Under the pieces are notes generated by a model. That model was not told where the DNA came from and made no database searches. It saw only the letters and a program-made list of their open reading frames with translations. Below are positions 1-64,000 of a stretch of 64,000 nucleotides of DNA, one piece after another. Position 1 is the stretch's first letter. Each line of letters begins with the position of its first letter. This stretch comes from Marinobacter salinisoli (lineage in GTDB: Bacteria; Pseudomonadota; Gammaproteobacteria; Pseudomonadales; Oleiphilaceae), in the NCBI RefSeq assembly GCF_017301335.1, contig NZ_CP071247.1, positions 992,001 through 1,056,000 on the forward strand, written 5' to 3'. Made by a program: the position numbers and the translations under genes.

Positions 1-548
1 CCGGTGGCCCCGGCACCGATAATGCCGATGTTCAGGGTGTGGGGCTGCTCCAGTTGGGCTTCGTGGTTTTTCCGGAGAAAGGCATTGAGCATCAGGTTAT
101 GGAACCGGCGCGCCTGCCTGAGGCTGTCCAGGAACAGGCAGTGGTCCTGTGCTCCCGGCGTGCCGAAATCATTGGCGGTGCTGCCCACGGCCACCACCAG
201 GGTGTCGTACTGGATGTGCCGTTCGGGCACCACTTCCTGACCGTCTTCGTCATGGAACGGTGCAATCACCAACTGTTTTTTCCGGCGATCAAGGCCGCTC
301 ATGCGGCCCAGCTGGAATTCGTAATGGTGCTTGCGGGCATGGGCCCGGTAATTGATTTCGTTGGCGCTGGCATCCAGGGAACCGGAGGCCACTTCGTGAA
401 GCAAGGGTTTCCAGACATGGGTCAGGCCGGCATCCACCAGGGTAATGCGCGCCTTGCGCTTTTTGCCCAGTTTGTTGCCCAGCCGGGTGACCAGTTCCAG
501 GCCACCGGCACCGCCGCCCACCACCACGATGTGCTGAAGGTTGTCCAT
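1..548 (-). CDS. Type II NADH dehydrogenase (NDH-2)/FAD-dependent oxidoreductase, N-terminal part, cut by window edge
   Basis: Reading the minus strand from the ATG at 548 gives an open frame to base 1, about 182 residues. It starts MDNLQHIVVVGGGAGGLEL, a GxGxxG FAD-binding motif directly at the N-terminus. LVVAVGSTANDFGTPGA follows, and a second dinucleotide motif (IGIIGAGAT) begins at the window edge. This is the pattern of single-subunit, non-proton-pumping NADH:quinone oxidoreductases at the inner membrane face. The C-terminal half lies outside the window. Family assignment is good; quinone specificity is inferred. Confidence 0.85.
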   Translation of the reverse strand, partial: MDNLQHIVVVGGGAGGLELVTRLGNKLGKKRKARITLVDAGLTHVWKPLLHEVASGSLDASANEINYRAHARKHHYEFQLGRMSGLDRRKKQLVIAPFHDEDGQEVVPERHIQYDTLVVAVGSTANDFGTPGAQDHCLFLDSLRQARRFHNLMLNAFLRKNHEAQLEQPHTLNIGIIGAGAT

Positions 549-573
549 AGCGTGCAATCCCGAAAGTGAAGAA

Positions 574-606
574 AGCCAAGCACTCTGCGGGGCAAAGCGC
601 TTGGCT
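574..606 (-). terminator. Hairpin between the TetR gene and NDH-2
   Basis: AGCCAAGC and GCTTGGCT form a perfect 8-bp inverted repeat with a 17-nt loop. On the minus strand it is followed by TTCTTCACTTTC. It lies after the tetR stop and 26 bases before the NDH-2 start, so it probably ends tetR transcription. The T tract is imperfect. Confidence 0.5.
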
Positions 607-709
607 GTCGTCACTGGGAGGAAGGGGGGCTTGGCCAGCCGCCCAATACTAGCGTGTCAGGGGGCGGCGGCACAATTGGCCTGCGGACCTGGAGCGGATT
701 CGGCGCCGG

Positions 710-1309
710 TCAGTGAGCGGCCCGGTAGCTATCCAGCAGGCTGGCGATGTCGTCGGCCAGTTCAGCCAGTTCCCGGGGCGTCAGGCCTCGCTCTGCCATG
801 GATCGAAGGCCCACGATCTGGGTCTGGATCAGGCGCGCGAGGCGATCGCAGTCGGTGCTCTGGATCAGCTCACCGGCGCCCTTGGCCTGCTCGAGCGCCT
901 CGACCAGTGCCTGGCGGATATCGGCGAGGATTGTTTCGGCCTGGTCCGCGAGCTGCGGGTGGGTGTTACTGGATTCCAGTAACGTTTTGATGATCATGCA
1001 GGCCCGCGCAGGCTTATCCGACGTGCGACTGCCCGCCAACGCGCGCAGATACGCCTGCAACCCCTCCACGACGGAATCGCGATGCTCGAGATACGACATC
1101 AGTTCCCCGCGACCCTGTTCGGCATAGGCGGCCAGGGCTTCGGCGAACAGGCCATCCTTGCTGCCGAAGGCGGCATAGATACTGCCTGGGCGCAGGTCCA
1201 GAGCCTGCTCGATCTGCTTCATGGAACTGCCGTGGTAGCCGCGATCCCAGAAGAGCGTGATGGCTTTGTTCAGTAACGTCGGACGGTCGTAGCGGGCGTG
1301 TCGGGCCAT
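710..1309 (-). CDS. TetR/AcrR family transcriptional regulator
   Basis: This 199-residue protein has an N-terminal helix-turn-helix domain (about residues 8-55, with TLLNKAITLFWDRGYHGSSM and LDLRPGSIYAAFGSKDGLF) and a variable C-terminal ligand domain. I chose the ATG at 1309 (MARHARYDRP). An ATG at 1321 is possible, and an upstream TTG at 1348 would run through an operator-like repeat. It is divergent from the AhpD-like gene at 1424. Three related repeats lie in and beside the gap, so it likely represses itself and that gene. The inducer is unknown. Confidence 0.88.
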   Translation of the reverse strand: MARHARYDRPTLLNKAITLFWDRGYHGSSMKQIEQALDLRPGSIYAAFGSKDGLFAEALAAYAEQGRGELMSYLEHRDSVVEGLQAYLRALAGSRTSDKPARACMIIKTLLESSNTHPQLADQAETILADIRQALVEALEQAKGAGELIQSTDCDRLARLIQTQIVGLRSMAERGLTPRELAELADDIASLLDSYRAAH

Positions 1310-1332
1310 GAACGTGATCATCAAAATGTTTG

Positions 1333-1409
1333 TTGAATGTTCGCTCAATTATAGCTTGAATGATCGCTCAAGAATAGGTAGGGTTGCCGTTGTTGAGCAA
1401 TCATTCAAG
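1333..1409. promoter_or_regulatory. Three operator-like repeats, probable TetR binding sites
   Basis: TTGAATGTTCGCTCAA (1333-1348), CTTGAATGATCGCTCAAG (1355-1372) and, in the opposite orientation, TTGAGCAATCATTCAAG (1393-1409) are copies of one imperfect palindrome. The third ends 14 bases before the AhpD-like start. Three copies between divergent genes, one a TetR regulator, strongly suggest autoregulation plus control of the neighbour. Binding by this regulator is inferred. Confidence 0.7.
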
Positions 1410-1423
1410 TAACGGAGTGCGAT

Positions 1424-1978
1424 ATGACAGACTTTACCCTGCACAACAGCGACTCTGCACCAGAGCAATCCAAGCCGCTGCTGGAAAAATCACAACAGGC
1501 ATTCGGCATGATTCCCAACCTGCACGCGGTCATGGCGGAGGCACCGGGTTTGTTGGACGGTTACCAGAAGTTGCATGAGCTCGTTCTGGCCAACAGCTTC
1601 GACAACGATGAGACCACCGTTGTCTGGCAGACCATCAACGTGGAACATGCCTGCCACTACTGCGTTCCGGCGCATACCGGTATCGCCAAGAGCATGAAGG
1701 TATCGGACGAGATCACCGACGCCCTGCGCGACGAAACGCCGCTGCCGAGCGAGAAGCTCGAAGCTCTGCGGACTTTCACCCTGGCGGTGGTTCGAAAGCG
1801 TGGCGAGGTTAACAAGGAAGATCTGGATGCCTTCTATGCAGCCGGCTATGGCAAGCGCCAGGTGCTGGATATCATTCTGGTGCTGTCCCAGAAGGTGATG
1901 AGCAATTACGTCAACCACATCGCCGAAACGCCGGTCGATGAACCGTTCAAGCCGTTCGCGTGGCAGAAAGCCCTGTAA
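1424..1978 (+). CDS. Carboxymuconolactone decarboxylase (AhpD-like) family protein, copy 1
   Basis: This 184-residue protein carries the AhpD/CMD signature EHACHYCVPAHTGIA: a CxxC redox pair with a nearby His, as in alkylhydroperoxidase D. GGAG lies 8 bases before the ATG. It is likely a small cytoplasmic peroxidase or disulfide reductase active on hydroperoxides or electrophiles. It faces the TetR gene across the operator repeats and is followed by a close paralogue. True CMD activity is unlikely because those enzymes lack the CxxC pair. Confidence 0.85.
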   Translation: MTDFTLHNSDSAPEQSKPLLEKSQQAFGMIPNLHAVMAEAPGLLDGYQKLHELVLANSFDNDETTVVWQTINVEHACHYCVPAHTGIAKSMKVSDEITDALRDETPLPSEKLEALRTFTLAVVRKRGEVNKEDLDAFYAAGYGKRQVLDIILVLSQKVMSNYVNHIAETPVDEPFKPFAWQKAL

Positions 1979-2019
1979 GCGGACGTTTCTCCGGGCGCCT
2001 CTCCCGGGGCGCCGCCCTT

Positions 2020-2046
2020 CTGGCCGGGCTGTCTTCGCCCGGCCAG
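2020..2046 (+). terminator. Hairpin between the two AhpD-like genes
   Basis: CTGGCCGGGC and GCCCGGCCAG form a perfect 10-bp stem with a 7-nt loop, 42 bases after the first copy's stop. No T tract follows, so it may only attenuate or stabilise the mRNA. Confidence 0.4.
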
Positions 2047-2185
2047 GTTATCTGCCTTCCCTGATTTGCCTCCCTGAGCACCCGGGTAACCTGCCCGGAT
2101 CCGGAACCTGTTGGCGGTTGCGCGGCCATTCCCGTGCCATACTTCGTGGGTGTCACGTGGGTGTATCGCAGCTAAGGAGGCGGTG

Positions 2186-2746
2186 ATGAATGACTTTACA
2201 CTGCACGATCTGAAATCCGCGCCGGAAGAGTCCAAACCCTTGCTGGAGAAGTCCTGCCGGGTGTTCGGCATGATTCCGGGTTTGCACGCGGTGATGGCCG
2301 AAGCACCGGGTGTGCTCAATGCGTACCAGACCCTGCACGAACTGGTGATGGTCAGCAGCTTCGACAACGACGAGCGCACCGTGGTCTGGCAGTCCATCAA
2401 CGTCGAGCATGCCTGCCACTACTGTGTGCCCGCCCACACCGGTATCGCCAAGAGTATGCAGGTATCCGATGGCCTGAACGAGGCGCTGCGTAACGAGAGC
2501 CCGTTGCCGAATGCCAAACTGGAGGCGCTGCGGACCTTCACCCTGGCGGTTGTGCGCAAGCGCGGCAAGGTCAGTCGTGAGGATCTCGATGCTTTCTACG
2601 CCGCCGGCTACGGCAACCGACAGGTCATGGAGGTGATCCTCATCCTGTCCCAGAAAGTGATGAGCAATTACATCAACCATATTGCTGAAACCCCCATCGA
2701 CGAACCGTTTAAGCCCTTTGAGTGGAAGAAGGAAAAGCCGGCATGA
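2186..2746 (+). CDS. Carboxymuconolactone decarboxylase (AhpD-like) family protein, copy 2
   Basis: This 186-residue protein aligns with the previous gene end to end without gaps. Most positions are identical, including EHACHYCVPAHTGIAKSM. The start MNDFTLHD is set by AAGGAGG just upstream and by homology to copy 1; an earlier in-frame start at 2111 would add an unrelated 25-residue extension. It is probably a peroxidase-type redox enzyme from a recent tandem duplication. Its stop overlaps the next start (ATGA), so the two are translationally coupled. Confidence 0.85.
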   Translation: MNDFTLHDLKSAPEESKPLLEKSCRVFGMIPGLHAVMAEAPGVLNAYQTLHELVMVSSFDNDERTVVWQSINVEHACHYCVPAHTGIAKSMQVSDGLNEALRNESPLPNAKLEALRTFTLAVVRKRGKVSREDLDAFYAAGYGNRQVMEVILILSQKVMSNYINHIAETPIDEPFKPFEWKKEKPA

Positions 2747-3303
2747 AGATCGCGGTGTACTGCGGTTCCCGCACGGGCCATCACGCGCGCTTCGCCGAAA
2801 AAGCCGCCGAATTGGGTGCCTACTTCGGCCAGAACGGCATTGATCTGGTGTTTGGTGGTGGCCACGTTGGGCTGATGGGGATTGTTGCCGATTCGGTTCT
2901 GGCCAATGGCGGCAAGGTGTATGGCGTTATTCCAGAGCACCTGCGCGATCGGGAACTCGCCCACAGTGCCCTTACCGAGCTGTTTGTTGTCCGGGACATG
3001 CATGAGCGCAAGGCCAGGATGGCGGAGCTGGCCGATGGCTTTGTCGCCCTGCCCGGTGGAATCGGCACCCTGGAAGAAATTTTTGAGGCCTGGACCTGGG
3101 GCCAGCTGGGTCTGCACAAGAAACCCTGTGCCTTTTACAACGTTGATGGCTTTTACGATCACCAGCTGGAGATGGCCGCCACCATGGCCGCGGCTGGTTT
3201 TCTGCGGCAGGAGTACATCGACATGCTGGTGCTGACCGATACGCCCGAGCAGTTGCTCGCAGCGTTCCGCAATTATCAGGCGCCTCAGGATAAATGGGGC
3301 TGA
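2743..3303 (+). CDS. LOG family protein (TIGR00730-type)
   Basis: This 186-residue Rossmann-like protein begins MKIAVYCGSRTG and has the family signature LPGGIGTLEEIFEAWTW (PGGxGTxxE) near residues 103-115, plus GGGHVGLMG. Characterised members are nucleotide 5'-monophosphate phosphoribohydrolases (cytokinin-activating Lonely Guy type or PpnN-like). The length fits the short LOG type. It overlaps the preceding gene by 4 bases. The physiological substrate here is not known. Confidence 0.88.
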   Translation: MKIAVYCGSRTGHHARFAEKAAELGAYFGQNGIDLVFGGGHVGLMGIVADSVLANGGKVYGVIPEHLRDRELAHSALTELFVVRDMHERKARMAELADGFVALPGGIGTLEEIFEAWTWGQLGLHKKPCAFYNVDGFYDHQLEMAATMAAAGFLRQEYIDMLVLTDTPEQLLAAFRNYQAPQDKWG

Positions 3304-3405
3304 ACTGACCGTTCATCGCTTCATTCAACGCGTTCGACGCTGGCTGTTCCTGCGCATCATCACCGGCCGGCCAAAACGATCACTGACACGGGATTGAACG
3401 GACCC

Positions 3406-4626
3406 ATGCCCACGGAAACAGCCTCCCCTGCATCACCCATGGCGCTGGAACACATTCGGGTTCTGGAGCTTGGGCAACTCATCGCTGGCCCCTATTGCGG
3501 TCAGATCCTCGCGGACTTCGGCGCCGAGGTGATCAAGATTGAACCGCCCGGCAAGGGTGATGCCATGCGCCAGTGGGGCACCACGGACGAGCATGGCGAT
3601 CCCATCTGGTGGAACGTGATCGGCCGCAACAAGAAATCCGTGACCCTGGATTTGCGCCAGCCCGAAGGCCAGGCTCTGCTCAGGGATCTGGCGGCCACCG
3701 CCGATGTGCTGATCGAGAACTTCCGCCCGGGCACCATGGAGAAATGGGGCCTGGGTTACGACGTGCTGGCGGCGCTGAACCCGAAGCTGGTGATGGTGCG
3801 GGTGACCGGCTTTGGCCAGGACGGCCCCTACGCCAAGCGGGCGGGTTTTGCTGCCGTGTGCGAGGCCATGGGCGGGTTGCGCTACATCAGCGGCTATCCG
3901 GACCGGCCCCCGGTGCGGGTCGGTATTTCCCTGGGGGATTCCCTGGCCGGGTTGCACGGTGCCCTGGGCGCGATGGTGGCGCTGCAGAACCGGGAACGTA
4001 CCGGCAAGGGGCAAGTGGTGGACAGCGCCATCTACGAATCGGTGCTGGCGATGATGGAGAGCCTGATTCCCGACTACGCCCGTGCCGGTAAAGTGCGCGA
4101 GCGCAGTGGCAGTTTCCTGCCCGGCCTGGCGCCGTCAAACGCCTACCCGACGCGTGATGGCCGGGATGTGGTCATTGGCGCCAACCAGGACACCGTCTTC
4201 GCCCGGTTGTGCGAGGCCATGGGGCAGCCGAAGCTGGCCCGGCACCCGGATTACGCCACTCACCGGGCCCGGGGCGAAAACCAGCGGGCGATTGATGATC
4301 TGGTGAGCGCCTGGACCCGTCAGCACGACGCCCAGCACATCGTGGATTTGCTGGCGGAGGCCGGCGTACCGGCGGGCCTGGTCTACCGCGCGCCGGAAAT
4401 GCTCGACGATCCCCACTTCCGGGCCCGTGAAAGCATTGTCGAGGTACCTGACCGCCACGGCGAGCCCCTGCCCATGCAACAGGTGTTTCCGCGCCTGTCG
4501 GACACTCCGGGCCGTGTGCGCCACGTGGGAGTCGGCCTCGGGGCTCACACCGGGGAGGTGCTGGGCACGGTACTGGGGCTGGACGAGCCAACCCTGGCCG
4601 GGCTCAGAGGCAAGCAGGTGATCTGA
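3406..4626 (+). CDS. CaiB/BaiF family (class III) CoA-transferase
   Basis: This 406-residue protein shows class III CoA-transferase features. They are VLELGQLIAGPYCGQILADFGAEVIKIE near the N-terminus, ENFRPGTMEKWGLGY, a GD motif (ISLGDSLAG) that fits the catalytic Asp of formyl-CoA transferase, and RTGKGQVVDSAIYESV. It would move CoA between carboxylic acids through aspartyl-CoA thioester intermediates. The substrate is not evident; formyl-, succinyl- or acyl-CoA types all look alike. The ATG at 3406 is preferred over an in-frame TTG four codons upstream. It stands alone. Confidence 0.87.
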   Translation: MPTETASPASPMALEHIRVLELGQLIAGPYCGQILADFGAEVIKIEPPGKGDAMRQWGTTDEHGDPIWWNVIGRNKKSVTLDLRQPEGQALLRDLAATADVLIENFRPGTMEKWGLGYDVLAALNPKLVMVRVTGFGQDGPYAKRAGFAAVCEAMGGLRYISGYPDRPPVRVGISLGDSLAGLHGALGAMVALQNRERTGKGQVVDSAIYESVLAMMESLIPDYARAGKVRERSGSFLPGLAPSNAYPTRDGRDVVIGANQDTVFARLCEAMGQPKLARHPDYATHRARGENQRAIDDLVSAWTRQHDAQHIVDLLAEAGVPAGLVYRAPEMLDDPHFRARESIVEVPDRHGEPLPMQQVFPRLSDTPGRVRHVGVGLGAHTGEVLGTVLGLDEPTLAGLRGKQVI

Positions 4627-4780
4627 GCCACGCGGTTGCTGTGGCCACTCGTTCGATAGCCTTCGGCTCTGCTAATCTGGACAAAAGGCCGACGCCATTG
4701 ATACAACCGGTTGCGATCCCCTCGGGCCTGGCCCGGGAGATCGCCCGACTGGCGTCTAACGTTCAACAGGAGGCATAGTT

Positions 4781-5404
4781 GTGAAACTAGAAGTCCGAGG
4801 TATTGACGAAGGGCAGCCGATTCCCGAGCGATTTGCTTTCGGGGTCTACAGTCCGACCGACCACATGAGCTTTGGTCCGAACAAGAATCCGGAACTGGTT
4901 TGGGACGAGGTGCCCGAGGGCACCAGAAGCTTTGCGGTGATCATGTTCGATCCGGATGTGCCCAGTGTCGCCGACGACGTCAACAAAGAAGGCAAGACCG
5001 TGTCCGAGGGCCTGCCCCGGGTGGATTTTTTCCACTGGTTGCTGGTGGATATCCCCGCGGATGTTCGTCGCATTCCCGAAGGCGAAGACAGCGATGGCGT
5101 GTTTCCGAAAGGGAAACCCGGTGGCCCCGGGCCGATCGGCGTCCGGGGTGTGAACAATTACACCCAGTTCCTGGCAGACAATCCGGATATGGGCGGCACC
5201 TACTGCGGTTACGACGGCCCCTGCCCGCCCTGGAACGACGAAATCGTTCACCACTATCACTTTGAGGTTTTCGCCCTGGACGTGGCCAGCCTGGGACTGG
5301 ACGGGGCGTTCGACGGCAACGACGTGCGCGAGGCGATCAAAGGCCATGTGCTGGGCAGTGCGCGGGTCACCGGCACCTACACCCTGAACCCCGACCTGCG
5401 CTAA
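4781..5404 (+). CDS. YbhB/YbcL-type PEBP (Raf kinase inhibitor-like) protein
   Basis: This 207-residue protein starts at GTG with CAGGAGG upstream. It contains PEBP features: PELVWDEVPEGTRSFAVIMFDPDVP, the ligand-site FFHWLLVDIP, and YCGYDGPCPPWNDEIVHHYHFEVFALD. No signal peptide is seen, so it is likely cytoplasmic. Bacterial homologues such as YbhB have a conserved anion-binding pocket but no settled function. The longer insert around NKEGKTVSEG resembles marine homologues. Confidence 0.85.
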   Translation: MKLEVRGIDEGQPIPERFAFGVYSPTDHMSFGPNKNPELVWDEVPEGTRSFAVIMFDPDVPSVADDVNKEGKTVSEGLPRVDFFHWLLVDIPADVRRIPEGEDSDGVFPKGKPGGPGPIGVRGVNNYTQFLADNPDMGGTYCGYDGPCPPWNDEIVHHYHFEVFALDVASLGLDGAFDGNDVREAIKGHVLGSARVTGTYTLNPDLR

Positions 5405-5426
5405 GGCCGACCCGGCCAGACAAGCC

Positions 5427-5456
5427 GCGCTGTGACCGGTTTTGCCGGCACAGCGC
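5427..5456 (+). terminator. Strong hairpin after the PEBP gene
   Basis: GCGCTGTG and CACAGCGC form a perfect 8-bp stem, extended inward by CCGG/CCGG around TTTTG. It lies 23 bases after the stop. No run of T follows, so termination efficiency is uncertain. Confidence 0.5.
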
Positions 5457-5549
5457 AACAATCACCACGATTGATCTTGTATCCAGCTGGAAAACTTGCT
5501 GTCCAGGGACCACGATTAAGTGAAGCGCTTAATCACGGCAGGACAGGCC

Positions 5550-6074
5550 ATGGCTACCCCGACACAACACCCGTTACCCAGGGCGGGAGCCGAGGGCGAC
5601 TGGAGCGAAGACGCCATCCGGCAGCAGGTGAATGCCTTGCGGCACAAGCCCGGTGCTCTACTGCCGATTCTGCATGCGATTCAGGACCGGGTCGGTTACA
5701 TCCCGGACGGCGCGGTGGCCATCATCGCCGACGCCCTGCAGCAGTCCCGCGCCGAAATCCACGGCGTCATCAGCTTTTACCACCATTTCCGCACCCGACC
5801 AGCCGGTGCCCACGTGCTGCAAATCTGCCGGGCCGAAGCCTGCCAGTCCATGGGTTGCCGGACACTGGAAGCGCACATCCAGCAGCGCCTGGGTGTGGAC
5901 TTCCACCAGACCACCCCCGATCGTGAATTCACCCTGGAGCCGGTCTATTGCCTGGGTAATTGCGCGTGCGCACCGTCGATCCGGGTCGATGACACCATCC
6001 ACGGGCGGATGACGACGGAGAAATTTGACCGGCTGGCGGAACAACTCACCACCTCGACACTCGAAGTGAAATAA
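5550..6074 (+). CDS. fdsG: NAD-linked formate dehydrogenase gamma subunit (NuoE-like)
   Basis: This 174-residue NuoE/thioredoxin-fold [2Fe-2S] protein has cluster ligands in CRAEACQSMGC and CLGNCAC. It passes electrons between FdsA and the flavin subunit FdsB in the soluble complex formate + NAD+ -> CO2 + NADH. I use the ATG at 5550 (MATPTQHP); a GTG at 5520 would add ten residues. It is the first gene of fdsGBA-fdhD-fdsD and is followed 13 bases later by fdsB. No FdsR-like LysR regulator is present beside it. Confidence 0.92.
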   Translation: MATPTQHPLPRAGAEGDWSEDAIRQQVNALRHKPGALLPILHAIQDRVGYIPDGAVAIIADALQQSRAEIHGVISFYHHFRTRPAGAHVLQICRAEACQSMGCRTLEAHIQQRLGVDFHQTTPDREFTLEPVYCLGNCACAPSIRVDDTIHGRMTTEKFDRLAEQLTTSTLEVK

Positions 6075-6087
6075 ACAGGGGAACCAC

Positions 6088-7626
6088 ATGGCAACGCGCA
6101 TCTATGTGCCCTGCGACACCACCGCACTCTCTTTGGGCGCGGACGAGGTGGCGAGGCGAATCGAGCAGGCTGCCGGCGATCGGGGGCTGAGCATCCGGCT
6201 CGTGCGCAATGGCTCCCGGGGCCTGTGCTGGCTTGAACCGCTGGTGGAGGTGGATACCGGCCGGGGCAGAATCGCCTACGGGCCGGTGGCGCCTGAGGAC
6301 CTGCCCGAGCTGTTGGACGCGGGCCTGCTGGATGGCCAGCCGGGCCACAGCAAATGCCTTGGCAACATTGAAGAACATCCCTATCTGAAGCGCCAGCAGC
6401 GCCTGACCTTTGCCCGTATCGGGCTGACCGACCCACTCTCGCTTGACGATTACCGGGCGCACGGTGGCTTCGAGGGGCTGGAGCGGGCAGCCGGGATGAC
6501 GCCGCAGGCCATCGTCGATCAGGTCAGGGAATCCGGGCTGCGGGGCCGGGGCGGTGCGGCCTTCCCCACCGGCATCAAGTGGCAGACGGTGCTGAACCAG
6601 CCTGGCGACCAGCAGAAATACATAGTGTGCAACGCGGATGAGGGCGATTCCGGCAGTTTTGCTGACCGGCTGGTGATGGAGTGCGACCCCTACCTGCTGA
6701 TCGAGGGCATGGTGATTGCCGGGCTGGCGGTGGGTGCGGACCAGGGCTACATCTACCTGCGGGAAGAATACCCGGTGGCCCACCGTATCCTGAACCAGGC
6801 CATCGCCCGGGCAGAGGCCGAGGATTATCTGGGGGCAGACCTTCGCGGCACCGGGCAAAGCTTTCATCTTGAGGTCCGGCTGGCGGCCGGGGCCTATATC
6901 TGTGGCGAGGAAACGTCGCTGCTGGAGAGTCTCGAAGGCAAGCGCGGACTGGTGCGAGCCAAGCCGCCATTGCCGGCCATTCACGGCCTGTTTGGCCAGC
7001 CCACGGTGGTCAATAACGTGCTGTCGCTGGCGACCGTGCCGTTCATTCTGGCCCGGGGCGCATCGACGTACGCCAACGTGGGCATGGGCAAGTCCCGGGG
7101 CACCCTGCCGATCCAGCTGGCGGGCAATATCCGCCGGGGCGGCCTGATAGAACTGGGTTTTGGCATCACGCTGCGGGAAATCCTGGAGGACTTCGGCGGC
7201 GGCACATATTCCGGCCGGCCCATGAAGGCGGTGCAAGTGGGCGGCCCCCTGATGGCTTATCTGCCGGACAGCCAGTGGGATACCCCGATGGATTACGAGG
7301 CGTTCGCCCAGATCGGTGCCGGAATCGGCCACGGCGGTGTGGTGGCGTTCGATGACACCGTAGACATGGGCGAACAGGCCCGTTTTGCCATGGAGTTCTG
7401 CACGGTGGAATCCTGCGGCAAGTGTACGCCCTGCCGCATCGGTTCGGTCCGCGGCGTGGAAGTGATTGACCGCATCAGGGCCGGCGAGCACCCGGAAGCT
7501 AATCTCGCGTTACTGGAAGATCTGTGTGAAACCATGGTGGATGGCTCGCTGTGTGCCATGGGCGGGATGACGCCGTTCCCGGTACAGAGTGTCATGAAAC
7601 ATTTTCCGGGCGACCTCAAAGGCTGA
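6088..7626 (+). CDS. fdsB: NAD-linked formate dehydrogenase beta subunit (NuoF-like)
   Basis: This 512-residue protein has a short thioredoxin-like N-terminus followed by the NuoF core. GRGGAAFPTGIKW (about residue 152) and CNADEGDSGSF belong to the NADH/FMN site, and ESCGKCTPCRIG (about residue 440) binds a [4Fe-4S] cluster. It reduces NAD+ with electrons from FdsA/FdsG. AGGGGAA precedes the ATG. It sits between fdsG and fdsA with 13- and 17-base gaps, a tight operon. Confidence 0.94.
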   Translation: MATRIYVPCDTTALSLGADEVARRIEQAAGDRGLSIRLVRNGSRGLCWLEPLVEVDTGRGRIAYGPVAPEDLPELLDAGLLDGQPGHSKCLGNIEEHPYLKRQQRLTFARIGLTDPLSLDDYRAHGGFEGLERAAGMTPQAIVDQVRESGLRGRGGAAFPTGIKWQTVLNQPGDQQKYIVCNADEGDSGSFADRLVMECDPYLLIEGMVIAGLAVGADQGYIYLREEYPVAHRILNQAIARAEAEDYLGADLRGTGQSFHLEVRLAAGAYICGEETSLLESLEGKRGLVRAKPPLPAIHGLFGQPTVVNNVLSLATVPFILARGASTYANVGMGKSRGTLPIQLAGNIRRGGLIELGFGITLREILEDFGGGTYSGRPMKAVQVGGPLMAYLPDSQWDTPMDYEAFAQIGAGIGHGGVVAFDDTVDMGEQARFAMEFCTVESCGKCTPCRIGSVRGVEVIDRIRAGEHPEANLALLEDLCETMVDGSLCAMGGMTPFPVQSVMKHFPGDLKG

Positions 7627-7643
7627 CCGGAGGGAGGCAAGGC

Positions 7644-10544
7644 ATGCTGCAATATTACGAGCCCGATCAACGGCACCTGAATCCGGACCGGGACTACGGC
7701 ACACCGCCGAGCGCATCGGAGACACTGGTCGAGCTGACCATCGACGGCACTGCGATCCGGGTGCCCGAGGGCACCTCCGTGCTGCGGGCTGCCGCGATGG
7801 CCGGCATCAACATTCCCAAATTATGTGCCTCGGATAATCTCGACGCCTTCGGTTCGTGCCGCTTGTGCGCGGTTCAGGTAGCGGGGCAGCGGGGCTACCC
7901 GGCGGCCTGCACCACACCGGTGGCCGATGGTATGGCGGTGACCACACAGAACGACCGGCTGGCCCGGTTGCGCCGCAACATCATGGAACTCTACATATCC
8001 GATCATCCGCTGGACTGCCTGACCTGTCCGGCCAATGGCAATTGCGAGCTACAGGATATGGCCGGTGTGGTTGGCCTGCGCGACGTGCGTTACGGCTTCA
8101 GCGGTGAGAACCATCTGCAGGCGGAAACCGATGCCTCGAACCCCTATTTCAGTTTTGACCCCAGCAAGTGCATTGTCTGTTCCCGCTGTGTACGGGCCTG
8201 TGAAGAAGTGCAGGGTACCTTCGCCCTGACCATCGACGGGCGAGGCTTTGACTCCAAGGTATCCGCCGGCCAGAACCAGCCGTTCATGGACTCCGAGTGC
8301 GTCTCTTGTGGCGCCTGCGTGCAGACCTGCCCGACCTCGACCTTGATGGAAAAAAGCGTGATCGAAGCCGGTCAGCCGGAGCACAGTGTGGTGACCACCT
8401 GTGCCTACTGTGGCGTAGGTTGCTCGTTCAAGGCGGAAATGCAGGGCGAGCGGGTGATCCGCATGGTGCCCTACAAGGGCGGCCATGCCAACCACGGCCA
8501 CGCGTGCGTCAAAGGGCGCTTTGCCTTCGGGTACGCCACCCACCAGGACCGCATCCGGGAACCCATGATCCGGGATGCCATTAACGACCCGTGGCGCACC
8601 GTGTCCTGGGACGAGGCGATTGAATTTGCCGCCAGGCGACTGCGGGAAACCCAGGCCAGGTATGGCCGGGAAAGCATTGGTGGCATTACGTCGTCGCGCT
8701 GCACCAACGAGGAAACCTATCTGGTGCAGAAGCTGATTCGGGCGGCCTTTGGCAACAACAACACCGACACCTGCGCGCGGGTGTGCCATTCACCCACCGG
8801 GTACGGCCTGAAAACCACCATAGGCGAATCCGCCGGCACCCAGACCTTCGATTCGGTGATGAAGTCGGACGCCATCATCGTGGTGGGGGCTAACCCCACC
8901 GATGCCCACCCGGTGTTTGCCTCCCAGATGCGCCGGCGTTTGCGGCAGGGCGCCCGGCTGATCGTGATCGACCCGCGTCGCATTGACCTGCTCCATACCC
9001 CCCATGGCGGGGAGGCCATGCACCTGGCACTGCGCCCGGGCACCAACGTGGCGTTGATCAACGCGCTCAGCCATGTGGTGGTCACCGAGGGGCTGGAGGA
9101 CCAGGCGTTCATCGACCAGCGCTGCGAGCCGGGAGCCTACCAGGAGTGGCGGGCATTTATCGTTGAAGCGCGCAATTCCCCGGAGGCCACGGAGGCCGTG
9201 ACCGGAGTGCCGGCAACGCAGGTGCGCCAGGCCGCCCGGCTCTTCGCCGAGGCGGGCAACGGCGCCATCTACTACGGGCTCGGGGTCACCGAGCACAGCC
9301 AGGGCTCGACCATGGTCATGGGCATTGCCAATCTGGCCATGGCCACCGGCAACCTCGGTCGTGAAGGCGTGGGGGTGAACCCTCTGCGGGGCCAGAACAA
9401 CGTGCAGGGGTCCTGCGACATGGGATCCTTCCCCCATGAGTTTCCCGGTTATCAGCACGTGGCGGACACCCGGGTGCACCAGAATTTCGAGGCCGAATGG
9501 GGCGTGACGCTGGATAACGAGCCGGGCCTGCGCATTCCCAACATGTTCGATGCGGCGGTCGCCGGCCACTTCAAGGGCTTGTATGTGCAGGGCGAGGATG
9601 TGGCCCAGTCGGATCCGAACATCCAGCATGTGGAGGCCGCGCTGACCGCGCTGGACTGTCTGATCGTTCAGGACATCTTCCTGAACGAAACCGCCAAGTA
9701 CGCCCACGTCCTGCTGCCCGGCTCGACCTTTCTGGAGAAGAACGGCACCTTCACCAACGCCGAGCGACGCATCAACCGGGTGCGCCGGGTCATGGCGCCC
9801 ATCGCCGGGCTGGAAGACTGGGAAGTCACCATGGCGCTGTCCAACGCCATGGGTTACCCCATGCACTACAGCCACCCGTCCGAAATCATGGCTGAAATCG
9901 CCCGCCTGACGCCCAGCTTTGCCGGAGTCAGCTACAACAAGCTGGACCGCCTGGGCAGCATCCAGTGGCCCTGTAACGATGCCCATCCGGAAGGCACGCC
10001 GACCATGCACGTGCACGACTTTCCCATCGGCAAGGGTCATTTCGCGGTGACCGAATACGTTGCCAGCAACGAGAAAACCACCCGCAGGTACCCGCTGGTG
10101 CTGACCACCGGCCGCATCCTGACCCAGTACAACGTAGGCGCCCAGACCCGCCGAACCAACAACAGCCAGTGGCACCCGGAGGATGTGCTGGAAATCCATC
10201 CCAGCGATGCCGAACTCCGGGGTATCCGCGCGGGCGACTGGGTGGGCATCACCAGCCGCGTCGGGCAGACCGTGGTGCGGGCCCGGATCAGCGAGCGCAT
10301 GCTGCCGGGAGTGGTGTACACCACCTTCCATCACCCGGAGACCGGCGCCAATGTCATTACCACGGAGAACTCCGACTGGGCCACCAACTGTCCCGAATAC
10401 AAGGTCACCGCGGTACAGGTGGAGAAAGTCACCCAGCCGTCGGCCTGGCAGCGCCACTTTGAGCAGTTCGATGAACGCCAGCACCAGTTACTGAAACCGG
10501 TCACCAGCGATTCGGAGGCAGCCAATGCGCCAGCGCTCAAGTAG
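7644..10544 (+). CDS. fdsA: Formate dehydrogenase catalytic alpha subunit (Mo/W-bisMGD)
   Basis: This 966-residue fusion has an N-terminal NuoG-like part: a [2Fe-2S] site in CASDNLDAFGSCRLC, HPLDCLTCPANGNC, then CIVCSRCVRAC and CVSCGACVQTC for two [4Fe-4S] clusters. The FdhF-like molybdopterin part begins CAYCGVGC. The residue that binds Mo is Cys (ARVCHSPT, about residue 381), so no selenocysteine is needed. It oxidises formate at the bis-MGD centre. The start MLQYYEPD follows GGAGGGAGG; the open frame extends upstream into fdsB but is unlikely to be used. It overlaps fdhD by 20 bases. Confidence 0.95.
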   Translation: MLQYYEPDQRHLNPDRDYGTPPSASETLVELTIDGTAIRVPEGTSVLRAAAMAGINIPKLCASDNLDAFGSCRLCAVQVAGQRGYPAACTTPVADGMAVTTQNDRLARLRRNIMELYISDHPLDCLTCPANGNCELQDMAGVVGLRDVRYGFSGENHLQAETDASNPYFSFDPSKCIVCSRCVRACEEVQGTFALTIDGRGFDSKVSAGQNQPFMDSECVSCGACVQTCPTSTLMEKSVIEAGQPEHSVVTTCAYCGVGCSFKAEMQGERVIRMVPYKGGHANHGHACVKGRFAFGYATHQDRIREPMIRDAINDPWRTVSWDEAIEFAARRLRETQARYGRESIGGITSSRCTNEETYLVQKLIRAAFGNNNTDTCARVCHSPTGYGLKTTIGESAGTQTFDSVMKSDAIIVVGANPTDAHPVFASQMRRRLRQGARLIVIDPRRIDLLHTPHGGEAMHLALRPGTNVALINALSHVVVTEGLEDQAFIDQRCEPGAYQEWRAFIVEARNSPEATEAVTGVPATQVRQAARLFAEAGNGAIYYGLGVTEHSQGSTMVMGIANLAMATGNLGREGVGVNPLRGQNNVQGSCDMGSFPHEFPGYQHVADTRVHQNFEAEWGVTLDNEPGLRIPNMFDAAVAGHFKGLYVQGEDVAQSDPNIQHVEAALTALDCLIVQDIFLNETAKYAHVLLPGSTFLEKNGTFTNAERRINRVRRVMAPIAGLEDWEVTMALSNAMGYPMHYSHPSEIMAEIARLTPSFAGVSYNKLDRLGSIQWPCNDAHPEGTPTMHVHDFPIGKGHFAVTEYVASNEKTTRRYPLVLTTGRILTQYNVGAQTRRTNNSQWHPEDVLEIHPSDAELRGIRAGDWVGITSRVGQTVVRARISERMLPGVVYTTFHHPETGANVITTENSDWATNCPEYKVTAVQVEKVTQPSAWQRHFEQFDERQHQLLKPVTSDSEAANAPALK

Positions 10545-11394
10545 TCCCGGTGGCCAGCCCCGGGCCGGGGACACGGCGCCTTTGCCGTTACCGGTCCGGG
10601 AGCTGGCGGTGGAGGTGCACGGTGGCATGGCCGGTACCCCGGGGCTGGACCGTGTGGCTGAGGAAATTCCGGTGGCGCTGGTCTACAACGGCGTCTCCTA
10701 CGCTGTGATGATGGCCTCACCGACGGATCTGGAGGACTTTGCGTTGGGTTTCAGCCTGACCGAAGGCATCCTGGATCGTGCCGATCAGCTGTTCGGTCTT
10801 GACGTCATGGCCAATGAGCTCGGACTCAGTGTCGACATGCACATTGCCGGCGAGTGCCTGGCCCGGCTCAAGGCGCGGCGCCGAAACTTTGCCGGACGCA
10901 CCGGCTGTGGCCTGTGCGGTGTCGAGTCGCTGGAGCAGGCAATTCCTGCCGTGGCGAGTGTGACCCCCGCCCCGGTGCCGAGGGACGGAGCGGTACAGGC
11001 GGCCTTGACCCGCCTGCGTGAGCATCAGCAGCTGCAGGAGCAGACCGGCGCCACCCACGCGGCGGCCTGGTGCGATGCCCGGGGCCATATCCTGTGTGCC
11101 AGGGAGGACGTGGGTCGCCACAATGCCCTCGACAAGCTCATCGGAGCCCGGCTCCGGGCCGGCGGCGCCTTGCAGGATGGCTTTGTCCTGGTGTCCAGTC
11201 GCGCCAGTTACGAGATGGTGCAGAAGTGCGCCAGTGTCGGGATCAGTTGTCTGGTCGCGCTGTCAGCCCCCACGGCGCTGGCGATCCGGCTGGCCCGGCA
11301 GGCCGGCATGACCCTGATCGCGTTCGCCCGGCCCGGGCGTCACGTGCTTTACCACCGCAGTGAACCCCAGACCGCAGAGGTAAGTCATGACTGA
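10525..11394 (+). CDS. fdhD: FdhD, sulfurtransferase needed for formate dehydrogenase activity
   Basis: This 289-residue protein carries the conserved CxxC of FdhD in GRTGCGLCGVES (about residues 129-132) and the motif REDVGRHNALDKLIGA. E. coli FdhD transfers sulfur from IscS to the molybdenum cofactor before insertion into formate dehydrogenase. It overlaps the ends of both fdsA and fdsD, as expected for translational coupling in an fds operon. Confidence 0.93.
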   Translation: MRQRSSSPGGQPRAGDTAPLPLPVRELAVEVHGGMAGTPGLDRVAEEIPVALVYNGVSYAVMMASPTDLEDFALGFSLTEGILDRADQLFGLDVMANELGLSVDMHIAGECLARLKARRRNFAGRTGCGLCGVESLEQAIPAVASVTPAPVPRDGAVQAALTRLREHQQLQEQTGATHAAAWCDARGHILCAREDVGRHNALDKLIGARLRAGGALQDGFVLVSSRASYEMVQKCASVGISCLVALSAPTALAIRLARQAGMTLIAFARPGRHVLYHRSEPQTAEVSHD

Positions 11395-11626
11395 CCAGGA
11401 ACTCGCTCACCTGATCCAGATGCTCAACCAGATCAGTGCCAACAACATTTATCACGGGGACGAGGCCCGCGCCGCCGACACCGTCGCCACCCACCTGCGC
11501 AAGTTCTGGGCCCGCAGTATGCGGCAGAAAATCATCGCGTATGCCGGTGTTGATGGCACTGAGCTGTCCAATGTCTCCAGGCTGGCGGTTGCCCGCCTGA
11601 ACGCGGACACCCGAACGGAGGTGTGA
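11387..11626 (+). CDS. fdsD: Formate dehydrogenase delta subunit
   Basis: This small 79-residue acidic protein (MTDQELAHLIQMLNQISANNIYHGD) matches FdsD, with the typical NQI-AN and FWARSMRQKII segments. FdsD is required for activity of soluble NAD-dependent formate dehydrogenases, probably in assembly or cofactor handling. It overlaps fdhD by 8 bases and is followed after 1 base by an SDR gene. Confidence 0.88.
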   Translation: MTDQELAHLIQMLNQISANNIYHGDEARAADTVATHLRKFWARSMRQKIIAYAGVDGTELSNVSRLAVARLNADTRTEV

Positions 11627-11627
11627 C

Positions 11628-12326
11628 ATGAGCAACGTTTGTGTGGTGATTGGCGTTGGACCGGACAACGGCGAGGCCCTGGTGCGCCGGTTCTGCGATG
11701 AAGGCTATCAGGTCGCAATGCTCGCCCGGAGCGAGGATTACCTGGCTCGGCTTGCGGATGAGCTGCCAAACGCCAATGCTTTCGTCTGCGATGTCACCGA
11801 CCTGGATTCGGTGCCGTCGGTGTTTGCCGACATTGAGCAGGAACTGGGCGCGGCTTCGGTGCTGCTTTACAACGCCGGTGGCGGCGTGTTCAAGAACGCC
11901 GAGGCGGCGAGTCTGGCAGACTTCGAGGCAAACTGGCGGATTAATGTGGCGGCCCTGGTGGCGGCTACGCAGGCGGTGTTGCCGCAACTGCGTCAGCATG
12001 ACCGGGCGAGTATTGTGATTACGAGTGCCTCCGCTGCACTGCGTGGTCGGGCCAATACCGCCCCCTTTGCCTCGGCCAAGGCGGCGCAGCGCAGTCTGGC
12101 GCAGTCGTTGGCCCGGCAACTGGGGCCCGAGCGGATCCACGTGGCGAACGTGATTCTCGATGGTGTGGTGGATCTGCCACGCACCCGTGAGGCAATGCCG
12201 GATCAACCCGATGACTTTTTTATTCAGCCGGCGGCGGTTGCCGAGGCAGTGTGGATGCTGACTCAGCAAGCGCCTTCAGCGTGGACCTTCGAGCTGGACC
12301 TGAGGCCATTTGGGGAAACCTGGTAA
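11628..12326 (+). CDS. SDR-fold oxidoreductase linked to the formate dehydrogenase operon
   Basis: This 232-residue Rossmann protein has an atypical N-terminal glycine motif (VIGVGPDNGEALVRRF), the NAG motif (LYNAGGG) and ITSASAALRG. The usual catalytic YxxxK reads FASAK, so Tyr is replaced by Phe; I recall a branch of the family with the same change. It begins 1 base after fdsD and is surely in the same transcript. Its role with formate dehydrogenase is unknown. NAD(P) binding is likely, and catalysis by the classical mechanism is doubtful. Confidence 0.8.
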   Translation: MSNVCVVIGVGPDNGEALVRRFCDEGYQVAMLARSEDYLARLADELPNANAFVCDVTDLDSVPSVFADIEQELGAASVLLYNAGGGVFKNAEAASLADFEANWRINVAALVAATQAVLPQLRQHDRASIVITSASAALRGRANTAPFASAKAAQRSLAQSLARQLGPERIHVANVILDGVVDLPRTREAMPDQPDDFFIQPAAVAEAVWMLTQQAPSAWTFELDLRPFGETW

Positions 12327-12335
12327 AGAGCAGGC

Positions 12336-13082
12336 TCAGACCTGGTGGGTGGCCAGTATTTTCTGTAGGAAATCCCGGGTGCGCGGGTCCTGGGGGTGGT
12401 AGAATATTTCGCTCGGTGGCCCCTGTTCCACAATGCGGCCGCCTTCGATGAACACCACCCGATCCGCCACGTCGCGGGCGAAGGCCATTTCGTGAGTGAC
12501 CAGAATCATGGTCTGGTGTTCGGCGGCCAGCTGTTTCATCAGCGCCAGCACTTCGTCCACCCATTCCGGATCCAGTGACGAGGTGGGTTCGTCAAACAGA
12601 ATCACCTCCGCGCCGGTGGCCATGGCCCGGCCAATACCCACACGTTGTTGCTGACCGCCGGACAGGGATGCCGGGTAAGAATCGGCCTTGTCGGCCAGGC
12701 CAATGCGTTCGAGGATTTCCCGGGCCCGCTCGTGGGCTTTCGCCTTGGACCAGCGGTCGACCACGATCAGCCGTTCGGCGATGTTTTCCAGCGCCGTCTT
12801 GTTGGCGAACAGCGCGTAGTTCTGGAATACAAAGGCGGTGTGGCGGCGCAGTTGCAGGATATCCTGCTTGCTGGCCTTTTCCAGGTTCACCGTCAAGTCG
12901 CCCACCGTCAGCTCGCCGGAGGTGGGTTGTTCCAGGAAGTTCACACACCGCAGCAGGGTGGATTTACCGGTTCCCGAGGGGCCGATAATGACCACGATTT
13001 CGCCCTTCGCCACGGTCAGATCGATACCGTCGAGCACAACAGCATCGCCGAATTGCTTGCGCAGACCAGTCAGTTTGATCAT
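12336..13082 (-). CDS. Polar amino-acid ABC transporter ATP-binding protein
   Basis: This 248-residue ATPase has Walker A GPSGTGKST, signature LSGGQQQRV, Walker B VILFDEP and the switch His in LVTHEM. Sequence and operon type fit the PAAT family (GlnQ/TcyN-like). Its ATG overlaps the permease stop (ATGA). It ends convergent to the SDR gene with 9 bases between. It energises import of an amino acid; cystine-type transport is plausible but unproven. Confidence 0.93.
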   Translation of the reverse strand: MIKLTGLRKQFGDAVVLDGIDLTVAKGEIVVIIGPSGTGKSTLLRCVNFLEQPTSGELTVGDLTVNLEKASKQDILQLRRHTAFVFQNYALFANKTALENIAERLIVVDRWSKAKAHERAREILERIGLADKADSYPASLSGGQQQRVGIGRAMATGAEVILFDEPTSSLDPEWVDEVLALMKQLAAEHQTMILVTHEMAFARDVADRVVFIEGGRIVEQGPPSEIFYHPQDPRTRDFLQKILATHQV

Positions 13083-13753
13083 CGGCTATAGGCCTTGTTC
13101 AGGCGGGTTTCGAGATTGCCCTGCAGCCACGACAATAGCTCCACCACGATCCAGTACATGATGGCCGCCACTATGAAGGCCTCGAAGTACAGGAAGCTGC
13201 CGGAGGCTTCTTTCTGGGTCGCGCCCATCAGTTCCGTGACGCCCAGGGTGAACGCCAGCGAGGTGGCTTTGATCATGTCGATGAAGTAGTTCATCAACGT
13301 CGGCAATGCCACGCGCGTGGCCTGGGGCAGGATAATGCGGCGCATCAGCTGGCCGTTGGTCATGCCAATGGACAGCGCTGCTTCGGTCTGGCTGCGGTCA
13401 ACGCCGACAATGGCGGCCCGGATGGACTCGGCCATGTAGGCAGCGAAGTGCATGGTCAGGCCCATGATGGTGGCGGTGATGCCATCGATCACGGTCAGCG
13501 AGCTGAACAGCTGGGGCAGTCCGTAGTAGAACAGAAACAGCTGAACCAGTAGCGGCGTGCCGCGGAAGAACGAGATGAAGACGATGGTGAACTGATTCAG
13601 CACCGGAATCTTCAACACCCGCACCACCGCAAACAGGCACGCCAGGATCAGCGCCAGGAGCATACCGATCGACGCCAGCTGCAAGGTCAGGGGCAGGTAT
13701 CCGAGCAGGACCGGAACCAGCCCTATCATGTAGTCGACGTCGAGGGTACTCAT
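13079..13753 (-). CDS. Polar amino-acid ABC transporter permease
   Basis: This 224-residue membrane protein has about five hydrophobic segments. It has the HisM/TcyL-type permease region FRGTPLLVQLFLFYYGLPQ and an EAA-type loop (AALSIGMTNGQLMRRIILPQA) that docks the ATPase. It lies between the ATPase and the binding protein in one operon and starts 17 bases after the latter's stop. A homodimer is likely because only one permease gene is present. Confidence 0.93.
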   Translation of the reverse strand: MSTLDVDYMIGLVPVLLGYLPLTLQLASIGMLLALILACLFAVVRVLKIPVLNQFTIVFISFFRGTPLLVQLFLFYYGLPQLFSSLTVIDGITATIMGLTMHFAAYMAESIRAAIVGVDRSQTEAALSIGMTNGQLMRRIILPQATRVALPTLMNYFIDMIKATSLAFTLGVTELMGATQKEASGSFLYFEAFIVAAIMYWIVVELLSWLQGNLETRLNKAYSR

Positions 13754-13770
13754 GGTTCTGTCGCCTGTCC

Positions 13771-14523
13771 TCAGGGAGTGGTGATGTCAGTACCGAACCA
13801 CTTCTCGGAAATCGCCTTCAGCGTGCCGTTGTCCCGCAGGGTGCTCAGGGCAGCGTTTACTTCATCACGCAGGGCACGGCCTTCTTCGGTATCCGGGAAC
13901 GGATAGGCGTTGGTGATCTGGGAGAAGGTCGGACCGGCCAGTTGCAGGGGCAGGGGCTTTTCCTTGATGATCTGGCTGGCGCTGACGCGGTCCATCACGA
14001 AGGCATCGACGCGGCCCAGGGCGGTGTCACGCTCGATGTTGCTGTCGTAGGTCTTGATGGTGATCTCGTCGGCGTAGGGCAGATCCCGCAGCAGGGCTTC
14101 GAAGTTGGAGCCCAGGTTGACCGCGACGGTCTTGCCTTTGAGGTCTTCCACGCTATTGACGGCGTCATTGCCCTTCTTGGTGACCACCTGGGCGCCGTCG
14201 TACACGTACGGCTCGCTGAACAGGTAGGCTTTCTGACGCTCTTCGGTGATGGTGATCTGGTTGGCGACGGTGTCAATGCGGCCAGAACCGAGCATGCCGA
14301 ACAAGCCGGAAAATGCGGCGGTGTGGTACTCCACCTCGCGGCCCATTTCTTCGGCAATGGCGTCCATCACGTCCACTTCAAAGCCCTTCAGGGTGTCTTG
14401 CTCAACAAACGTAAACGGAAAGTACTGGCCAGACATGCCAACACGGAGTTTGTTTTCCTCGGCATGCAGCGGTGCAGAGGCCAGGGACAGTACAACAAGA
14501 ACAGTCGCTAGCAGGGTTCTCAT
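13771..14523 (-). CDS. Amino-acid ABC transporter periplasmic substrate-binding protein
   Basis: This 250-residue SBP_bac_3 protein has a signal peptide (MRTLLATVLVVLSLASAPLHA). LRVGMSGQYFPFTFVEQDTLKGFEVDVMDAIAE and the typical C-terminal LRDNGTLKAISEKWFG follow. AAAGGAAA precedes the ATG at 14523. The open frame extends over 140 codons further upstream, but homology and the signal peptide place the start here. It is the first gene of the importer operon. Confidence 0.93.
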   Translation of the reverse strand: MRTLLATVLVVLSLASAPLHAEENKLRVGMSGQYFPFTFVEQDTLKGFEVDVMDAIAEEMGREVEYHTAAFSGLFGMLGSGRIDTVANQITITEERQKAYLFSEPYVYDGAQVVTKKGNDAVNSVEDLKGKTVAVNLGSNFEALLRDLPYADEITIKTYDSNIERDTALGRVDAFVMDRVSASQIIKEKPLPLQLAGPTFSQITNAYPFPDTEEGRALRDEVNAALSTLRDNGTLKAISEKWFGTDITTP

Positions 14524-14584
14524 GGTCGTTTCCTTTCTGAAGTTCCTGAGTGGGTGCCGCATCTGCGGCGTACGACGTTGAATA

Positions 14585-14605
14585 ATAGAGCCAAAAGGGC
14601 TCAAT
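14585..14605. promoter_or_regulatory. Small palindrome upstream of the ABC operon
   Basis: The 244-base gap before the DUF3179 gene holds GAGCC-N5-GGCTC embedded in AT-rich sequence (TTGAATAATAGAGCC...GGCTCAATAG). It could be an operator in the promoter of the ABC transporter operon. I see no clear -35/-10 pair. Confidence 0.3.
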
Positions 14606-14767
14606 AGCCTAACATGCAGAGGCGATGCCTCGATACGTGCTTTCCTTGAGATTGGTTTGCTGGCCCCCGGGTCGGCGGTCTGCATGAGCTGACGTAACAA
14701 ATAATCGTTGGCCGTGTCCCTGATGGGATGGGCGCTTTTCCGCGGGCGTCCGGCTTGAGGGGGACGC

Positions 14768-15736
14768 ATGATGTTGATCAAGAAGACGGTACGGCAAAGG
14801 GTGTCTGGGCCCGGGCTGGTGTGCTTGCTTGGCCTTGTTCTGCTGCTGCCGGTGCCGGCGGTGGCGCAGCAGAAAAACGGTTTTGATCTGGGGGCGGCGC
14901 TGATCCCTCCCGAACAGATTCTCCGGGGCGGGCCGCCCCGGGATGGCATCCCGGCATTGCTGAACCCGCGCTTTGAGAAACCGGCCGAGAGCCAGCCTTG
15001 GGCGGCTGGCGACCTGATGCTTACGTACGACGATCAACGCCAAAGCCTGGCTTTTCCGGTGGGCATTCTGAACTGGCACGAGATCGTCCAGACGGAGCTG
15101 AATGGCCAGCCCCTGCTGATTACCTTCTGCCCCCTGTGCGGCACCGGCATTGGCTTCAGCCCGGTGGTTGATGGCCGGGAACTATCTTTCGGTGTGTCCG
15201 GCCTGCTCTACAACAGCGACCTGCTGATGTACGACCACCAGACCGAGTCCTTATGGTCGCAAATCGAAGGCCGGGCGGTTTCCGGGCCGCTGGCCGGGAA
15301 GAAACTTGAACGTGTGCCGGTCCGGCATGAACGCTGGCAGGGCTGGCGCGAACGCGCCGGGCCGGCAGGCCGGGTGTTGTCCACCGACACCGGTTACCGC
15401 CGAGATTATCTGAAGTCCCCTTACGGCAATTACAGTCAGTCCGAGCGTCTCTACTTTCCGGTCAGCCAGACCAGCCGGAAATACCACCCGAAAACCTGGG
15501 TGCTGGGCTGGGTTCACAACGGGGAGGCCAAGGCCTGGCCGTTTCCCGAACTGGCGAAACACGGCGGTCTGCTGCAGGACGACATCGGCGGCAAGGCGGT
15601 CACGGTTGTCTATGACCCGGACGTTCCGGCGGCCGAGCTGAGGGATGAAAACGGGACACTGTTGCCGGCCACCCGGGCGTTCTGGTTTGCCTGGTACACC
15701 TTCCACCCGGACACTGGAATCTTCGAGCATCAATAA
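14768..15736 (+). CDS. DUF3179 domain-containing secreted protein
   Basis: This 322-residue protein has a signal peptide (hydrophobic LVCLLGLVLLLPVPAVA, cleavage near AVAQQ). The DUF3179 core includes ITFCPLCGTGIGFSP, FGVSGLLYNSDLLMYDHQTESLWSQ and WVLGWVHNGEAKAWPF. The CPLC pair and several conserved aromatic residues suggest metal or redox binding, but no function is established for the family. Two Met codons at 14768 and 14771 are possible starts. It opens a run of genes, three on this strand, that includes an NPC-repeat cytochrome. Confidence 0.88.
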   Translation: MMLIKKTVRQRVSGPGLVCLLGLVLLLPVPAVAQQKNGFDLGAALIPPEQILRGGPPRDGIPALLNPRFEKPAESQPWAAGDLMLTYDDQRQSLAFPVGILNWHEIVQTELNGQPLLITFCPLCGTGIGFSPVVDGRELSFGVSGLLYNSDLLMYDHQTESLWSQIEGRAVSGPLAGKKLERVPVRHERWQGWRERAGPAGRVLSTDTGYRRDYLKSPYGNYSQSERLYFPVSQTSRKYHPKTWVLGWVHNGEAKAWPFPELAKHGGLLQDDIGGKAVTVVYDPDVPAAELRDENGTLLPATRAFWFAWYTFHPDTGIFEHQ

Positions 15737-15751
15737 TTCGGTGTCCGGGTG
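15704..15751 (+). terminator. Inverted repeat spanning the DUF3179 stop codon
   Basis: CACCCGGACAC (15704-15714) and GTGTCCGGGTG (15741-15751) form a perfect 11-bp stem whose loop holds the stop codon. There is no T tract. It may protect the mRNA end or reduce read-through into the cytochrome gene. Confidence 0.45.
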
Positions 15752-15848
15752 TAATAGTTGCAGAATTCATGTGTCTCCCTGTTAACCGCCCTGCGCGGTA
15801 CAACGGTCCGAAACGGGCCACCGACGATGAAACGAGGGAGAGAACACC

Positions 15849-16724
15849 ATGAACAACAATCTCCACCCACTTCGACAGGCTATCCGGGCGTCGGGTGAAC
15901 ACCGGCGCACCACCTGGTGGTCAGCCATGCTGATGACCGCCTTGCTGGCGGGGCCCGCAGCGGTATCCGCTGCCTGTAATCCCTGTTCGCCGTGCAAGGG
16001 CCAATGCAAGGCCGGCCAGCAGTGCAAGGCCGGATGCAATCCCTGCGCGGGCAAGAACCCTTGCGCCGCCAAGAACCCCTGTGCGGGCAAGAATCCTTGT
16101 GCCGTGAAAGGCTGTAACCCGTGTGCCACCGAGGGCTGCAACCCGTGCGCAGTCAAAGGCTGCAATCCCTGCGCGGCCGGCGGCAAATGCGCGGCCAAAC
16201 CCAACCCCTGTGCCGCCAAGCGGGTAACCCGGCCCGACGGCTATCAGCCGTACGAGGGCAATCCCTGTGCCCTGTTGGCGCTGGGCAAAACGCTGTTCAA
16301 TGACACGTCCCTGAGCACCAACGGCCTGTCGTGTGCAAGCTGTCACAGTGATGGTGCCGGCTTCAAAGCGACGTTTGCCAACGCTTACCCGCACTCGGTG
16401 GCCATGGCCCGGGACATATTCGGTATGGCGAGCGTGCATCTGGATGAAATGGTGCAGATCTGCATGGTGCAGCCGATGGCAGCCGAGCCCTTGCCCTGGG
16501 ACAGCGAAGAGCTGGCGGCGTTGACGGCCTACACCGAAAAAGTCCGGGTTGAGCTGGCGGCCAATCCCTGTGCCCTGAAGAGCGGCAAGTGTGGTGCCTG
16601 TAACCCCTGCGCGGGCAAGAACCCTTGCGCCACGAAAAACCCCTGCGCTACCAAGAATCCGTGCGCCGGCAAGAATCCCTGTGCATCGACACGGGTGAAG
16701 GCAGGTAAACCGGAAGCCGCTTAG
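15849..16724 (+). CDS. Secreted mono-haem c-type cytochrome flanked by Asn-Pro-Cys (NPC) repeats
   Basis: This 291-residue protein has a signal peptide of about 41 residues ending AAVSA. A first block of NPC repeats follows (about residues 43-124, units such as KNPCAGK and KGCNPCAV). The haem domain has CASCH at residues 162-166 and a possible Met ligand in VQPMAAEPL. A second block follows (about 239-280). I count 16 NPC units and 30 Cys. The core resembles a short cytochrome c. The repeats resemble a thiol-rich metal-binding or cross-linked surface, which is inference. GGGAGAGAACACC precedes the ATG. Confidence 0.85.
   Translation: MNNNLHPLRQAIRASGEHRRTTWWSAMLMTALLAGPAAVSAACNPCSPCKGQCKAGQQCKAGCNPCAGKNPCAAKNPCAGKNPCAVKGCNPCATEGCNPCAVKGCNPCAAGGKCAAKPNPCAAKRVTRPDGYQPYEGNPCALLALGKTLFNDTSLSTNGLSCASCHSDGAGFKATFANAYPHSVAMARDIFGMASVHLDEMVQICMVQPMAAEPLPWDSEELAALTAYTEKVRVELAANPCALKSGKCGACNPCAGKNPCATKNPCATKNPCAGKNPCASTRVKAGKPEAA
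15975..16220 (+). repeat. DNA repeat encoding the N-terminal NPC block
   Basis: Imperfect 12-15-base units of the form AAGAAYCCYTGYGCC recur here in frame and encode K-N-P-C-A. Codon use varies between units, so this is a coding repeat under protein-level selection rather than a recent slippage array. It could mimic a CRISPR or minisatellite in automated screens. Confidence 0.75.
16561..16690 (+). repeat. DNA repeat encoding the C-terminal NPC block
   Basis: A second set of in-frame units encodes NPCALK, NPCAGK, NPCATK, NPCATK, NPCAGK and NPCAS. It shares the unit of the N-terminal block, and the haem domain lies between the two. Confidence 0.75.
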
Positions 16725-16794
16725 AACCGGGATCTGGCACACAGTCGGCAGGGCGGCCCGGCAGAGACCGGCCGCCGCCGGCAAGGAGAACGCA

Positions 16795-17508
16795 ATGACA
16801 CAGCTTCACATACCGGCGTTGTCGACACTGACGGACCGGCAGATCCGCGCCAGCCTGGCAGCCGTGGATGACATCCGGGAGTGCTACCGGGTACTGGAGA
16901 AGGCCGGCTTGAACATCGTTGGCGAGGTACTCAAGGGGCAAGGTCCGTTTTACGAGCTGGATCATTACCCGCAAGGGGATGTCTTCGATTCGGCGACCGC
17001 CTCACAGTATTACTATCATGCCCACCGCACCGATCATGGCGAGCATGGGCATTTTCACCTGTTTCTCCGTGATGGCGCCATTCCGATGGGCGAGGCTCCG
17101 GTGCTTGGTCCGGTGGGGAAAGACCAGGTGGTGCATCTGGTGGCCATTTCCATGGACGCCTGGGGTTACCCGACCGACCTGTTTGCGGTGAACCGGTGGG
17201 TGACCGATGAAAGCTGGTTGCCGGCCAGCCGGATCGTTCCGGCCCTGGGTCGGTTCGAGATGGACCATGCCTATCCGAGCTGGCCGGTGAATCAATGGCT
17301 GACGGCCATGGTGCGGTGTTTCCGGCCCCAGATCGAGGCGCTGCTGAAGCACCGGGATCAGAGGGTGGCGGCGCACCCGGGTGCGTTGCAGGAAACGCTG
17401 GAAGATCGCGCGCTGGAGATCACCGGCAGCCTGCCGATCGATGTGGAGCTGTGGGCCGCCGCGCTGGCGGATGAGCAGCACCGGCGGGTGGCGACGCGCA
17501 GGGCCTGA
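16795..17508 (+). CDS. Conserved protein of unknown function, His-rich (possibly DUF6969)
   Basis: This 237-residue soluble protein has no signal peptide or membrane segment. Its most striking part is SQYYYHAHRTDHGEHGHFHLFLR (about residues 65-87), with six His and acidic residues that could bind a metal. I recall a similar conserved family (DUF6969) but cannot verify it. CAAGGAGAACGCA precedes the ATG. It follows the NPC cytochrome by 70 bases on the same strand, so a shared transcript is likely. A link to metal or haem handling is inference. Confidence 0.6.
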   Translation: MTQLHIPALSTLTDRQIRASLAAVDDIRECYRVLEKAGLNIVGEVLKGQGPFYELDHYPQGDVFDSATASQYYYHAHRTDHGEHGHFHLFLRDGAIPMGEAPVLGPVGKDQVVHLVAISMDAWGYPTDLFAVNRWVTDESWLPASRIVPALGRFEMDHAYPSWPVNQWLTAMVRCFRPQIEALLKHRDQRVAAHPGALQETLEDRALEITGSLPIDVELWAAALADEQHRRVATRRA

Positions 17509-17535
17509 GTCAGCCTCGGGGGCAAGATCCAGTGC

Positions 17536-17796
17536 TCACTGGCCGGGACCGGAAGGCGGCTGACGTTCCTGCAGGGCCGAACTGACCCGCTGCCGGATGC
17601 GGTCGATCACCTCGTCATCCGCCTGGGCCGAGGAATGCCCCTGCATCAGCCGGGTACTCATGCGCAGATTGCCGATGAACGAGCGGCAGTCCTTGCACAT
17701 CATCAGATGCATTTTCACGGACACGGATTGGCCGAAGCTCAGTTCGCCGTCGATGTAGTCGCTGGCGATACCTGCCAGGTCACGACACATTAGCAT
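17536..17796 (-). CDS. Zinc-finger anti-sigma factor (zf-HC2 type)
   Basis: This is an 84-86-residue protein. An N-terminal Cys (MLMCRDL) together with KMHLMMCKDCRSF gives the C...HxxxCxxC ZAS motif of zinc-binding anti-sigma factors. It has no transmembrane helix, so it is a soluble anti-sigma. Two starts exist: ATG at 17796, or ATG at 17790 overlapping the sigma stop (TAATG). It is co-transcribed with the ECF sigma and presumably holds it inactive until thiol oxidation or zinc loss. Confidence 0.85.
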   Translation of the reverse strand: MLMCRDLAGIASDYIDGELSFGQSVSVKMHLMMCKDCRSFIGNLRMSTRLMQGHSSAQADDEVIDRIRQRVSSALQERQPPSGPGQ

Positions 17797-18407
17797 TCGC
17801 CTGTCTCCTGGAACGTTTCCACCATCAAGAATATTTTCTGCCGTGCCCGGTGCAACAGCACCCGCAAATTGGAGGCACTGACATCCAGAATGTTACAGAC
17901 ATCCTCGGATTTGTGTTGATGCGCCTCGTACAGAATCAGCGCCGAGCGCTGGGTTTCGGGCAGTGCGCCCAGGTGCTTGTCCAGGCAATCGCTGAGGGCG
18001 CCGTTTTCCATCAACGCATCGGCGGTTTCCTCGAAACGCAGTTTTGGCGGCGTGGACCAGCGGCCGGAGGGCTTGAATCGGCTGTCCAGTTCCGGTTCCA
18101 GGACTTCTCCGAAATCCGTGGTGATTTCCCGGTTGCTGGTTCGCAGACGGTTCTTGCAGCGATTGGCGACAATCCGATGGAGCCAGGTTTTCAGGCTGGA
18201 GCGACTTTCAAAACGCTGGATTGCGTCAATGACGGTGACCCAGCAATCCTGCACAATTTCCTCAGCGGTCGACGGATCCACGTAAAACCGTGCCACCGAC
18301 AGCATGCCAGCGGTATGTTCCGATACGGCCTGCTCGTAGGCGGACTGATCGCCCCGTTTCAAGCCGTCGACCAGACTCTGTTCGTCAAGCGCGGTGGGGG
18401 TGCGCAC
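17790..18407 (-). CDS. ECF-family RNA polymerase sigma factor
   Basis: This 205-residue protein has region 2 (RFYVDPSTAEEIVQDCWVTVIDAI, SSLKTWLHRIVANRCKNRLR) and region 4 (LPETQRSALILYEAHQHKSEDVCNILDVSASNLRVLLHRARQKI). The GTG start at 18407 has AGGGAG seven bases upstream and gives a typical ECF N-terminus; the open frame extends further. The anti-sigma gene follows at once. It is divergent from the TVP38-reductase gene, whose upstream region has an ECF-like promoter. It likely responds to redox, metal or singlet-oxygen-type stress. Confidence 0.9.
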   Translation of the reverse strand: MRTPTALDEQSLVDGLKRGDQSAYEQAVSEHTAGMLSVARFYVDPSTAEEIVQDCWVTVIDAIQRFESRSSLKTWLHRIVANRCKNRLRTSNREITTDFGEVLEPELDSRFKPSGRWSTPPKLRFEETADALMENGALSDCLDKHLGALPETQRSALILYEAHQHKSEDVCNILDVSASNLRVLLHRARQKIFLMVETFQETGEC

Positions 18408-18542
18408 GTGTCTGCTCCCTGTTTTCCGTTCCTGGTTTGTCCATGAATCGTCCCGAAGGTTTCCGCCAACCGGCCGGAAAACCATTGCTCTTTCTCAGCT
18501 TATAACAGTTTGGGCGGGTGTGCGGGCTTCGTGGCGGTGCGG

Positions 18543-18572
18543 TGAAACTTTTGTGAAGTTTCTAGCGTAGTC
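18543..18572 (+). promoter_or_regulatory. Candidate ECF-type promoter with inverted repeat
   Basis: GAAACTT (18544-18550) is followed after 15 bases by CGTAGTC (18566-18572), resembling the AAC / CGT pattern of ECF promoters. GAAACTT also forms a perfect inverted repeat with AAGTTTC (18556-18562), so the region could be read or bound from both sides. It lies about 105 bases before the TVP38-reductase start. Control by the adjacent ECF sigma is inferred. Confidence 0.45.
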
Positions 18573-18676
18573 TCTGCCTCGAAGCGCGACTTTTGAAGAA
18601 ATTATTCAAGACAACTGTAACAATGTCGGGGACTTGGCATCAGTGCAGTATCAAATCAACAACACGGGATGATGTG

Positions 18677-20866
18677 ATGAACCGGAAAAAGTGGCTGATG
18701 ATACTGGCGATCGTCGCCGTGGTGGTGACCTTCTGGGCCAGTGGCGCCCAGGAAGTGCTGACCCTGGATTACCTGAAAACCCATCAACAAAGCCTGCAGG
18801 CATGGATCGCCGACAACACCGGCTTGGCGATTGGCGGATACACGCTGATCTACATTCTGGTCACCGCCTTGTCCCTGCCGGGCGCCGCCATCATGACGCT
18901 GGCCGGCGGTGCCTTTTTCGGCAACCTCTATGGCCTGGCGGCCGTGTCTGTCGCGTCCACCATCGGTGCGTCCATTGCGTTTCTGGTCGCCCGTTTCCTT
19001 GCCCGCGATACCCTGCGGGAAAAATACGCGGCCACCGTGGCGCGCATGGATCGGGGCATTGAAAAGGACGGTGCCTTCTACCTGGCCACCCTGCGTCTGG
19101 TGCCCGTGTTCCCGTTCTTCCTGATCAACATCGCCATGGGGCTGACGGGCATGAAGCTGAGCACTTATGCGCTGGTCAGCTGGCTGGCGATGTTGCCGGG
19201 CACCTTTGTGTATGTGAATGCCGGCACTCAGCTGGCGCAGATACAGTCCACCTCCGACATTGTCTCAGCGGATTTGCTGCTGTCCTTTGCCTTGCTGGGG
19301 CTGTTCCCGCTGATTGCCAAGTTTGTTGTCGGCTTCATCCGCCGCCGCCGGGTCTATGCCGGCTGGCAGAAGCCGGAAAGCTTCGATTACAACCTGCTGG
19401 TGATCGGCGGTGGGTCAGCCGGCCTGGTGTCGGCCTACATTGCCGCGGCGGTAAAAGCCAAGGTGGCGTTGATCGAGCAGAACAAGATGGGCGGCGACTG
19501 CCTGAATACCGGGTGCGTGCCGTCCAAGGCGCTGATCCGCACGGCCCGGGCCGCGGATACCCTGCGCCATGCCAACCGCTATGGCCTGGAGTCTGTGCCG
19601 GTCAAAGGGTCGTTCAAGAACATCATGGAACGGGTGCACCGGATCATTGCCACCGTGGAGCCTCACGATTCACCCGAGCGCTATCGCAAGCTGGGTGTCG
19701 ACTGCATTGCCGGCAAGGCCAGCTTTATCTCGCCCTGGGAGCTGGAGGTGACCTATCCCGACGGCCGTCAGGAAAGGCTGACTGCCCGCAGCATCGTCAT
19801 CGCCACCGGTGGCAAGCCGGCCCTGCCGCCGATTCCGGGGCTGGCGGATATGAATCCGCTGCATTCCGACAATCTCTGGTCGATTGAAGAACAGCCACAA
19901 CGGCTGCTGGTTCTTGGTGGCGGTCCGATTGGTTCGGAGCTGGCCCATGCTTTTGCCCGCCTCGGTTCCCAGGTGGTGCAGGTGCAGCGCGGGGAGCAGA
20001 TTCTGGCCAAAGAAGATCCGGATGTTGCCGAGGCGGTGCAGACGCAGTTCGAGGCCGACGGCATAGATGTCCGGCTGAACCACAGTGCCCGCGAATTCCG
20101 CATCGAGGACGGGGAAAAAGTCCTGATCTGCGACCACCACGGCGAGCAGGTTCGCATTCCCTTCGATCAGGTGCTGGTGGCGGTGGGCCGGAGCGCGAAC
20201 ACCGACGGGCTAGGCCTGGAGCGCATCGGCATCGAGCCACTGCCGAACGGGGCGGTGCCGGTAGAGGACGACATGAGTGTCCGCTACCCGAACGTGTTTG
20301 CCTGCGGCGACGTCGCTGGGCCCTATCAGTTTACCCACGCGGCGGCGCACCAGGCCTGGTATGCCGCGGTGAATGGTCTGTTTGGACAGTTCAAGCGATT
20401 CAAGGTGGATTACCGGGTGATGCCCTGGGTGACCTTTACCTCACCGGAGGTGGCACGGGTCGGCCTGAGCGAGGCCGAGGCGCGGGAAAAAGGCATCGCC
20501 GTCGAGGTCACCCGTTACGGACTGGACGATCTGGACAGGGCCATTGCCGAAAGCGAAGCGTATGGATTTATCAAGGTACTGACGCCGCCGGGTAAGGACA
20601 AAATCCTGGGGGCCGTGGTGGTGGGCGCCCATGCCGGGGAAATCCTGGCGGAATTCACTCTGGCCATGAAGCATAACCTGGGCCTGAACAAGATTCTGGG
20701 CACCATTCACCCCTACCCGACCTGGAACGAATCGGCCAAATACGCCGCCGGCGAGTGGAAACGCGCCAACGCGCCGGAGCGCGTACTGAAACTTCTGGAA
20801 AAACTCCACGGCTGGCGCCGCGGTAAAGATACGAAAGACCCAAGGAGCCTTTATGCCCCTGATTGA
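18677..20866 (+). CDS. TVP38/TMEM64 membrane domain fused to a dihydrolipoamide-dehydrogenase-like flavoprotein
   Basis: This is a 729-residue fusion. Residues 1-235 form a SNARE-associated/TVP38 (DedA-like) membrane domain with about six hydrophobic segments and the motif GAAIMTLAGGAFFG. Residues 238-729 are a class I pyridine nucleotide-disulfide reductase: FAD motif VIGGGSAGL, redox pair CLNTGCVPSK (275-280), NAD(P) motif LGGGPIGSELAHAFARLGSQV, and a C-terminal dimer domain with HPYPTWNE. It resembles mercuric or dihydrolipoyl reductases but is membrane-anchored. The start MNRKKW is chosen because upstream frame extensions lack an ATG. Its end overlaps the radical SAM gene. Confidence 0.9.
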   Translation: MNRKKWLMILAIVAVVVTFWASGAQEVLTLDYLKTHQQSLQAWIADNTGLAIGGYTLIYILVTALSLPGAAIMTLAGGAFFGNLYGLAAVSVASTIGASIAFLVARFLARDTLREKYAATVARMDRGIEKDGAFYLATLRLVPVFPFFLINIAMGLTGMKLSTYALVSWLAMLPGTFVYVNAGTQLAQIQSTSDIVSADLLLSFALLGLFPLIAKFVVGFIRRRRVYAGWQKPESFDYNLLVIGGGSAGLVSAYIAAAVKAKVALIEQNKMGGDCLNTGCVPSKALIRTARAADTLRHANRYGLESVPVKGSFKNIMERVHRIIATVEPHDSPERYRKLGVDCIAGKASFISPWELEVTYPDGRQERLTARSIVIATGGKPALPPIPGLADMNPLHSDNLWSIEEQPQRLLVLGGGPIGSELAHAFARLGSQVVQVQRGEQILAKEDPDVAEAVQTQFEADGIDVRLNHSAREFRIEDGEKVLICDHHGEQVRIPFDQVLVAVGRSANTDGLGLERIGIEPLPNGAVPVEDDMSVRYPNVFACGDVAGPYQFTHAAAHQAWYAAVNGLFGQFKRFKVDYRVMPWVTFTSPEVARVGLSEAEAREKGIAVEVTRYGLDDLDRAIAESEAYGFIKVLTPPGKDKILGAVVVGAHAGEILAEFTLAMKHNLGLNKILGTIHPYPTWNESAKYAAGEWKRANAPERVLKLLEKLHGWRRGKDTKDPRSLYAPD

Positions 20867-21821
20867 GACACGCGAGGCCCGCAAGCGGATTCCGGCAGTG
20901 GAAATCCTTGAAGCGCGGGCGTTCGACAGCTGGACCCACACCCGGAAGGGGGACCCCAGAGGCTATATCGAAGCGGACCGGCTCAAAGAGTTATGGATCC
21001 ACACCGGCACCGCCTGCAATCTGGCCTGCCCGTTCTGCCTGGAAGGGTCGCATCCGGGTGATGGCCGGATACCGGGGATGAAGCTCAGTGATGTGAAGCC
21101 TTTTATCCACGAAGCGCTGGATATGGGCGTCGAGCAGTTTTCCTTTACCGGCGGCGAGCCGTTTGTGATCCGGGATTTCGTCAACATTCTCGATTACGCC
21201 AGCCAGCACCGGCCCTGTTTCGTGCTCACCAATGCTACCGAGCCGTTGCACAAGCGCGTTCATCAGGTGGAACCGCTGATCAACAACCCGTACCCGATTC
21301 ATTTCCGGGTCAGTCTGGATTTCCCGGATCGGGACCGGCACGACAAGGACCGCGGTGAAGGCAGTTTTGACGGCGCACTGGACGGCATCCGCTGGCTGGT
21401 GGACAAGGGTTTCAAGGTATCGATTGCCCGTCAGACCGATACCGGTGAGAACCCCGCCGAGGTGGAAGCCGCCTTCCGGGCCATTTTCCGCGAGTCGGGT
21501 ATTCCCGAGGATCTGGCGTTCACCGCCTTCCCGGATCTGGGCACGCCGGGGTCGGATGACGGCAGTCCGGAAATCACCGAAGGCTGTATGGAGAAGTACC
21601 CGACCAAGGAGAGCCGGGCGCACTTCATGTGCACCTACACCCGGATGCTGGTCAAGAAGGGCGACCAGGTGCGGGTTTATGCCTGCACGCTGGTGGACGA
21701 CGATCCTCAATACGACCTTGGCCGGACGCTGGCGGAGAGCATGGATGAGCGCATCATGTTGCGCCATCACCGCTGTTTTTCCTGCTACCGGTTCGGTGCC
21801 AGCTGTTCAGCGCCAGCCTGA
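20853..21821 (+). CDS. Radical SAM protein with Cys-rich C-terminus
   Basis: This 322-residue protein has the radical SAM cluster motif CNLACPFC (C55, C59, C62), the SAM-binding GGEPF and LTNATEP. The C-terminal third has about six Cys (EGCMEKY, HFMCTYTR, VYACTLVDDD, HRCFSCYRFGASC), which may hold a second iron-sulfur cluster as in SPASM-type enzymes. It overlaps the TVP38-reductase gene by 14 bases, so the two are translationally coupled. The substrate is unknown. A role in modifying a peptide or metabolite together with the disulfide reductase is speculation. Confidence 0.85.
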   Translation: MPLIETREARKRIPAVEILEARAFDSWTHTRKGDPRGYIEADRLKELWIHTGTACNLACPFCLEGSHPGDGRIPGMKLSDVKPFIHEALDMGVEQFSFTGGEPFVIRDFVNILDYASQHRPCFVLTNATEPLHKRVHQVEPLINNPYPIHFRVSLDFPDRDRHDKDRGEGSFDGALDGIRWLVDKGFKVSIARQTDTGENPAEVEAAFRAIFRESGIPEDLAFTAFPDLGTPGSDDGSPEITEGCMEKYPTKESRAHFMCTYTRMLVKKGDQVRVYACTLVDDDPQYDLGRTLAESMDERIMLRHHRCFSCYRFGASCSAPA

Positions 21822-21904
21822 TCAACGCGCCACACCCAACTAACTAAGTGCGGGCGCTGTGCTTTCCGCCTGGGGTCAGGTGCGGGGGGAGATGACTTTC
21901 TGCC

Positions 21905-21938
21905 GGGAAAGGTGTCTGAGCGAAGCGAGTTCTTTTCC
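21905..21938. repeat. Short hairpin repeat, copy A
   Basis: Arms GGAAA/TTTCC enclose TGTCTGAGCGAAGCGAGTTC (21913-21932). The loop is the reverse complement of the loop in copy B, with two mismatches, so the two are inverted members of one small intergenic repeat family. It may act as a terminator for the radical SAM transcript. Confidence 0.55.
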
Positions 21939-22019
21939 TAAAGAAAGGCATATCGCCCCGCTGCCCCGGACTCCGGTCAAACTGGTGCTGAATTCCGAGA
22001 GCGTTAAGGGCCGGGCATT

Positions 22020-22074
22020 CATTTGAACTGGGAAACGAACTCGCTGCGCTCAGGCATGTTTCCCAGTTCAAATG
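22020..22074. repeat. Short hairpin repeat, copy B (17-bp perfect inverted repeat)
   Basis: CATTTGAACTGGGAAAC (22020-22036) and GTTTCCCAGTTCAAATG (22058-22074) are perfect inverted copies around a 21-base loop containing GAACTCGCTGCGCTCAGG. Together with copy A it fills much of the 319-base gap between the radical SAM and symporter genes, where I see no coding potential. It looks like a REP-like or MITE-like mobile repeat. Confidence 0.65.
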
Positions 22075-22140
22075 CACACCCGACCCACCTGTTACTTTCG
22101 GTGGTTTGCCGCCGGTGATTTATTTGCTTGGACGTAAAAC

Positions 22141-23544
22141 ATGACGACATTTGAAGGTGCCCTGTTCTGGGGATTTTTGTTGGTCTATGGGGTGGTGATG
22201 TATGTGCTGTCCCCCAAGAGCAAAACTGCCGACTCGTTCTACAAAGGCGCGGACGATCAGGGCAACCCGGTGGGTCAGTGGTCACTGACCGCCAGTATCT
22301 TTATCAGCTGGATATTTGCCAAATCCGTCACCAACGCCGCCAACCTGGGCGCCGCCTATGGCGTGACCGGTGGCCTGGCCTACGCCAGTTACTGGCTGTC
22401 GATCCCGGTGGCCGGTTACATCATTTACCTGATTCGTACCCAGACCGGCGCCCGCAGCCTGCAGGACTTCCTCACCTCGCGCTTTGGCCGACTGGCTGCA
22501 CTGGCGTTTGCTGCCGCGATCCTGATCCGGTTGTACAACGAGGTGTGGAGCAACACCGCCGTGGTCGGTGGTTACTTCGGCCTGCCGGGGGACTGGGAAT
22601 ACTACGCGGCGGCCATGCTGTTCACCCTCTTCACCCTGGCCTACAGCCTGAAAGGCGGGCTCCGGTCGTCAATCTTTACCGATGTCATTCAGGCCGTGGT
22701 GTTTGTGTTCTTCGTGGGCGCGGTGCTGTTCCTGATTGTTCCGGCCAACGACACCAGCGCGCTGTTGAGCAATGGCGAGTTCCGGCTCGATGCGGGCTTC
22801 GACCTGTTGCTGGTGGCCCTGCTGCAGATGTTCAGCTACCCGTTCCATGATCCCGTGCTGACCGACCGGGGCTTCGTGAACAAGGAAAAGACCATGCTCA
22901 AGAGCTTCGTGGTGGCCGGTCTGCTGGGCTTTGTGGCGGTGTTTATCTTCAGCCTGGTGGGTGTCCACGCCCGGCTGAACGGCATTGAGGTTATGGGTAA
23001 TGCGCCTGCGGCGGTGGGGCAGTCGCTGGGGCTCGCTGCGTTGTTCTTTATGAGCGTGGTGATGATGACGTCCGCCGGCTCGACGCTGGATTCCACCTTT
23101 ACGTCGTTGGCCAAGTCGCTGGCCGTGGACCTGCCCCGGCTGGCCCAGAGGGCGAGTGAGCGCCTGCCCAGCATCCGTGTGGGTGCGGTCGTGATGGTGA
23201 TCTTTGCCTTCGCGGGTAACCTGCCGATGTTCGCCGGCACCGACATTCTCAAGGCCACCACCATCTCCGGCACCATGGTGATGGGGCTGGCGCCGGTGTT
23301 TCTGTTCTACGGCCTTACCCGCTGGTCGCCGTGGAGTTTTCATCTGAGCTTCTGGACCGGTCTGGGCCTTGGCGTGTTGCTGGCGGTCGGGCTGATTCCC
23401 GCGAGCTGGGCCATTGGTGAGGGCAAGTATGCCCTGCTGCTGGGCGTGAACGCTTATGGCTTCCTGCTCTGTTCCGCCGGATTCCTTCTGCCGCTGGTGT
23501 TACGCCGGCTGGCGGGGCGTTCGCTGGCGGCGGGCGAGGCGTGA
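22141..23544 (+). CDS. Sodium:solute symporter (SSS family)
   Basis: This 467-residue integral membrane protein has about 12-13 hydrophobic segments. It has SSS-like segments: SLTASIFISWIFAKSVTNAANLGAAYG near the N-terminus, SLKGGLRSSIFTDVIQAVVF, and later MTSAGSTLDSTFTSLAKSLAVDL. It would take up a small solute with Na+. The substrate cannot be read from sequence; SSS members carry proline, pantothenate, acetate, choline and others. A phosphoesterase-like gene follows 24 bases later, probably in the same transcript. Confidence 0.9.
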   Translation: MTTFEGALFWGFLLVYGVVMYVLSPKSKTADSFYKGADDQGNPVGQWSLTASIFISWIFAKSVTNAANLGAAYGVTGGLAYASYWLSIPVAGYIIYLIRTQTGARSLQDFLTSRFGRLAALAFAAAILIRLYNEVWSNTAVVGGYFGLPGDWEYYAAAMLFTLFTLAYSLKGGLRSSIFTDVIQAVVFVFFVGAVLFLIVPANDTSALLSNGEFRLDAGFDLLLVALLQMFSYPFHDPVLTDRGFVNKEKTMLKSFVVAGLLGFVAVFIFSLVGVHARLNGIEVMGNAPAAVGQSLGLAALFFMSVVMMTSAGSTLDSTFTSLAKSLAVDLPRLAQRASERLPSIRVGAVVMVIFAFAGNLPMFAGTDILKATTISGTMVMGLAPVFLFYGLTRWSPWSFHLSFWTGLGLGVLLAVGLIPASWAIGEGKYALLLGVNAYGFLLCSAGFLLPLVLRRLAGRSLAAGEA

Positions 23545-23568
23545 GCAACGATCAAGGAGGATAGTGCG

Positions 23569-24546
23569 ATGACCGAAGGACGAAGTTGCCCGCTGGCGTA
23601 CCGGTATCGACCGGAGGACCTCTGTAACGACCCGCAACCTGCCGATGCAGATGTGCTCTACATCATCGGCGGCCTCTACGGTAACGCTCTGGCATTGGAC
23701 GAAATCGAGCGCCTGGCGCGGTTGGAAGAGCAACAGGGGCGTCGGGTCCGGCTCGTTTTCAATGGCGACTTCAACTGGTTCAACGCGGACGATGCCTTGT
23801 TCCGGGAGATTAACACCCGGGTTCTGGGCCATACCGTGAGCCTCGGCAATGTCGAATACGAACTGGCCAATCCCAGTGACGGTGCCGGATGTGGCTGTGC
23901 TTACCCGGAGTTTGTCGATCAGGGCGTGGTGGATCGTTCCAATCGCATCATGGAACGACTGCAAACGGTGGCGAATCGACACCCGGATCTGCAACAACAA
24001 CTGTCGGATCTGCCGCGGTATCGCTGCCTGATCTTTGGAGGCCTAAAGGTTCTGATCCTGCACGGGGATCCTAAGTCTCTGGCCGGGTGGGGGTTGGCCC
24101 ATGAGTCGTTTAGTGCTGCAAAGAATTCCCCGGGTTCTTCGGAGGCTCAAGGCGTGGCCCGGGTTGAGCAGTGGCTGGCGCTTACCGGTGCCGATCTGAT
24201 CGCCTGCACCCATACCTGCCTGCCGGTGTTGTGGCAGGGCAGTGTCGGCCAGCGGCGGCGGGTTGTCGTCAACAATGGCTCGGCCGGGATGGGCAATCTG
24301 CAGGGCGACGCGCGTGGGCTGATTACCCGGATTGGGCTGTCCGCCCCCGAGCAGTCGGTGATCGATGCGGCTCTTGGCGCGGTTTCGGTGTCTCTGCAGC
24401 CGGTCGCCTTTGATCCCGGCGCCTGGCTTGAACGTTTCGACCGTATCTGGCCGGCCGGATCAGATGCCGCCCTGTCCTACCGCCAGCGCCTCGCCGATGG
24501 CACGTCATTGCGGCCGGAGCAGGCGTCTTTCATGTCGATTTCGTAA
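23569..24546 (+). CDS. Metallophosphoesterase-like protein with altered metal site
   Basis: This 325-residue protein follows a calcineurin-like phosphoesterase pattern in order: YIIGGLYGNALALDEIE, VFNGDFNWFN, LGNVEYEL, ILHGDP and CTHTCLPVLW. The usual first motif (D-x-H) reads G-L-Y and the GNHE motif reads GNVE, so several metal ligands are missing. AAGGAGG precedes the ATG. It follows the symporter by 24 bases. It may be a degenerate or specialised phosphodiesterase; catalysis should not be assumed. Confidence 0.72.
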   Translation: MTEGRSCPLAYRYRPEDLCNDPQPADADVLYIIGGLYGNALALDEIERLARLEEQQGRRVRLVFNGDFNWFNADDALFREINTRVLGHTVSLGNVEYELANPSDGAGCGCAYPEFVDQGVVDRSNRIMERLQTVANRHPDLQQQLSDLPRYRCLIFGGLKVLILHGDPKSLAGWGLAHESFSAAKNSPGSSEAQGVARVEQWLALTGADLIACTHTCLPVLWQGSVGQRRRVVVNNGSAGMGNLQGDARGLITRIGLSAPEQSVIDAALGAVSVSLQPVAFDPGAWLERFDRIWPAGSDAALSYRQRLADGTSLRPEQASFMSIS

Positions 24547-24632
24547 CGGACTTTTCACTGGCGGTCAGCGTCAGCCGGTCTACGCTTGACATGGCGGGCT
24601 GGCCAGCGCGCGTCGGTGCGGCAAAGCCCGGC

Positions 24633-24660
24633 TTGAAAAATATTTTGTGGTCTATATAAT
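24633..24660 (+). promoter_or_regulatory. Sigma-70 promoter of ectA
   Basis: TTGAAA (24633-24638), 16 bases, then a consensus TATAAT (24655-24660). The expected start site near 24667 gives a 30-base leader before the ectA ATG. The match is strong and the surrounding DNA is AT-rich. Osmotic control is expected from the genes but no specific operator is seen. Confidence 0.75.
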
Positions 24661-24696
24661 TCACCACTAACTTTTTGAGATGAACTGAATCACGCT

Positions 24697-25212
24697 ATGA
24701 CATCTGAAGGTTCAAATACCACCGCCATCACGTTTCGCACACCGACGAAGGCTGATGGCTTTCGACTTCACCAGCTGGTTGACGAGTGTCCTCCGCTGGA
24801 CCCCAATTCCATCTACTGCAACCTGTTGCAGTGCAGCCACTTTGCCGAAACTGGCGTGGCCGCGGAGATCGACGGCGACCTGGTCGGCTTCATCTCCGGA
24901 TACATTCTTCCCCAGAAGCCCGAGACGCTGTTTGTCTGGCAGGTGGCCGTGCACGAGAAAGGTCGTGGACAGGGCCTGGCCAAGCGCATGCTGAAAGAGA
25001 TCGTCGGCCGCGATGCGTGCAAGAACGTGACGCATCTGGAGACCACGATCACGCCCGACAATGAAGCGTCCTGGGCCCTGTTCCGCTCTTTCGCCCGAGA
25101 CATGGGTGCGGAACTGACTCACCACGAGCACTTCGAGAAAGACGCCCACTTTGGCGGCGTGCACGATTCGGAGCACTTGCTGCGCATCGGGCCTTTCACG
25201 AAGTCGCCCTGA
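24697..25212 (+). CDS. ectA: L-2,4-diaminobutyrate acetyltransferase
   Basis: This 171-residue GNAT enzyme has the acetyl-CoA loop RGQGLAKRML (about residue 90). EctA-typical segments are FRTPTKADGFRLHQLVDECPPLD, FISGYILPQKPETLFVWQVAV and LETTITPDNEASWALFRSFA. It makes N-gamma-acetyl-diaminobutyrate, the ectoine synthase substrate. Length is normal. It is the first gene after a near-consensus promoter. The ribosome binding site is weak (GAGATGAA). Confidence 0.96.
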   Translation: MTSEGSNTTAITFRTPTKADGFRLHQLVDECPPLDPNSIYCNLLQCSHFAETGVAAEIDGDLVGFISGYILPQKPETLFVWQVAVHEKGRGQGLAKRMLKEIVGRDACKNVTHLETTITPDNEASWALFRSFARDMGAELTHHEHFEKDAHFGGVHDSEHLLRIGPFTKSP

Positions 25213-25270
25213 GCGGCCTTCCGAAACGGCGCTCCCCGACTGCGAACAACCGTGAGCAATTGAATTGACG

Positions 25271-25307
25271 AGCCGGCAGGCCGCTGAGGTAGGCCTGCCA
25301 TTCGGCT
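25271..25307 (+). other. Strong hairpin between ectA and ectB
   Basis: GGCAGGCC and GGCCTGCC form a perfect 8-bp stem with a 9-nt loop, extended by AGCC/GGCT outside. It lies in the 191-base ectA-ectB gap, unusually wide for this operon. No T tract follows, so an RNA processing or stability element is more likely than a terminator. Confidence 0.5.
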
Positions 25308-25403
25308 CCAATCAACGCCCGGTGAGTTTGTTGCGACCGACTGTGCACCACCGACAAACTCCCGCGCATTCACCTCGAACCTGACATGCTAAGAGGCAAG
25401 ACA

Positions 25404-26672
25404 ATGGAAATTTTCAAGTCAACTGAATCTGAAGTACGTGTATACAGCCGTGCCTTCCCGGTGATCTTCAACCGTGCCAAAAACGCGCACCTTTACGCCG
25501 AAGACGGCACCGAATACCTCGACTTCCTGGCCGGCGCCGGTTCCCTGAACTACGGCCACAACAACGACATCCTGAAGAAGTCACTGCTTGAGTACATCGA
25601 GTCCGACGGTGTGTCCCAGGGTCTGGACATGTTTACCACCGCCAAGCACGACTTTATCGAAGCGTACAAGACACACATCCTTGAGCCCCGTGGTCTGAAC
25701 TACAAAATGCAGTTCACCGGCCCGACCGGTACCAACTGTGTGGAAGCGGCCATGAAACTGGCGCGTAAGGTGAAAGGCCGTAGCGGCATCATCTCCTTCA
25801 CCAACGGTTTCCATGGTGTGACCATGGGCGCGGTTGCCGCGACCGGTAACAAGCACCACCGTGGCGGTGTTGGCACTCCGCTGGGTAACGTCGACTTCAT
25901 GTTCTACGACGGCTACCTGGGTGAAGACGTCGACAGCCTGGCGATCATGGACAAGCTGCTGAGCGACGGTTCCTCCGGTGTTGAACTGCCGGCGGCTGTG
26001 ATCGTTGAAGCCGTGCAGGGCGAAGGCGGCCTGAACGCGTGTCGCGCCGAGTGGTTGAAGGGGCTGTCCGAGCTGTGCAAGAAGCACGACATCCTGCTGA
26101 TTGTTGATGACATCCAGGCGGGTAACGGTCGCACGGGCGAGTTCTTCAGCTTCGAATTTGCCGGCATCAAGCCGGACATCGTGACCGTCTCCAAGTCCCT
26201 GAGTGGCTACGGCCTGCCCATGGCGCTGGTGCTGTTCAAGCCAGAGCTGGACGTGTGGGGACCGGGTGAGCACAACGGTACCTTCCGTGGTAACAACATG
26301 GCGTTCATCACCGCCCGCGCCGCCATCGAGACCTACTGGAAAGACGACGCCTTCGCCAACGAAGTGAAGGCCAAGACCAAGGTACTGGGCGACGCCCTGC
26401 AGGCGATCTGCGACAAGTACCAGGGCCAGTTCAAGATGAAAGGCCGTGGCCTGATGCGTGGTATCGAGGCGAAAGACGCGGATATCACTGGTCCGATCAC
26501 CAAGCGTGCCTTCGAGAAGGGCCTGATCATTGAGACCAGCGGTCCGAATGATGAAGTCATCAAGTGCCTGATGCCGCTCACCACGTCCGAGGAAGACCTG
26601 AAGAAAGGTGCTGCTATCCTTGCAGAATGCGTGGATGAAATCATGCAGGAAGGAATCAGCAAGGCGTCTTAA
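25404..26672 (+). CDS. ectB: Diaminobutyrate-2-oxoglutarate aminotransferase
   Basis: This 422-residue class III PLP aminotransferase has EctB-typical [19 protein letters not shown] and [12 protein letters not shown]-site residues in [18 protein letters not shown], and the catalytic Lys in [13 protein letters not shown]. It converts aspartate semialdehyde to diaminobutyrate with glutamate. AAGAGGCAAGACA precedes MEIFKSTES. The expected next gene, ectC, is absent: the stop sits inside a terminator-like palindrome, and aspartokinase follows after 52 bases. Confidence 0.96.
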
Positions 26673-26686
26673 GACGCCTTGTTTTT
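26661..26686 (+). terminator. Intrinsic terminator overlapping the ectB stop
   Basis: AAGGCGTCTTAAGACGCCTT is a perfect 20-base palindrome directly followed by GTTTTT. It contains the ectB stop codon and lies 39 bases before ask. It would cut or reduce read-through from ectAB into the aspartokinase gene. Confidence 0.7.
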
Positions 26687-26724
26687 CCACTCCACTCATT
26701 TCTGCAGTTAGCGAAGGCAAAGGT

Positions 26725-28179
26725 ATGGCGTCTCAACAACATACTGTCGAAAAAATCGGCGGTACCTCGATGAGTAACTACGAGGCTGTCCGCGATAACA
26801 TCATTATTGGTAATCGCAGCAAGGACGACCTCTATCAGCGGATTTTCGTGGTGTCGGCGTACGGCGGTGTCACCAACGAACTGCTGGAACACAAGAAAAC
26901 CGGTGAGCCAGGGGTCTACGCCCTGTTCGCCGACGCAGAATCGGACTGGGCCTGGGGCGATGACCTCACCAAGCTGGTCAAGCTGCTCACCGACATCAAT
27001 GGCGAACTGTTCGAAGATCCGATGCTCAAGCAGCAGGCGGACCAGTTCATCACGGACCGGATTGAAGGGGTGCGTGGCTGCCTGATCGATCTGCAGCGTC
27101 TTTGCTCCTATGGCCAGTTCCAGCTGGAAGAGCATCTGCTGACCGTGCGCGAAATGCTGGCAGGGATCGGCGAGGCTCACAGCGCTTTTAATACGGCGAT
27201 GAAACTCCAGCAGGAAGGCATCAACGCGCGGTTTGTCGATCTGACCGGCTGGCGCGACGCGGAGCTGCTGCCGCTGGACCAGAAGCTGAAGCAGGCGTTC
27301 GATGCGGTCGACCTCAGCCGCGAGCTGCCGATTGTGACCGGTTATACCCAGTGCAAGGAAGGCCTGATGCGTACCTTCGACCGGGGGTACAGCGAGATGA
27401 CCTTCAGCCGGGTGGCGGTGATCACCGAAGCCCGCGAGGCGATCATCCACAAGGAATACCACCTGAGCTCCGCCGATCCGAAGATCGTTGGCGAAGGCAA
27501 GGTGGTGCCACTGGGCCGGACCAACTACGACGTGGCCGACCAACTGGCCAACCTGGGTATGGAAGCTATCCATCCCAAGGCTGGCAAGGGGCTGCGCCAG
27601 AACGAAATCCCGCTGCGGGTGATGAACACCTTTGAGCCGGAGCACACCGGTACCCTGATCACCGGCGATTACATCAGTGAAACGCCTCAGGTGGAGATCA
27701 TTGCCGGCACCAAAGGCGTGTTTGCCGTTGAAGTGTTCGATCAGGACATGCAGGGCGAACCCGGCTCCGACCGCCGGATTCTGGAGATTCTGGGCCGCTT
27801 CAAGGTCCGGTTCATGTCCAAGGACACCAATGCCAACACCATCACCCACTACGTGGATGGCACCCTGAAGAACGTCAAGCGGGTGGTCAAGGCGCTGAAG
27901 GAAGAGTTCCCGAACGCCGAAATCAGCACCCGTAAAGTGGCGCTGGTGTCTGCCATCGGCAGTGACATGAAGGCACCGGACATCCTTGGCCGCTCGGTGA
28001 AGGCACTGGTCGATGAGGAAATCAGTGTACTGGCGATGCACCAGTGCATGCGTCAGGTGGACATCCAGTTCGTGGTCGACGAAGACCATTACGACAAGGC
28101 CATTGCCGCGCTGCATGCGGCGCTGATTGAGCCTCACAACCACGAATACGCGATCGTCGCTGCGTCGACCATCGGGTAA
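26725..28179 (+). CDS. ask: Ectoine-type aspartate kinase
   Basis: This 484-residue protein has the aspartokinase start VEKIGGTSMSNYEAV, the kinase segment DRGYSEMTFSRVAV and a C-terminal ACT pair (EIIAGTKGVFAVEVF; KVALVSAIGSDMKAPDI). This form accompanies ect operons (Ask_Ect) and is thought to escape normal feedback control, feeding aspartyl phosphate into ectoine. The ATG at 26725 is set by homology and GCGAAGGCAAAGGT; the open frame begins earlier inside ectB. It follows ectB directly, with no ectC. Confidence 0.94.
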   Translation: MASQQHTVEKIGGTSMSNYEAVRDNIIIGNRSKDDLYQRIFVVSAYGGVTNELLEHKKTGEPGVYALFADAESDWAWGDDLTKLVKLLTDINGELFEDPMLKQQADQFITDRIEGVRGCLIDLQRLCSYGQFQLEEHLLTVREMLAGIGEAHSAFNTAMKLQQEGINARFVDLTGWRDAELLPLDQKLKQAFDAVDLSRELPIVTGYTQCKEGLMRTFDRGYSEMTFSRVAVITEAREAIIHKEYHLSSADPKIVGEGKVVPLGRTNYDVADQLANLGMEAIHPKAGKGLRQNEIPLRVMNTFEPEHTGTLITGDYISETPQVEIIAGTKGVFAVEVFDQDMQGEPGSDRRILEILGRFKVRFMSKDTNANTITHYVDGTLKNVKRVVKALKEEFPNAEISTRKVALVSAIGSDMKAPDILGRSVKALVDEEISVLAMHQCMRQVDIQFVVDEDHYDKAIAALHAALIEPHNHEYAIVAASTIG

Positions 28180-28182
28180 CGG

Positions 28183-28223
28183 ATTACCGGCAGGCGGAAC
28201 CGGTCGCTCCGCCTGCGGGTAAT
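28183..28223 (+). terminator. Long hairpin after ask
   Basis: ATTACC-G-GCAGGCGGA and TCCGCCTGC-G-GGTAAT pair over 15 bp with a single G-G mismatch and a 9-nt loop, just after the ask stop. There is no T run, but this is the natural end of the ectoine transcript. Confidence 0.55.
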
Positions 28224-28431
28224 GGAGGGAGTCTTGCCTCCAGATCGGGGCGTCCGGGTGGCCGGCCTGCAAATGCGGGTTTTTCATTCCGGACGCTGAC
28301 CGATCACCCTTCTGGGTATGCCTGGCAGCTCTCTCCCACCCATATATTCCCTTCCCCTATCCCGTGTTGACGGGAATCCAGCCCCTGCCGATTGTCGTAT
28401 CCTCTTTAAATTCCAGACTGGACCCTTAGCC

Positions 28432-29433
28432 ATGCTTGAATCCAGAAGGCTGGGACCGTCTCCGACCGCGCCGCAAGACGGCGACAAGGAAACGCTGGTT
28501 GGGCTTTACTTCAGGGATGCGTCCCGGTACGAATTGTTGACCGACGAGGCGGAACGCCGCCTTTCCCGCAAACTGAACACCTGCTATCGCGTGGTCAGAG
28601 ACGCGTCGGGCCTGCCTGACGATACCCCGTTGACCTACCGGACCGTCATTGGTGCACCGGATATCGACACAGTTGAGTCGTCCGTGCGGATGCGGCGTGC
28701 CCTGCAACTGGCCAGTGCCTGCCGCCGGAAACTCATCCAGAGTAACCTGCGTCTGGCCGTGCACATCGCACGGCGCTACAGCCAGCAGGGCATCGCCATG
28801 TCCGATCTGATCCAGGACGCCAACGTGGGGCTGATCAAGGCCGCCGAGCGGTTTGATCCGAGCCGGGGTTTCAAGTTTTCCACCTACGCTTACTGGTGGA
28901 TCAGCGAGGAGGTTAAGCGGTGCCTGCAGCGCGGAACCCGACTGGTGCACACGCCGGAAAACGTGGTGGACGAGATTCGTCAGCTGCACAAAGTGTCGTT
29001 GCGCATGCACCAGAGTCTGGGGCGTGTTCCGTCCCAGGCCGAACTGGCCAAGGCGATGGAGGCGTCGCCGTCACGCATCAACGAATTGCGGGCGCTGGCG
29101 CTGAGAGAGATCTCCACCGATACGCCACTGGTCGCTGATGGTTCTGTCACCCTGGGCGATAGCCTGGCTGCTGAAGAGCAACTGGTGCCGGAGCAATCCA
29201 TGGCCCAGCGGGATCGTCGCCGTGCTCTGGACTCCATGTTCATCGAGCTGACAGACCGGGAACAGGCCATATTATCTCGCCGTTTTGGCCTGGGCTTGCC
29301 GGCACCGGAAACCCTTCAGGTGATCTCCGATGATATGGGTATCAGCCGCGAGCGGGTGCGTCAGATCGAGAAGCTCGCTCTGAAGAAACTCCAGAGTCTG
29401 TTCCACGATGCCGACGAGGTGTTTGGGGGATAG
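28432..29433 (+). CDS. RpoS-like (group 2) sigma-70 factor
   Basis: This 333-residue sigma factor has a region 1.2-like LVGLYFRDASRYELLTDEAERRLSRKL. Region 2 is intact (LIQSNLRLAVHIARRYSQQGIAMSDLIQDANVGLIKAAERFDPSRGFKFSTYAYWWI), followed by region 3. Region 4 reads LTDREQAILSRRFGLG...VISDDMGISRERVRQIEKLALKKL. The core is complete and expected to be active. The ATG at 28432 is preferred; an upstream extension of 38 residues looks non-homologous. It follows the ectoine genes on the same strand, suggesting a stress sigma, but it has its own 250-base upstream region. Confidence 0.88.
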   Translation: MLESRRLGPSPTAPQDGDKETLVGLYFRDASRYELLTDEAERRLSRKLNTCYRVVRDASGLPDDTPLTYRTVIGAPDIDTVESSVRMRRALQLASACRRKLIQSNLRLAVHIARRYSQQGIAMSDLIQDANVGLIKAAERFDPSRGFKFSTYAYWWISEEVKRCLQRGTRLVHTPENVVDEIRQLHKVSLRMHQSLGRVPSQAELAKAMEASPSRINELRALALREISTDTPLVADGSVTLGDSLAAEEQLVPEQSMAQRDRRRALDSMFIELTDREQAILSRRFGLGLPAPETLQVISDDMGISRERVRQIEKLALKKLQSLFHDADEVFGG

Positions 29434-29479
29434 GAAGGAAGACAACAAGGAGGTATATGGGTGGCGGCGTCTGACGCCA

Positions 29480-29932
29480 TCAGGCGCCGCTGCTGAAATA
29501 CCAGATTCCGACCACGATCTGACACAGCACAACCACGGCCGTGAGCAACAACCTCAGTTTGAGGTACCACCCGGGCCAGTAAATCCGCATCCACTTCACA
29601 TCGACCACATACAGCGCCACGAACGCGGCGGTGTAGATAAAAATCTGCACGCCTACCGGTGGAATCAGCCCCAGGCCCGCGACCAGAAAAAACACCTGGC
29701 TGAGCACCATGGTCACCACCGGCGACTGTGGATAGCTGCGATCCCCCAGTTGCATGGCGATGGGCCAGTAGACCCCGGCCATGAACGCCAGAATGCCCGC
29801 GCTGTAGAGGTAGAACCAATGCAGCACCAGTTCCCGTGACTGAGGCATCAGGTAGAGCGCGAGAACGGCCGACAGAAACGGGATCAGTCCCGCCAGCCCG
29901 ACCATTACCGCCAGACGCGAGACCGCGATCAT
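29480..29932 (-). CDS. DUF3429-type small membrane protein
   Basis: This 150-residue protein has about five hydrophobic helices, with GLIPFLSAVLALYL, FMAGVYWPIAM and a conserved GWYLKLRLLLTAVV near the C-terminus. This resembles the DUF3429 family of unknown function. AAGGAG precedes the ATG, which overlaps the upstream gene's stop (ATGA). It likely works in the inner membrane with the small protein encoded just before it. Confidence 0.75.
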   Translation of the reverse strand: MIAVSRLAVMVGLAGLIPFLSAVLALYLMPQSRELVLHWFYLYSAGILAFMAGVYWPIAMQLGDRSYPQSPVVTMVLSQVFFLVAGLGLIPPVGVQIFIYTAAFVALYVVDVKWMRIYWPGWYLKLRLLLTAVVVLCQIVVGIWYFSSGA

Positions 29933-30267
29933 GGGCGCTCCTTGCGAACGCGGATCCGAAGCGGTTCGACCTGGTCGGCAGGCATACCGACCATCTCATG
30001 GTAGGCCGAGGGATGGACAATCTGGGTCTCGCGGATGCTCAGGCTACCCAGCGTGTCCTGGGTTTCCCAGGCGCTGCGGAACAGCCGGGTGCTTCCAGCC
30101 TTGTCCGACAGCAGGTAGATCTGATCACTGATGGTGAGTCGAGCCATGTAGTGTTGGCCCTCCAGCGACACGATCTCCAGCAGATCGATGAGGGGCTCAG
30201 CCTGTTCTCTCAGTTCTTCTAGGGTGATTCTCACCGTGGTGTCCCGCAACGAGTATGTTTCGTTCAC
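29929..30267 (-). CDS. Small conserved protein (possibly DUF6482)
   Basis: This is a 112-residue soluble protein starting at GTG (MNETYSLRDTTVRITLEELREQ). It has the segments LEGQHYMARLTISDQIYLLSDKAG and RLFRSAWETQDTLGSL. I recall similar proteins in Pseudomonas and Marinobacter annotated DUF6482, but this is memory only. No catalytic motif is seen. It is coupled to the membrane protein downstream by a 4-base overlap. Confidence 0.65.
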   Translation of the reverse strand: MNETYSLRDTTVRITLEELREQAEPLIDLLEIVSLEGQHYMARLTISDQIYLLSDKAGSTRLFRSAWETQDTLGSLSIRETQIVHPSAYHEMVGMPADQVEPLRIRVRKERP

Positions 30268-30291
30268 ATACGACCCGGGTACCGGTAAAGA

Positions 30292-30873
30292 TCATTGGCC
30301 GAGGGCGCGACACACCTGATGCTGGGGGCATCTGACCAGGTGGTCGTTGACCATTCCTGTTGCCTGCATGAAGGCGTAGACGATGGTCGGGCCCACAAAG
30401 GTGAAGCCTGCGTTCTTCAGCGCCTTGGACATGGCCTCGGCTTCCGGGGTGGTGACGGGCACCTGCTCGAAGTCTTGCCAACGGTTCTGAATCGGTGCGC
30501 CATTGACGAAGGACCACAGAAAATCGGCGAAGTTTGTGCCTTTTTCCCGAAGTTCCAGGAATCCGCGCGCATTCTTTATGATCGATTGGACTTTCAGCCG
30601 GTTCCGGATAACCCCGGGATTGGCCAGCAGTTCCGCGACTTTCTGATCGTCGTAGCGGACGATGCGTTCAGGATCGAAGCCGTCATAGGCCGCCCGGTAG
30701 GTTTCCTGCTTCCGAAGAATGGTGAGCCAGCTCAGCCCGGCCTGCTGGCCGTCCAGGCAGAGCTTTTCAAACAGCGCCCGCTCGTCCCATTCCGGGCGGC
30801 CCCAGACGGTATCGTGGTAGTGGACGTAGAGCGGATCGGTGCCACACCAGGGGCAGCGCTGGCTATCGGACAT
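30292..30873 (-). CDS. tag: DNA-3-methyladenine glycosylase I
   Basis: This 193-residue protein has the Tag signature. The N-terminal zinc ligands are CPWCGTDPLYVHYHD, and the C-terminal His/Cys ligands lie in VNDHLVRCPQHQVC. WGRPEWDERALFEKLCLDGQQAGLSWLTILRKQ and GPTIVYAFMQA are also present. It excises 3-methyladenine from alkylated DNA in base excision repair. Length is normal. It is transcribed toward the DUF6482/DUF3429 pair. Confidence 0.95.
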   Translation of the reverse strand: MSDSQRCPWCGTDPLYVHYHDTVWGRPEWDERALFEKLCLDGQQAGLSWLTILRKQETYRAAYDGFDPERIVRYDDQKVAELLANPGVIRNRLKVQSIIKNARGFLELREKGTNFADFLWSFVNGAPIQNRWQDFEQVPVTTPEAEAMSKALKNAGFTFVGPTIVYAFMQATGMVNDHLVRCPQHQVCRALGQ

Positions 30874-30890
30874 GATGGTGCCTCATCGAT

Positions 30891-31649
30891 TCAGGACTCT
30901 CTGGGTTGGATGGTCTGTCTTAAAATCGGTGTCGCGCCGTCCGGTTGCCTCTGACAGGAATCCAGACGGAACTCCGGGCCGGGCGGGTCGGCAATGACCA
31001 CGTCCGGTTCGCCGGCGGTGGCTTGGTGCCACACCAGAGTGGCGAGACAGTCGGGTAACTCAACGATGCTGGCGTGCCAGCCGGGTTCGTCCTGATCCCC
31101 CACAAGCTCGAACTCCGGCAAAACCTCCAGGGTTTGCAGGTTGCCGGCAATGCCGCGGCCAGTGGCCTTCAGCCAGGCTTCTTTCAGGGTCCAGACTTTC
31201 AGAAAGCTGAACACGTCGTTCTCGGCCAGTAACCAGGACTGTTCCCTCGGGCTGAACCAGCGCTTAACAATGGCCTGCCACTGGGGGCGGCGCTGCAGGG
31301 GCTCGATATCCACGCCAATCGGAAAACCGTGGCTGATGGCGCAGGCCGCCGTGCCCTGGCTGTGGCTCAGGGACAGGCGCCAGCCTTCGGGGGCGGCGGA
31401 CCGAACCGGCCGCCCGTCCACCGGTCGGCAAGCCTCCACGGGGAGCTGGCTCGCCGCCGACAGCGCTTGTCGGATCAGCCATCGACTGAGCAGGAATTCA
31501 TGACGTCGCGGCCCGGTCAGGCCCGACAGGGTTGTGTGCTCGTGACCCGTCAGCCAGTTCGGCGGCGCGGGCACGCTGGGTTCACCGCCGCGACACAGCC
31601 AGAGGATTGGCGCGGAATCAGGGTTGCAGGCGCTGGATGAGCCAGCCAT
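30891..31649 (-). CDS. 4'-phosphopantetheinyl transferase (Sfp type)
   Basis: This is a 252-residue protein with the PPTase motifs GVDIE (Mg2+-binding Asp) and FSFLKVWTLKEAWLKATGRG (W/FxxKEAxxK), plus RLSLSHSQG. It attaches phosphopantetheine to carrier proteins (ACP, PCP or similar). The start at 31649 is favoured by AAGGG; the ATG at 31655 is possible. The gene overlaps the end of pdxH by 32 bases. No carrier-protein gene cluster lies in the window, so it likely serves targets elsewhere. Confidence 0.88.
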   Translation of the reverse strand: MAGSSSACNPDSAPILWLCRGGEPSVPAPPNWLTGHEHTTLSGLTGPRRHEFLLSRWLIRQALSAASQLPVEACRPVDGRPVRSAAPEGWRLSLSHSQGTAACAISHGFPIGVDIEPLQRRPQWQAIVKRWFSPREQSWLLAENDVFSFLKVWTLKEAWLKATGRGIAGNLQTLEVLPEFELVGDQDEPGWHASIVELPDCLATLVWHQATAGEPDVVIADPPGPEFRLDSCQRQPDGATPILRQTIQPRES

Positions 31650-32253
31650 CGCCATCCCTTACGTATTCAAAACGGTCGTGAAGCCGGCTCGGCCGACCTT
31701 GCCAGAATTCGATCCGCTCGGGCCGGACCCGGTAGCCGCCCCAGAAGCTGGGCAGCGGTATTTCGCCGTCGCTGAATTTGCGCTTCATCTCAGCCACCTT
31801 CTGCTCCAGCAGACCCCGGGAGGTGATGGCTTTGCTCTGTTCCGACACCCAGGCGCCAATCTGGCTGCCCCGTGGGCGGGAGGCAAAGTAACGCAGGGAT
31901 TCCGCTTTGCTGATCTTTTCCACCTTGCCCTGAATGCGGACCTGGCGGTTCAGGCCAATCCACGGAAACAGCAGCGCGGCCTGGGGGTTTTGCTGCAGTT
32001 CGTGGGCCTTGCGGCTGCTGTAATTGGTGTAAAACACGAAGCCGTCGTGATCGAAATACTTCAGCAGCACGGTGCGCAGGTTGGGCAGGCCATCGCCGCC
32101 GCTGGTGGCCAGCGACATGGCATTGGGTTCGAGCAGCTCGGCTTTGCGGGCGTCTTCAAACCAGAGCTTGAACTGCCGGATCGGATCGTCGTCCAGTGCA
32201 TCACGGTCGAGGCCTTCGCTTTCGAAATCCCGACGCATATCGCCGATGTCCAT
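31618..32253 (-). CDS. pdxH: Pyridoxamine/pyridoxine 5'-phosphate oxidase
   Basis: This 211-residue flavoprotein has PdxH segments NAMSLATSGGDGLPNLRTVLLKYFD, GFVFYTNYSSRKAHELQQNP, FASRPRGSQIGAWVSEQS and the C-terminal WGGYRVRPERIEFWQGRPSRLHDR. It uses FMN and O2 to form pyridoxal phosphate. GAAGAGG precedes the ATG at 32253. It is likely co-transcribed with the PPTase gene, which overlaps its end. Confidence 0.96.
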   Translation of the reverse strand: MDIGDMRRDFESEGLDRDALDDDPIRQFKLWFEDARKAELLEPNAMSLATSGGDGLPNLRTVLLKYFDHDGFVFYTNYSSRKAHELQQNPQAALLFPWIGLNRQVRIQGKVEKISKAESLRYFASRPRGSQIGAWVSEQSKAITSRGLLEQKVAEMKRKFSDGEIPLPSFWGGYRVRPERIEFWQGRPSRLHDRFEYVRDGDGWLIQRLQP

Positions 32254-32477
32254 AACCTCTTCCCTCTGATCAAGAATCTGTCGTCAGTACGAGCGCAGAG
32301 CATATCGGGTTCAGCGGGCCCTGTCAGGGGGCTGCTGGCGCCCGTGGTTACAGAATAACAACAAATCCGGCAAGGCCCGTGCCGGGTTGTTGCGTATCTC
32401 TGCAGACATAAGTGGCCGCCCCGCAAAGGGATTGCCACAGCGATCCCGCAAATCGAATTCGCAGAGAGGTCAATACG

Positions 32478-33764
32478 ATGTTGGCGGACTATGACGCGTC
32501 GCTGGTGGCGGCATCCTTCGTGGTGGCAGTGCTGGCGGCCTATACCGCACTGTATTTCGGAACCCGGCTGAACAAGGCGTGGGGCAGTGATCGCCGACGT
32601 TGGCTGCTGGGCGGCGCCTTGGTGATGGGCTCCGGTGTCTGGACGATGCACTTCGTCGGTATGCGGGCCATGCCCATGGACGTCGCCATGTCCTTCGATA
32701 CCCTGATGACTGCAATTTCCTGGCTGGCGGCCGTTTTGGCCTCCGGGGTGGCGTTGAATATCATCAGTCGGGCGCATCTGGGCGCTCCGCTGTTTGCCGT
32801 TGCCTCGATCACCATGGCCGGCGGGATCGTGGTGATGCACTACCTGGGCATGTACGCGATGCGAATGTCTGCGGCCCCGGTCCTCCATCCGGGCTTTCTG
32901 GTGCTGTCGGTGGTGATTGCGGTACTGGCGTCCGGTGCTGCCCTGGCCATCTGTCGCTACCTGCGCAATCAGCAGGGCGCCCGGGCCGTGTTTCTCCAGC
33001 TGGGGGCGGCGTTGGTCATGGCCGCCGCCATTTGCGGTATGCACTATACCGGCATGCTGGCAATGGTGTATCCGCAGGGGGCGGTGCCGGCCACGGACAA
33101 CGGGCTGACCGGCCAGTGGATGGGCATTCCCCTGGCGGTGGCCAGCGTCTTATTGCTGGCGGTCGCGCTGGTGGTCACCATTGTGGATGTGGGTGAGCGC
33201 CGGGCGCTGGAGCGCCGCAGGGCCGCAGAAGACCGCCGGGTTGAGCGGATGGCATTCAGGGACTCGCTGACCGGGCTACCCAATCGTGCCGGTCTGGAGC
33301 AGACCCTGCTGGACATCCTGGCGCAGGATCCCGAACACAAGCGGCATTTCGCACTGATTTACCTGGACATGGCGAATTACCGCGAACTGACCAGCCAACT
33401 GGCGTCGGACGCCATGAATCAGGTTATCCGCGAGGTCAGCCAGACGCTCCAGGAGTATCTGCCCGGGGCCGCCTATCTGGCGCGCTATTCCAACACCGCC
33501 TTTGTCGTGCTGTTGCCGGATCACCACAAGGCCGATTATGGCTTCCTGTACCAGCGTCTGCGCCGGCTTGATGACAAAATGACCGCGGCCGGCACGGCGA
33601 TTACCTGGCGTGCCGGGCAGTCCGTGTACCCGGTCACCGGGGCGTCCAGCCGTAAACTCATTCGCGCCGCGATGTTGCCCAGGGCGCTGGCGGACATCGG
33701 CCATTTCGACAATGTGGAGGTCAGCCCGTCCGTGACCCTGCCCGGGCAAATGAGGCTTAGCTGA
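32478..33764 (+). CDS. MHYT-domain membrane sensor with degenerate GGDEF domain
   Basis: This is a 428-residue protein. About seven membrane helices carry three MHYT motifs (MHFVGMRAM, MHYLGMYAM, MHYTGMLAM), proposed to bind copper and sense O2, CO or NO. A coiled linker (RRALERRRAAEDRRVERMAF) leads to a GGDEF-like domain (DSLTGLPNRAGLEQ) whose signature loop reads RYSNTAF instead of GGDEF. It cannot be a normal diguanylate cyclase and may bind GTP/c-di-GMP or a partner. AGAGAGG precedes the ATG; the open frame starts earlier. Confidence 0.85.
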   Translation: MLADYDASLVAASFVVAVLAAYTALYFGTRLNKAWGSDRRRWLLGGALVMGSGVWTMHFVGMRAMPMDVAMSFDTLMTAISWLAAVLASGVALNIISRAHLGAPLFAVASITMAGGIVVMHYLGMYAMRMSAAPVLHPGFLVLSVVIAVLASGAALAICRYLRNQQGARAVFLQLGAALVMAAAICGMHYTGMLAMVYPQGAVPATDNGLTGQWMGIPLAVASVLLLAVALVVTIVDVGERRALERRRAAEDRRVERMAFRDSLTGLPNRAGLEQTLLDILAQDPEHKRHFALIYLDMANYRELTSQLASDAMNQVIREVSQTLQEYLPGAAYLARYSNTAFVVLLPDHHKADYGFLYQRLRRLDDKMTAAGTAITWRAGQSVYPVTGASSRKLIRAAMLPRALADIGHFDNVEVSPSVTLPGQMRLS

Positions 33765-33849
33765 CAAACGGGTGCCTTGGCGGCTATTCTTGTCACAAGG
33801 CACAGGCCACGGAGGCCTTGGGCTCAAGTGTTTAAAAGGAGAGAACGCT

Positions 33850-36561
33850 GTGGCCGAAAGCCGAAAACAAACTCGCTGGGGGCGCCTTCTGCTCACTGGG
33901 CTGGCCGTTCTGGTTCTGCTCTATGCCATCGCCGGTTTTTTTATCCTGCCCTGGTGGGCGCAGAAGACCCTGCCGGAGCGGCTCAGTGAGCATCTGGGCT
34001 GGCAGGGCAGCGTTGAAAACGTGTCCATCAACCCTTTTACCCTCAGTGTCGAGGCGCTGGGGCTGTCGGCTGAGGACGGTCAGGGCGAGAAGGTGGTCGG
34101 CTATGACCGCCTGTTTGTGGATCTCAACTTCTTTCAGCTGGTGCAGGGCATCATCGGGTTCGAGGCCATCCAGGTAACCGAACCTTTCATCCGCGTGGAT
34201 CTGCTCGAAGACTATTCGATCAATTTTGCCCGCGACTGGCAAAGCCATAATCCGTCAACCGAGCCGGCACCGACTGATCAGGACATCCCCCCGCCCCGGC
34301 TCTATTTCGGCCAACTGGTGGTCGAGGGCGGTGAGTTGCTGTTCCGGGACTTCAGTCGCCAGCAGCCAGCAGAGTTCCTGATTACACCGCTGGATCTGAA
34401 TCTGCGTGATCTGGCCACCTGGCGTCGTGAGGGTGTTGACAGCAGTTACAGCCTGACCGCTGCCCTGGGCGATGATGTCATCGAGTGGCAGGGCGACCTG
34501 AGCGTGGTGCCACTCGCGTCGCAGGGCTCGCTGACTATCAGTGGCCTTGGTTACGAAACCATCAAGCATTTCCTCGCCCCCTTTGTGCCCTACGACCTGC
34601 GCGGCGGCGTGATCAGCCTGAGTGCCGACTACACTCTCGCCGGTGGCGAAGTGCTTGAACTCGCGGCCAGTAATGGCGTCCTGGAGCTGGAATCCCTGGC
34701 CCTGGCACTTTCGCCTGACGCTGAATCTCCGGCCCTTGCCACCGACTCCTTCAAAGTGGATGGAGTGGCTTTTGATCTCGCTGGTCGGGAAGCGGCCGTA
34801 GGCCAGGTCAGCATCACCGGCCTTGAGGCCGCGCTGGCGCGGGATGAATCCGGACAGATCGACTGGCTCGCGCCGCTGTCCGCCGGTGACGAGTCCGGCC
34901 CGTCGGCTGCCGAGGACTCGTCGACCGGGTCGGCAGCAGTGCCGTTTCGCTGGTCGGTTCAGGGCATAGCCCTGACCGACAGCCGGGTGTTGTGGCGGGA
35001 CGCCATGTTGCAGACCCCCGCCGAACTCGCGCTGGAGCAGATTTCCGTGACCACCGGAGAGCTGTCCCATCAACTGGACGAACCGGTGAGCTATCAGGTG
35101 CAGGCAACCCTGGCCAGCGGTGGCGGATTGTCGCTGGATGGCCAGGTGACCCCCGCGCCCTTTACCTTCGAGGGGGCGGTATCGGTTGCTGGCCTGGCGC
35201 TGAAAGCACTCAGCCCCTATGTGCAGCAAAACGCCAATCTGACTCTCTCCGGCGGGATCCTCAGCGTGGATGGCAATCTCGATCTGGACGGTCAGCAGGA
35301 ACCCCTCACCGGCACCTTCAGCGGCACGGCGGAAGTGGCGGATCTGGCCGTTACCATGCCGAACCGGAAGGGCGAGCTGCTGACCTGGCGTGCACTGCGC
35401 CTGGCGCCCATCGAATACAACGTGAGCCCCGCGCGCCTGGAGATCGGTACGGTCACGCTCTCACAACCCGCCATGAGTCTGGTTCGCGCGCGTGACGGAG
35501 GGTTCAATGTCGCTGCCATAAACCGAGGTCAGGGTGGCTCGGCGCCTGCGGCAAAGGATGCGGGCGCGGCCGAGGGCGATCGCCCGGATTTCATCTTCCG
35601 GATTGGTCAGTTCATGCTGGAAGAGGGCTCTGTTGACTACACCGACCGCTCGCTGGAGCCCGCGGTGACCACGTCGATGGAACAGGTGTCCGGCTCCATC
35701 ACTGGCCTCAGTAATATCGCGCCGCAGCAGGGCAAGGCCAGCCTTCAGGGGCAAATCAACGAAGTGGCGGATCTTGAGTTCAACGGCACCATCGGGACAC
35801 TCGGTGCCGACTCCACCAGTAAGCTGACGCTGACGGTGGATGGCCTGTCACTGCCGCAGTTGGCGCCTTACTTCCGCCGCGGCCTTGGCTACGAGGTCGA
35901 CAGCGGAAAAATGAATCTGGATCTGGATTACACAATCACCGGCACCGAGCTGGATGCCAACAATCACATTGTTCTGGACCGGCTCGAACTCGGGCAGCCG
36001 GTGCCCAGCGACGATGCGGTGGATGCGCCGGTGGCCCTGGGCCTGGCCCTGCTGCGTGATGGCGATGGTGTGATTGAACTGGACCTGCCGGTCAGTGGTG
36101 ATCTGAGCGATCCCAGTTTCAGTATCCGGGAGGTGATGAGATCGGCGCTGGGGAACCTGTTGGTCAAGACCGCGGCGGCACCGTTTACCATTCTCGGTTC
36201 CATTGTCGACATCGCCGGTTTCAGCAGTGAGGAACTGGGTCTGGTCAGTTTCGAGGCCGGCAGCGCCGACTTGGCCAGGGCGGAGCAGGAAAAGCTGGCT
36301 GCCCTCGCCAAGGGTCTGAATGACCGTTCCGAACTGGTGCTGAATATCCGCGGTGGCGTCGCGCCAGAGGTGGACGGTGAGCGACTCTCCTCCGACGAAC
36401 TGGGCAGCCTGGCGGCACAGCGGGCGCAGGTGGTTCGTCGTGTGCTGGAGGAAACCCACGGCGTCTCCAGCGACCAGCTTTACCTGCTGGATGCCTCCAA
36501 TAATGCCACCGCAAACGAGGCGGGCCTTGTAAGCATCGAGCTTACTCTGGACGCCCGCTGA
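33850..36561 (+). CDS. DUF748 (AsmA-like) envelope protein
   Basis: This is a 903-residue protein with an N-terminal membrane anchor (LLLTGLAVLVLLYAIAGFFIL), WAQKTLPERLSEHLGWQGSVENVSINPFTLSVEALGL typical of DUF748, and long repeated beta-rich segments. A C-terminal OmpA-like fold may be present (FEAGSADLARAEQEKLAALAKGLNDRSELVLNIRG). It probably spans or lines the periplasm, as in AsmA-family proteins linked to lipid transport. The GTG at 33850 with AAGGAGAGAACGCT is preferred over in-frame upstream codons. Its last 20 bases overlap the convergent next gene. Confidence 0.87.
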   Translation: MAESRKQTRWGRLLLTGLAVLVLLYAIAGFFILPWWAQKTLPERLSEHLGWQGSVENVSINPFTLSVEALGLSAEDGQGEKVVGYDRLFVDLNFFQLVQGIIGFEAIQVTEPFIRVDLLEDYSINFARDWQSHNPSTEPAPTDQDIPPPRLYFGQLVVEGGELLFRDFSRQQPAEFLITPLDLNLRDLATWRREGVDSSYSLTAALGDDVIEWQGDLSVVPLASQGSLTISGLGYETIKHFLAPFVPYDLRGGVISLSADYTLAGGEVLELAASNGVLELESLALALSPDAESPALATDSFKVDGVAFDLAGREAAVGQVSITGLEAALARDESGQIDWLAPLSAGDESGPSAAEDSSTGSAAVPFRWSVQGIALTDSRVLWRDAMLQTPAELALEQISVTTGELSHQLDEPVSYQVQATLASGGGLSLDGQVTPAPFTFEGAVSVAGLALKALSPYVQQNANLTLSGGILSVDGNLDLDGQQEPLTGTFSGTAEVADLAVTMPNRKGELLTWRALRLAPIEYNVSPARLEIGTVTLSQPAMSLVRARDGGFNVAAINRGQGGSAPAAKDAGAAEGDRPDFIFRIGQFMLEEGSVDYTDRSLEPAVTTSMEQVSGSITGLSNIAPQQGKASLQGQINEVADLEFNGTIGTLGADSTSKLTLTVDGLSLPQLAPYFRRGLGYEVDSGKMNLDLDYTITGTELDANNHIVLDRLELGQPVPSDDAVDAPVALGLALLRDGDGVIELDLPVSGDLSDPSFSIREVMRSALGNLLVKTAAAPFTILGSIVDIAGFSSEELGLVSFEAGSADLARAEQEKLAALAKGLNDRSELVLNIRGGVAPEVDGERLSSDELGSLAAQRAQVVRRVLEETHGVSSDQLYLLDASNNATANEAGLVSIELTLDAR

Positions 36562-37381
36562 CCGCCGCTCGCTGGCCGGCCAGATTGTCCGGCAGTTGCA
36601 GGCCCCATTTGCTGACCAGTTCGGCATAGGAGCCATCGGCGATTAGCGGGCGGAGCAGACCGAAAACCTGGGCCGCGGTCAGTGGGCTGTCCTTGCGTGC
36701 AACGATTCTCAACACGTAGCGCTGGTCGGGTTTCTCGGAAATCAGCAACGAAGGCCCGGTGCCATTTTTCTGTGACCAGTGGTTGTGCAGAAACGACCGG
36801 TTGATGATGGTGATTTCAGCCACCGACGGACGGTCGGCTTTGATCAGTTGCAGGCTTCGATTGTGGTTGTCGGAAAACTCGATCTTGAAGCGCTTCTGGA
36901 GTTCCTCGGGATCGGTTTCCCGGTCGGCAAAACCATAGTGGTAGCCGGACATGGCAATGATGCTCCGGCTGGCGATGTCGTCGAAAAAGGACTGACCCCG
37001 GCCGGGCTTGTCCAGGGCCACGTACACCTCTTCCTCCACCAGAATCGGTTCGCTGATGCTGGCCGCGCGTGTTGCCCAGCCCCAGTCGGCACTTTCAAAC
37101 AGGATGACGTCATACAGCCCGGCTTCGAAGTCCAGATACCGGCGTTTCGGCGAGGTGTGGAAGATCCGGATATCGAGGTCGTCGTGGGCGGCTTCGAGGG
37201 CGGGGATCAGATCCCCCAGCAGGCCTCTGGGCTGCTTGTTGTGATCGACATCTGCGATGGGGGGAAAGTGATAGGCGCCAAAGGTTATCACCGTGTCGGC
37301 GTGCGCCATGGATAACGAGCCGTCCAGCAGGAATGCGGCGAGCAGGGCCAGCTTACATAAATACTGCCTGCTTACTGACAT
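36542..37381 (-). CDS. Periplasmic solute-binding-like protein (SBP_bac_3)
   Basis: This is a 279-residue protein with a signal peptide (LALLAAFLLDGSLSMAHA). An SBP_bac_3-like body follows: ITFGAYHFPPIADVDHNKQPRGLLGDLIPALEAA, LYDVILFESADWGWATRAASISEPILV and a conserved C-terminal LRPLIADGSYAELVSKWGLQLP. No transporter genes adjoin it, so it may be an orphan binding protein or a sensor-type protein as found in many Marinobacter and Pseudomonas genomes. It converges on the DUF748 gene with a 20-base overlap. Confidence 0.82.
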   Translation of the reverse strand: MSVSRQYLCKLALLAAFLLDGSLSMAHADTVITFGAYHFPPIADVDHNKQPRGLLGDLIPALEAAHDDLDIRIFHTSPKRRYLDFEAGLYDVILFESADWGWATRAASISEPILVEEEVYVALDKPGRGQSFFDDIASRSIIAMSGYHYGFADRETDPEELQKRFKIEFSDNHNRSLQLIKADRPSVAEITIINRSFLHNHWSQKNGTGPSLLISEKPDQRYVLRIVARKDSPLTAAQVFGLLRPLIADGSYAELVSKWGLQLPDNLAGQRAAVSGRPE

Positions 37382-37486
37382 CAGGGCGATTACCTTTGAA
37401 AAACCTCTAACTTCTGGAGCCTAGCACCGACATCGTTCACTATGAATAACTGAATTATAAAACTGTGCAAAATGGGAATAAGAGCC

Positions 37487-38080
37487 ATGGGCCACGCTGT
37501 CAGCCACTTCTTTGCCTACGTGTCACGCCTGCGCTGGATCAAGCGCTGGGGCCTGATGCGCAACGCCATTGAGGAAAACGTCGCCACCCATTCCTGGGAA
37601 GTGGCGACCCTCGCGCATGCCCTGGCACTGATCCGGAACCGCCACTTCGGCGGGCAGGTCAATGCCGACCGGATTGCTGCTGCCGCGCTCTACCACGACG
37701 CTACCGAAGTGATCACCGGCGATATGCCGACACCGGTGAAATACCACTCGAAAGTCATGCGGGAAGCGTTTGGTGATATCGAGCACAAGGCCGAAGTGGA
37801 GTTGCTGGCCCTGTTGCCGGACGACCTGCGGGACGATTTTGCGCCTTACGTCAGGGAATCGCGGCTGCCGGCGGAAGACAAGGAACTGATCAAAGCGGCG
37901 GACCGCCTGTCAGCGTTGCTGAAGTGTCAGGCCGAAATCCGGGCCGGTAACCCGGAGTTTGAGCCGGCGGCCCGGCAAATCCGGGCGCGCCTGGAACAGG
38001 AGGGGTTGCCGGAAGTGGGCTATTTCCTCAAGGTGTTTGCGCCCAGCTATGACAGCGCCCTGGACCACCTTCTGGAGTAA
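37487..38080 (+). CDS. yfbR: 5'-deoxynucleotidase YfbR (HD domain)
   Basis: This 197-residue protein matches YfbR from the start: MGHAVSHFFAYVSRLRWIKRWGLMRN. The HD residues lie in VATHSWEVATLAHALALI, YHDATEVITGDMPTPVKYH and KAADRLSALLKC. It removes phosphate from deoxynucleoside 5'-monophosphates in the cytoplasm. The ATG at 37487 aligns with E. coli YfbR; an ATG five codons earlier is possible. Confidence 0.92.
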   Translation: MGHAVSHFFAYVSRLRWIKRWGLMRNAIEENVATHSWEVATLAHALALIRNRHFGGQVNADRIAAAALYHDATEVITGDMPTPVKYHSKVMREAFGDIEHKAEVELLALLPDDLRDDFAPYVRESRLPAEDKELIKAADRLSALLKCQAEIRAGNPEFEPAARQIRARLEQEGLPEVGYFLKVFAPSYDSALDHLLE

Positions 38081-38103
38081 GCCCGCGTTCCGGAAGTGCC
38101 GGA

Positions 38104-39138
38104 TCAGGCGTCGGCAGCCGAGCCGAGCACGCCGGCGCGCAGGCCGTCGCGCTGCAGCGACTGACGCACCACATCTTCCGGGCTGCCGGTCAGCTCCCGG
38201 AACATGCCCATGGAGCCGAGCAGCGCCGAGGATTCGTAAGGCACGAAGATACGCTCGCCGTCCTTGGCCATGTTCGGCAATACCTTGATGTAGCTTTGTC
38301 CCAGCAGGTACCCGATAACCGTCTGCTTGTTCTGCTCGCTGTCACCCATGGCGCTGAGCACCAGGCGAATGGATTCCTGCTCGCCCTGGGCCCGCAGGAT
38401 GGCGGATTCCTTGTCACCCTGGGCGTTCAGGATGGCGGACTCGCGCTGGCCCTGTGCCATGGCAATGGCCGCGGACTTCTCACCCTCGGCTTCGGTGACG
38501 GTGGCGCGCCGCTTTCGTTCGGCCGCCATCTGCAGGCGCATGGCCTCTTCCACCTCTTCGGGCATGCTGATGTCCTGCACCTCGACCCGGGTCAGTTTGA
38601 CGCCCCACTTCGACGCCGGCTCTTCCATTTCGGCCTGAATCGCATTGTTTACTTCACTGCGGGACTCGAACAGCTTGTCGAGTTCCATTTTGCCCACCAC
38701 CGAACGCAGGGTGGTCTTGGCCAGCACTTCCACCGCCTGACTCATGTTGGCCACCTCGTAAACCGCCCGGCGCGGATCGATGATCTGGTAGTACAGGGCG
38801 CCGTTGATTTTCACCGTCACGTTATCGGTGGTCACCACGGGCTGGCCGGGAAAGTCCATGACGGTTTCACGGCGATCAATCCGGGTTTCGTCGCTGGTAA
38901 CCGGGTGGTAGTCCTCACCCATCCGCACATAGCGAATCATGGTGATCGGGCGAGGCCGCTCGATGAACGGGATAATGATGTTCACACCACTTTCCAGCAC
39001 CCGGTTAAACGAGCCCAGGCGCTCGATGACCATGACCTCGGACTGGCGAACGATCACCAGGCCCTTGGCGATGATGAAAATGCCGATAACGACAAAAACC
39101 AGGCTGAGAACCAGCCCGGGTGTGATGAATGCTTCCAT
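38104..39138 (-). CDS. SPFH/Band 7 membrane protein (QmcA/paraslipin-like)
   Basis: This 344-residue protein has one N-terminal helix (LVLSLVFVVIGIFIIAKGLVIV), a Band 7 domain (VIERLGSFNRVLESGVNIIIPFIE; DFPGQPVVTTDNVTVKINGALYYQI), and a long Ala/Glu/Gln coiled region (AEGEKSAAIAMAQGQRESAILNAQG). It probably forms ring assemblies at the inner membrane linked to protein quality control. It is paired with an NfeD gene two bases upstream, the classic SPFH-NfeD arrangement. Confidence 0.93.
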   Translation of the reverse strand: MEAFITPGLVLSLVFVVIGIFIIAKGLVIVRQSEVMVIERLGSFNRVLESGVNIIIPFIERPRPITMIRYVRMGEDYHPVTSDETRIDRRETVMDFPGQPVVTTDNVTVKINGALYYQIIDPRRAVYEVANMSQAVEVLAKTTLRSVVGKMELDKLFESRSEVNNAIQAEMEEPASKWGVKLTRVEVQDISMPEEVEEAMRLQMAAERKRRATVTEAEGEKSAAIAMAQGQRESAILNAQGDKESAILRAQGEQESIRLVLSAMGDSEQNKQTVIGYLLGQSYIKVLPNMAKDGERIFVPYESSALLGSMGMFRELTGSPEDVVRQSLQRDGLRAGVLGSAADA

Positions 39139-39140
39139 GT

Positions 39141-39599
39141 TTACTGCTCCGTGTTGTGGGTCGTTTCTACGATGGCGGTGGTGCCATCAAACTGCTGAAA
39201 GGTAACTTCGGTGCCTTCGGGCAGATCGGTCTGGCCGGTGCTTGCCACGCGCAGACGGTAGAAGTCACCGTTTACCTTGATGCCGGTGGCACCGTCATAA
39301 TCCCGTTTCAGGGTGAGAAAGCGCTGATTGTGTTCCACACCGGTTCCGGTGGTGCCGTAGGCGACGCCCTTGGGCGAAAAGCGCGGACGGATCCAGCGGA
39401 TGGCTACTGGCACCAGGATGCCGGAGGAAATGCCCATGGCCACCAGTTGCCACTCGAACGTCGCGCCAAGGAAGGACACCAGGGCCGTCAGCCCGGCGGC
39501 AACGCCCAGTGCCAGCAAGACCAGGACGCCCGAGGTGAGTTCGGCAAGGCTCAGCAACAGGGCAAGAATCAGCCAGAAATGCGTCAGGCTCCATTCCAT
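39141..39599 (-). CDS. NfeD family membrane protein
   Basis: This 152-residue short NfeD has about three hydrophobic segments (FWLILALLLSLAELTSGVLVLLALGVAAG; LVAMGISSGILVPVAIRW) and a C-terminal OB-fold-like beta domain (GATGIKVNGDFYRLRVASTGQTDLPEGTEVTFQQFDG). It lacks the N-terminal protease domain of long NfeD. It partners the SPFH protein whose gene follows after two bases. Confidence 0.9.
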   Translation of the reverse strand: MEWSLTHFWLILALLLSLAELTSGVLVLLALGVAAGLTALVSFLGATFEWQLVAMGISSGILVPVAIRWIRPRFSPKGVAYGTTGTGVEHNQRFLTLKRDYDGATGIKVNGDFYRLRVASTGQTDLPEGTEVTFQQFDGTTAIVETTHNTEQ

Positions 39600-39851
39600 A
39601 GTTTACGTCCAGTAATTCAGAGAGTTGGGCCGGGCCCGAGAGCCGACCACCGGGCTCCGATTGTATCCAAATCCGCCGGCGCCGTCCTTCAGTGACCGCA
39701 CAGCCTTCCGGTTCTGTGGCCAAAGTCATATTCACGAGGAGGCTAATTGTTAAAGTGTTTGTTTTACTGAAGGAAGGCGGCGCCCGGGTTTGTTGCGTTT
39801 GAAGTGGGGCGATCGCTTATAACAATACAGTCAGCCAGGAGAACTGACGCT

Positions 39852-40667
39852 ATGAAGGATTTGAACAACAAGGTTGCGGTGGTTACCGGTGCGGGGTCGG
39901 GTATTGGCAGGGCGCTTGCTCAGGCTTTGGCGGCCCGCGGATGCCGGTTGGCGTTGTCCGATGTCAGTGATACCGGATTGGCAGAAACGGTCAAATCGTT
40001 GGGAGAAGCCGAGGTTAAAAGCTACCGTCTGGATGTCGCGGACCGGGATGCGATCTACGCGCACGCGGCAAAGGTGCGCAAGGATTTTGGTCAGGTCAAT
40101 CTGGTGATTAATAACGCGGGTGTGGCCCTGTCTGCCTCGGTGCGGGAAATGACCGACGAGGACTTCAAGTGGGTCATGGACATCGATTTCTGGGGCGTGG
40201 CGCACGGCACCCGCGCCTTCCTGCCGCACCTGATCGAATCCGGCGATGGTCATGTCGTCAACATTTCCAGTGTGTTTGGTCTGATTGGGGTGCCCAAGCA
40301 AAGTGCCTATAACTCGGCCAAATTCGCGGTGCGCGGCTTTACCGAAGCCCTGCGGCAGGAAATGAAGCTGGAGAAACAGCCGGTGCAAGTGAGTTGCGTG
40401 CACCCCGGCGGCATCCGTACCAATATCGCCAATGCCGCGCGCATGGGTAAGTCGGAGAACGCCGCAGGCCTGCGCAAGGGCTTTGACAAGCTGGCCCTCA
40501 CCACGCCGGAGAAAGCCGCAGAGACCATCGTCAAAGGTATCCTGCGCAACGAATCCCGCATTCTGGTCGGGCCGGATGCCTGGGGCATCGAAGCCATCAA
40601 CCGGCTGCTGGGATCGGCCTATCAGCCTCTGGTGGAACGTTTCTCGCGCAAGAATCTGTACGTATGA
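39852..40667 (+). CDS. Short-chain dehydrogenase/reductase
   Basis: This 271-residue classical SDR has the cofactor motif VVTGAGSGIGRALAQAL, LVINNAG, the catalytic Ser in VNISSVFG and YNSAK, and CVHPGGIRTNI. The acidic residue in LALSDVSD after the second strand suggests NAD(H) preference, though this is only a rule of thumb. CAGGAG precedes the ATG. The substrate is unknown; related Marinobacter enzymes act on lipophilic alcohols or ketones. It stands alone between hairpins. Confidence 0.9.
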   Translation: MKDLNNKVAVVTGAGSGIGRALAQALAARGCRLALSDVSDTGLAETVKSLGEAEVKSYRLDVADRDAIYAHAAKVRKDFGQVNLVINNAGVALSASVREMTDEDFKWVMDIDFWGVAHGTRAFLPHLIESGDGHVVNISSVFGLIGVPKQSAYNSAKFAVRGFTEALRQEMKLEKQPVQVSCVHPGGIRTNIANAARMGKSENAAGLRKGFDKLALTTPEKAAETIVKGILRNESRILVGPDAWGIEAINRLLGSAYQPLVERFSRKNLYV

Positions 40668-40671
40668 CAAC

Positions 40672-40699
40672 GTGATGGCCGGAGGCATCCGGCCATCAC
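40672..40699 (+). terminator. Perfect 12-bp hairpin after the SDR gene
   Basis: GTGATGGCCGGA and TCCGGCCATCAC pair perfectly around GGCA, four bases after the stop. The following AAAACCG gives a T tract only on the opposite strand. A bidirectional or mRNA-end function is likely. Confidence 0.6.
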
Positions 40700-40776
40700 A
40701 AAACCGAATTGTCCTGTTGTCAGACAGGAAAAGCCGCCTATACTTGCGGTGACTCTACGGACAAGAACAGACCAGC

Positions 40777-41883
40777 ATGGATACGCCGAACCAAATGGAT
40801 TTGGGGGCTACCCTGGCGCACAGCCGCTCCGGCCTCAGGGACAGCCACCGCCGCTCACTGACGCGGCTGATGTTTACCGTGACCGGCACCGCTCTGACGG
40901 TGTTCGCCTGCCTGCAGCTGCTGAACGGCGCCTGGTGGGTGGGCGTCTGTGAGCTGCTGGCCAGTGCCACCTTGTTTGTCGGGGTTTGGCGATTAGAGGC
41001 CACGCCGCACCTGCAGCAGTGGATTTATCTGTACCTGGTCGCCCTGTTCTCGTTTTTTCTGGTCATCATGATCCTGCCCAACGCGTCGGTGGCCGCGTTC
41101 GTCTGGATCCTGATGATCCCTGTGCTGGCTTACCTGCTGCTCGGAAAGCGCGAGGGCCTGATCCTCAGTGTGCCGTTCATGCTGTTGGGCGGTTACTTTT
41201 ACGTCCGTCACCTGGGAACGGTGGATAACCCCGGAATCGCCATTGATCTGCTCAACTTTGTGCTGTGCGCGTCACTGATGCTGGCGTTTGTCCACCTGTA
41301 CGAAATTCGCCGGGAAGAGGCCGAAAACCGCCTGGTGACCATGGCCCAGACCGATGCCCTGACCGGCCTGCCGAACCGCAGTAACTTCCAGGAAACCCTG
41401 GCCCGAACACTGGCCGAGAGTGAACGCAGTGGCGCTGATTTTGCGCTGGTGATCATGGACATCGATCATTTCAAGCTGATTAACGATGCGCTCGGGCACG
41501 ACGCCGGTGACAGGGTCTTGCGCCATATCGCCAGCCGCTTGCAGGAACGTCTGCGAGCAACCGACTTCGTCGGGCGCATTGGCGGTGAGGAGTTCGGCCT
41601 GATATTGCGCGGTGTCCGGCCGGCCCACGCGTTTGAGCTGATGGATGAATTGCGACAAGTCATCGCCGAGCGGGAAGTGCGTTACGGGGAGGCCCGGATC
41701 TGTGTCACGGCCTCGTTTGGCATTGCCCACTGGCCGGTGCACGGGCGAAGCGCAGAAACCCTGTTCAGCATGGCCGATCGTTCCCTGTACAAGGGCAAAA
41801 CCTCGGGCCGCAACTGCGTCGTGTCGGCCGAACCCAAAGATACCTTCCATGCCAGGGACATTCTGGCTGGCGGCGCCGTCTGA
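40777..41883 (+). CDS. Membrane diguanylate cyclase (GGDEF)
   Basis: This 368-residue protein has about five or six N-terminal membrane helices (residues 30-175) without a known sensor domain. A complete GGDEF domain follows: TDALTGLPNRSNFQETLAR, DIDHFKLINDALGHDAGD and an active-site loop GGEEF. It should make c-di-GMP at the inner membrane. No obvious RxxD inhibitory site is seen just before the signature (ERLRATDFVGRIGGEEF reads RATD, one residue pattern that could fit RxxD). Confidence 0.92.
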   Translation: MDTPNQMDLGATLAHSRSGLRDSHRRSLTRLMFTVTGTALTVFACLQLLNGAWWVGVCELLASATLFVGVWRLEATPHLQQWIYLYLVALFSFFLVIMILPNASVAAFVWILMIPVLAYLLLGKREGLILSVPFMLLGGYFYVRHLGTVDNPGIAIDLLNFVLCASLMLAFVHLYEIRREEAENRLVTMAQTDALTGLPNRSNFQETLARTLAESERSGADFALVIMDIDHFKLINDALGHDAGDRVLRHIASRLQERLRATDFVGRIGGEEFGLILRGVRPAHAFELMDELRQVIAEREVRYGEARICVTASFGIAHWPVHGRSAETLFSMADRSLYKGKTSGRNCVVSAEPKDTFHARDILAGGAV

Positions 41884-41936
41884 ATCCGGTACCCTTGAAA
41901 GCGATCCTGAGCTTTCTTGAATAACCGGACTGCGTT

Positions 41937-42719
41937 ATGTGCGAATTGCTGGCTATGAGTGCCAATACACCCACCGACCTGTGTTTCAGTTTTACCGGGC
42001 TCACCCGCCGTGGCGGAGCGACCGGCCCCCATAAGGATGGCTGGGGCGTGGCCTTTTACGAGGGCCAGGGCGTGCGGGCTTTCCATGATGTCGATGCCAG
42101 CGCCAATTCCCGCATCGCGGAAATGGTGCAGACCCATCCGATCAAGAGTGAGGTGGCGATCTGCCATATTCGCCAGGCCAACGTGGGCAGTGTCTGCCTC
42201 GCCAACACGCATCCGTTCATTCGTGAACTCTGGGGCCGCTACTGGGTCTTCGCCCACAACGGCCAGCTGTCTGATTTCAAGTCCAGGCCGGGAATTTACG
42301 AGCCGGTCGGCAGCACGGACAGCGAAGCCCTGTTCTGCCAGATACTCAATCATCTGAGGGATCACTGCCATCGGGATTCACCGACCGAGGAACTGGTGGA
42401 TCATCTGGTCCAGCTGTCAGCCGGATTTTCCCGTCTCGGTGTCTTCAACCTGTTGCTGAGTAACGGCGACTGGCTCTTTACCTACTGCAGCACCAAGATG
42501 GCCTGCATTACCCGCCGCGCGCCGTTTGGTCCCGCCCGGCTGCGGGATGCCGATGTGATCGTCGACTTCGAATCGGAAACCACGCCCGATGATGTGGTCA
42601 GCGTCATCGTCACCGAACCGCTCACCACCGATGAAGTCTGGGATATCTATCAGCCCGGGGAATGGCGCCTCTGGCGTCGGGGTGAAGCGATCATGCAGGG
42701 GCAGGCTGCTGAGCGCTGA
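41937..42719 (+). CDS. Class II glutamine amidotransferase (YafJ-like)
   Basis: This 260-residue protein begins MCELLAMSAN, so Cys2 becomes the N-terminal nucleophile after Met removal. GLTRRGGATGPHKDGWGVAFYEG, AICHIRQANVG and FAHNGQLSDF are typical of GATase_4/YafJ. It would hydrolyse glutamine or a gamma-glutamyl compound. No synthase domain is attached, and the acceptor is unknown. Confidence 0.9.
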   Translation: MCELLAMSANTPTDLCFSFTGLTRRGGATGPHKDGWGVAFYEGQGVRAFHDVDASANSRIAEMVQTHPIKSEVAICHIRQANVGSVCLANTHPFIRELWGRYWVFAHNGQLSDFKSRPGIYEPVGSTDSEALFCQILNHLRDHCHRDSPTEELVDHLVQLSAGFSRLGVFNLLLSNGDWLFTYCSTKMACITRRAPFGPARLRDADVIVDFESETTPDDVVSVIVTEPLTTDEVWDIYQPGEWRLWRRGEAIMQGQAAER

Positions 42720-42769
42720 CGCCGGCCGGCCTGTTGTCCGGGGCACTGGAGCCGGCCAGCCAGCACGGG

Positions 42770-43675
42770 CTACTGCAATGTTGGTCGGTGGGTCGTGCGG
42801 TACTCAGGCGCGATGGCTGCCTCGATCTGCTGCCTGAACTCGGCAATCAGCGCGCTGTTGTCCTTGTCCCACGGGTGGAAGTCAGGACGGAAGTAGTCGA
42901 GCCAAATGGGAATCAGGCTCGAAAAGGTGCCGTTCCAGCCCCACATTCGCCACATCCCCCGGGCACTGTCGGCCAGTGAAAAGTTTCTGCGATCCCTGAA
43001 CACCATACGGGCGGTAAACCAGCTCGCGACCGAACCCAGAACCGCCGTGCTCAGTAACAGGTACAACGCCCGCTCGGTGTAGGTCCCGCCGGCCTGTTGG
43101 AAAACATCGTAGGCCACCGATTTGTGTTCGGTTTCCTCAATAGCGTGCCAGACCCACAGCGGCCGCATGCTGTCGTGCATTTCCTCGCGCACCCTGTCCC
43201 GCTCCAGCAGCATGTCCGCCATCATCGCGGTGATGTGTTCCAGGGCGCAGGTGATGGCCAGCTGGTGTCGCTTCGGCAGCTGCCGGATCAGATTCAGCAG
43301 GGCCTTGAGCTCTTGCTCCATGGCCTGCACGGGCATTCCCTGTTCGGCAACATGGGCGTTCATGGCATGGTGCTCCAGCGAATGCATGGCTTCCTGGCCG
43401 ATAAACCCTCTGACCGCCTCTTTCAGCTTGTTGTCCTTGATGTCGTCCCGGTAGGCACGGACGGAATCGACGAAAAACTGTTCACCCTGGGGGAACAACA
43501 CCGACAGCGCGTTCATGGTGTGGCTGACCAGGTGACTGTTGCCGACCCAGTATCTGGGCACTCCGGTGCCGAAGGTGAAACCCATGCGCTGGGGTTTGAT
43601 GGTGACATTGTCGGGGGTCTTTGAGGTTTTGCGGGCAACCGCTGCCTGTTTGTTCGCGGCGTTCGAGCTCAGCAT
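42770..43675 (-). CDS. Predicted metal-dependent hydrolase (PF10118 type)
   Basis: This 301-residue protein has three helices rich in Glu/His: GQEAMHSLEHHAMN, LEHITAMMADML and WHAIEETEHKSVAYD. The E/H pattern resembles diiron carboxylate proteins. PF10118 members (COG3687) are labelled metal-dependent hydrolases without proof. A hydrophobic segment (LYLLLSTAVLGSVASWF) may touch the membrane. It is divergent from an AraC regulator, which likely controls it. Substrate may be a lipid or hydrocarbon derivative, by neighbourhood habit only. Confidence 0.8.
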   Translation of the reverse strand: MLSSNAANKQAAVARKTSKTPDNVTIKPQRMGFTFGTGVPRYWVGNSHLVSHTMNALSVLFPQGEQFFVDSVRAYRDDIKDNKLKEAVRGFIGQEAMHSLEHHAMNAHVAEQGMPVQAMEQELKALLNLIRQLPKRHQLAITCALEHITAMMADMLLERDRVREEMHDSMRPLWVWHAIEETEHKSVAYDVFQQAGGTYTERALYLLLSTAVLGSVASWFTARMVFRDRRNFSLADSARGMWRMWGWNGTFSSLIPIWLDYFRPDFHPWDKDNSALIAEFRQQIEAAIAPEYRTTHRPTLQ

Positions 43676-43892
43676 GTGGCTACTCCCTTCGTGGCTGATG
43701 TCATAGCCTGAGTCTGGGCAAGTCCAGCCGGGGAAGGAATGCGATAAGGGGACGGTTGTCGTTCAGGATGGGCCACGGCCGGCCAATTGACTGGATTGAC
43801 GCACTGCGACTCGGCGCGTCCCACTGTGGTGCCTGGCGGGGTTTGGTAGAGTCCTGATTTTGTATGTCACACAGCACCGGGAAGCCATCATC

Positions 43893-44999
43893 ATGACCAG
43901 AACCGGACCGGACAAAGAGCGGCGGATACCCGGATTGTCCCTTGTTCCCGGTGTCTACATGAAGGTCCTGGCCGAGACCGTTCGCCGGCTGGGGCACAAC
44001 GACCGGCTCATGTTTGCGGGCCTGAATCTCGCTCCGGCTGACCTGAAATCAACCGACAGCCGGGTGTTCGCCACCGATGCTATTGTGCTGGCCCAGCGTG
44101 CGCTTGAACTGGCCGGCTCCGACGGACTGAGTTTTGCGCTGGCCCGGGAGCTTCGGCTTACCATCCACGGCACCCTGGGGTTTGCGGCCCTGACCAGCCC
44201 GACATTCTCCACTGCCCTGGCCTCGGTGCAGCGTTACCTGCAGTTGCGCGCGCCTTTTTTGACCATGGACTATGCCACCACCGGCGATCAGGTCCTGGTG
44301 TATCTGCACTCGGAAGCCGGCGTGCCAGAGCTGTATCGGTTCCTGCTGGAAACGGTCAGCGCCACGCTGATCTATCTGACCGAGCAGCTATTGGATCGCG
44401 ACATCGCCGAGCAGCGGGGGCTGATTCTGGCGCGCGGCCAGCTACCCGGGGTGAGTGTGCGCCTGCGGGCGCCGGAACCCTCTTATTACCGTCGATTTGC
44501 GGACCAGTTGCCGGTGCGCGTTGAATACGGGCAGCCCGAGGACATGCTGGTGTTTCCGAGGGAGTTGATGGCTGTGCCCATGCGCCTGGCTGACGCGGAT
44601 GCATCCCGTATGGCGAGGGAGCAGTGTGAGCTTGAACTGCAGACAGCGTTGAGAGAACAGGGCGATATCAGCCTGGCGATTCGCAACATGTTGCGCATGA
44701 TGCCCGGCCCCTTGCCGGCCCTGGAGGCCACCGCCGAGCGCTTTTATGTGTCGTCGCGGACGCTGAAGCGGCGGCTGGCGGAACGGGACACCAGTTACCG
44801 GGAAATCGTCGAGAGTGTGCTCAAAGACCGGGCCATGCAGTTGCTGCGCTACACCAACAAATCGGTAACCGAGATCGCCTACGAACTGGGCTATGCGGAC
44901 CTTTCAAATTTCAGCCGGGCATTTCGCAAGTGGACGGGCAAATCGGCCAGTGAGTTCCGGGATACCGATGCCGATCCGGCGCCGGAGCTCGGGCCCTGA
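43893..44999 (+). CDS. AraC family transcriptional regulator
   Basis: This 368-residue protein has an N-terminal ligand-binding domain of the arabinose-binding-domain type seen in OruR-like regulators (residues 20-215). Two C-terminal HTH motifs follow (YVSSRTLKRRLAERDTSYREIVES; SVTEIAYELGYADLSNFSRAFRKWTG). The ATG at 43893 is chosen over an upstream in-frame codon. It is divergent from the PF10118 gene with a 217-base gap, suggesting local activation. The inducer is unknown. Confidence 0.9.
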   Translation: MTRTGPDKERRIPGLSLVPGVYMKVLAETVRRLGHNDRLMFAGLNLAPADLKSTDSRVFATDAIVLAQRALELAGSDGLSFALARELRLTIHGTLGFAALTSPTFSTALASVQRYLQLRAPFLTMDYATTGDQVLVYLHSEAGVPELYRFLLETVSATLIYLTEQLLDRDIAEQRGLILARGQLPGVSVRLRAPEPSYYRRFADQLPVRVEYGQPEDMLVFPRELMAVPMRLADADASRMAREQCELELQTALREQGDISLAIRNMLRMMPGPLPALEATAERFYVSSRTLKRRLAERDTSYREIVESVLKDRAMQLLRYTNKSVTEIAYELGYADLSNFSRAFRKWTGKSASEFRDTDADPAPELGP

Positions 45000-45093
45000 C
45001 TTGGTGTATGCTTTGAAGGCGCGCCATGACCTTGCGGAATGCCCCCGGTGCACCCATATAACTAGTTGAATCCAATGATTATCAGGACGTGTT

Positions 45094-45510
45094 ATGACCA
45101 GCGACTTAGACGTGAAGGATACGCACAGCAAACTGTTCGGGTACCTGCTCTGGATCTTCGGCTTTCTGGGCTCCCATCGGTTCTACTACGGTAAGCCGAT
45201 AACCGGGACCATCTGGTTCTTTACCCTGGGGCTGCTGTTCGTGGGCTGGATCATCGATCTGTTCCTGATCCCGGCCATGGACCGGGAAGCCGATATCCGC
45301 TTCCGCAGCGGGGAGGTTAACTACAACATTGGCTGGCTGCTGCTGACGTTTACGGGCGTCTTCGGCCTGCACCGCATGTACATGGGCAAGTGGATCAGCG
45401 GCATCATCTACCTGCTCACCGGCGGCCTGTTCCTGCTCGGTGTGCTGTACGATTTCTGGACCCTGAACGATCAGATTTCCGTCCGCAACCGGGAGCGGCG
45501 CTTCGACTGA
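45094..45510 (+). CDS. TM2-domain membrane protein
   Basis: This 138-residue protein has two TM2 repeats: FGYLLWIFGFLGSHRFYYGKPITGTIWFFTLGLLFVGWIIDLF and WLLLTFTGVFGLHRMYMGKWISGIIYLLTGGLFLLGVLYDFWTL. It is an inner membrane protein of unknown function. It converges with the wax ester synthase gene, stop to stop with no gap. Confidence 0.88.
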   Translation: MTSDLDVKDTHSKLFGYLLWIFGFLGSHRFYYGKPITGTIWFFTLGLLFVGWIIDLFLIPAMDREADIRFRSGEVNYNIGWLLLTFTGVFGLHRMYMGKWISGIIYLLTGGLFLLGVLYDFWTLNDQISVRNRERRFD

Positions 45511-46875
45511 CTACAGTCCGGCCGCCTGCTCCAGCTCTTCCAGCCCCTGCTCCAGCCCATCCAGCATCCGCTGCAGGCTGGGCAGGGTTCGCCGACAACC
45601 GATCAGGCCGAACTCCACCTGATCGTGGTAGCTGGTGAGGGTCATGTTCAAAGCCAGTCGATCCATGGCGATGGACACCGGGTACATGCCTTCCAGCTTG
45701 GCGCCATTCCAGTATTGTGGCTCTTTCGGGCCGGGAACGTTTGAAATCACCACGTTAAAGGTTTGCCAGTTGGGCGCCATACCGGTCAACAGGTGAAACG
45801 CGGCCGGTGCCATCATCAGCGCGGTGTAGTTGATGATTTCCTCGGACGACATCTGGGCGTAGCGATCCTTGGCCTGCTGGACCTCCCGGTGAATATGCAT
45901 CAAGCGCTGCACCGGGTCCGCCAGATCGGTACCGAGCGAGGCCAGAATAATGCCCACCTGATTGCCCTCGGCGCTGTCGTCGTGGCGCAGGGACACCGGT
46001 ACCATGGCCACCAGTGGCTTTTCAGGCAGGGCGTCACGGTTCATCAGGTATACCCGCAGCGCGGTGGCACACATGGCCATCACCACGTCGTTCACGGTGG
46101 TGCTGTAGGCGTGGCAGACCCGTCGGATTCGCGCCATGCGGTAGGACTGCGCGGCAAAGCGGCGGGAACCGGTGATTTTCTGGTTCAGAACGCTTCGGGG
46201 CGCATGGAAGATGGAGTCGTAGACGGGATTCTTCCGGGCTTCATTCACCGAGCGCAGTATTTCCCGGGCGACTGCCGGCACGGTGCCCAATTGCTTGCCG
46301 GACTCCCCCACCCAGTAACGCAGCGTTCGCCACAGCGTCGATTCCTGAGGTTCCCGGTGATGAGCGGATTGCGGCAGATCCCAGATCGGCGGCATGTTGC
46401 GCTGGCCCGGGTCCGTCGACAACATGCGGCGTATCAGGCACATGGCCGACATGCCGTCGACCAGAGCGTGATGTACCTTGATGTACAGGGCAAACTGCCG
46501 GTCCTGCAGGCCCTCGATCAGGTGAAATTCCCACAGCGGCCGTTCCCGGTCCATCAGATGCGAGTGCTCGGCGGAAATGAACGTCAGCAGCTCCCGGATT
46601 CGTCCCGGCGTCGGTAACGCCTCGAAGCGGAAGTGGTGTTCCAGATCCAGATGCTCGTCGTGCACCCACACCGGCTGGGCCAGCCGGGTATCCAGCCGGC
46701 GGTCAAACGGTGGCGTCACGTGGCTGTGCTGGCGGAGCTGCTCGGCCAGCTGGGCGACGTAATCATCGGGCGCGTCGTCAGGAAAGGAAAACAGCTGAAG
46801 CCCGCCGACGTGCATCGGTTGCTGGCGTTTTTCGAGCCAGAGGAACAGCTGGTCGGTGGGGCTGAGAGGTTTCAA
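45511..46875 (-). CDS. Wax ester synthase/diacylglycerol acyltransferase (WS1-like)
   Basis: This 454-residue WS/DGAT has the active-site motif HHALVDG (HHxxxDG), PTDQLFLWLEKRQQPMHVGGLQLF, the conserved PLW and ISNVPGP. The C-terminal segment ALNMTLTSYHDQVEFGLIGC is also typical. It closely resembles what I remember of Marinobacter hydrocarbonoclasticus WS1, which joins fatty alcohols to acyl-CoA for storage wax esters. The start is TTG (KPLSPTD follows) with AAGGA seven bases upstream; no in-frame ATG fits. It is the main taxonomic clue in the window. Confidence 0.95.
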   Translation of the reverse strand: MKPLSPTDQLFLWLEKRQQPMHVGGLQLFSFPDDAPDDYVAQLAEQLRQHSHVTPPFDRRLDTRLAQPVWVHDEHLDLEHHFRFEALPTPGRIRELLTFISAEHSHLMDRERPLWEFHLIEGLQDRQFALYIKVHHALVDGMSAMCLIRRMLSTDPGQRNMPPIWDLPQSAHHREPQESTLWRTLRYWVGESGKQLGTVPAVAREILRSVNEARKNPVYDSIFHAPRSVLNQKITGSRRFAAQSYRMARIRRVCHAYSTTVNDVVMAMCATALRVYLMNRDALPEKPLVAMVPVSLRHDDSAEGNQVGIILASLGTDLADPVQRLMHIHREVQQAKDRYAQMSSEEIINYTALMMAPAAFHLLTGMAPNWQTFNVVISNVPGPKEPQYWNGAKLEGMYPVSIAMDRLALNMTLTSYHDQVEFGLIGCRRTLPSLQRMLDGLEQGLEELEQAAGL

Positions 46876-47043
46876 GCGACGATCCTTGTTCTGGTTTTGG
46901 TCAGGCTAAGTAGGATGTTAGCCCATGGGCCGGTGGCCGAACATTGACCGGTGCGCAGAATCGAGGGTTTCTGTCGGTCAGGTCTGAACTAAGCTTCAGG
47001 TCGTAGCAGTTAACCAGGGAAATCAATCTGTAAGGGGACATCT

Positions 47044-47361
47044 GTGCGACCAGGGTCGGGAGGACGGAAGGCGATGACCGGGCGCCGGGCCGGCGGGGCC
47101 GGAATGTTGCTCGTGCTGATGGCACTGGCGGCTGCAGCAAGTCCAGTCGGTCGGTGCACACACCGGATGCCGCCGCCGCTGGTGTTTCTGCCGGGCGAGG
47201 GTACCGAGTTGTATCGGGGCGTGGGCGCGATCGTGCTGTTCGGTCTGATGGGTGCGGCCATCGTAACCGTAACCTTCCTGCCAGCACTGGCAATCGTGGT
47301 GCTGTCGATGCGCAACCGCGCCGGCCCGGATGAAACTGCCATGCCCTCTCTGGCGCGCTGA
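47044..47361 (+). pseudogene. Probable remnant of an RND efflux pump C-terminus
   Basis: This open frame of 105 residues contains LVFLPGEGTELYRGVGAIV and LFGLMGAAIVTVTFLPALA. These are typical of the last two membrane helices of RND (AcrB/HAE-type) transporters, where about 1,000 residues should precede them. The upstream part (VLMALAAAAS then SPVGRCTHR) looks disrupted compared with the usual ALAAALGLLPLVF. The rest of the pump is absent. It could also be a small expressed protein, but decay is more likely. It converges with nirD. Confidence 0.6.
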
Positions 47362-47364
47362 GGC

Positions 47365-47733
47365 TCAGGCGGTCTCCGCCGCCACAACCTCGGCCGGCAC
47401 CTCCACAATCACGTCCTCACCGTTCAAATGCACCGCAAAGGTGGGGACCCGGACGCTGTCATCTTCCAGGCAAACGCCACTACGGAGGTCGAAGTGCTGC
47501 TTGTAGATGGGCGAGGCCACCACCAGATGCCCCTTCAGATCGCCGGTGATGCCCCGGGCCAGCACGTTCGCGCCGGAGAAGGGGTCGTGATGGCTGATCG
47601 CGTACAGTGACGGCGTCTGTGCCGGCAGGTAGAAGATGGCCACCGGACCGGCCGGGGTCCAGACCGCGACGCCGGACTCGGGAATCAGGTCCTGCACCTC
47701 GCATACGCGGTAGCGTTGAGTGTTGTTGCTCAT
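47365..47733 (-). CDS. nirD: Nitrite reductase small subunit
   Basis: This 122-residue Rieske-fold protein (YRVCEVQDLIPESGVAVWTPAGPVAIFYLP; SPIYKQHFDLRSGVCLED) lacks the Cys/His cluster ligands, as is normal for NirD. It is needed with NirB for NADH-dependent reduction of nitrite to ammonium in the cytoplasm. CAGGAGACTCCCC precedes the ATG. It is the last gene of the nasB-like-nirB-nirD operon. Confidence 0.94.
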   Translation of the reverse strand: MSNNTQRYRVCEVQDLIPESGVAVWTPAGPVAIFYLPAQTPSLYAISHHDPFSGANVLARGITGDLKGHLVVASPIYKQHFDLRSGVCLEDDSVRVPTFAVHLNGEDVIVEVPAEVVAAETA

Positions 47734-47751
47734 GGGGAGTCTCCTGTGAAC

Positions 47752-50259
47752 TTAAGCGGGATCAGCGAGCGGCCGTCTCTGGCCGCGTTCTTCGGCCCAC
47801 TGCTGAACCGGGTCTTTCTGTGCCGGCGCATTGACGAACTCCCGGAAGCGCTTGCGCTGATCCGGATTCTCGACGGCGGTTTTCCACTCGCACTGATAGG
47901 TGCTGACGATGTCGGCCATGTGCTGGTCAAGCTCGGCGCAGATGCCCAGGCTGTCTTCCAGAACCACCTGCTTCAGGTATTCCAGGCCGCCCTCGAGGTT
48001 TTCCATCCACACGCTGGTGCGTTGCAGGCGATCCGCGGTGCGCACGTAAAACATCACTACCCGGTCGATGGTGCGAATCAGCTCTTCGTCAGTCAGATCC
48101 GTGGCGAACAGGTCGGCGTGGCGCGGGCGCATACCGCCGTTGCCGCAGACGTACAGGTTCCAGCCCTTGTCGGTGGCGATCACACCGAAGTCCTTGCTCT
48201 GGGCTTCGGCGCACTCGCGGGCACAGCCGGATACCGCCATTTTTACCTTGTGGGGCGCGCGCAGGCCCTTGTAGCGGTTCTCGATCTCGATCGCCATGCC
48301 CACGCTGTCCTGCACGCCGTAACGGCACCAGGTGCTGCCGACGCAGGACTTCACCGTGCGCAGGGCCTTGCCGTAGGCGTGGCCGGTCTCAAAACCGGCG
48401 GCGATGAGTTTTTCCCAGATTTCCGGCAGTTCGCTCAGGGTGGCGCCGAACAGGTCAATGCGCTGGCCGCCGGTGATTTTGGTATACAGGTCGTATTCCT
48501 TGGCCACCTGGCCCAGCACCATCAGTTTGTCCGGAGTGATTTCGCCGCCGGGCACCCGTGGCACGATGGAGTAGGTGCCGTTCTTCTGCATGTTGGCCAT
48601 GAAGGTGTCGTTGGTGTCCTGCAGCGGCACGTGGTCGGTGGCCAGGATATGCTCGTTCCAGCAGGAGGCCAGGATGGACGCCACGGCCGGCTTGCAGATG
48701 TCGCAGCCATGGCCCTTGCCGTGCTGGCTGATCAGGGTCCCGAAGGTGCGGATGCCGTTCACTTTCACCAGGTGGAACAGCTCCTGACGGGTGTACGGGA
48801 AGTGCTCGCACAGATCCTTGCTGACCTCGACGCCGCGTTTGGCCAGTTCACTGTCGACCACGGTCTTGAGCAGGGCGGTACAGCCGCCGCAACCGGTGCT
48901 GGCCCTGGTTTCGCCCTTGACGCTGGCCAGATCTGAGCAGCCGGCGTCGATGGCACCGCAGATATCACCTTTGGTGACGTTATGGCAGGAGCAGATGGCG
49001 GCCGTATCCGGCAGGGCATCCGGGCCGAGGGTCGGGGCGTCACCCTGGCCTTCAGGCAAAATCAGGCTTTCCGGGGCTTCGGGCAGGTCGATGCCGTTGA
49101 GGGCGTATTGCAGCAGGGTATCGTACTTGCTGTTATCCCCCACCAGAATGGCACCCAGCAGTTTCCTGCCATCGGCGCTGACCACCATGCGGCGGTAGTA
49201 ACCGGCTTGTTCGTCGTTGAAGCGAATGCTGCGGGAGCCCGGGGTTTGCCCGTGGGCATCGCCAATGGAGCCGACGTCCACCCCCAGCAGCTTGAGCTTG
49301 GTGCTCATATCGGCGCCGGTGAAGGCTGCGTCCGGATCCTTGTTGAGCGCCCCTGACAGGGTGCGGGCCATGGTGTAGCCCGGCGCCACCAGACCAAAGA
49401 TACGCTGGTTCCAGAGCGCACACTCGCCGATGGCGTGAATGTGTGGATCGGAGGTGGTGCACTGATTGTTGACCACGATGCCACCCCGCTCACCCACGTC
49501 CAGGCCACTGGCCCGGGCCAGGGTATCCTGGGGCCGGATGCCGGCGGAGAACACGATCAGGTCGGTTTCCAGATTGGTATCGTCGCTGAAGTTCATGCGC
49601 AGACGGGCGGCTTCACCCTCGACGATGGCAGTGGTGGCCTTCTCGGTGTGCACCGACACGCCCAGATCCTCGATCTTCTGCCGCAGCAGGGCACCACCAT
49701 CGGCATCCAGCTGCACCGGCATCAGGCGCGGCGCGAACTCCACCACATGGGCTTCAAGGCCAAGGCTTTTGAGCGCGTTGGCGGCTTCCAGTCCGAGCAG
49801 GCCGCCGCCCACCACCACGCCAGTTTTACCGCCCTCGGCGCTGGCCCGAATGGCGTCGAGATCTTCGAGAGTTCGGTAGACGAAACAGTGTTCCCGGTCG
49901 TGGCCGTCGATCGGCGGTACGAAGGGATAGGAACCGGTGGCCAGAACCAGCTCGTCGTAGGGGTATTCTCCTTGGGATGTGGCGACCACCCGGTGTTCAC
50001 GGTCGATGCCGGTGACCTGCTCATCCAAATGCAGGTCGATGTCCTTGTCCCGGTACCAGTCAGCCGTGCCCATGGCCAGGTCGGCATGGCTGGAACCGGC
50101 AAAGTATTCCGACAGGTGAACACGATCATAAGCCAGTAGTTTTTCCTCGCCGAACACCAGAATCCGGTAGCCCGTTGCGGCATCGCTGGCTACAAACTGC
50201 TCCAGGAAGTGATGGCCAACCATGCCATTGCCAACCACGATCAGGTTCTTTTTCGTCAT
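47752..50259 (-). CDS. nirB: NADH-dependent nitrite reductase large subunit
   Basis: This 835-residue protein has an N-terminal FAD/NAD domain (LIVVGNGMVGHHFLEQF; VVVGGGLLGLEAANALKSLG). A BFD-type [2Fe-2S] segment follows (AAICSCHNVTKGDICGAI...STGCGGCTALLK). The siroheme/[4Fe-4S] domain has Cys ligands in SCVGSTWCRYG and VSGCARECAEA. It reduces nitrite to ammonium with six electrons. GAGAGAGGACATTATC precedes the ATG at 50259. Its start lies 29 bases after the nasB-like stop, so it shares that operon's promoter and leader. Confidence 0.96.
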   Translation of the reverse strand: MTKKNLIVVGNGMVGHHFLEQFVASDAATGYRILVFGEEKLLAYDRVHLSEYFAGSSHADLAMGTADWYRDKDIDLHLDEQVTGIDREHRVVATSQGEYPYDELVLATGSYPFVPPIDGHDREHCFVYRTLEDLDAIRASAEGGKTGVVVGGGLLGLEAANALKSLGLEAHVVEFAPRLMPVQLDADGGALLRQKIEDLGVSVHTEKATTAIVEGEAARLRMNFSDDTNLETDLIVFSAGIRPQDTLARASGLDVGERGGIVVNNQCTTSDPHIHAIGECALWNQRIFGLVAPGYTMARTLSGALNKDPDAAFTGADMSTKLKLLGVDVGSIGDAHGQTPGSRSIRFNDEQAGYYRRMVVSADGRKLLGAILVGDNSKYDTLLQYALNGIDLPEAPESLILPEGQGDAPTLGPDALPDTAAICSCHNVTKGDICGAIDAGCSDLASVKGETRASTGCGGCTALLKTVVDSELAKRGVEVSKDLCEHFPYTRQELFHLVKVNGIRTFGTLISQHGKGHGCDICKPAVASILASCWNEHILATDHVPLQDTNDTFMANMQKNGTYSIVPRVPGGEITPDKLMVLGQVAKEYDLYTKITGGQRIDLFGATLSELPEIWEKLIAAGFETGHAYGKALRTVKSCVGSTWCRYGVQDSVGMAIEIENRYKGLRAPHKVKMAVSGCARECAEAQSKDFGVIATDKGWNLYVCGNGGMRPRHADLFATDLTDEELIRTIDRVVMFYVRTADRLQRTSVWMENLEGGLEYLKQVVLEDSLGICAELDQHMADIVSTYQCEWKTAVENPDQRKRFREFVNAPAQKDPVQQWAEERGQRRPLADPA

Positions 50260-50288
50260 GATAATGTCCTCTCTCATCGGCGGGCGGT

Positions 50289-51521
50289 TCAGGCCGCCGC
50301 CTCGCAAAACGGTTTGCCAAAGGGCAGCTGGGCCCGGAATGACCCGACCTCGGTTTGTTCCTTGATCAGCTCCTGGTACCAGGCGCCTGCGCTGGTGTCG
50401 CCCAGCAGCACAGCGCCCACCAGGCGATGGTCGCGAATCATCAGGTGGCCGTAGGTGGCGGTCTCCAGATCCCGCCAGGTCAGGGATTCGGTGCGCTCGT
50501 CGGGTTGTTGCAGGCCGCAGGAGAACACCGGCAGGCCACTGATTTTCAGGCGAGTGGACAGCACAGCGCTCTCAAACGCCGAGGGGCTCTTTGAGTCGCG
50601 CAGGACATCAGCCAGCACCCGCGCCTGCTGGTAACCGGGTTCCACCAGTCCGAAGGTTTCGCCGCCCACCTCGCAGCATTCCCCGAGCGCGTAGATAGCG
50701 GGATCGCTGGTCTGCATCCGCCGGTTGACCCGGATGCCCCGGCCACATGCCAGGCCGGCGGCTTGGGCCAGTTCGCGGTTGGGCACGATGCCGGTGGCGA
50801 TGACCACCAGGTCGGTGCTGATCAGGGTTTGATCGGCCAGCTGCACCGCATGAACATCGTCGGTGCCCAGAATTCGGATCGGCGCGGAGTGGGTCAGAAT
50901 GTCCAGCCCGCGGCCGCTGAGTTGTTCGGCCAGTATCTCTCCGCCGGTGCGGTCCAGTTGCCGGTTCAGCAGGTGTCCGGAGCGGTGCAGAACGGTCACC
51001 GACAGGCCAAGCCGCTGCATGCCATCGGCCGCTTCCAGTCCCAGAAAACCGCCACCCACCACCACGGCACGGCGTCGGTGCTCGCGTTGCTCGATGAGTC
51101 GCCGGGCGTCGCCGAGGTCGCGGAAGTAGCTCACCCCGTGCAGATCTTCGCCGGCAATTCCCAGACTGGCGGGTCGGGAGCCAGTGGCGAGCACCAGGGT
51201 GTGGTAGGGCTGGGTACGACCGGTGCTGGTGGTGACGGTGCGGGCGCTGCGATCGATGTCGTTGACCCATTCGGCGCAGTGAACCCGGATACCCCGGGCG
51301 TCAAACCAGTCATCCGGCTGCAGCGCCAGACTGGCTTCGTCCGCCTCTCCGCTGAGCAGCGCCGGCAACTGGATTCGGTTGTAGGCACGCTGAGGCTCGC
51401 CACTGAACACCACGATGTTCTGAAACGGCGCCCCGGCGTCTGCCGTCAGTTCCTCCAGGAATCGCTGGGCCACCATGCCGTGGCCGCAGACGATCAGGGT
51501 GCGCTCGTTGTTCCGGTTCAT
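50289..51521 (-). CDS. NasB-like NAD(P)H:FAD electron-transfer subunit of nitrate/nitrite assimilation
   Basis: This 410-residue protein resembles the N-terminal half of NirB: TLIVCGHGMVAQRFLEELTADAG, LPALLSGEADEASLALQP, VVVGGGFLGLEAADGMQRLG and AIYALGECCEVGG. It has FAD and NAD(P)H motifs but no BFD [2Fe-2S] or siroheme domain. It probably passes NAD(P)H electrons to NasA, which carries its own C-terminal BFD domain. It is the first gene of the operon, behind a sigma-54 promoter and a leader terminator. Confidence 0.85.
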   Translation of the reverse strand: MNRNNERTLIVCGHGMVAQRFLEELTADAGAPFQNIVVFSGEPQRAYNRIQLPALLSGEADEASLALQPDDWFDARGIRVHCAEWVNDIDRSARTVTTSTGRTQPYHTLVLATGSRPASLGIAGEDLHGVSYFRDLGDARRLIEQREHRRRAVVVGGGFLGLEAADGMQRLGLSVTVLHRSGHLLNRQLDRTGGEILAEQLSGRGLDILTHSAPIRILGTDDVHAVQLADQTLISTDLVVIATGIVPNRELAQAAGLACGRGIRVNRRMQTSDPAIYALGECCEVGGETFGLVEPGYQQARVLADVLRDSKSPSAFESAVLSTRLKISGLPVFSCGLQQPDERTESLTWRDLETATYGHLMIRDHRLVGAVLLGDTSAGAWYQELIKEQTEVGSFRAQLPFGKPFCEAAA

Positions 51522-51546
51522 CCTGGTTTCTCTGATGTGAAGAACG

Positions 51547-51592
51547 AAAAAAGCCGGAGCATCTCATCCCCGGGGGGAGTCGATGGTCCGGC
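51547..51592 (-). terminator. Leader terminator of the nasB-like-nirBD operon (probable NasR target)
   Basis: Read on the minus strand, GCCGGA-C-CATC pairs with GATG-C-TCCGGC (one mismatch), with inner TCCCC/GGGGA, followed directly by six T. It ends 26 bases before the nasB-like start and lies downstream of the -24/-12 promoter. A terminator between promoter and first gene is the hallmark of nas leader attenuation. Confidence 0.75.
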
Positions 51593-51666
51593 ACCAATGC
51601 CAACAACAATGATCTGATGATCCGGCCGATTCCGTGGCCGAGACGTTCATCCTTACCGGTTAATTA

Positions 51667-51682
51667 GCGATCTTCATGCCAG
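51667..51682 (-). promoter_or_regulatory. Sigma-54 promoter of the nasB-like-nirBD operon
   Basis: The minus strand reads TGGCATGAAGATCGCT, with GG and GC separated by exactly 10 bases. Consensus is TGGCACG-N4-TTGCW. The start site would be near 51656, giving a leader of about 135 bases that contains the terminator. Confidence 0.7.
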
Positions 51683-51797
51683 TTTTTTGAATTGTTTAAA
51701 ATCAATGAGTTGGCGTAATTTCGGCGCGAAATGTCCGGACAGCCAGCGGAAAAGCTGCCCCGAACTGGGGCGGGCGCCCATTTTTAAGGCCGCGTAG

Positions 51798-51813
51798 TGG
51801 CCCGTTAATTGCT
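51798..51813 (+). promoter_or_regulatory. Sigma-54 promoter of nasR
   Basis: TGGCCCGTTAATTGCT matches TGGCACG-N4-TTGCW with one mismatch and GG-N10-GC spacing. It lies 40 bases before the nasR ATG, and no terminator intervenes. It is divergent from the promoter at 51667-51682; the 115 bases between would hold activator sites. Confidence 0.75.
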
Positions 51814-51853
51814 CCATTGTGGAGTGTTGGAGTTTTTTAATCGGAGTCATGCC

Positions 51854-53152
51854 ATGAGTACCAGGAAACAGCCGCAAGGGAACGCCACGCCTTCCGCCGC
51901 GGATTATCTGATCGCCTCGCGCCAGTGCGAGCTGATGAATCTTCAGTATTTCCTGCAGATGGGAAAGGTTGTGCAGAGCATCAGTAACCTGGTGCACGGG
52001 CTGCAGCGCGAGCGAGGCGCGACCAACGTGTTTCTGGGCTCGGCGGGTGAGAAATTTGCCGCCGAACGACGCGCGACGGTGCAGGAATCGGATCGTCTGT
52101 GCGGGTTGTTTGAGCAGGCCCTGACCGAGGTGCACGAGGAGTTAACCGCCCATCCGGTCAGTAGCCGTCTGCTCAACGGGCTTGCCAGCGCCTTGCATGG
52201 ACTGGCGCAGCTGCCGCCTCTGCGGGCAAGCGTAGAGAGTCAGGCGTTGTTGGTCGAAGACGCCACGGAAGCCTACAGTCGGCTCGTTCACGAGATGATT
52301 ACCGTGGTGTTTGAGGCCGCGGAAACGGCGGTCGATCCGTCCATCGCCGGGCTGCTGGTGGCCATGGTGCACCTGATGAACGGCAAGGAACTGTGTGGTC
52401 AGGAGCGGGCGGTAGGCTCGGCCGGGTTTTCCAGGGGCTGCTTCAGCAATGCCCAGTCGAAGCGCATGATGCACCTTATTGAGGCGCAAGAACGGTGTTT
52501 CGAGGTGTTTGTCAGTTTCGTCGATGACCACAGCCGGGCGCTCTGGCAGAGCCTGCGGGCAAATCCACGGGAAGCGGAAATAGAGCGTCTGCGTCAGCTG
52601 GGCTGTTCGGTAGGGCGGTACAAGTCACTGGACCCGGAGCTGGCGGATCGTTGGTTTGCCCTGATGTCCGATCGAATGGACGAACTGAAGACGGTGGAGG
52701 ACTCGGTAGAGGGCTGTTTCCACAGCCGATGCGTGGAGCGCTTCGCCGAAGCGCGTAATTCGCTGGCCCATCAGGAAACCCTCATTGCCTCGCTGGGTGC
52801 CGAGGACAGCGGTCCGCAGCCAGTGCTGGTGCTGTGCGACTCGGGCGAAGAGGCGCGCACTGGGAAGGCCTGGGACAGTGACGGCGTGGGTGAGCGGTTC
52901 GGTCGGTCCCTGTTCGATCTGCTTCAGGAACAGACCCGACGCCTGCAGCAGATGGACGATGAACTCAGGAGCGCCCGGGATGCCCTCGAAGAGCGCCGTA
53001 CTCAGGAGAAAGCCGTGCTGCTGCTGATGGATCACCGGGGCATTGATAATGATGAGGCTCACCGCCTGTTGCGCAAGCTGGCCATGGATCAGGGCAAGAA
53101 ACTGACCGAAGTCGCCCGCGCCCTGGTGTCCATGGCCGATGTGTTGAAGTAG
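51854..53152 (+). CDS. nasR: Nitrate/nitrite-responsive antiterminator NasR (NIT-ANTAR)
   Basis: This 432-residue protein has an N-terminal all-helical NIT sensor domain (about 35-290; VVQSISNLVHGLQRERGATNVFLGSAGEKF is typical) that binds nitrate or nitrite. A coiled segment (LQQMDDELRSARDALEERRTQEKAVLLLMDHRG) leads to a C-terminal ANTAR RNA-binding domain (IDNDEAHRLLRKLAMDQGKKLTEVARALVSMADVL). In Klebsiella NasR binds the leader RNA of the nas operon and prevents termination. The ATG at 51854 is preferred. It lies in the middle of three operons with leader terminators. Confidence 0.93.
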   Translation: MSTRKQPQGNATPSAADYLIASRQCELMNLQYFLQMGKVVQSISNLVHGLQRERGATNVFLGSAGEKFAAERRATVQESDRLCGLFEQALTEVHEELTAHPVSSRLLNGLASALHGLAQLPPLRASVESQALLVEDATEAYSRLVHEMITVVFEAAETAVDPSIAGLLVAMVHLMNGKELCGQERAVGSAGFSRGCFSNAQSKRMMHLIEAQERCFEVFVSFVDDHSRALWQSLRANPREAEIERLRQLGCSVGRYKSLDPELADRWFALMSDRMDELKTVEDSVEGCFHSRCVERFAEARNSLAHQETLIASLGAEDSGPQPVLVLCDSGEEARTGKAWDSDGVGERFGRSLFDLLQEQTRRLQQMDDELRSARDALEERRTQEKAVLLLMDHRGIDNDEAHRLLRKLAMDQGKKLTEVARALVSMADVLK

Positions 53153-53158
53153 CCCGGT

Positions 53159-54025
53159 TCAGACGCGGGCGGCTCTGGCGGCTTCGGGTTCCTCGTCGGC
53201 CGCTGCCGGCTGCGGACTCCGGCGAGGCGCGATGGTTTCCAGTTTGCGCTGCTTTTCGTACAGGAACTTCAGAACCTCCTGCCGGTAATGCACATAGGTG
53301 GGATCGTCGGCCAGCTCCACCCGGTTGCGCGGGCGTGGCAGCTCAATGCGCAGGTCTTCACCCACGGTCGCTGCCGGGCCGTTGGTCATCATGATGATGC
53401 GGTCTGACAGCAGCACTGCCTCGTCCACATCGTGGGTAATCATGATCACGGTGTTATTGAGGTCCTTCTGAATATCCATCAGCGAATCCTGCAGATGGGC
53501 CCGGGTCAGGGCATCCAGTGCCCCGAAGGGTTCATCCATCAGCAGCACGCTGGGTTTCATCGCGAGCGCCCGGGCGATACCGACCCGCTGAGCCATGCCG
53601 CCGGAGATTTCCCCGGGCCGCTTGCTGGCGGCGTGCGCCATGTTGACCAGTTCCAGGTTGTGGTTGATCCAGTCCTTGCGCTGTTGCTTGGTCATGGTCT
53701 TGCGAAAAACCTGCTGGACCGCCAGTTCCACGTTCTCATACACCGTCAGCCAGGGCATCAGGGCATGGTTCTGGAACACCACGGCCCGCTCCGGGCCGGG
53801 TGCGTTCACTTCGTGGCCGTCCAGCACACAGCCGCCCCGAGTGGCCTGCAGCAGTCCCGCAACGATGTTCAGCACGGTGGATTTGCCGCAGCCGGAGTGG
53901 CCGATCAGTGAGACAAACTCGCCTTTCTTGATCTTGAGATTGATGTTGTCCAGCGCCAGGAAAGAGCCCTTGGGGGTGTCGAAACTCATGTCGACGCCGG
54001 TCAGTTCCAGATGGGTTTTACTCAT
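53159..54025 (-). CDS. nrtD: Nitrate ABC transporter ATP-binding protein (NrtD-like)
   Basis: This 288-residue ATPase has Walker A GHSGCGKST, signature ISGGMAQRVGIARALAM, Walker B VLLMDEPFGALDALTR and a switch His in MITHDVDE. It has the NrtD/SsuB/TauB-type sequence and a C-terminal tail (LKFLYEKQRKLETIAPR) typical of the nitrate group. The start at 54025 (MSKTHLELTGVDMSF) has GGAGAAC upstream; the open frame is longer. It is the last gene of the operon and ends 7 bases from the convergent nasR stop. Confidence 0.92.
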   Translation of the reverse strand: MSKTHLELTGVDMSFDTPKGSFLALDNINLKIKKGEFVSLIGHSGCGKSTVLNIVAGLLQATRGGCVLDGHEVNAPGPERAVVFQNHALMPWLTVYENVELAVQQVFRKTMTKQQRKDWINHNLELVNMAHAASKRPGEISGGMAQRVGIARALAMKPSVLLMDEPFGALDALTRAHLQDSLMDIQKDLNNTVIMITHDVDEAVLLSDRIIMMTNGPAATVGEDLRIELPRPRNRVELADDPTYVHYRQEVLKFLYEKQRKLETIAPRRSPQPAAADEEPEAARAARV

Positions 54026-54036
54026 GGTGTTCTCCG

Positions 54037-55029
54037 TTATTCGTTCCAGGCGACTTTTTTCTGGATCAGCAGCATGACTCGGTCCAGCAGAAAGCCGATG
54101 AAGCCAATGGTCAGTACCGCAACCATGATCCGGCTCAGGGACTGACTGCTGCCGTTCTGGAATTCGTCCCAGACGAACTTGCCGAGGCCGGGGCTTTGGG
54201 CCAGCATTTCCGCGGCAATCAGCACCATCCAGGCAATCCCCAGAGACACCCGCAGGCCGGTGAAAATCATCGGCACGGACGACGGTAGCACCACCTTGCG
54301 CACGTGGGTCAGGAAGGGGAGCCGCAGCACCTGGGAGACGTTCAGCAGGTCCGGGTTCACCGCCGCCACGCCGACGCTGGTGTTGATCAATGTCGGCCAG
54401 AGGCTGCACAGGGTGACGGTGATCATGGAGGTCAGGAAGGATTTCTCGAACAGGGGATCGTCGCTGACGTAGGTGGCCGAGACCACCATGGTCACCAGTG
54501 GCAGCCAGGCCAGCGGCGACACGGGCTTGAACACCTGGATCAGCGGGTTTACCGCAGCCTGGAAATGCCGGTTCAGTCCGAACACGATGCCCAGGGGAAC
54601 GGCGATGAGCGTTGCCAGCACGAAGCCGGCCAGCACGGTGACCAGGCTGGTGCCGATCTGATCAATGAAGGTTGGCGCACCGGGGTAGTCGCGGATCTTG
54701 ACCTCGGCGTCCGGGTTCTTGGCCAGGATGCGGGCGTTGCGTTCTTCCTGCATGGTAATGAACTTGTCCGCCCGTTCACGCTGGTTTTCATGCTCCTGCC
54801 AGAGTTGACCGCCCTGCTCCCAGACCTGGGCCGGCCCCGGAAACGCCCCCAGAGAGGTGTCGATGCGCGGCGCGGTCAGGTGCCAGAAGCCGAGGAAGAT
54901 CAGGATGCCGAGCGCAGGCAGCAACAGCTGCCTGGCGGTCTGGGCCCAGTCGATGCCGGCAAAGCGGCTGGCCAGGGATTTCAGCCAGACGTTTTGCTCG
55001 GGACGGGCGGTGGTGGTTAGCGTGTTCAT
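54037..55029 (-). CDS. nrtB: Nitrate ABC transporter permease (NrtB-like)
   Basis: This 330-residue protein has an N-terminal helix (LLLPALGILIFLGFWHL) and a long periplasmic loop (LWQEHENQRERADKFITMQEERNARIL). The permease core follows, with VFKPVSPLAWLPLVTMVV and the coupling helix region LLNVSQVLRLPFLTHVRKVVLPSSVPMIFTGLR. It forms the inner-membrane channel for nitrate. It lies between the binding protein and ATPase genes. Confidence 0.92.
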   Translation of the reverse strand: MNTLTTTARPEQNVWLKSLASRFAGIDWAQTARQLLLPALGILIFLGFWHLTAPRIDTSLGAFPGPAQVWEQGGQLWQEHENQRERADKFITMQEERNARILAKNPDAEVKIRDYPGAPTFIDQIGTSLVTVLAGFVLATLIAVPLGIVFGLNRHFQAAVNPLIQVFKPVSPLAWLPLVTMVVSATYVSDDPLFEKSFLTSMITVTLCSLWPTLINTSVGVAAVNPDLLNVSQVLRLPFLTHVRKVVLPSSVPMIFTGLRVSLGIAWMVLIAAEMLAQSPGLGKFVWDEFQNGSSQSLSRIMVAVLTIGFIGFLLDRVMLLIQKKVAWNE

Positions 55030-55053
55030 AGTACTCTCCTGGACGACGCCCGG

Positions 55054-56442
55054 TTACGGTGTGTCGGAGCCTTTCAGGCCGATATCAAAGCTGTCGATGT
55101 AAGCGTTGGGCTGGCGCGGGGTGAAGGCCACACCATCAATCAGCTCGCCCTGGAACGGACGTTCGAAGTTTTCTTCGCTGAAGTCAGGGAAGTCCTCGGC
55201 GCTGAGCAGACCTTCGTCGATCAATGACTGCGCGGCCTGGGCGTAGATATCGCCGCGATAGACCTTGGCGGCGGTCTGCATGTACCAGTCGTCCGGCTTG
55301 GCCTCAGCGATCTGGCCCCAGCGGCGCATCTGACTCAGGTACCAGATGGCGTCGGACGGGTACGGATAGGTGGCGTTGTAGCGGAAGAACACATTGAAGT
55401 CCGGCACTTCCCGGACATCGCCTTTCTCATACTCGAAGGTTCCGGTCATGGAGTTGGCGATGACCTCGGCATCCGCTCCTACGTAGCTTGGCCGGGCGAG
55501 AATCTCGACGGCTTCTTCGCGGTTGGCGTTGTTGTTCTCATCCAGCCAGTGCGCAGCACGGATCATGGCGCGCAACAGGCGCAGGTGAGTGTTCGGGTTT
55601 TCTTCGGCCCAGGATTCGGTGACACCGAAGACCTTTTCCGGGTTGTTGGGCCAGATTTCGTAGTCGGTGATCACCGGCACCCCTATGCCTTTGAACACCG
55701 CTTGCTGGTTCCAGGGCTCACCCACGCAATAACCCGCGATGGTGCCGGCTTCCATGGTGGCTGGCATCTGTGGTGGCGGAGTTACCGACAGGTGCACGTC
55801 TGCTTCGAGGGTGCCACTGGTGTCACCGCGCTGGGGCGCGTAGAAGCCCGGGTGCAGGCCGCCGGCGGCCAGCCAGTAACGCAACTCGTAGTTGTGGGTG
55901 GACACCGGGAAGACCATGCCCATGCGGAACCGTTCACCTTTGGCGCGCGATTGCTCAACCACCGGCTTGAGGGCGCTGGCACTGATCGGGTGAACCGGCT
56001 TGTCGCCCTCTTTTTCGATGTGCTGGCTCATGGTGTCCCAGACATCGTTGGATACGGTGATGCCGTTGCCGTTCAGGTCCATGCTGAAGGCGGTAATGAT
56101 GTTAGCCTGGGTGCCGTAGCCAATGGTGGCGCCCAGAGGCTGTCCGGCCAGCATGTGGGCGCCATCGAGTTCGCCGGTAATCACCCGGTCGAGCAGCACT
56201 TTCCAGTTGGCCTGTGCTTCCAGTTCCACAAACAGGCCTTCGTCCATAAAGAAGCCCTGTTCCCAGGCCACCGCCAGCGGTGCCATATCGGTCAGCTTGA
56301 TAAACCCGAGTTTCAGGTCGGCTTTTTCGGGCTCGCCGATGGCGCCTTGCACCGGCCCAACACCGGCGATCAGTGAGGCCGCCATGGCTACGCCGGCCAG
56401 TTTCCTGAGTGTTCCTTTTCTGTCTGTCTGCTGTGTCTTCAT
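55054..56442 (-). CDS. nrtA: Nitrate ABC transporter substrate-binding protein (NrtA/CmpA family)
   Basis: This 462-residue protein has an N-terminal signal ([33 protein letters not shown], not a clean twin-Arg motif). The NrtA core follows: [41 protein letters not shown]-like [19 protein letters not shown], and [19 protein letters not shown]. It binds nitrate in the periplasm. It is the first gene of the transporter operon, behind a sigma-54 promoter and a 14-bp leader terminator. Confidence 0.92.
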
Positions 56443-56472
56443 GGTGTCCTACCTCTCGACTTTCTGCTGTCG

Positions 56473-56513
56473 AAAAAAAAGCGCCTGTCCTCCGTGGACC
56501 GGAAGACAGGCGC
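56473..56513 (-). terminator. Leader terminator of the nrtABD-type operon (probable NasR target)
   Basis: Read on the minus strand, GCGCCTGTCTTCCG pairs with CGGAGGACAGGCGC over 14 bp (one G-T pair) with loop GTCCA, followed by eight T. It lies 31 bases before the nrtA start. This is a textbook intrinsic terminator placed inside a 5' leader. Confidence 0.88.
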
Positions 56514-56524
56514 CTATGCCTGCG

Positions 56525-56550
56525 GAGCGCTCTTGCAACAGAGGCCCTGA
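56525..56550 (-). promoter_or_regulatory. Candidate ANTAR-type hairpin in the nrtA leader
   Basis: The minus strand has GCCTCTGTTGCAAGAGC, where CTCT and AGAG enclose a 6-base loop (GTTGCA). ANTAR proteins bind tandem hairpins with hexanucleotide loops before a terminator. Position 4 of the loop is G as expected but position 1 is not A, and I cannot confirm a second hairpin. Confidence 0.35.
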
Positions 56551-56582
56551 TTTTTCGTTTGTGTATTCGTCAGTTAGCCCTG

Positions 56583-56598
56583 AGCACACTCTGTGCCA
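56583..56598 (-). promoter_or_regulatory. Sigma-54 promoter of the nrtABD-type operon
   Basis: The minus strand reads TGGCACAGAGTGTGCT, matching TGGCACG-N4-TTGCW at all but two defined positions with exact GG-N10-GC spacing. The start site would be near 56572, and the 130-base leader carries the candidate hairpin and terminator. Confidence 0.8.
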
Positions 56599-56861
56599 TC
56601 AGGGGAAACCTCAACAAAAACAGAGGCTAAAGGATTTTTCGGTGCGCGGGCCTGTGGCTGACTCCCGGCAGCGTGTTCGGTTTTGGTGCGACCTCTTGCG
56701 TTGCCGCACTAACTTGAGGCCGCTGAGCGCGGCGCAATGGCACGGCGGTGGGTGCTGTCGGACCAACCCTGCATTGATGGCGTGCCCCAGGGCCGCTGTG
56801 GGCAAGGCTTTGGGGGACGTCTGCATCGGCTGCGCGGCGGCGGGACCGGGCCCGGCAGCTA
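56599..56861. promoter_or_regulatory. Enhancer region between divergent sigma-54 promoters
   Basis: No coding region is seen in these bases. NtrC-like half-sites occur: TTTTGGTGC, GCACTA, and GCAC-N8-GTGC at 56740-56755 (NtrC consensus spacing is N9). They lie between and upstream of both -24/-12 promoters, where an enhancer protein would bind. Assignment to NtrC is inference. Confidence 0.4.
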
Positions 56862-56877
56862 TGGCCCCGTTATTGCA
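56862..56877 (+). promoter_or_regulatory. Sigma-54 promoter of nasA
   Basis: TGGCCCCGTTATTGCA fits TGGCACG-N4-TTGCW with two mismatches in the -24 box and a perfect TTGCA -12 box; GG and GC are 10 bases apart. The start would be near 56888, giving a 120-base leader that includes the terminator at 56936-56985. Confidence 0.7.
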
Positions 56878-56935
56878 ATCTTTTTCCAAAAGGAGCGGAT
56901 AACCGTTCCGCCCACAATCTAATCATGGCGACGAG

Positions 56936-56985
56936 GCCTGTGCCCTTTGCATCCGATTCAGCGGATCCAAGGACACAGGCTTTTT
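56936..56985 (+). terminator. Leader terminator of nasA (probable NasR target)
   Basis: GCCTGTG...ATCCG pairs with CGGAT...CACAGGC around the 6-base loop ATTCAG, with minor internal mismatches, followed by five T. It ends 22 bases before the nasA GTG start and lies after the -24/-12 promoter, as in the other two leaders. Confidence 0.8.
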
Positions 56986-57007
56986 GCGTTTTCCCGGGAG
57001 GATCTGC

Positions 57008-59725
57008 GTGGATAACACGGTATCGCTCACTGCCGCGACGCACACCACTTGCCCCTATTGCGGCGTTGGCTGTGGCGTGATGGCCAAAACCGACGGCGTG
57101 GCCGGAGACAGCCGGCATCCGGCCAACCTGGGGCGTCTGTGTGTGAAAGGCTCGGCCCTGCACGAGACCCTGGTGCCAACGGGCCGGCTACTGCGCCCCC
57201 GCGTGCATGGCCGGGAAACCGGCTGGCCCGATGCTGTCGCCGAAGTCTCCACGGCGATTGCTCAGGCGCTGGCAACGCATGGCCCGGGGTCGGTCGCCTT
57301 TTACCTGTCGGGGCAGTTGCTCACCGAAGATTATTACGTCGCCAACAAGCTGGCGAAAGGCTTCATCGGCACGCCCCATGTCGACACCAATTCACGCCTG
57401 TGCATGTCCTCGGCCGTGGCCGCCCACAAACGAGCGTTCGGTGAGGATTGCGTGCCCGGCTGTTATCAGGACCTGGAGCTGGCGGACTTGCTGGTACTGA
57501 CTGGCAGCAACGCGGCCTGGGCCCATCCGGTGCTGTACCAGCGGATGCAGGCCGCATCGCGCCCCGGCCGCCGGGTCGTGGTGATCGATCCCCGCCGAAC
57601 CGCGACCGCGGAGCTGGCAGATTTGCATCTGAAACTGAAACCGGGAACCGACACCATCCTGTTCAATGGCCTGCTGCACTGGTTGTGGCAGGAAGGGGCC
57701 GTGGATGAAGCCTACGTTGCCCGGCATTGCACCGGTTTCGAGGCGGCAATGGGTGCCGCCCGGGCATCCGCGGCCAGCCCGGCTTCGGTAGCCCGGCAGT
57801 GTGACCTCCCGGACGCCGATGTGGAGCTGTTTTACCGCTGGTTTGCCGAGACCTCGCGCACCGTGACCGCGTTTTCGCAAGGCATCAACCAGTCCAATGC
57901 CGGTACCGATAAGGCCAACGCCATTATTAACTGCCATCTGGCCACCGGCCGGATCGGCCGCCCCGGCGCCGGGCCGTTGTCACTGACCGGCCAGCCCAAT
58001 GCCATGGGTGGTCGTGAGGTGGGTGGTCTGGCCAACACGCTGGCGGCGCACATGGACTACGACACCCCCGGCGCCAGGACAGGTGTGGCCGAATTCTGGG
58101 GCTGTCGCGGTATACCGGAACAGCCGGGCCTGAAAGCGGTGGACCTGTTCGAGGCGGTGCACCGGGGCGACATCAAAGTGCTGTGGATTATGGGCACCAA
58201 CCCGGCGGTCAGTCTGCCCGATTCGGCCCGGGTGCGGGCAGCGCTCGAGCGTTGCCCGACGGTCATTGTCTCCGATTGCATGGCCGAGACCGACACCACA
58301 CGCTACGCCAATATCCTGCTGCCCGCCGCCGGCTGGGGCGAAAAAGACGGCACCGTGACCAACTCCGAACGCTGCATATCGCGCCAGCGCGGTTTTCTGC
58401 CTCTGCCGGCCGAGGTGCGCCCGGACTGGTGGATTATGAGCGCCGTTGCCGACGCCCTGGGTCATGGCGACGCCTTTGCTTATCAGGCGCCGGTGGATAT
58501 CTTCCGCGAACATGCCGCGCTCTCGGGCCTGTCGGTGACGGCCAGTGGTGGCCGGCGTCAGTTCGATATCGGCGTGATGGCAAGCCTGTCCGCAGCCGAG
58601 TATGACCAGATGACGCCGGTGCAGTGGCCGGTGCAGGTGGATTCCGCCGGACGTTTCGCCGGCACAGCGCGCCTGTATTCCGAGGGTGGGTTCTCGACGC
58701 CGGATGGCCGCGCACGGATGGTACCGGTTGAGACGATGGCACCCGGCCAGCGGCCGTCGCACCGGCACCCGGTGATCGTGAACTCCGGCCGCATCCGTGA
58801 TCAGTGGCACACCATGACCCGTACCGCATTGGCACCGCGGTTACTGGCACACCGGTCAGAACCGTTCATGGAGGTTCATCCCACGGACGCCCGGCGCTAT
58901 GCCCTGGTGGAAGGTGGACTGGCCCGACTGACGGGGACAAGCGGTGAAAGCTTTGTCGGGCGGGTCCGCGTCACGTCGGACCAGCGCTCCGGTGAGGTGT
59001 TCGTGCCGATTCACTGGAACCGGCAGTTCACCGCCCGGGGCGTCGCCACCGAACTGATGCAGCCGGTGACAGACCCGATCTCCGGCCAGCCAGAGGGCAA
59101 ACACGGTGTCGCGGATCTCGCGCCGCTGCCGACCCGCTGGCAAGCCCGCCTGATGCGCCGCGATGCCAGCGGCTGGCGTGCGGAGGCAGTCTGCCCTGAT
59201 GGTTACTGGGCACGTCAGCCATTACTGCACTGCGACAGCTGGTGGCTGGCCAGCAACCAGCCGGTGGACTGGCCCCGTGAGTCGGAGCTCTGGCTCGGCG
59301 GCCGGCCACAGGTGTTCGTTGATGATCCGGCAAGCGGCCGATACCGTGCCGCCCGAATTGTCGATGGTCAGTTGCAGGCGGTGCTGCTGGTGGATACTTG
59401 CGCGGAGGCCCTGCCGGATCTGGCCTGGCTGGATCAGTGCTTCAACGCAACCGTGCTGAGTGACGAGCAGCGCCGATACCTGCTGGCTGGCCGCACGGTC
59501 GAGGTGGAGGACACCGGGGCTCTGGTGTGCAGTTGTTTCCAGGTGGGGGAAAAACAGATCACCCGTGCAATTCGAGCGGGCACCGACAGCGTGGCGGAGC
59601 TGGGGCAGGCTCTGCGCTGCGGCACCAACTGCGGCTCCTGCCTGCCGGAGATTCGCGCATTGCTGGAGGCCCACCGGGTCGAGGCCAGCAGCACCGGGCG
59701 GCGCGACAAGGTGTTAGCTGACTGA
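57008..59725 (+). CDS. nasA: Assimilatory nitrate reductase catalytic subunit with C-terminal [2Fe-2S] domain
   Basis: This 905-residue protein has a [4Fe-4S] motif CPYCGVGC (from residue 15) with a later Cys in LGRLCVKGSAL. The molybdopterin core follows (YLSGQLLTEDYYVANKLAKGFIG; SNAAWAHPVLYQR; GRIGRPGAGPLSLTGQPNAMGGREVGG). A BFD-type [2Fe-2S] domain ends it (CSCFQVGEKQITRAIRAG from about residue 841; CGTNCGSCLPEI). It reduces nitrate to nitrite in the cytoplasm. The start is GTG with GGGAGGA upstream. It is expressed from its own sigma-54 promoter through a leader terminator. Confidence 0.95.
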   Translation: MDNTVSLTAATHTTCPYCGVGCGVMAKTDGVAGDSRHPANLGRLCVKGSALHETLVPTGRLLRPRVHGRETGWPDAVAEVSTAIAQALATHGPGSVAFYLSGQLLTEDYYVANKLAKGFIGTPHVDTNSRLCMSSAVAAHKRAFGEDCVPGCYQDLELADLLVLTGSNAAWAHPVLYQRMQAASRPGRRVVVIDPRRTATAELADLHLKLKPGTDTILFNGLLHWLWQEGAVDEAYVARHCTGFEAAMGAARASAASPASVARQCDLPDADVELFYRWFAETSRTVTAFSQGINQSNAGTDKANAIINCHLATGRIGRPGAGPLSLTGQPNAMGGREVGGLANTLAAHMDYDTPGARTGVAEFWGCRGIPEQPGLKAVDLFEAVHRGDIKVLWIMGTNPAVSLPDSARVRAALERCPTVIVSDCMAETDTTRYANILLPAAGWGEKDGTVTNSERCISRQRGFLPLPAEVRPDWWIMSAVADALGHGDAFAYQAPVDIFREHAALSGLSVTASGGRRQFDIGVMASLSAAEYDQMTPVQWPVQVDSAGRFAGTARLYSEGGFSTPDGRARMVPVETMAPGQRPSHRHPVIVNSGRIRDQWHTMTRTALAPRLLAHRSEPFMEVHPTDARRYALVEGGLARLTGTSGESFVGRVRVTSDQRSGEVFVPIHWNRQFTARGVATELMQPVTDPISGQPEGKHGVADLAPLPTRWQARLMRRDASGWRAEAVCPDGYWARQPLLHCDSWWLASNQPVDWPRESELWLGGRPQVFVDDPASGRYRAARIVDGQLQAVLLVDTCAEALPDLAWLDQCFNATVLSDEQRRYLLAGRTVEVEDTGALVCSCFQVGEKQITRAIRAGTDSVAELGQALRCGTNCGSCLPEIRALLEAHRVEASSTGRRDKVLAD

Positions 59726-60412
59726 GTGCAGCATTGGCAGGGGCACCCGGTAACGCACACCCCGGGCGGAACCGGTGCCTTCCACCGTGCAGGTTTTCCG
59801 GTTGATCCGGAGAATCCGGCCCTGAATTTCCTTCGGCTCCTGGCCAAACACCACCCGCTCTCCGACCCGCCACTGCCGGCGGATCTGGTTCGGGTCTGGC
59901 AGCTTGAACGGCGTGTCAGGCAGCGCCAATGCCTGTCTGGCGGCCTCGTCCGCCAGGGTCTGGCGCGCCGCCTCGGCACCACCGCTCTCATGGAGGTTGT
60001 CCAGAATGGCGTAGAAATGCCGGTTGTGAACGGAGCCGCGAAAACGCTTGCCCGCGCTCTGTTGCAGAAGATGGGCAAATTCATGGCAGCAGGTATGGGC
60101 CAGCAGGTTCAGGGGGCTGACTTCCCCGTCGAAGTAGCAACGGCGCTGGATTTCTCGGCTGGACAGCCAGCCCTGGGCCGACTCCGCCGAGTATTTGGCT
60201 TCAATCATCCGCACCCCGTAGGTGATCTGGTGCTCTTTCCGGCGCGGGTCGAACCGATGGTAGGTAGCCTGGCCGGACCCGGTCCGACACGCCAGGGTGC
60301 TGCCGGGAATCCGCTCCCGAACCCACGGGGCGGCCGGCCGCCAGAGCACCTGCTCGGTGACCTCACACATCAGTTCGCCGAGTTGGCGGGCATGGGGGGC
60401 TGTGTTGCTCAT
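59714..60412 (-). CDS. SprT-like zinc metalloprotease-fold protein
   Basis: This is a 232-residue protein with the SprT/SprT-like zinc motif CHEFAHLLQQ (HExxH) and downstream HNRHFYAILDNLH. A C-terminal beta domain (WRVGERVVFGQEPKEIQGRILRINRKTCTVEGTG) may bind nucleic acid or ligands. Eukaryotic relatives (Spartan) cleave DNA-protein crosslinks; bacterial function is little known. It overlaps the convergent nasA end by 12 bases. Confidence 0.85.
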   Translation of the reverse strand: MSNTAPHARQLGELMCEVTEQVLWRPAAPWVRERIPGSTLACRTGSGQATYHRFDPRRKEHQITYGVRMIEAKYSAESAQGWLSSREIQRRCYFDGEVSPLNLLAHTCCHEFAHLLQQSAGKRFRGSVHNRHFYAILDNLHESGGAEAARQTLADEAARQALALPDTPFKLPDPNQIRRQWRVGERVVFGQEPKEIQGRILRINRKTCTVEGTGSARGVRYRVPLPMLHSVS

Positions 60413-60521
60413 GACTGGGGCGGATCGCTTCGGGCTGACTACAACGGTATGAACCTAGGGTAACGCCAGAGGTGGCCGATGACCATGAACATTCTGAGAG
60501 GTCAGCGCCCCGGGGCCCCAA

Positions 60522-61283
60522 TCACGCAAGCCAGTCTGCCCCGGCCAGCCAGATCAGTCTGAGCGCCAAGGCCGTTAGTACCAGGTTGAACAGCCGGTGG
60601 AACCACTGGTTGCTGAAGGATTTCAGCAGGTGAAGGCCGATCCAGGTGCCGGCAAAGCCACTGGCGATCATGGCGAGGATAAATGGCAGCCAGTCCGGAA
60701 AGACGAATCCGGCGAGGGTGAACACCAGCGCCTTCGGGGCATGCTGAAGGCACATGGCCGCCGCGAAGGTGGCCACGGTGGAAAAGCGGTCGGCCCGGAT
60801 CTGCTTGATGAACGCCGCCACCAGCGGGCCGGTGGCGCCCACGAACAGGCTGACAAAGCTGGTCAGCACCGAGGTCATAAACGTACCGGCGGCACCCAGC
60901 GAGGCCTTGGGCAGCGGCGGGCCCCAGCACAGATAGAGAACAAACAGGGCAATGGCCAGCTGCCAGACCGGTTCGGGCAGATCGACCAGAAGCCAGGCCC
61001 CCAGCAAGGTGCCGACCAGCACACCGGGAGCAAAGGCCGCGATGACCGGCCAGTTGATGTGTCGGAAGGTCAGGGTGGCCCGGCCCGCATTGGAGCCAAG
61101 CTGAATCATGCCATGCACCGGAATGATCGCCGCCGGAGGCAGCCAGCCCGCCATCAACACCAGCAGCAGCACACCACCGCCGGCACCGAGGGTGGCGGTA
61201 ATCAGTGAGGTCAGGACAGAACTGGCGAGCAGCACCAGCGCGATGGTCAGGCTCAGGTCTGCAGGCAGGAAAGCTACTTCCAT
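60522..61283 (-). CDS. TauE/SafE-type (TSUP) membrane permease
   Basis: This 253-residue protein has about seven or eight hydrophobic helices and a TSUP pattern: LLASSVLTSLITATLGAGGGVLLLVLMAGWLPPAAIIPVHGMIQLGSNAGRATL in the first half and FVSLFVGATGPLVAAFI in the second. Members export sulfite, sulfoacetate or similar anions or move protons. The ATG at 61283 overlaps the end of the lysozyme-like gene. The two are probably one operon with unclear functional link. Confidence 0.88.
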   Translation of the reverse strand: MEVAFLPADLSLTIALVLLASSVLTSLITATLGAGGGVLLLVLMAGWLPPAAIIPVHGMIQLGSNAGRATLTFRHINWPVIAAFAPGVLVGTLLGAWLLVDLPEPVWQLAIALFVLYLCWGPPLPKASLGAAGTFMTSVLTSFVSLFVGATGPLVAAFIKQIRADRFSTVATFAAAMCLQHAPKALVFTLAGFVFPDWLPFILAMIASGFAGTWIGLHLLKSFSNQWFHRLFNLVLTALALRLIWLAGADWLA

Positions 61284-62404
61284 GCACAAAAGTCCGTTTT
61301 CGTGATTTCCGGCGTGCGACACAGCGTTTCCATCGCCAGCTCGACGTCAGCAACGTAATACAGCGAGGCCAGCCCGAGCCGGTCCCGGCCCAGATTGTGA
61401 AATACCATGCCAAAGGCAATGTCCCCGGCGCTGAAGCGTTCATGGTGTTCGGCAAAATAGCCCGCTGGCTTGGCCAGCGTATCGTCGGTCAGCAGTGCAG
61501 TGACGCGCCCGGCACCGCCGTGGTAAGCCTGGATCAGCAACAGGTGAAACAGCCGATCCTGCTTCTGCTCCGGCAGATGGCCAAAGCGTTGCTCGAATAC
61601 CGGACGAAGATTGCGGGCGTTCTGGTTGGTCAGGCGCAGCGCGCAGTCAATCTGGGCCAGCCGATGCCAGTAGTTCTTGGGCCGGATCTGACAGTCCGAC
61701 AGCGCCGAAGGCGATAATTGCAGGATGCCGCGGGCGTTGGCCGTGGAGTGGGCACGTTGCCGGCCCCCGCTTTCAATCAGGATCTGTCCGGCCAGATGGG
61801 GCAGGAGTTGGGGCGACAGGTCGATTCGGCCCTGTTGCACGCGGGTCTGGTGGACATAGATCAGTGCCTCGTGCAGCGAACCGGGTTCGGTGGACGACGC
61901 AAAGGTCAGATCGTCCCAGGCTCCCCACAACCGGTTGTCCGGAGCGCGGCCGAGATAACGATTCAGGGCCTCATCCAGGTTCACATGGGGCTGATCGCAG
62001 GCCAGCGCAAAGGGGTAGCCGGTTTGCCCGCTGTCGCCCGGCACCCAGGTGTCGACCCGTTTGTTCTGGTGCAGGGAGCGCCGGGTCTCGTTGAGTTTGG
62101 TCTGGGTCTCGTCGCGGGTGGTGCCGTCCGAGATCCAGGCCAGAAACTGCCCGCGCATATCAAACAGGATGTGGCGGTCGCTGGCCGAGCAATAGCTGGT
62201 TTCCCGCAAGACCCAGTCGCGGATGGTCAGCACGTTGGTGTACACACCCTGGCTGACCCAGTAGGGCGAGTTGCGCACCACCCGGGTCCAATCCTGTCCT
62301 TCATCCCCCGGGGCCGCAGGCTCTGCCCGGACGCACAGTGCCAATGCCGTTATCAGGATGAAAATCAGGCCCTGCTGTCGTAAGCTCGAGCGATTGAGGT
62401 TCAT
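61274..62404 (-). CDS. Secreted lysozyme-fold (transglycosylase SLT-like) protein
   Basis: This 376-residue protein has a signal peptide (GLIFILITALALCVRA). It has a probable SLT/lysozyme-like segment LAGQILIESGGRQRAHSTANARGILQLSPSAL, whose ESGG Glu would be catalytic, and later QAYHGGAGRVTALL. The N-terminal 200 residues are unassigned. It probably acts on peptidoglycan in the periplasm. GGAGCACGT precedes the ATG. Assignment to the SLT fold rests on one motif region. Confidence 0.7.
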   Translation of the reverse strand: MNLNRSSLRQQGLIFILITALALCVRAEPAAPGDEGQDWTRVVRNSPYWVSQGVYTNVLTIRDWVLRETSYCSASDRHILFDMRGQFLAWISDGTTRDETQTKLNETRRSLHQNKRVDTWVPGDSGQTGYPFALACDQPHVNLDEALNRYLGRAPDNRLWGAWDDLTFASSTEPGSLHEALIYVHQTRVQQGRIDLSPQLLPHLAGQILIESGGRQRAHSTANARGILQLSPSALSDCQIRPKNYWHRLAQIDCALRLTNQNARNLRPVFEQRFGHLPEQKQDRLFHLLLIQAYHGGAGRVTALLTDDTLAKPAGYFAEHHERFSAGDIAFGMVFHNLGRDRLGLASLYYVADVELAMETLCRTPEITKTDFCAWK

Positions 62405-62453
62405 ACGTGCTCCACCCGTGACCTTTCAGACCAGACAATAACAAACGGGAACC

Positions 62454-63959
62454 ATGATGAAGCAATCAGAATACCTGAGGTACGACGCGACAGCACTGGC
62501 TGATCTGATCAAACGCGGTGAGGTCAGCGCCCGGGAGGTCTGTGAGGCCGCCATTGAGCGGGCCACCCGGGTGGATGGCACCCTGAACGCCATTTGCCAT
62601 CCGCAGTTTTCTGAGGCCCAGGCGCAGCCCTATGCCCCCGAGGCTCCCTTTGCCGGCGTGCCGATGTTGCTCAAAGACCTGGCCCAGGAACAGGCTGGCC
62701 ACCCGTGTACCTATGGCAGCCGGGGCTTGGCCAGGAATGTTGCGACCCGTGATTCCGAGTTTGTGCGTCGGGTGAAGGATGGCGGACTGGTGATTCTGGG
62801 CCGCACCGCGACCCCGGAATTTGGCCTCAAGGCGATCACCGAATCGGCGCTCTGGGGAGCGTCAAAGAATCCGTGGGATACCACCTTGACGCCCGGAGGT
62901 TCCAGCGGCGGCTCCGGCGCTGCTGTGGCGGCCGGAATCGTGCCTGTGGCCGGTGCCAACGATGGCGGCGGCTCGATCCGGATCCCCGCCGCCTACAACG
63001 GGCTATTCGGGCTTAAACCGTCACGCGGGCGGATCTCCAGCGGCCCGCAGGTGGGTGAGGCCTGGACCGGCGCATCCAGCGATCACGTACTGACCCGGAC
63101 CGTGCGGGACAGTGCGGTCATGCTGGACCTGCTCAGCGGGCCGGCGCCGGGGGACCCTTTTGACATTGCCCCGCCTGCTGGCCGATACACAGATCTGCAC
63201 CAGAACGCCCCGGGCCAACTTCGCATCGGCATGTTCACGTCATCGCCCTACGACACCGACGTGGCGCCGGAGTGTGTTGCCGCCGTTGAATCGACGGCAC
63301 GGATTCTGGAGAACCTGGGTCACGTGGTGGAATACGCCCGGCCTGAATTTGATGGTATGGCACTGGCCCGGAGCTACCTGGGGCTGTATTGCGGGGAAGT
63401 CTCGGCGCTGATGGCCCGTGCCCGGGAACACTACGGCGCCAGCGACGCTGATTTTGAACTGGATACCCGGCTGATTGCCATGCTGGGGGACAGCATGCCG
63501 TTGTCTGACTATGTCCGGCGCCGGCAGCGCTGGAATGACTTCGCCCGGGCCCTGGGCGCATTCTTTGGTGGCTATGACATGTACCTGTGCCCCACCACCG
63601 GCCATATGCCGGCCGGTATCGGAGAAATGGACACGCCGGCCACGCTGAAAATGCTGGGCAAACTCATGCTGGCCCTGCGGGCCGGCAAGCTGCTGCACGT
63701 ATCCGGACAGGTTGATCAGCTGGCCATGGAAAGCCTGGCCCGTACGCCCTTTACGCAACTGGCCAATCTCACCGGCACCCCGGCGATGTCCGTGCCGGTG
63801 CACTGGACCGACGCCGGCTTGCCGGTGGGTGTGCAGTTCGGTGCGCGCCACGGCGACGAGGTTCGTCTACTGCAATTGGCGGCCCAGCTTGAAGAAGTGG
63901 CACCCTGGTTCAGCCAGTATGAACGTCTGGAACAAGTTTTTGACGGGCAGGGGTTGTGA
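62454..63959 (+). CDS. Amidase (amidase signature family)
   Basis: This 501-residue protein has the amidase signature [48 protein letters not shown]. It carries the catalytic Ser/cis-Ser pair (GGSSGGS; DGGGSIR), and the Lys lies in [10 protein letters not shown]. It hydrolyses an amide; aryl, acyl and nylon-oligomer amidases share this pattern, so the substrate is open. Two ATG codons (62454, 62457) are possible. It stands alone at the right end and is complete. Confidence 0.93.
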
Positions 63960-64000
63960 TCTGCTTGTTAAAACTCCACGTTTATCTTTCAGTACGTATC

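Follow-up and report, generated by a model that had tools for sequence, protein, structure and literature searches.

DUF6969 genes are associated with genes for cysteine arrays, and this association follows the array rather than the protein that carries it. The example from which we started lies in a window of 64,000 nucleotides of the Marinobacter salinisoli genome (contig NZ_CP071247.1, positions 992,001 to 1,056,000), where the gene next after that of an Asn-Pro-Cys (NPC) repeat cytochrome c encodes a DUF6969 protein. We lean towards a two-part system in which a metal-binding DUF6969 acts on the array cysteines, by modifying or loading them, ahead of Sec export, giving a product that would handle sulfane sulfur or a soft metal.

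Architecture of the NPC-Repeat Cytochrome Locus

The features of the locus, numbered from the first nucleotide of the window, are as follows.

14768..15736, + strand, DUF3179 protein (PF11376, Pfam)
15750..15776, + strand, candidate ECF promoter upstream of the NPC gene, TGTAATA ... TGTGTCT (by eye)
15849..16724, + strand, NPC-repeat cytochrome c (ORF with ATG start, 291 aa, 30 Cys, 16 NPC)
15849..15974, + strand, putative Sec signal peptide, residues 1-42, VSAA end, preceding the array start at 15975 (judged by eye)
15975..16220, + strand, N-terminal Cys array, C43-K124, nine NPC units and other Cys (sequence count)
16218..16559, + strand, SoxA/TsdA-type haem c domain, about residues 124-237 (PF21342, invariant columns, PDB sequence and fold matches)
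16332..16346, + strand, codons of the haem motif CASCH, residues 162-166
16461..16463, + strand, codon of the invariant Cys205 of the haem domain (alignment of relatives)
16563..16691, + strand, C-terminal Cys array, six NPC units from residue 239, missing in some relatives
16795..17508, + strand, DUF6969 protein (PF22308), 237 aa, putative cytoplasmic metalloenzyme and array maturase (262.8 bits against a cut-off of 27)
17536..17796, - strand, anti-sigma factor with a zf-HC2 domain (Pfam/NCBIfam)
17790..18485, - strand, ECF-type sigma factor, possible regulator (Pfam)

The original prediction, made from the letters alone, had described the reading frame with its cysteine and NPC counts and position of the haem motif, and all of these were confirmed. 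It had also proposed a c-type cytochrome behind a signal peptide. The CxxCH domain bears out the cytochrome, and the N-terminus, Arg-rich and then hydrophobic up to VSAAC, resembles by eye a Sec signal. Nine NPC units occupy residues 44-121 and five occupy residues 252-278; one more stands on each side of the haem motif, at 138 and 239. Fourteen of the 30 cysteines lie outside NPC units, two of them in CASCH and one being the invariant cysteine of the haem domain. When the residues of the protein were shuffled 20,000 times, the NPC count averaged 0.21 and never exceeded 3, compared with the real 16, and this is the only one of the window's 371 ORFs of 60 aa or more that has two or more NPC units. 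No family in Pfam or NCBIfam covers the layout at the thresholds we applied, in agreement with the earlier claim that no described family has it. Our literature search, which covered few subscription journals, found nothing on NPCAAK or on periplasmic Asn-Pro-Cys repeats.

The 16 NPC units are encoded by nine different 9-mers, and their 120 pairwise comparisons gave 197 codon differences at third positions and none at first or second positions. The repeats are thus not a fresh DNA expansion, and variation confined to third positions argues that the array is held by selection on the protein; a neutral expansion is excluded by this bias. It had been suggested that the repeats could turn out to be random low-complexity expansions not conserved in related strains. 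This is not what we found, because relatives in other Pseudomonadota keep the Cys arrays; at the same time, the arrays differ in number of repeats, some relatives lack the C-terminal block, and one clade of the genus carries acidic repeats instead. The TGTAATA ... TGTGTCT motif can also be recognised by eye upstream in genus relatives, and genes of the acidic (EGEA) type have a similar GTAACA/GTGTCC upstream.

A Haem Domain of the SoxA/TsdA Type

Residues 146-230 match PF21342 (SoxA-TsdA_cyt-c) with 36.1 bits, above the Pfam gathering cut-off of 27, and a profile of 15 relatives gave SoxA chain 1h31 as the best sequence match in the PDB (E 6e-7). Modelled with AlphaFold, the domain (pLDDT 88.7) returned SoxA or TsdA chains as all of the first 12 Foldseek matches, with probabilities of 0.94-1.00, TM scores of 0.49-0.64 and E values of 0.014-0.098, none being below 0.001. 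The invariant columns include CxxCH and a third cysteine, residue 205, which aligns with a cysteine of 1h31 that we take to be a haem axial ligand in SoxA. The haem domain of the NPC cytochrome therefore belongs to the SoxA/TsdA type. It is not SoxA proper, as the SoxA equivalog TIGR04484 in NCBIfam scores 28.5 bits against a cut-off of 110. The MbnH/MauG di-haem models also remain below their cut-offs (23.1 against 362.85 and 17.7 against 443.85), and the protein has a single CxxCH.

Unlike SoxA and TsdA, the window protein combines this one CxxCH with Cys arrays on either side, and no Sox genes were found among the ten window proteins scanned with Pfam. SoxY has one carrier cysteine on a Gly-rich tail. 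The likeness to SoxYZ is one of idea only, namely that periplasmic cysteines would carry the sulfur intermediates that a SoxA-type cytochrome produces; in contrast to SoxY, the window protein has 27 cysteines besides the haem motif and Cys205, and these sit on unrelated repeats.

DUF6969 and Its Genomic Neighbours

Across 20 diverse DUF6969 sequences, H75, H77, E83, H86, H88, H114, N133, R187 and D188 are invariant, and in the alignment this His/Glu cluster resembles a metal site with several His. The structure model is confident (pLDDT 91.5, pTM 0.89) and found no good relatives in the PDB, where the best sequence match had an E value of 0.6 and the best fold match an E value of 0.12 with a TM score of 0.15. 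We found no literature on DUF6969, including any biochemistry or assay, in a search that reached few subscription journals. None of 80 DUF6969 proteins has a 15-residue stretch reaching a Kyte-Doolittle value of 1.6 within the first 60 residues of the matched part, whereas 69 of 84 NPC proteins have such a stretch ahead of the array. This difference suggests a likely order in which DUF6969 acts in the cytoplasm and Sec export follows.

Genes around DUF6969 were grouped into sequence clusters and counted over 99 loci; most clusters take their annotation from a single member or a few. A DUF3179-like gene occurs in 20 of the 99 (one member Pfam-checked). The literature lists DUF3179 as one of the selenoprotein families that carry a UxxC/T motif, which would fit a role in thiol redox chemistry. 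Sigma-like genes are found near DUF6969 in 19 of the 99 loci and fall into two clusters, one of them Pfam-checked and the other, alphaproteobacterial, without Pfam support; a neighbour cluster of a 149-aa protein is likewise without Pfam support. Beyond the sigma gene of the window, positions 18593-20866 encode a VTT-domain protein fused to a flavoprotein that resembles mercuric reductase and lipoamide dehydrogenase, below the cut-offs of those families. A radical SAM gene lies downstream of it, and several relatives within the genus have this pair next to their sigma gene.

DUF6969 Genes Accompany Cysteine Arrays

DUF6969 is present in 20 of the 398 genomes of our phylum sample and in none of 14 control genomes. 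An NPCA-xx-NPCA pattern occurs in 17 of the 398, with no reversed control among the matches listed, and ten genomes have both (Fisher 1e-10). In 17 of the 20 DUF6969 genomes, a Cys-array gene is found about 2 kb or less from DUF6969. The neighbouring array is NPC-rich in the host (G000) and in G006, G158, G299, G409, G413, G418, G421 and G435; it has few NPC units in G254, G344 and G433 (four each) and G296 (two), and consists of other Cys repeats in G142, G432, G385 and G448, that of G448 being weak with six Cys. In G136 DUF6969 stands at a contig start and the array is on another contig, in G073 the array lies elsewhere in the genome, away from DUF6969, and in G216 no array was found. Conversely, seven of the 17 NPC-positive genomes are without DUF6969 (G059, G079, G113, G229, G108, G306, G321). 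Three of them have an ORF with only two NPC and two are 57-67% complete; the solid exceptions are G108, which is 99% complete and has 13 NPC with a haem domain of the same kind, and G079 with seven NPC.

The same linkage is seen in a named collection of 80 loci, which are the best-scoring of at least 569 confirmed relatives. With 11 from Marinobacter, they form neither a random nor an independent sample. In 65 of these best 80, an ORF with three or more NPC lies within 2.5 kb of DUF6969, and all of the 84 NPC ORFs are at most 3.3 kb from DUF6969 though the flanks reach up to 6 kb. The other 15 of the 80 have no NPC ORF near DUF6969, although in five of these one flank is shorter than 1.5 kb, and a first filter for Cys-rich ORFs found none in them. 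A looser filter detected CDPC-type Cys arrays within 1.5 kb in two (L127 and L141), leaving 13 of the 80 with no array nearby by these filters. These two arrays (L127:2463-3701 and L141:581-1702) are long ORFs about 1.4 kb from DUF6969 that the NPC count had missed. The genomes of eight of the 15 loci were searched with a P460-type query: four have an array elsewhere, three gave no match, and one (G481) returned the L141 neighbour. Two of the collected loci, L092 and L093, are on two contigs of one Marinobacter mobilis genome, with equal scores and NPC ORFs of equal length.

In a genus sample of 61 genomes, the NPC pattern occurs in 14 and DUF6969 in 15, and all 14 are within the 15 (Fisher 7e-13). 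In the one left over, G005, DUF6969 and the NPC gene are neighbours and both are shortened. G015, too, carries a shortened DUF6969 next to its NPC cytochrome, together with a full second copy at another NPC locus.

Arrays Sit on Diverse Passengers

By pattern, the 84 NPC ORFs divide into 36 SoxA-like, 17 P460-like, two phosphatase-like and 26 stand-alone arrays, with three unassigned; after reading the three pattern misses, the counts were 38, 17, two and 27, respectively. Pfam checks identified one P460 passenger as PF16694 and the phosphatase passenger of L044 as PF22741 plus PF04273. Because the arrays sit on such diverse passengers, DUF6969 follows the array and not the passenger. CGAK, CAA and KPCAAK arrays also adjoin some DUF6969 genes, so that the common feature is closely spaced cysteines, pointing to Cys as what the arrays beside DUF6969 share. 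Selenocysteine in the arrays was considered and rejected, since the TGA codons of the match in G385 fall at or after the natural end of the KPCAAK peptide.

Array and Enzyme-Like Gene Are Exchanged Together within the Genus

Seven orthologous cytochromes of the genus carry EGEA-type acidic repeats in place of NPC and form one clade (support 100/98); two further relatives, in G004 and G025, are degenerate. The EGEA loci (L034-L040, 16 kb each) retain the sigma gene in seven of seven and the DUF3179 and anti-sigma genes in six of seven each. DUF6969 is absent from them, and an 800-aa TTL-family ligase is present (PF03133, 185-196 bits in the four scanned, with a PqqD-like stretch below cut-off). 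A stand-alone EGEA peptide passed our filter in six of the seven loci, that of L040 being shorter. In L034, for example, the TTL-family ATP-grasp ligase is encoded at 4201-6606 and the stand-alone EGEA peptide at 6687-6986.

Over the 61 genus genomes, the TTL ligase occurs in 13 (12 full-length, one fragment), none of which has DUF6969. The EGEA pattern occurs in 16, including all 12 with a full-length ligase; of the four others, G452, G462 and G470 have a single match each and in G019 the reversed control was positive too. The cytochrome has thus been swapped to an EGEA array plus a TTL-type ligase gene, a single evolutionary event, so that the genus statistics overstate independence. Each kind of array pairs with its own enzyme-like gene, as the maturase model predicts.

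TTL-family ligases act on acidic protein tails, for example that of tubulin. Here it is the EGEA sister variant, and not the window protein, that sits with a PF03133 ligase, and by analogy we infer that the EGEA repeats may be the substrate of the TTL-type ligase. Ligase, EGEA peptide and EGEA cytochrome could then form a possible bacterial tail-modifying system acting on acidic repeats. A paper on graspetides (PMC8939145), searched for TTL and tubulin, showed no mention of either.

Comparison with Bufferins

Bufferins (BufA), which have MNIO and DUF2063 partners, are described as Sec-exported Cys-rich precursors, some of them fused to cytochrome c domains, whose clusters encode a modifying metalloenzyme (MNIO) and in some cases sigma factors (PMC12452194). 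In the window, a protein with 30 Cys and a putative Sec signal would be the counterpart of the precursor, and the metalloenzyme-like neighbour, paired with it by genetic association, that of MNIO; a sigma gene is present too. In contrast to bufferin systems, the host genome has no MNIO (PF05114, zero matches and zero candidates), which rules out an MNIO of the same genome as maturase of the array. DUF6969 itself differs from MNIO in having neither a PF05114 match in Pfam nor a fold match in the PDB. Nor is there a bufferin precursor signature: the arrays are tandem NPC-type repeats, the window protein has no match to the bufferin/HvfA precursor family in Pfam or NCBIfam, and seven array proteins have none in NCBIfam. 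As both the enzyme and the precursor family differ, the system resembles bufferins in logic only. No DUF2063 gene was found among the ten window proteins scanned.

MNIO occurs in five of the 61 genus genomes, and only one of these (G022) also has DUF6969. Near DUF6969, MNIO-type genes are found at six of the 99 loci (L080, L106, L128, L133, L137, L140) and DUF2063-type genes at four. At L080, a CGAK-repeat peptide is encoded just ahead of DUF6969, downstream of MNIO-like and DUF2063-like genes.

Sulfur or Metal as Cargo

We think that sulfane sulfur or thiosulfate is slightly ahead as the cargo of the array and that copper or another soft metal is nearly as likely. The original prediction had proposed copper or soft-metal buffering, which may thus hold, and as another possibility a cross-linked surface layer, to which none of our observations points. 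The SoxA/TsdA type of the haem domain speaks for sulfur. PF04143-type sulfur transporters lie near DUF6969 in 15 of the 99 loci as one-piece and in five as two-piece genes (five members Pfam-checked), and rhodanese-type genes in four. YeeE-like proteins of Hyphomicrobium are reported to take part in sulfur import for oxidation (PMC11582611). The BLH_phosphatase passenger on an NPC array was also counted toward sulfur, but the P460 passengers and the MNIO neighbours do not point that way. An FGE-sulfatase-type gene occurs near DUF6969 in 12 of the 99 loci (L069, L070, L072, L096, L099, L101, L130, L135, L148, L151, L152, L155; one member Pfam-checked), a family termed cuproenzymes in PMC12452194. 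A HupE/UreJ gene lies near the NPC cytochrome of G108, a genome without DUF6969. The scan of ten window proteins turned up no sulfur transporter and no copper gene. With sulfur as its cargo, the array would be a carrier design with far more sites than SoxY; with copper, it would be a second bufferin-like system.

A Proposed Maturation Route and Its Alternatives

In the proposed two-part system, the array protein would be translated and DUF6969, holding a metal through its His/Glu cluster, would chemically modify or load the array cysteines in the cytoplasm. Sec export of the modified protein would follow, with haem attachment outside. Beyond the membrane the array would serve as a multi-site soft ligand, from whose chemistry the SoxA/TsdA-type haem would take electrons. 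DUF6969 would thus be to the array what MNIO is to bufferins, by way of an unrelated enzyme. On a broader proposal our judgement is evenly divided: DUF6969 may represent a new class of metal-dependent protein-modifying enzymes with an unsolved fold, acting on the cysteines of NPC arrays on diverse exported proteins, and array plus maturase may be an exchangeable cassette, as suggested by the EGEA/TTL swap on the same cytochrome, that tunes periplasmic electron-transfer and sulfur-carrier proteins.

DUF6969 could also be a metal loader or a chaperone. In the former case, which we regard as possible but doubtful, the array would stay unmodified and buffer copper or another soft metal much like a metallothionein, while DUF6969 would load or sense the metal and the haem domain would oxidise or reduce it. 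Cys-rich arrays with signal-like N-termini, a His-rich DUF6969 that could carry metal, the HupE/UreJ gene of G108 and the MNIO-, DUF2063- and FGE-sulfatase-type neighbours all fit such a buffer. However, no copper gene was found in the scan of ten window proteins, the haem type is that of sulfur enzymes, and EGEA replacing Cys on the same cytochrome would abolish soft-metal binding. We consider it improbable that DUF6969 is instead a chaperone or export partner without catalytic activity, holding the cysteines in reduced form until the protein is exported by Sec or receives its haem. Reduced arrays could indeed misfold or bind metal, the DUF6969 and array genes are closely linked, and the matched part of DUF6969 is free of a signal-like stretch, but the invariant HxH, E-x-G-H-x-H and further His would be unusual for a plain chaperone, haem-free stand-alone arrays accompany DUF6969 too, and the alternative partner of the EGEA arrays comes from a ligase family. 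We give almost no credence to the repeats being neutral low-complexity linkers with DUF6969 as a chance neighbour. The variable repeat number, the C-terminal block missing in some relatives and EGEA in place of NPC in one clade would be compatible with this, yet the NPC units vary at third codon positions only, the association with DUF6969 spans classes and passengers, and the array swap occurs together with an enzyme gene.

The maturation route, if true, would provide modified Cys arrays without MNIO enzymes, and it offers a testable function for the uncharacterised DUF6969 family, relatives of which are encoded by at least 569 stretches. The swap of array plus enzyme inside one genus is a natural experiment on array function. 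At L116, L135, L158, L163 and other loci, the stand-alone array and the fused array have signal-peptide motifs such as LLSST or LVSSG in common, possibly a leader recognised by the maturase.
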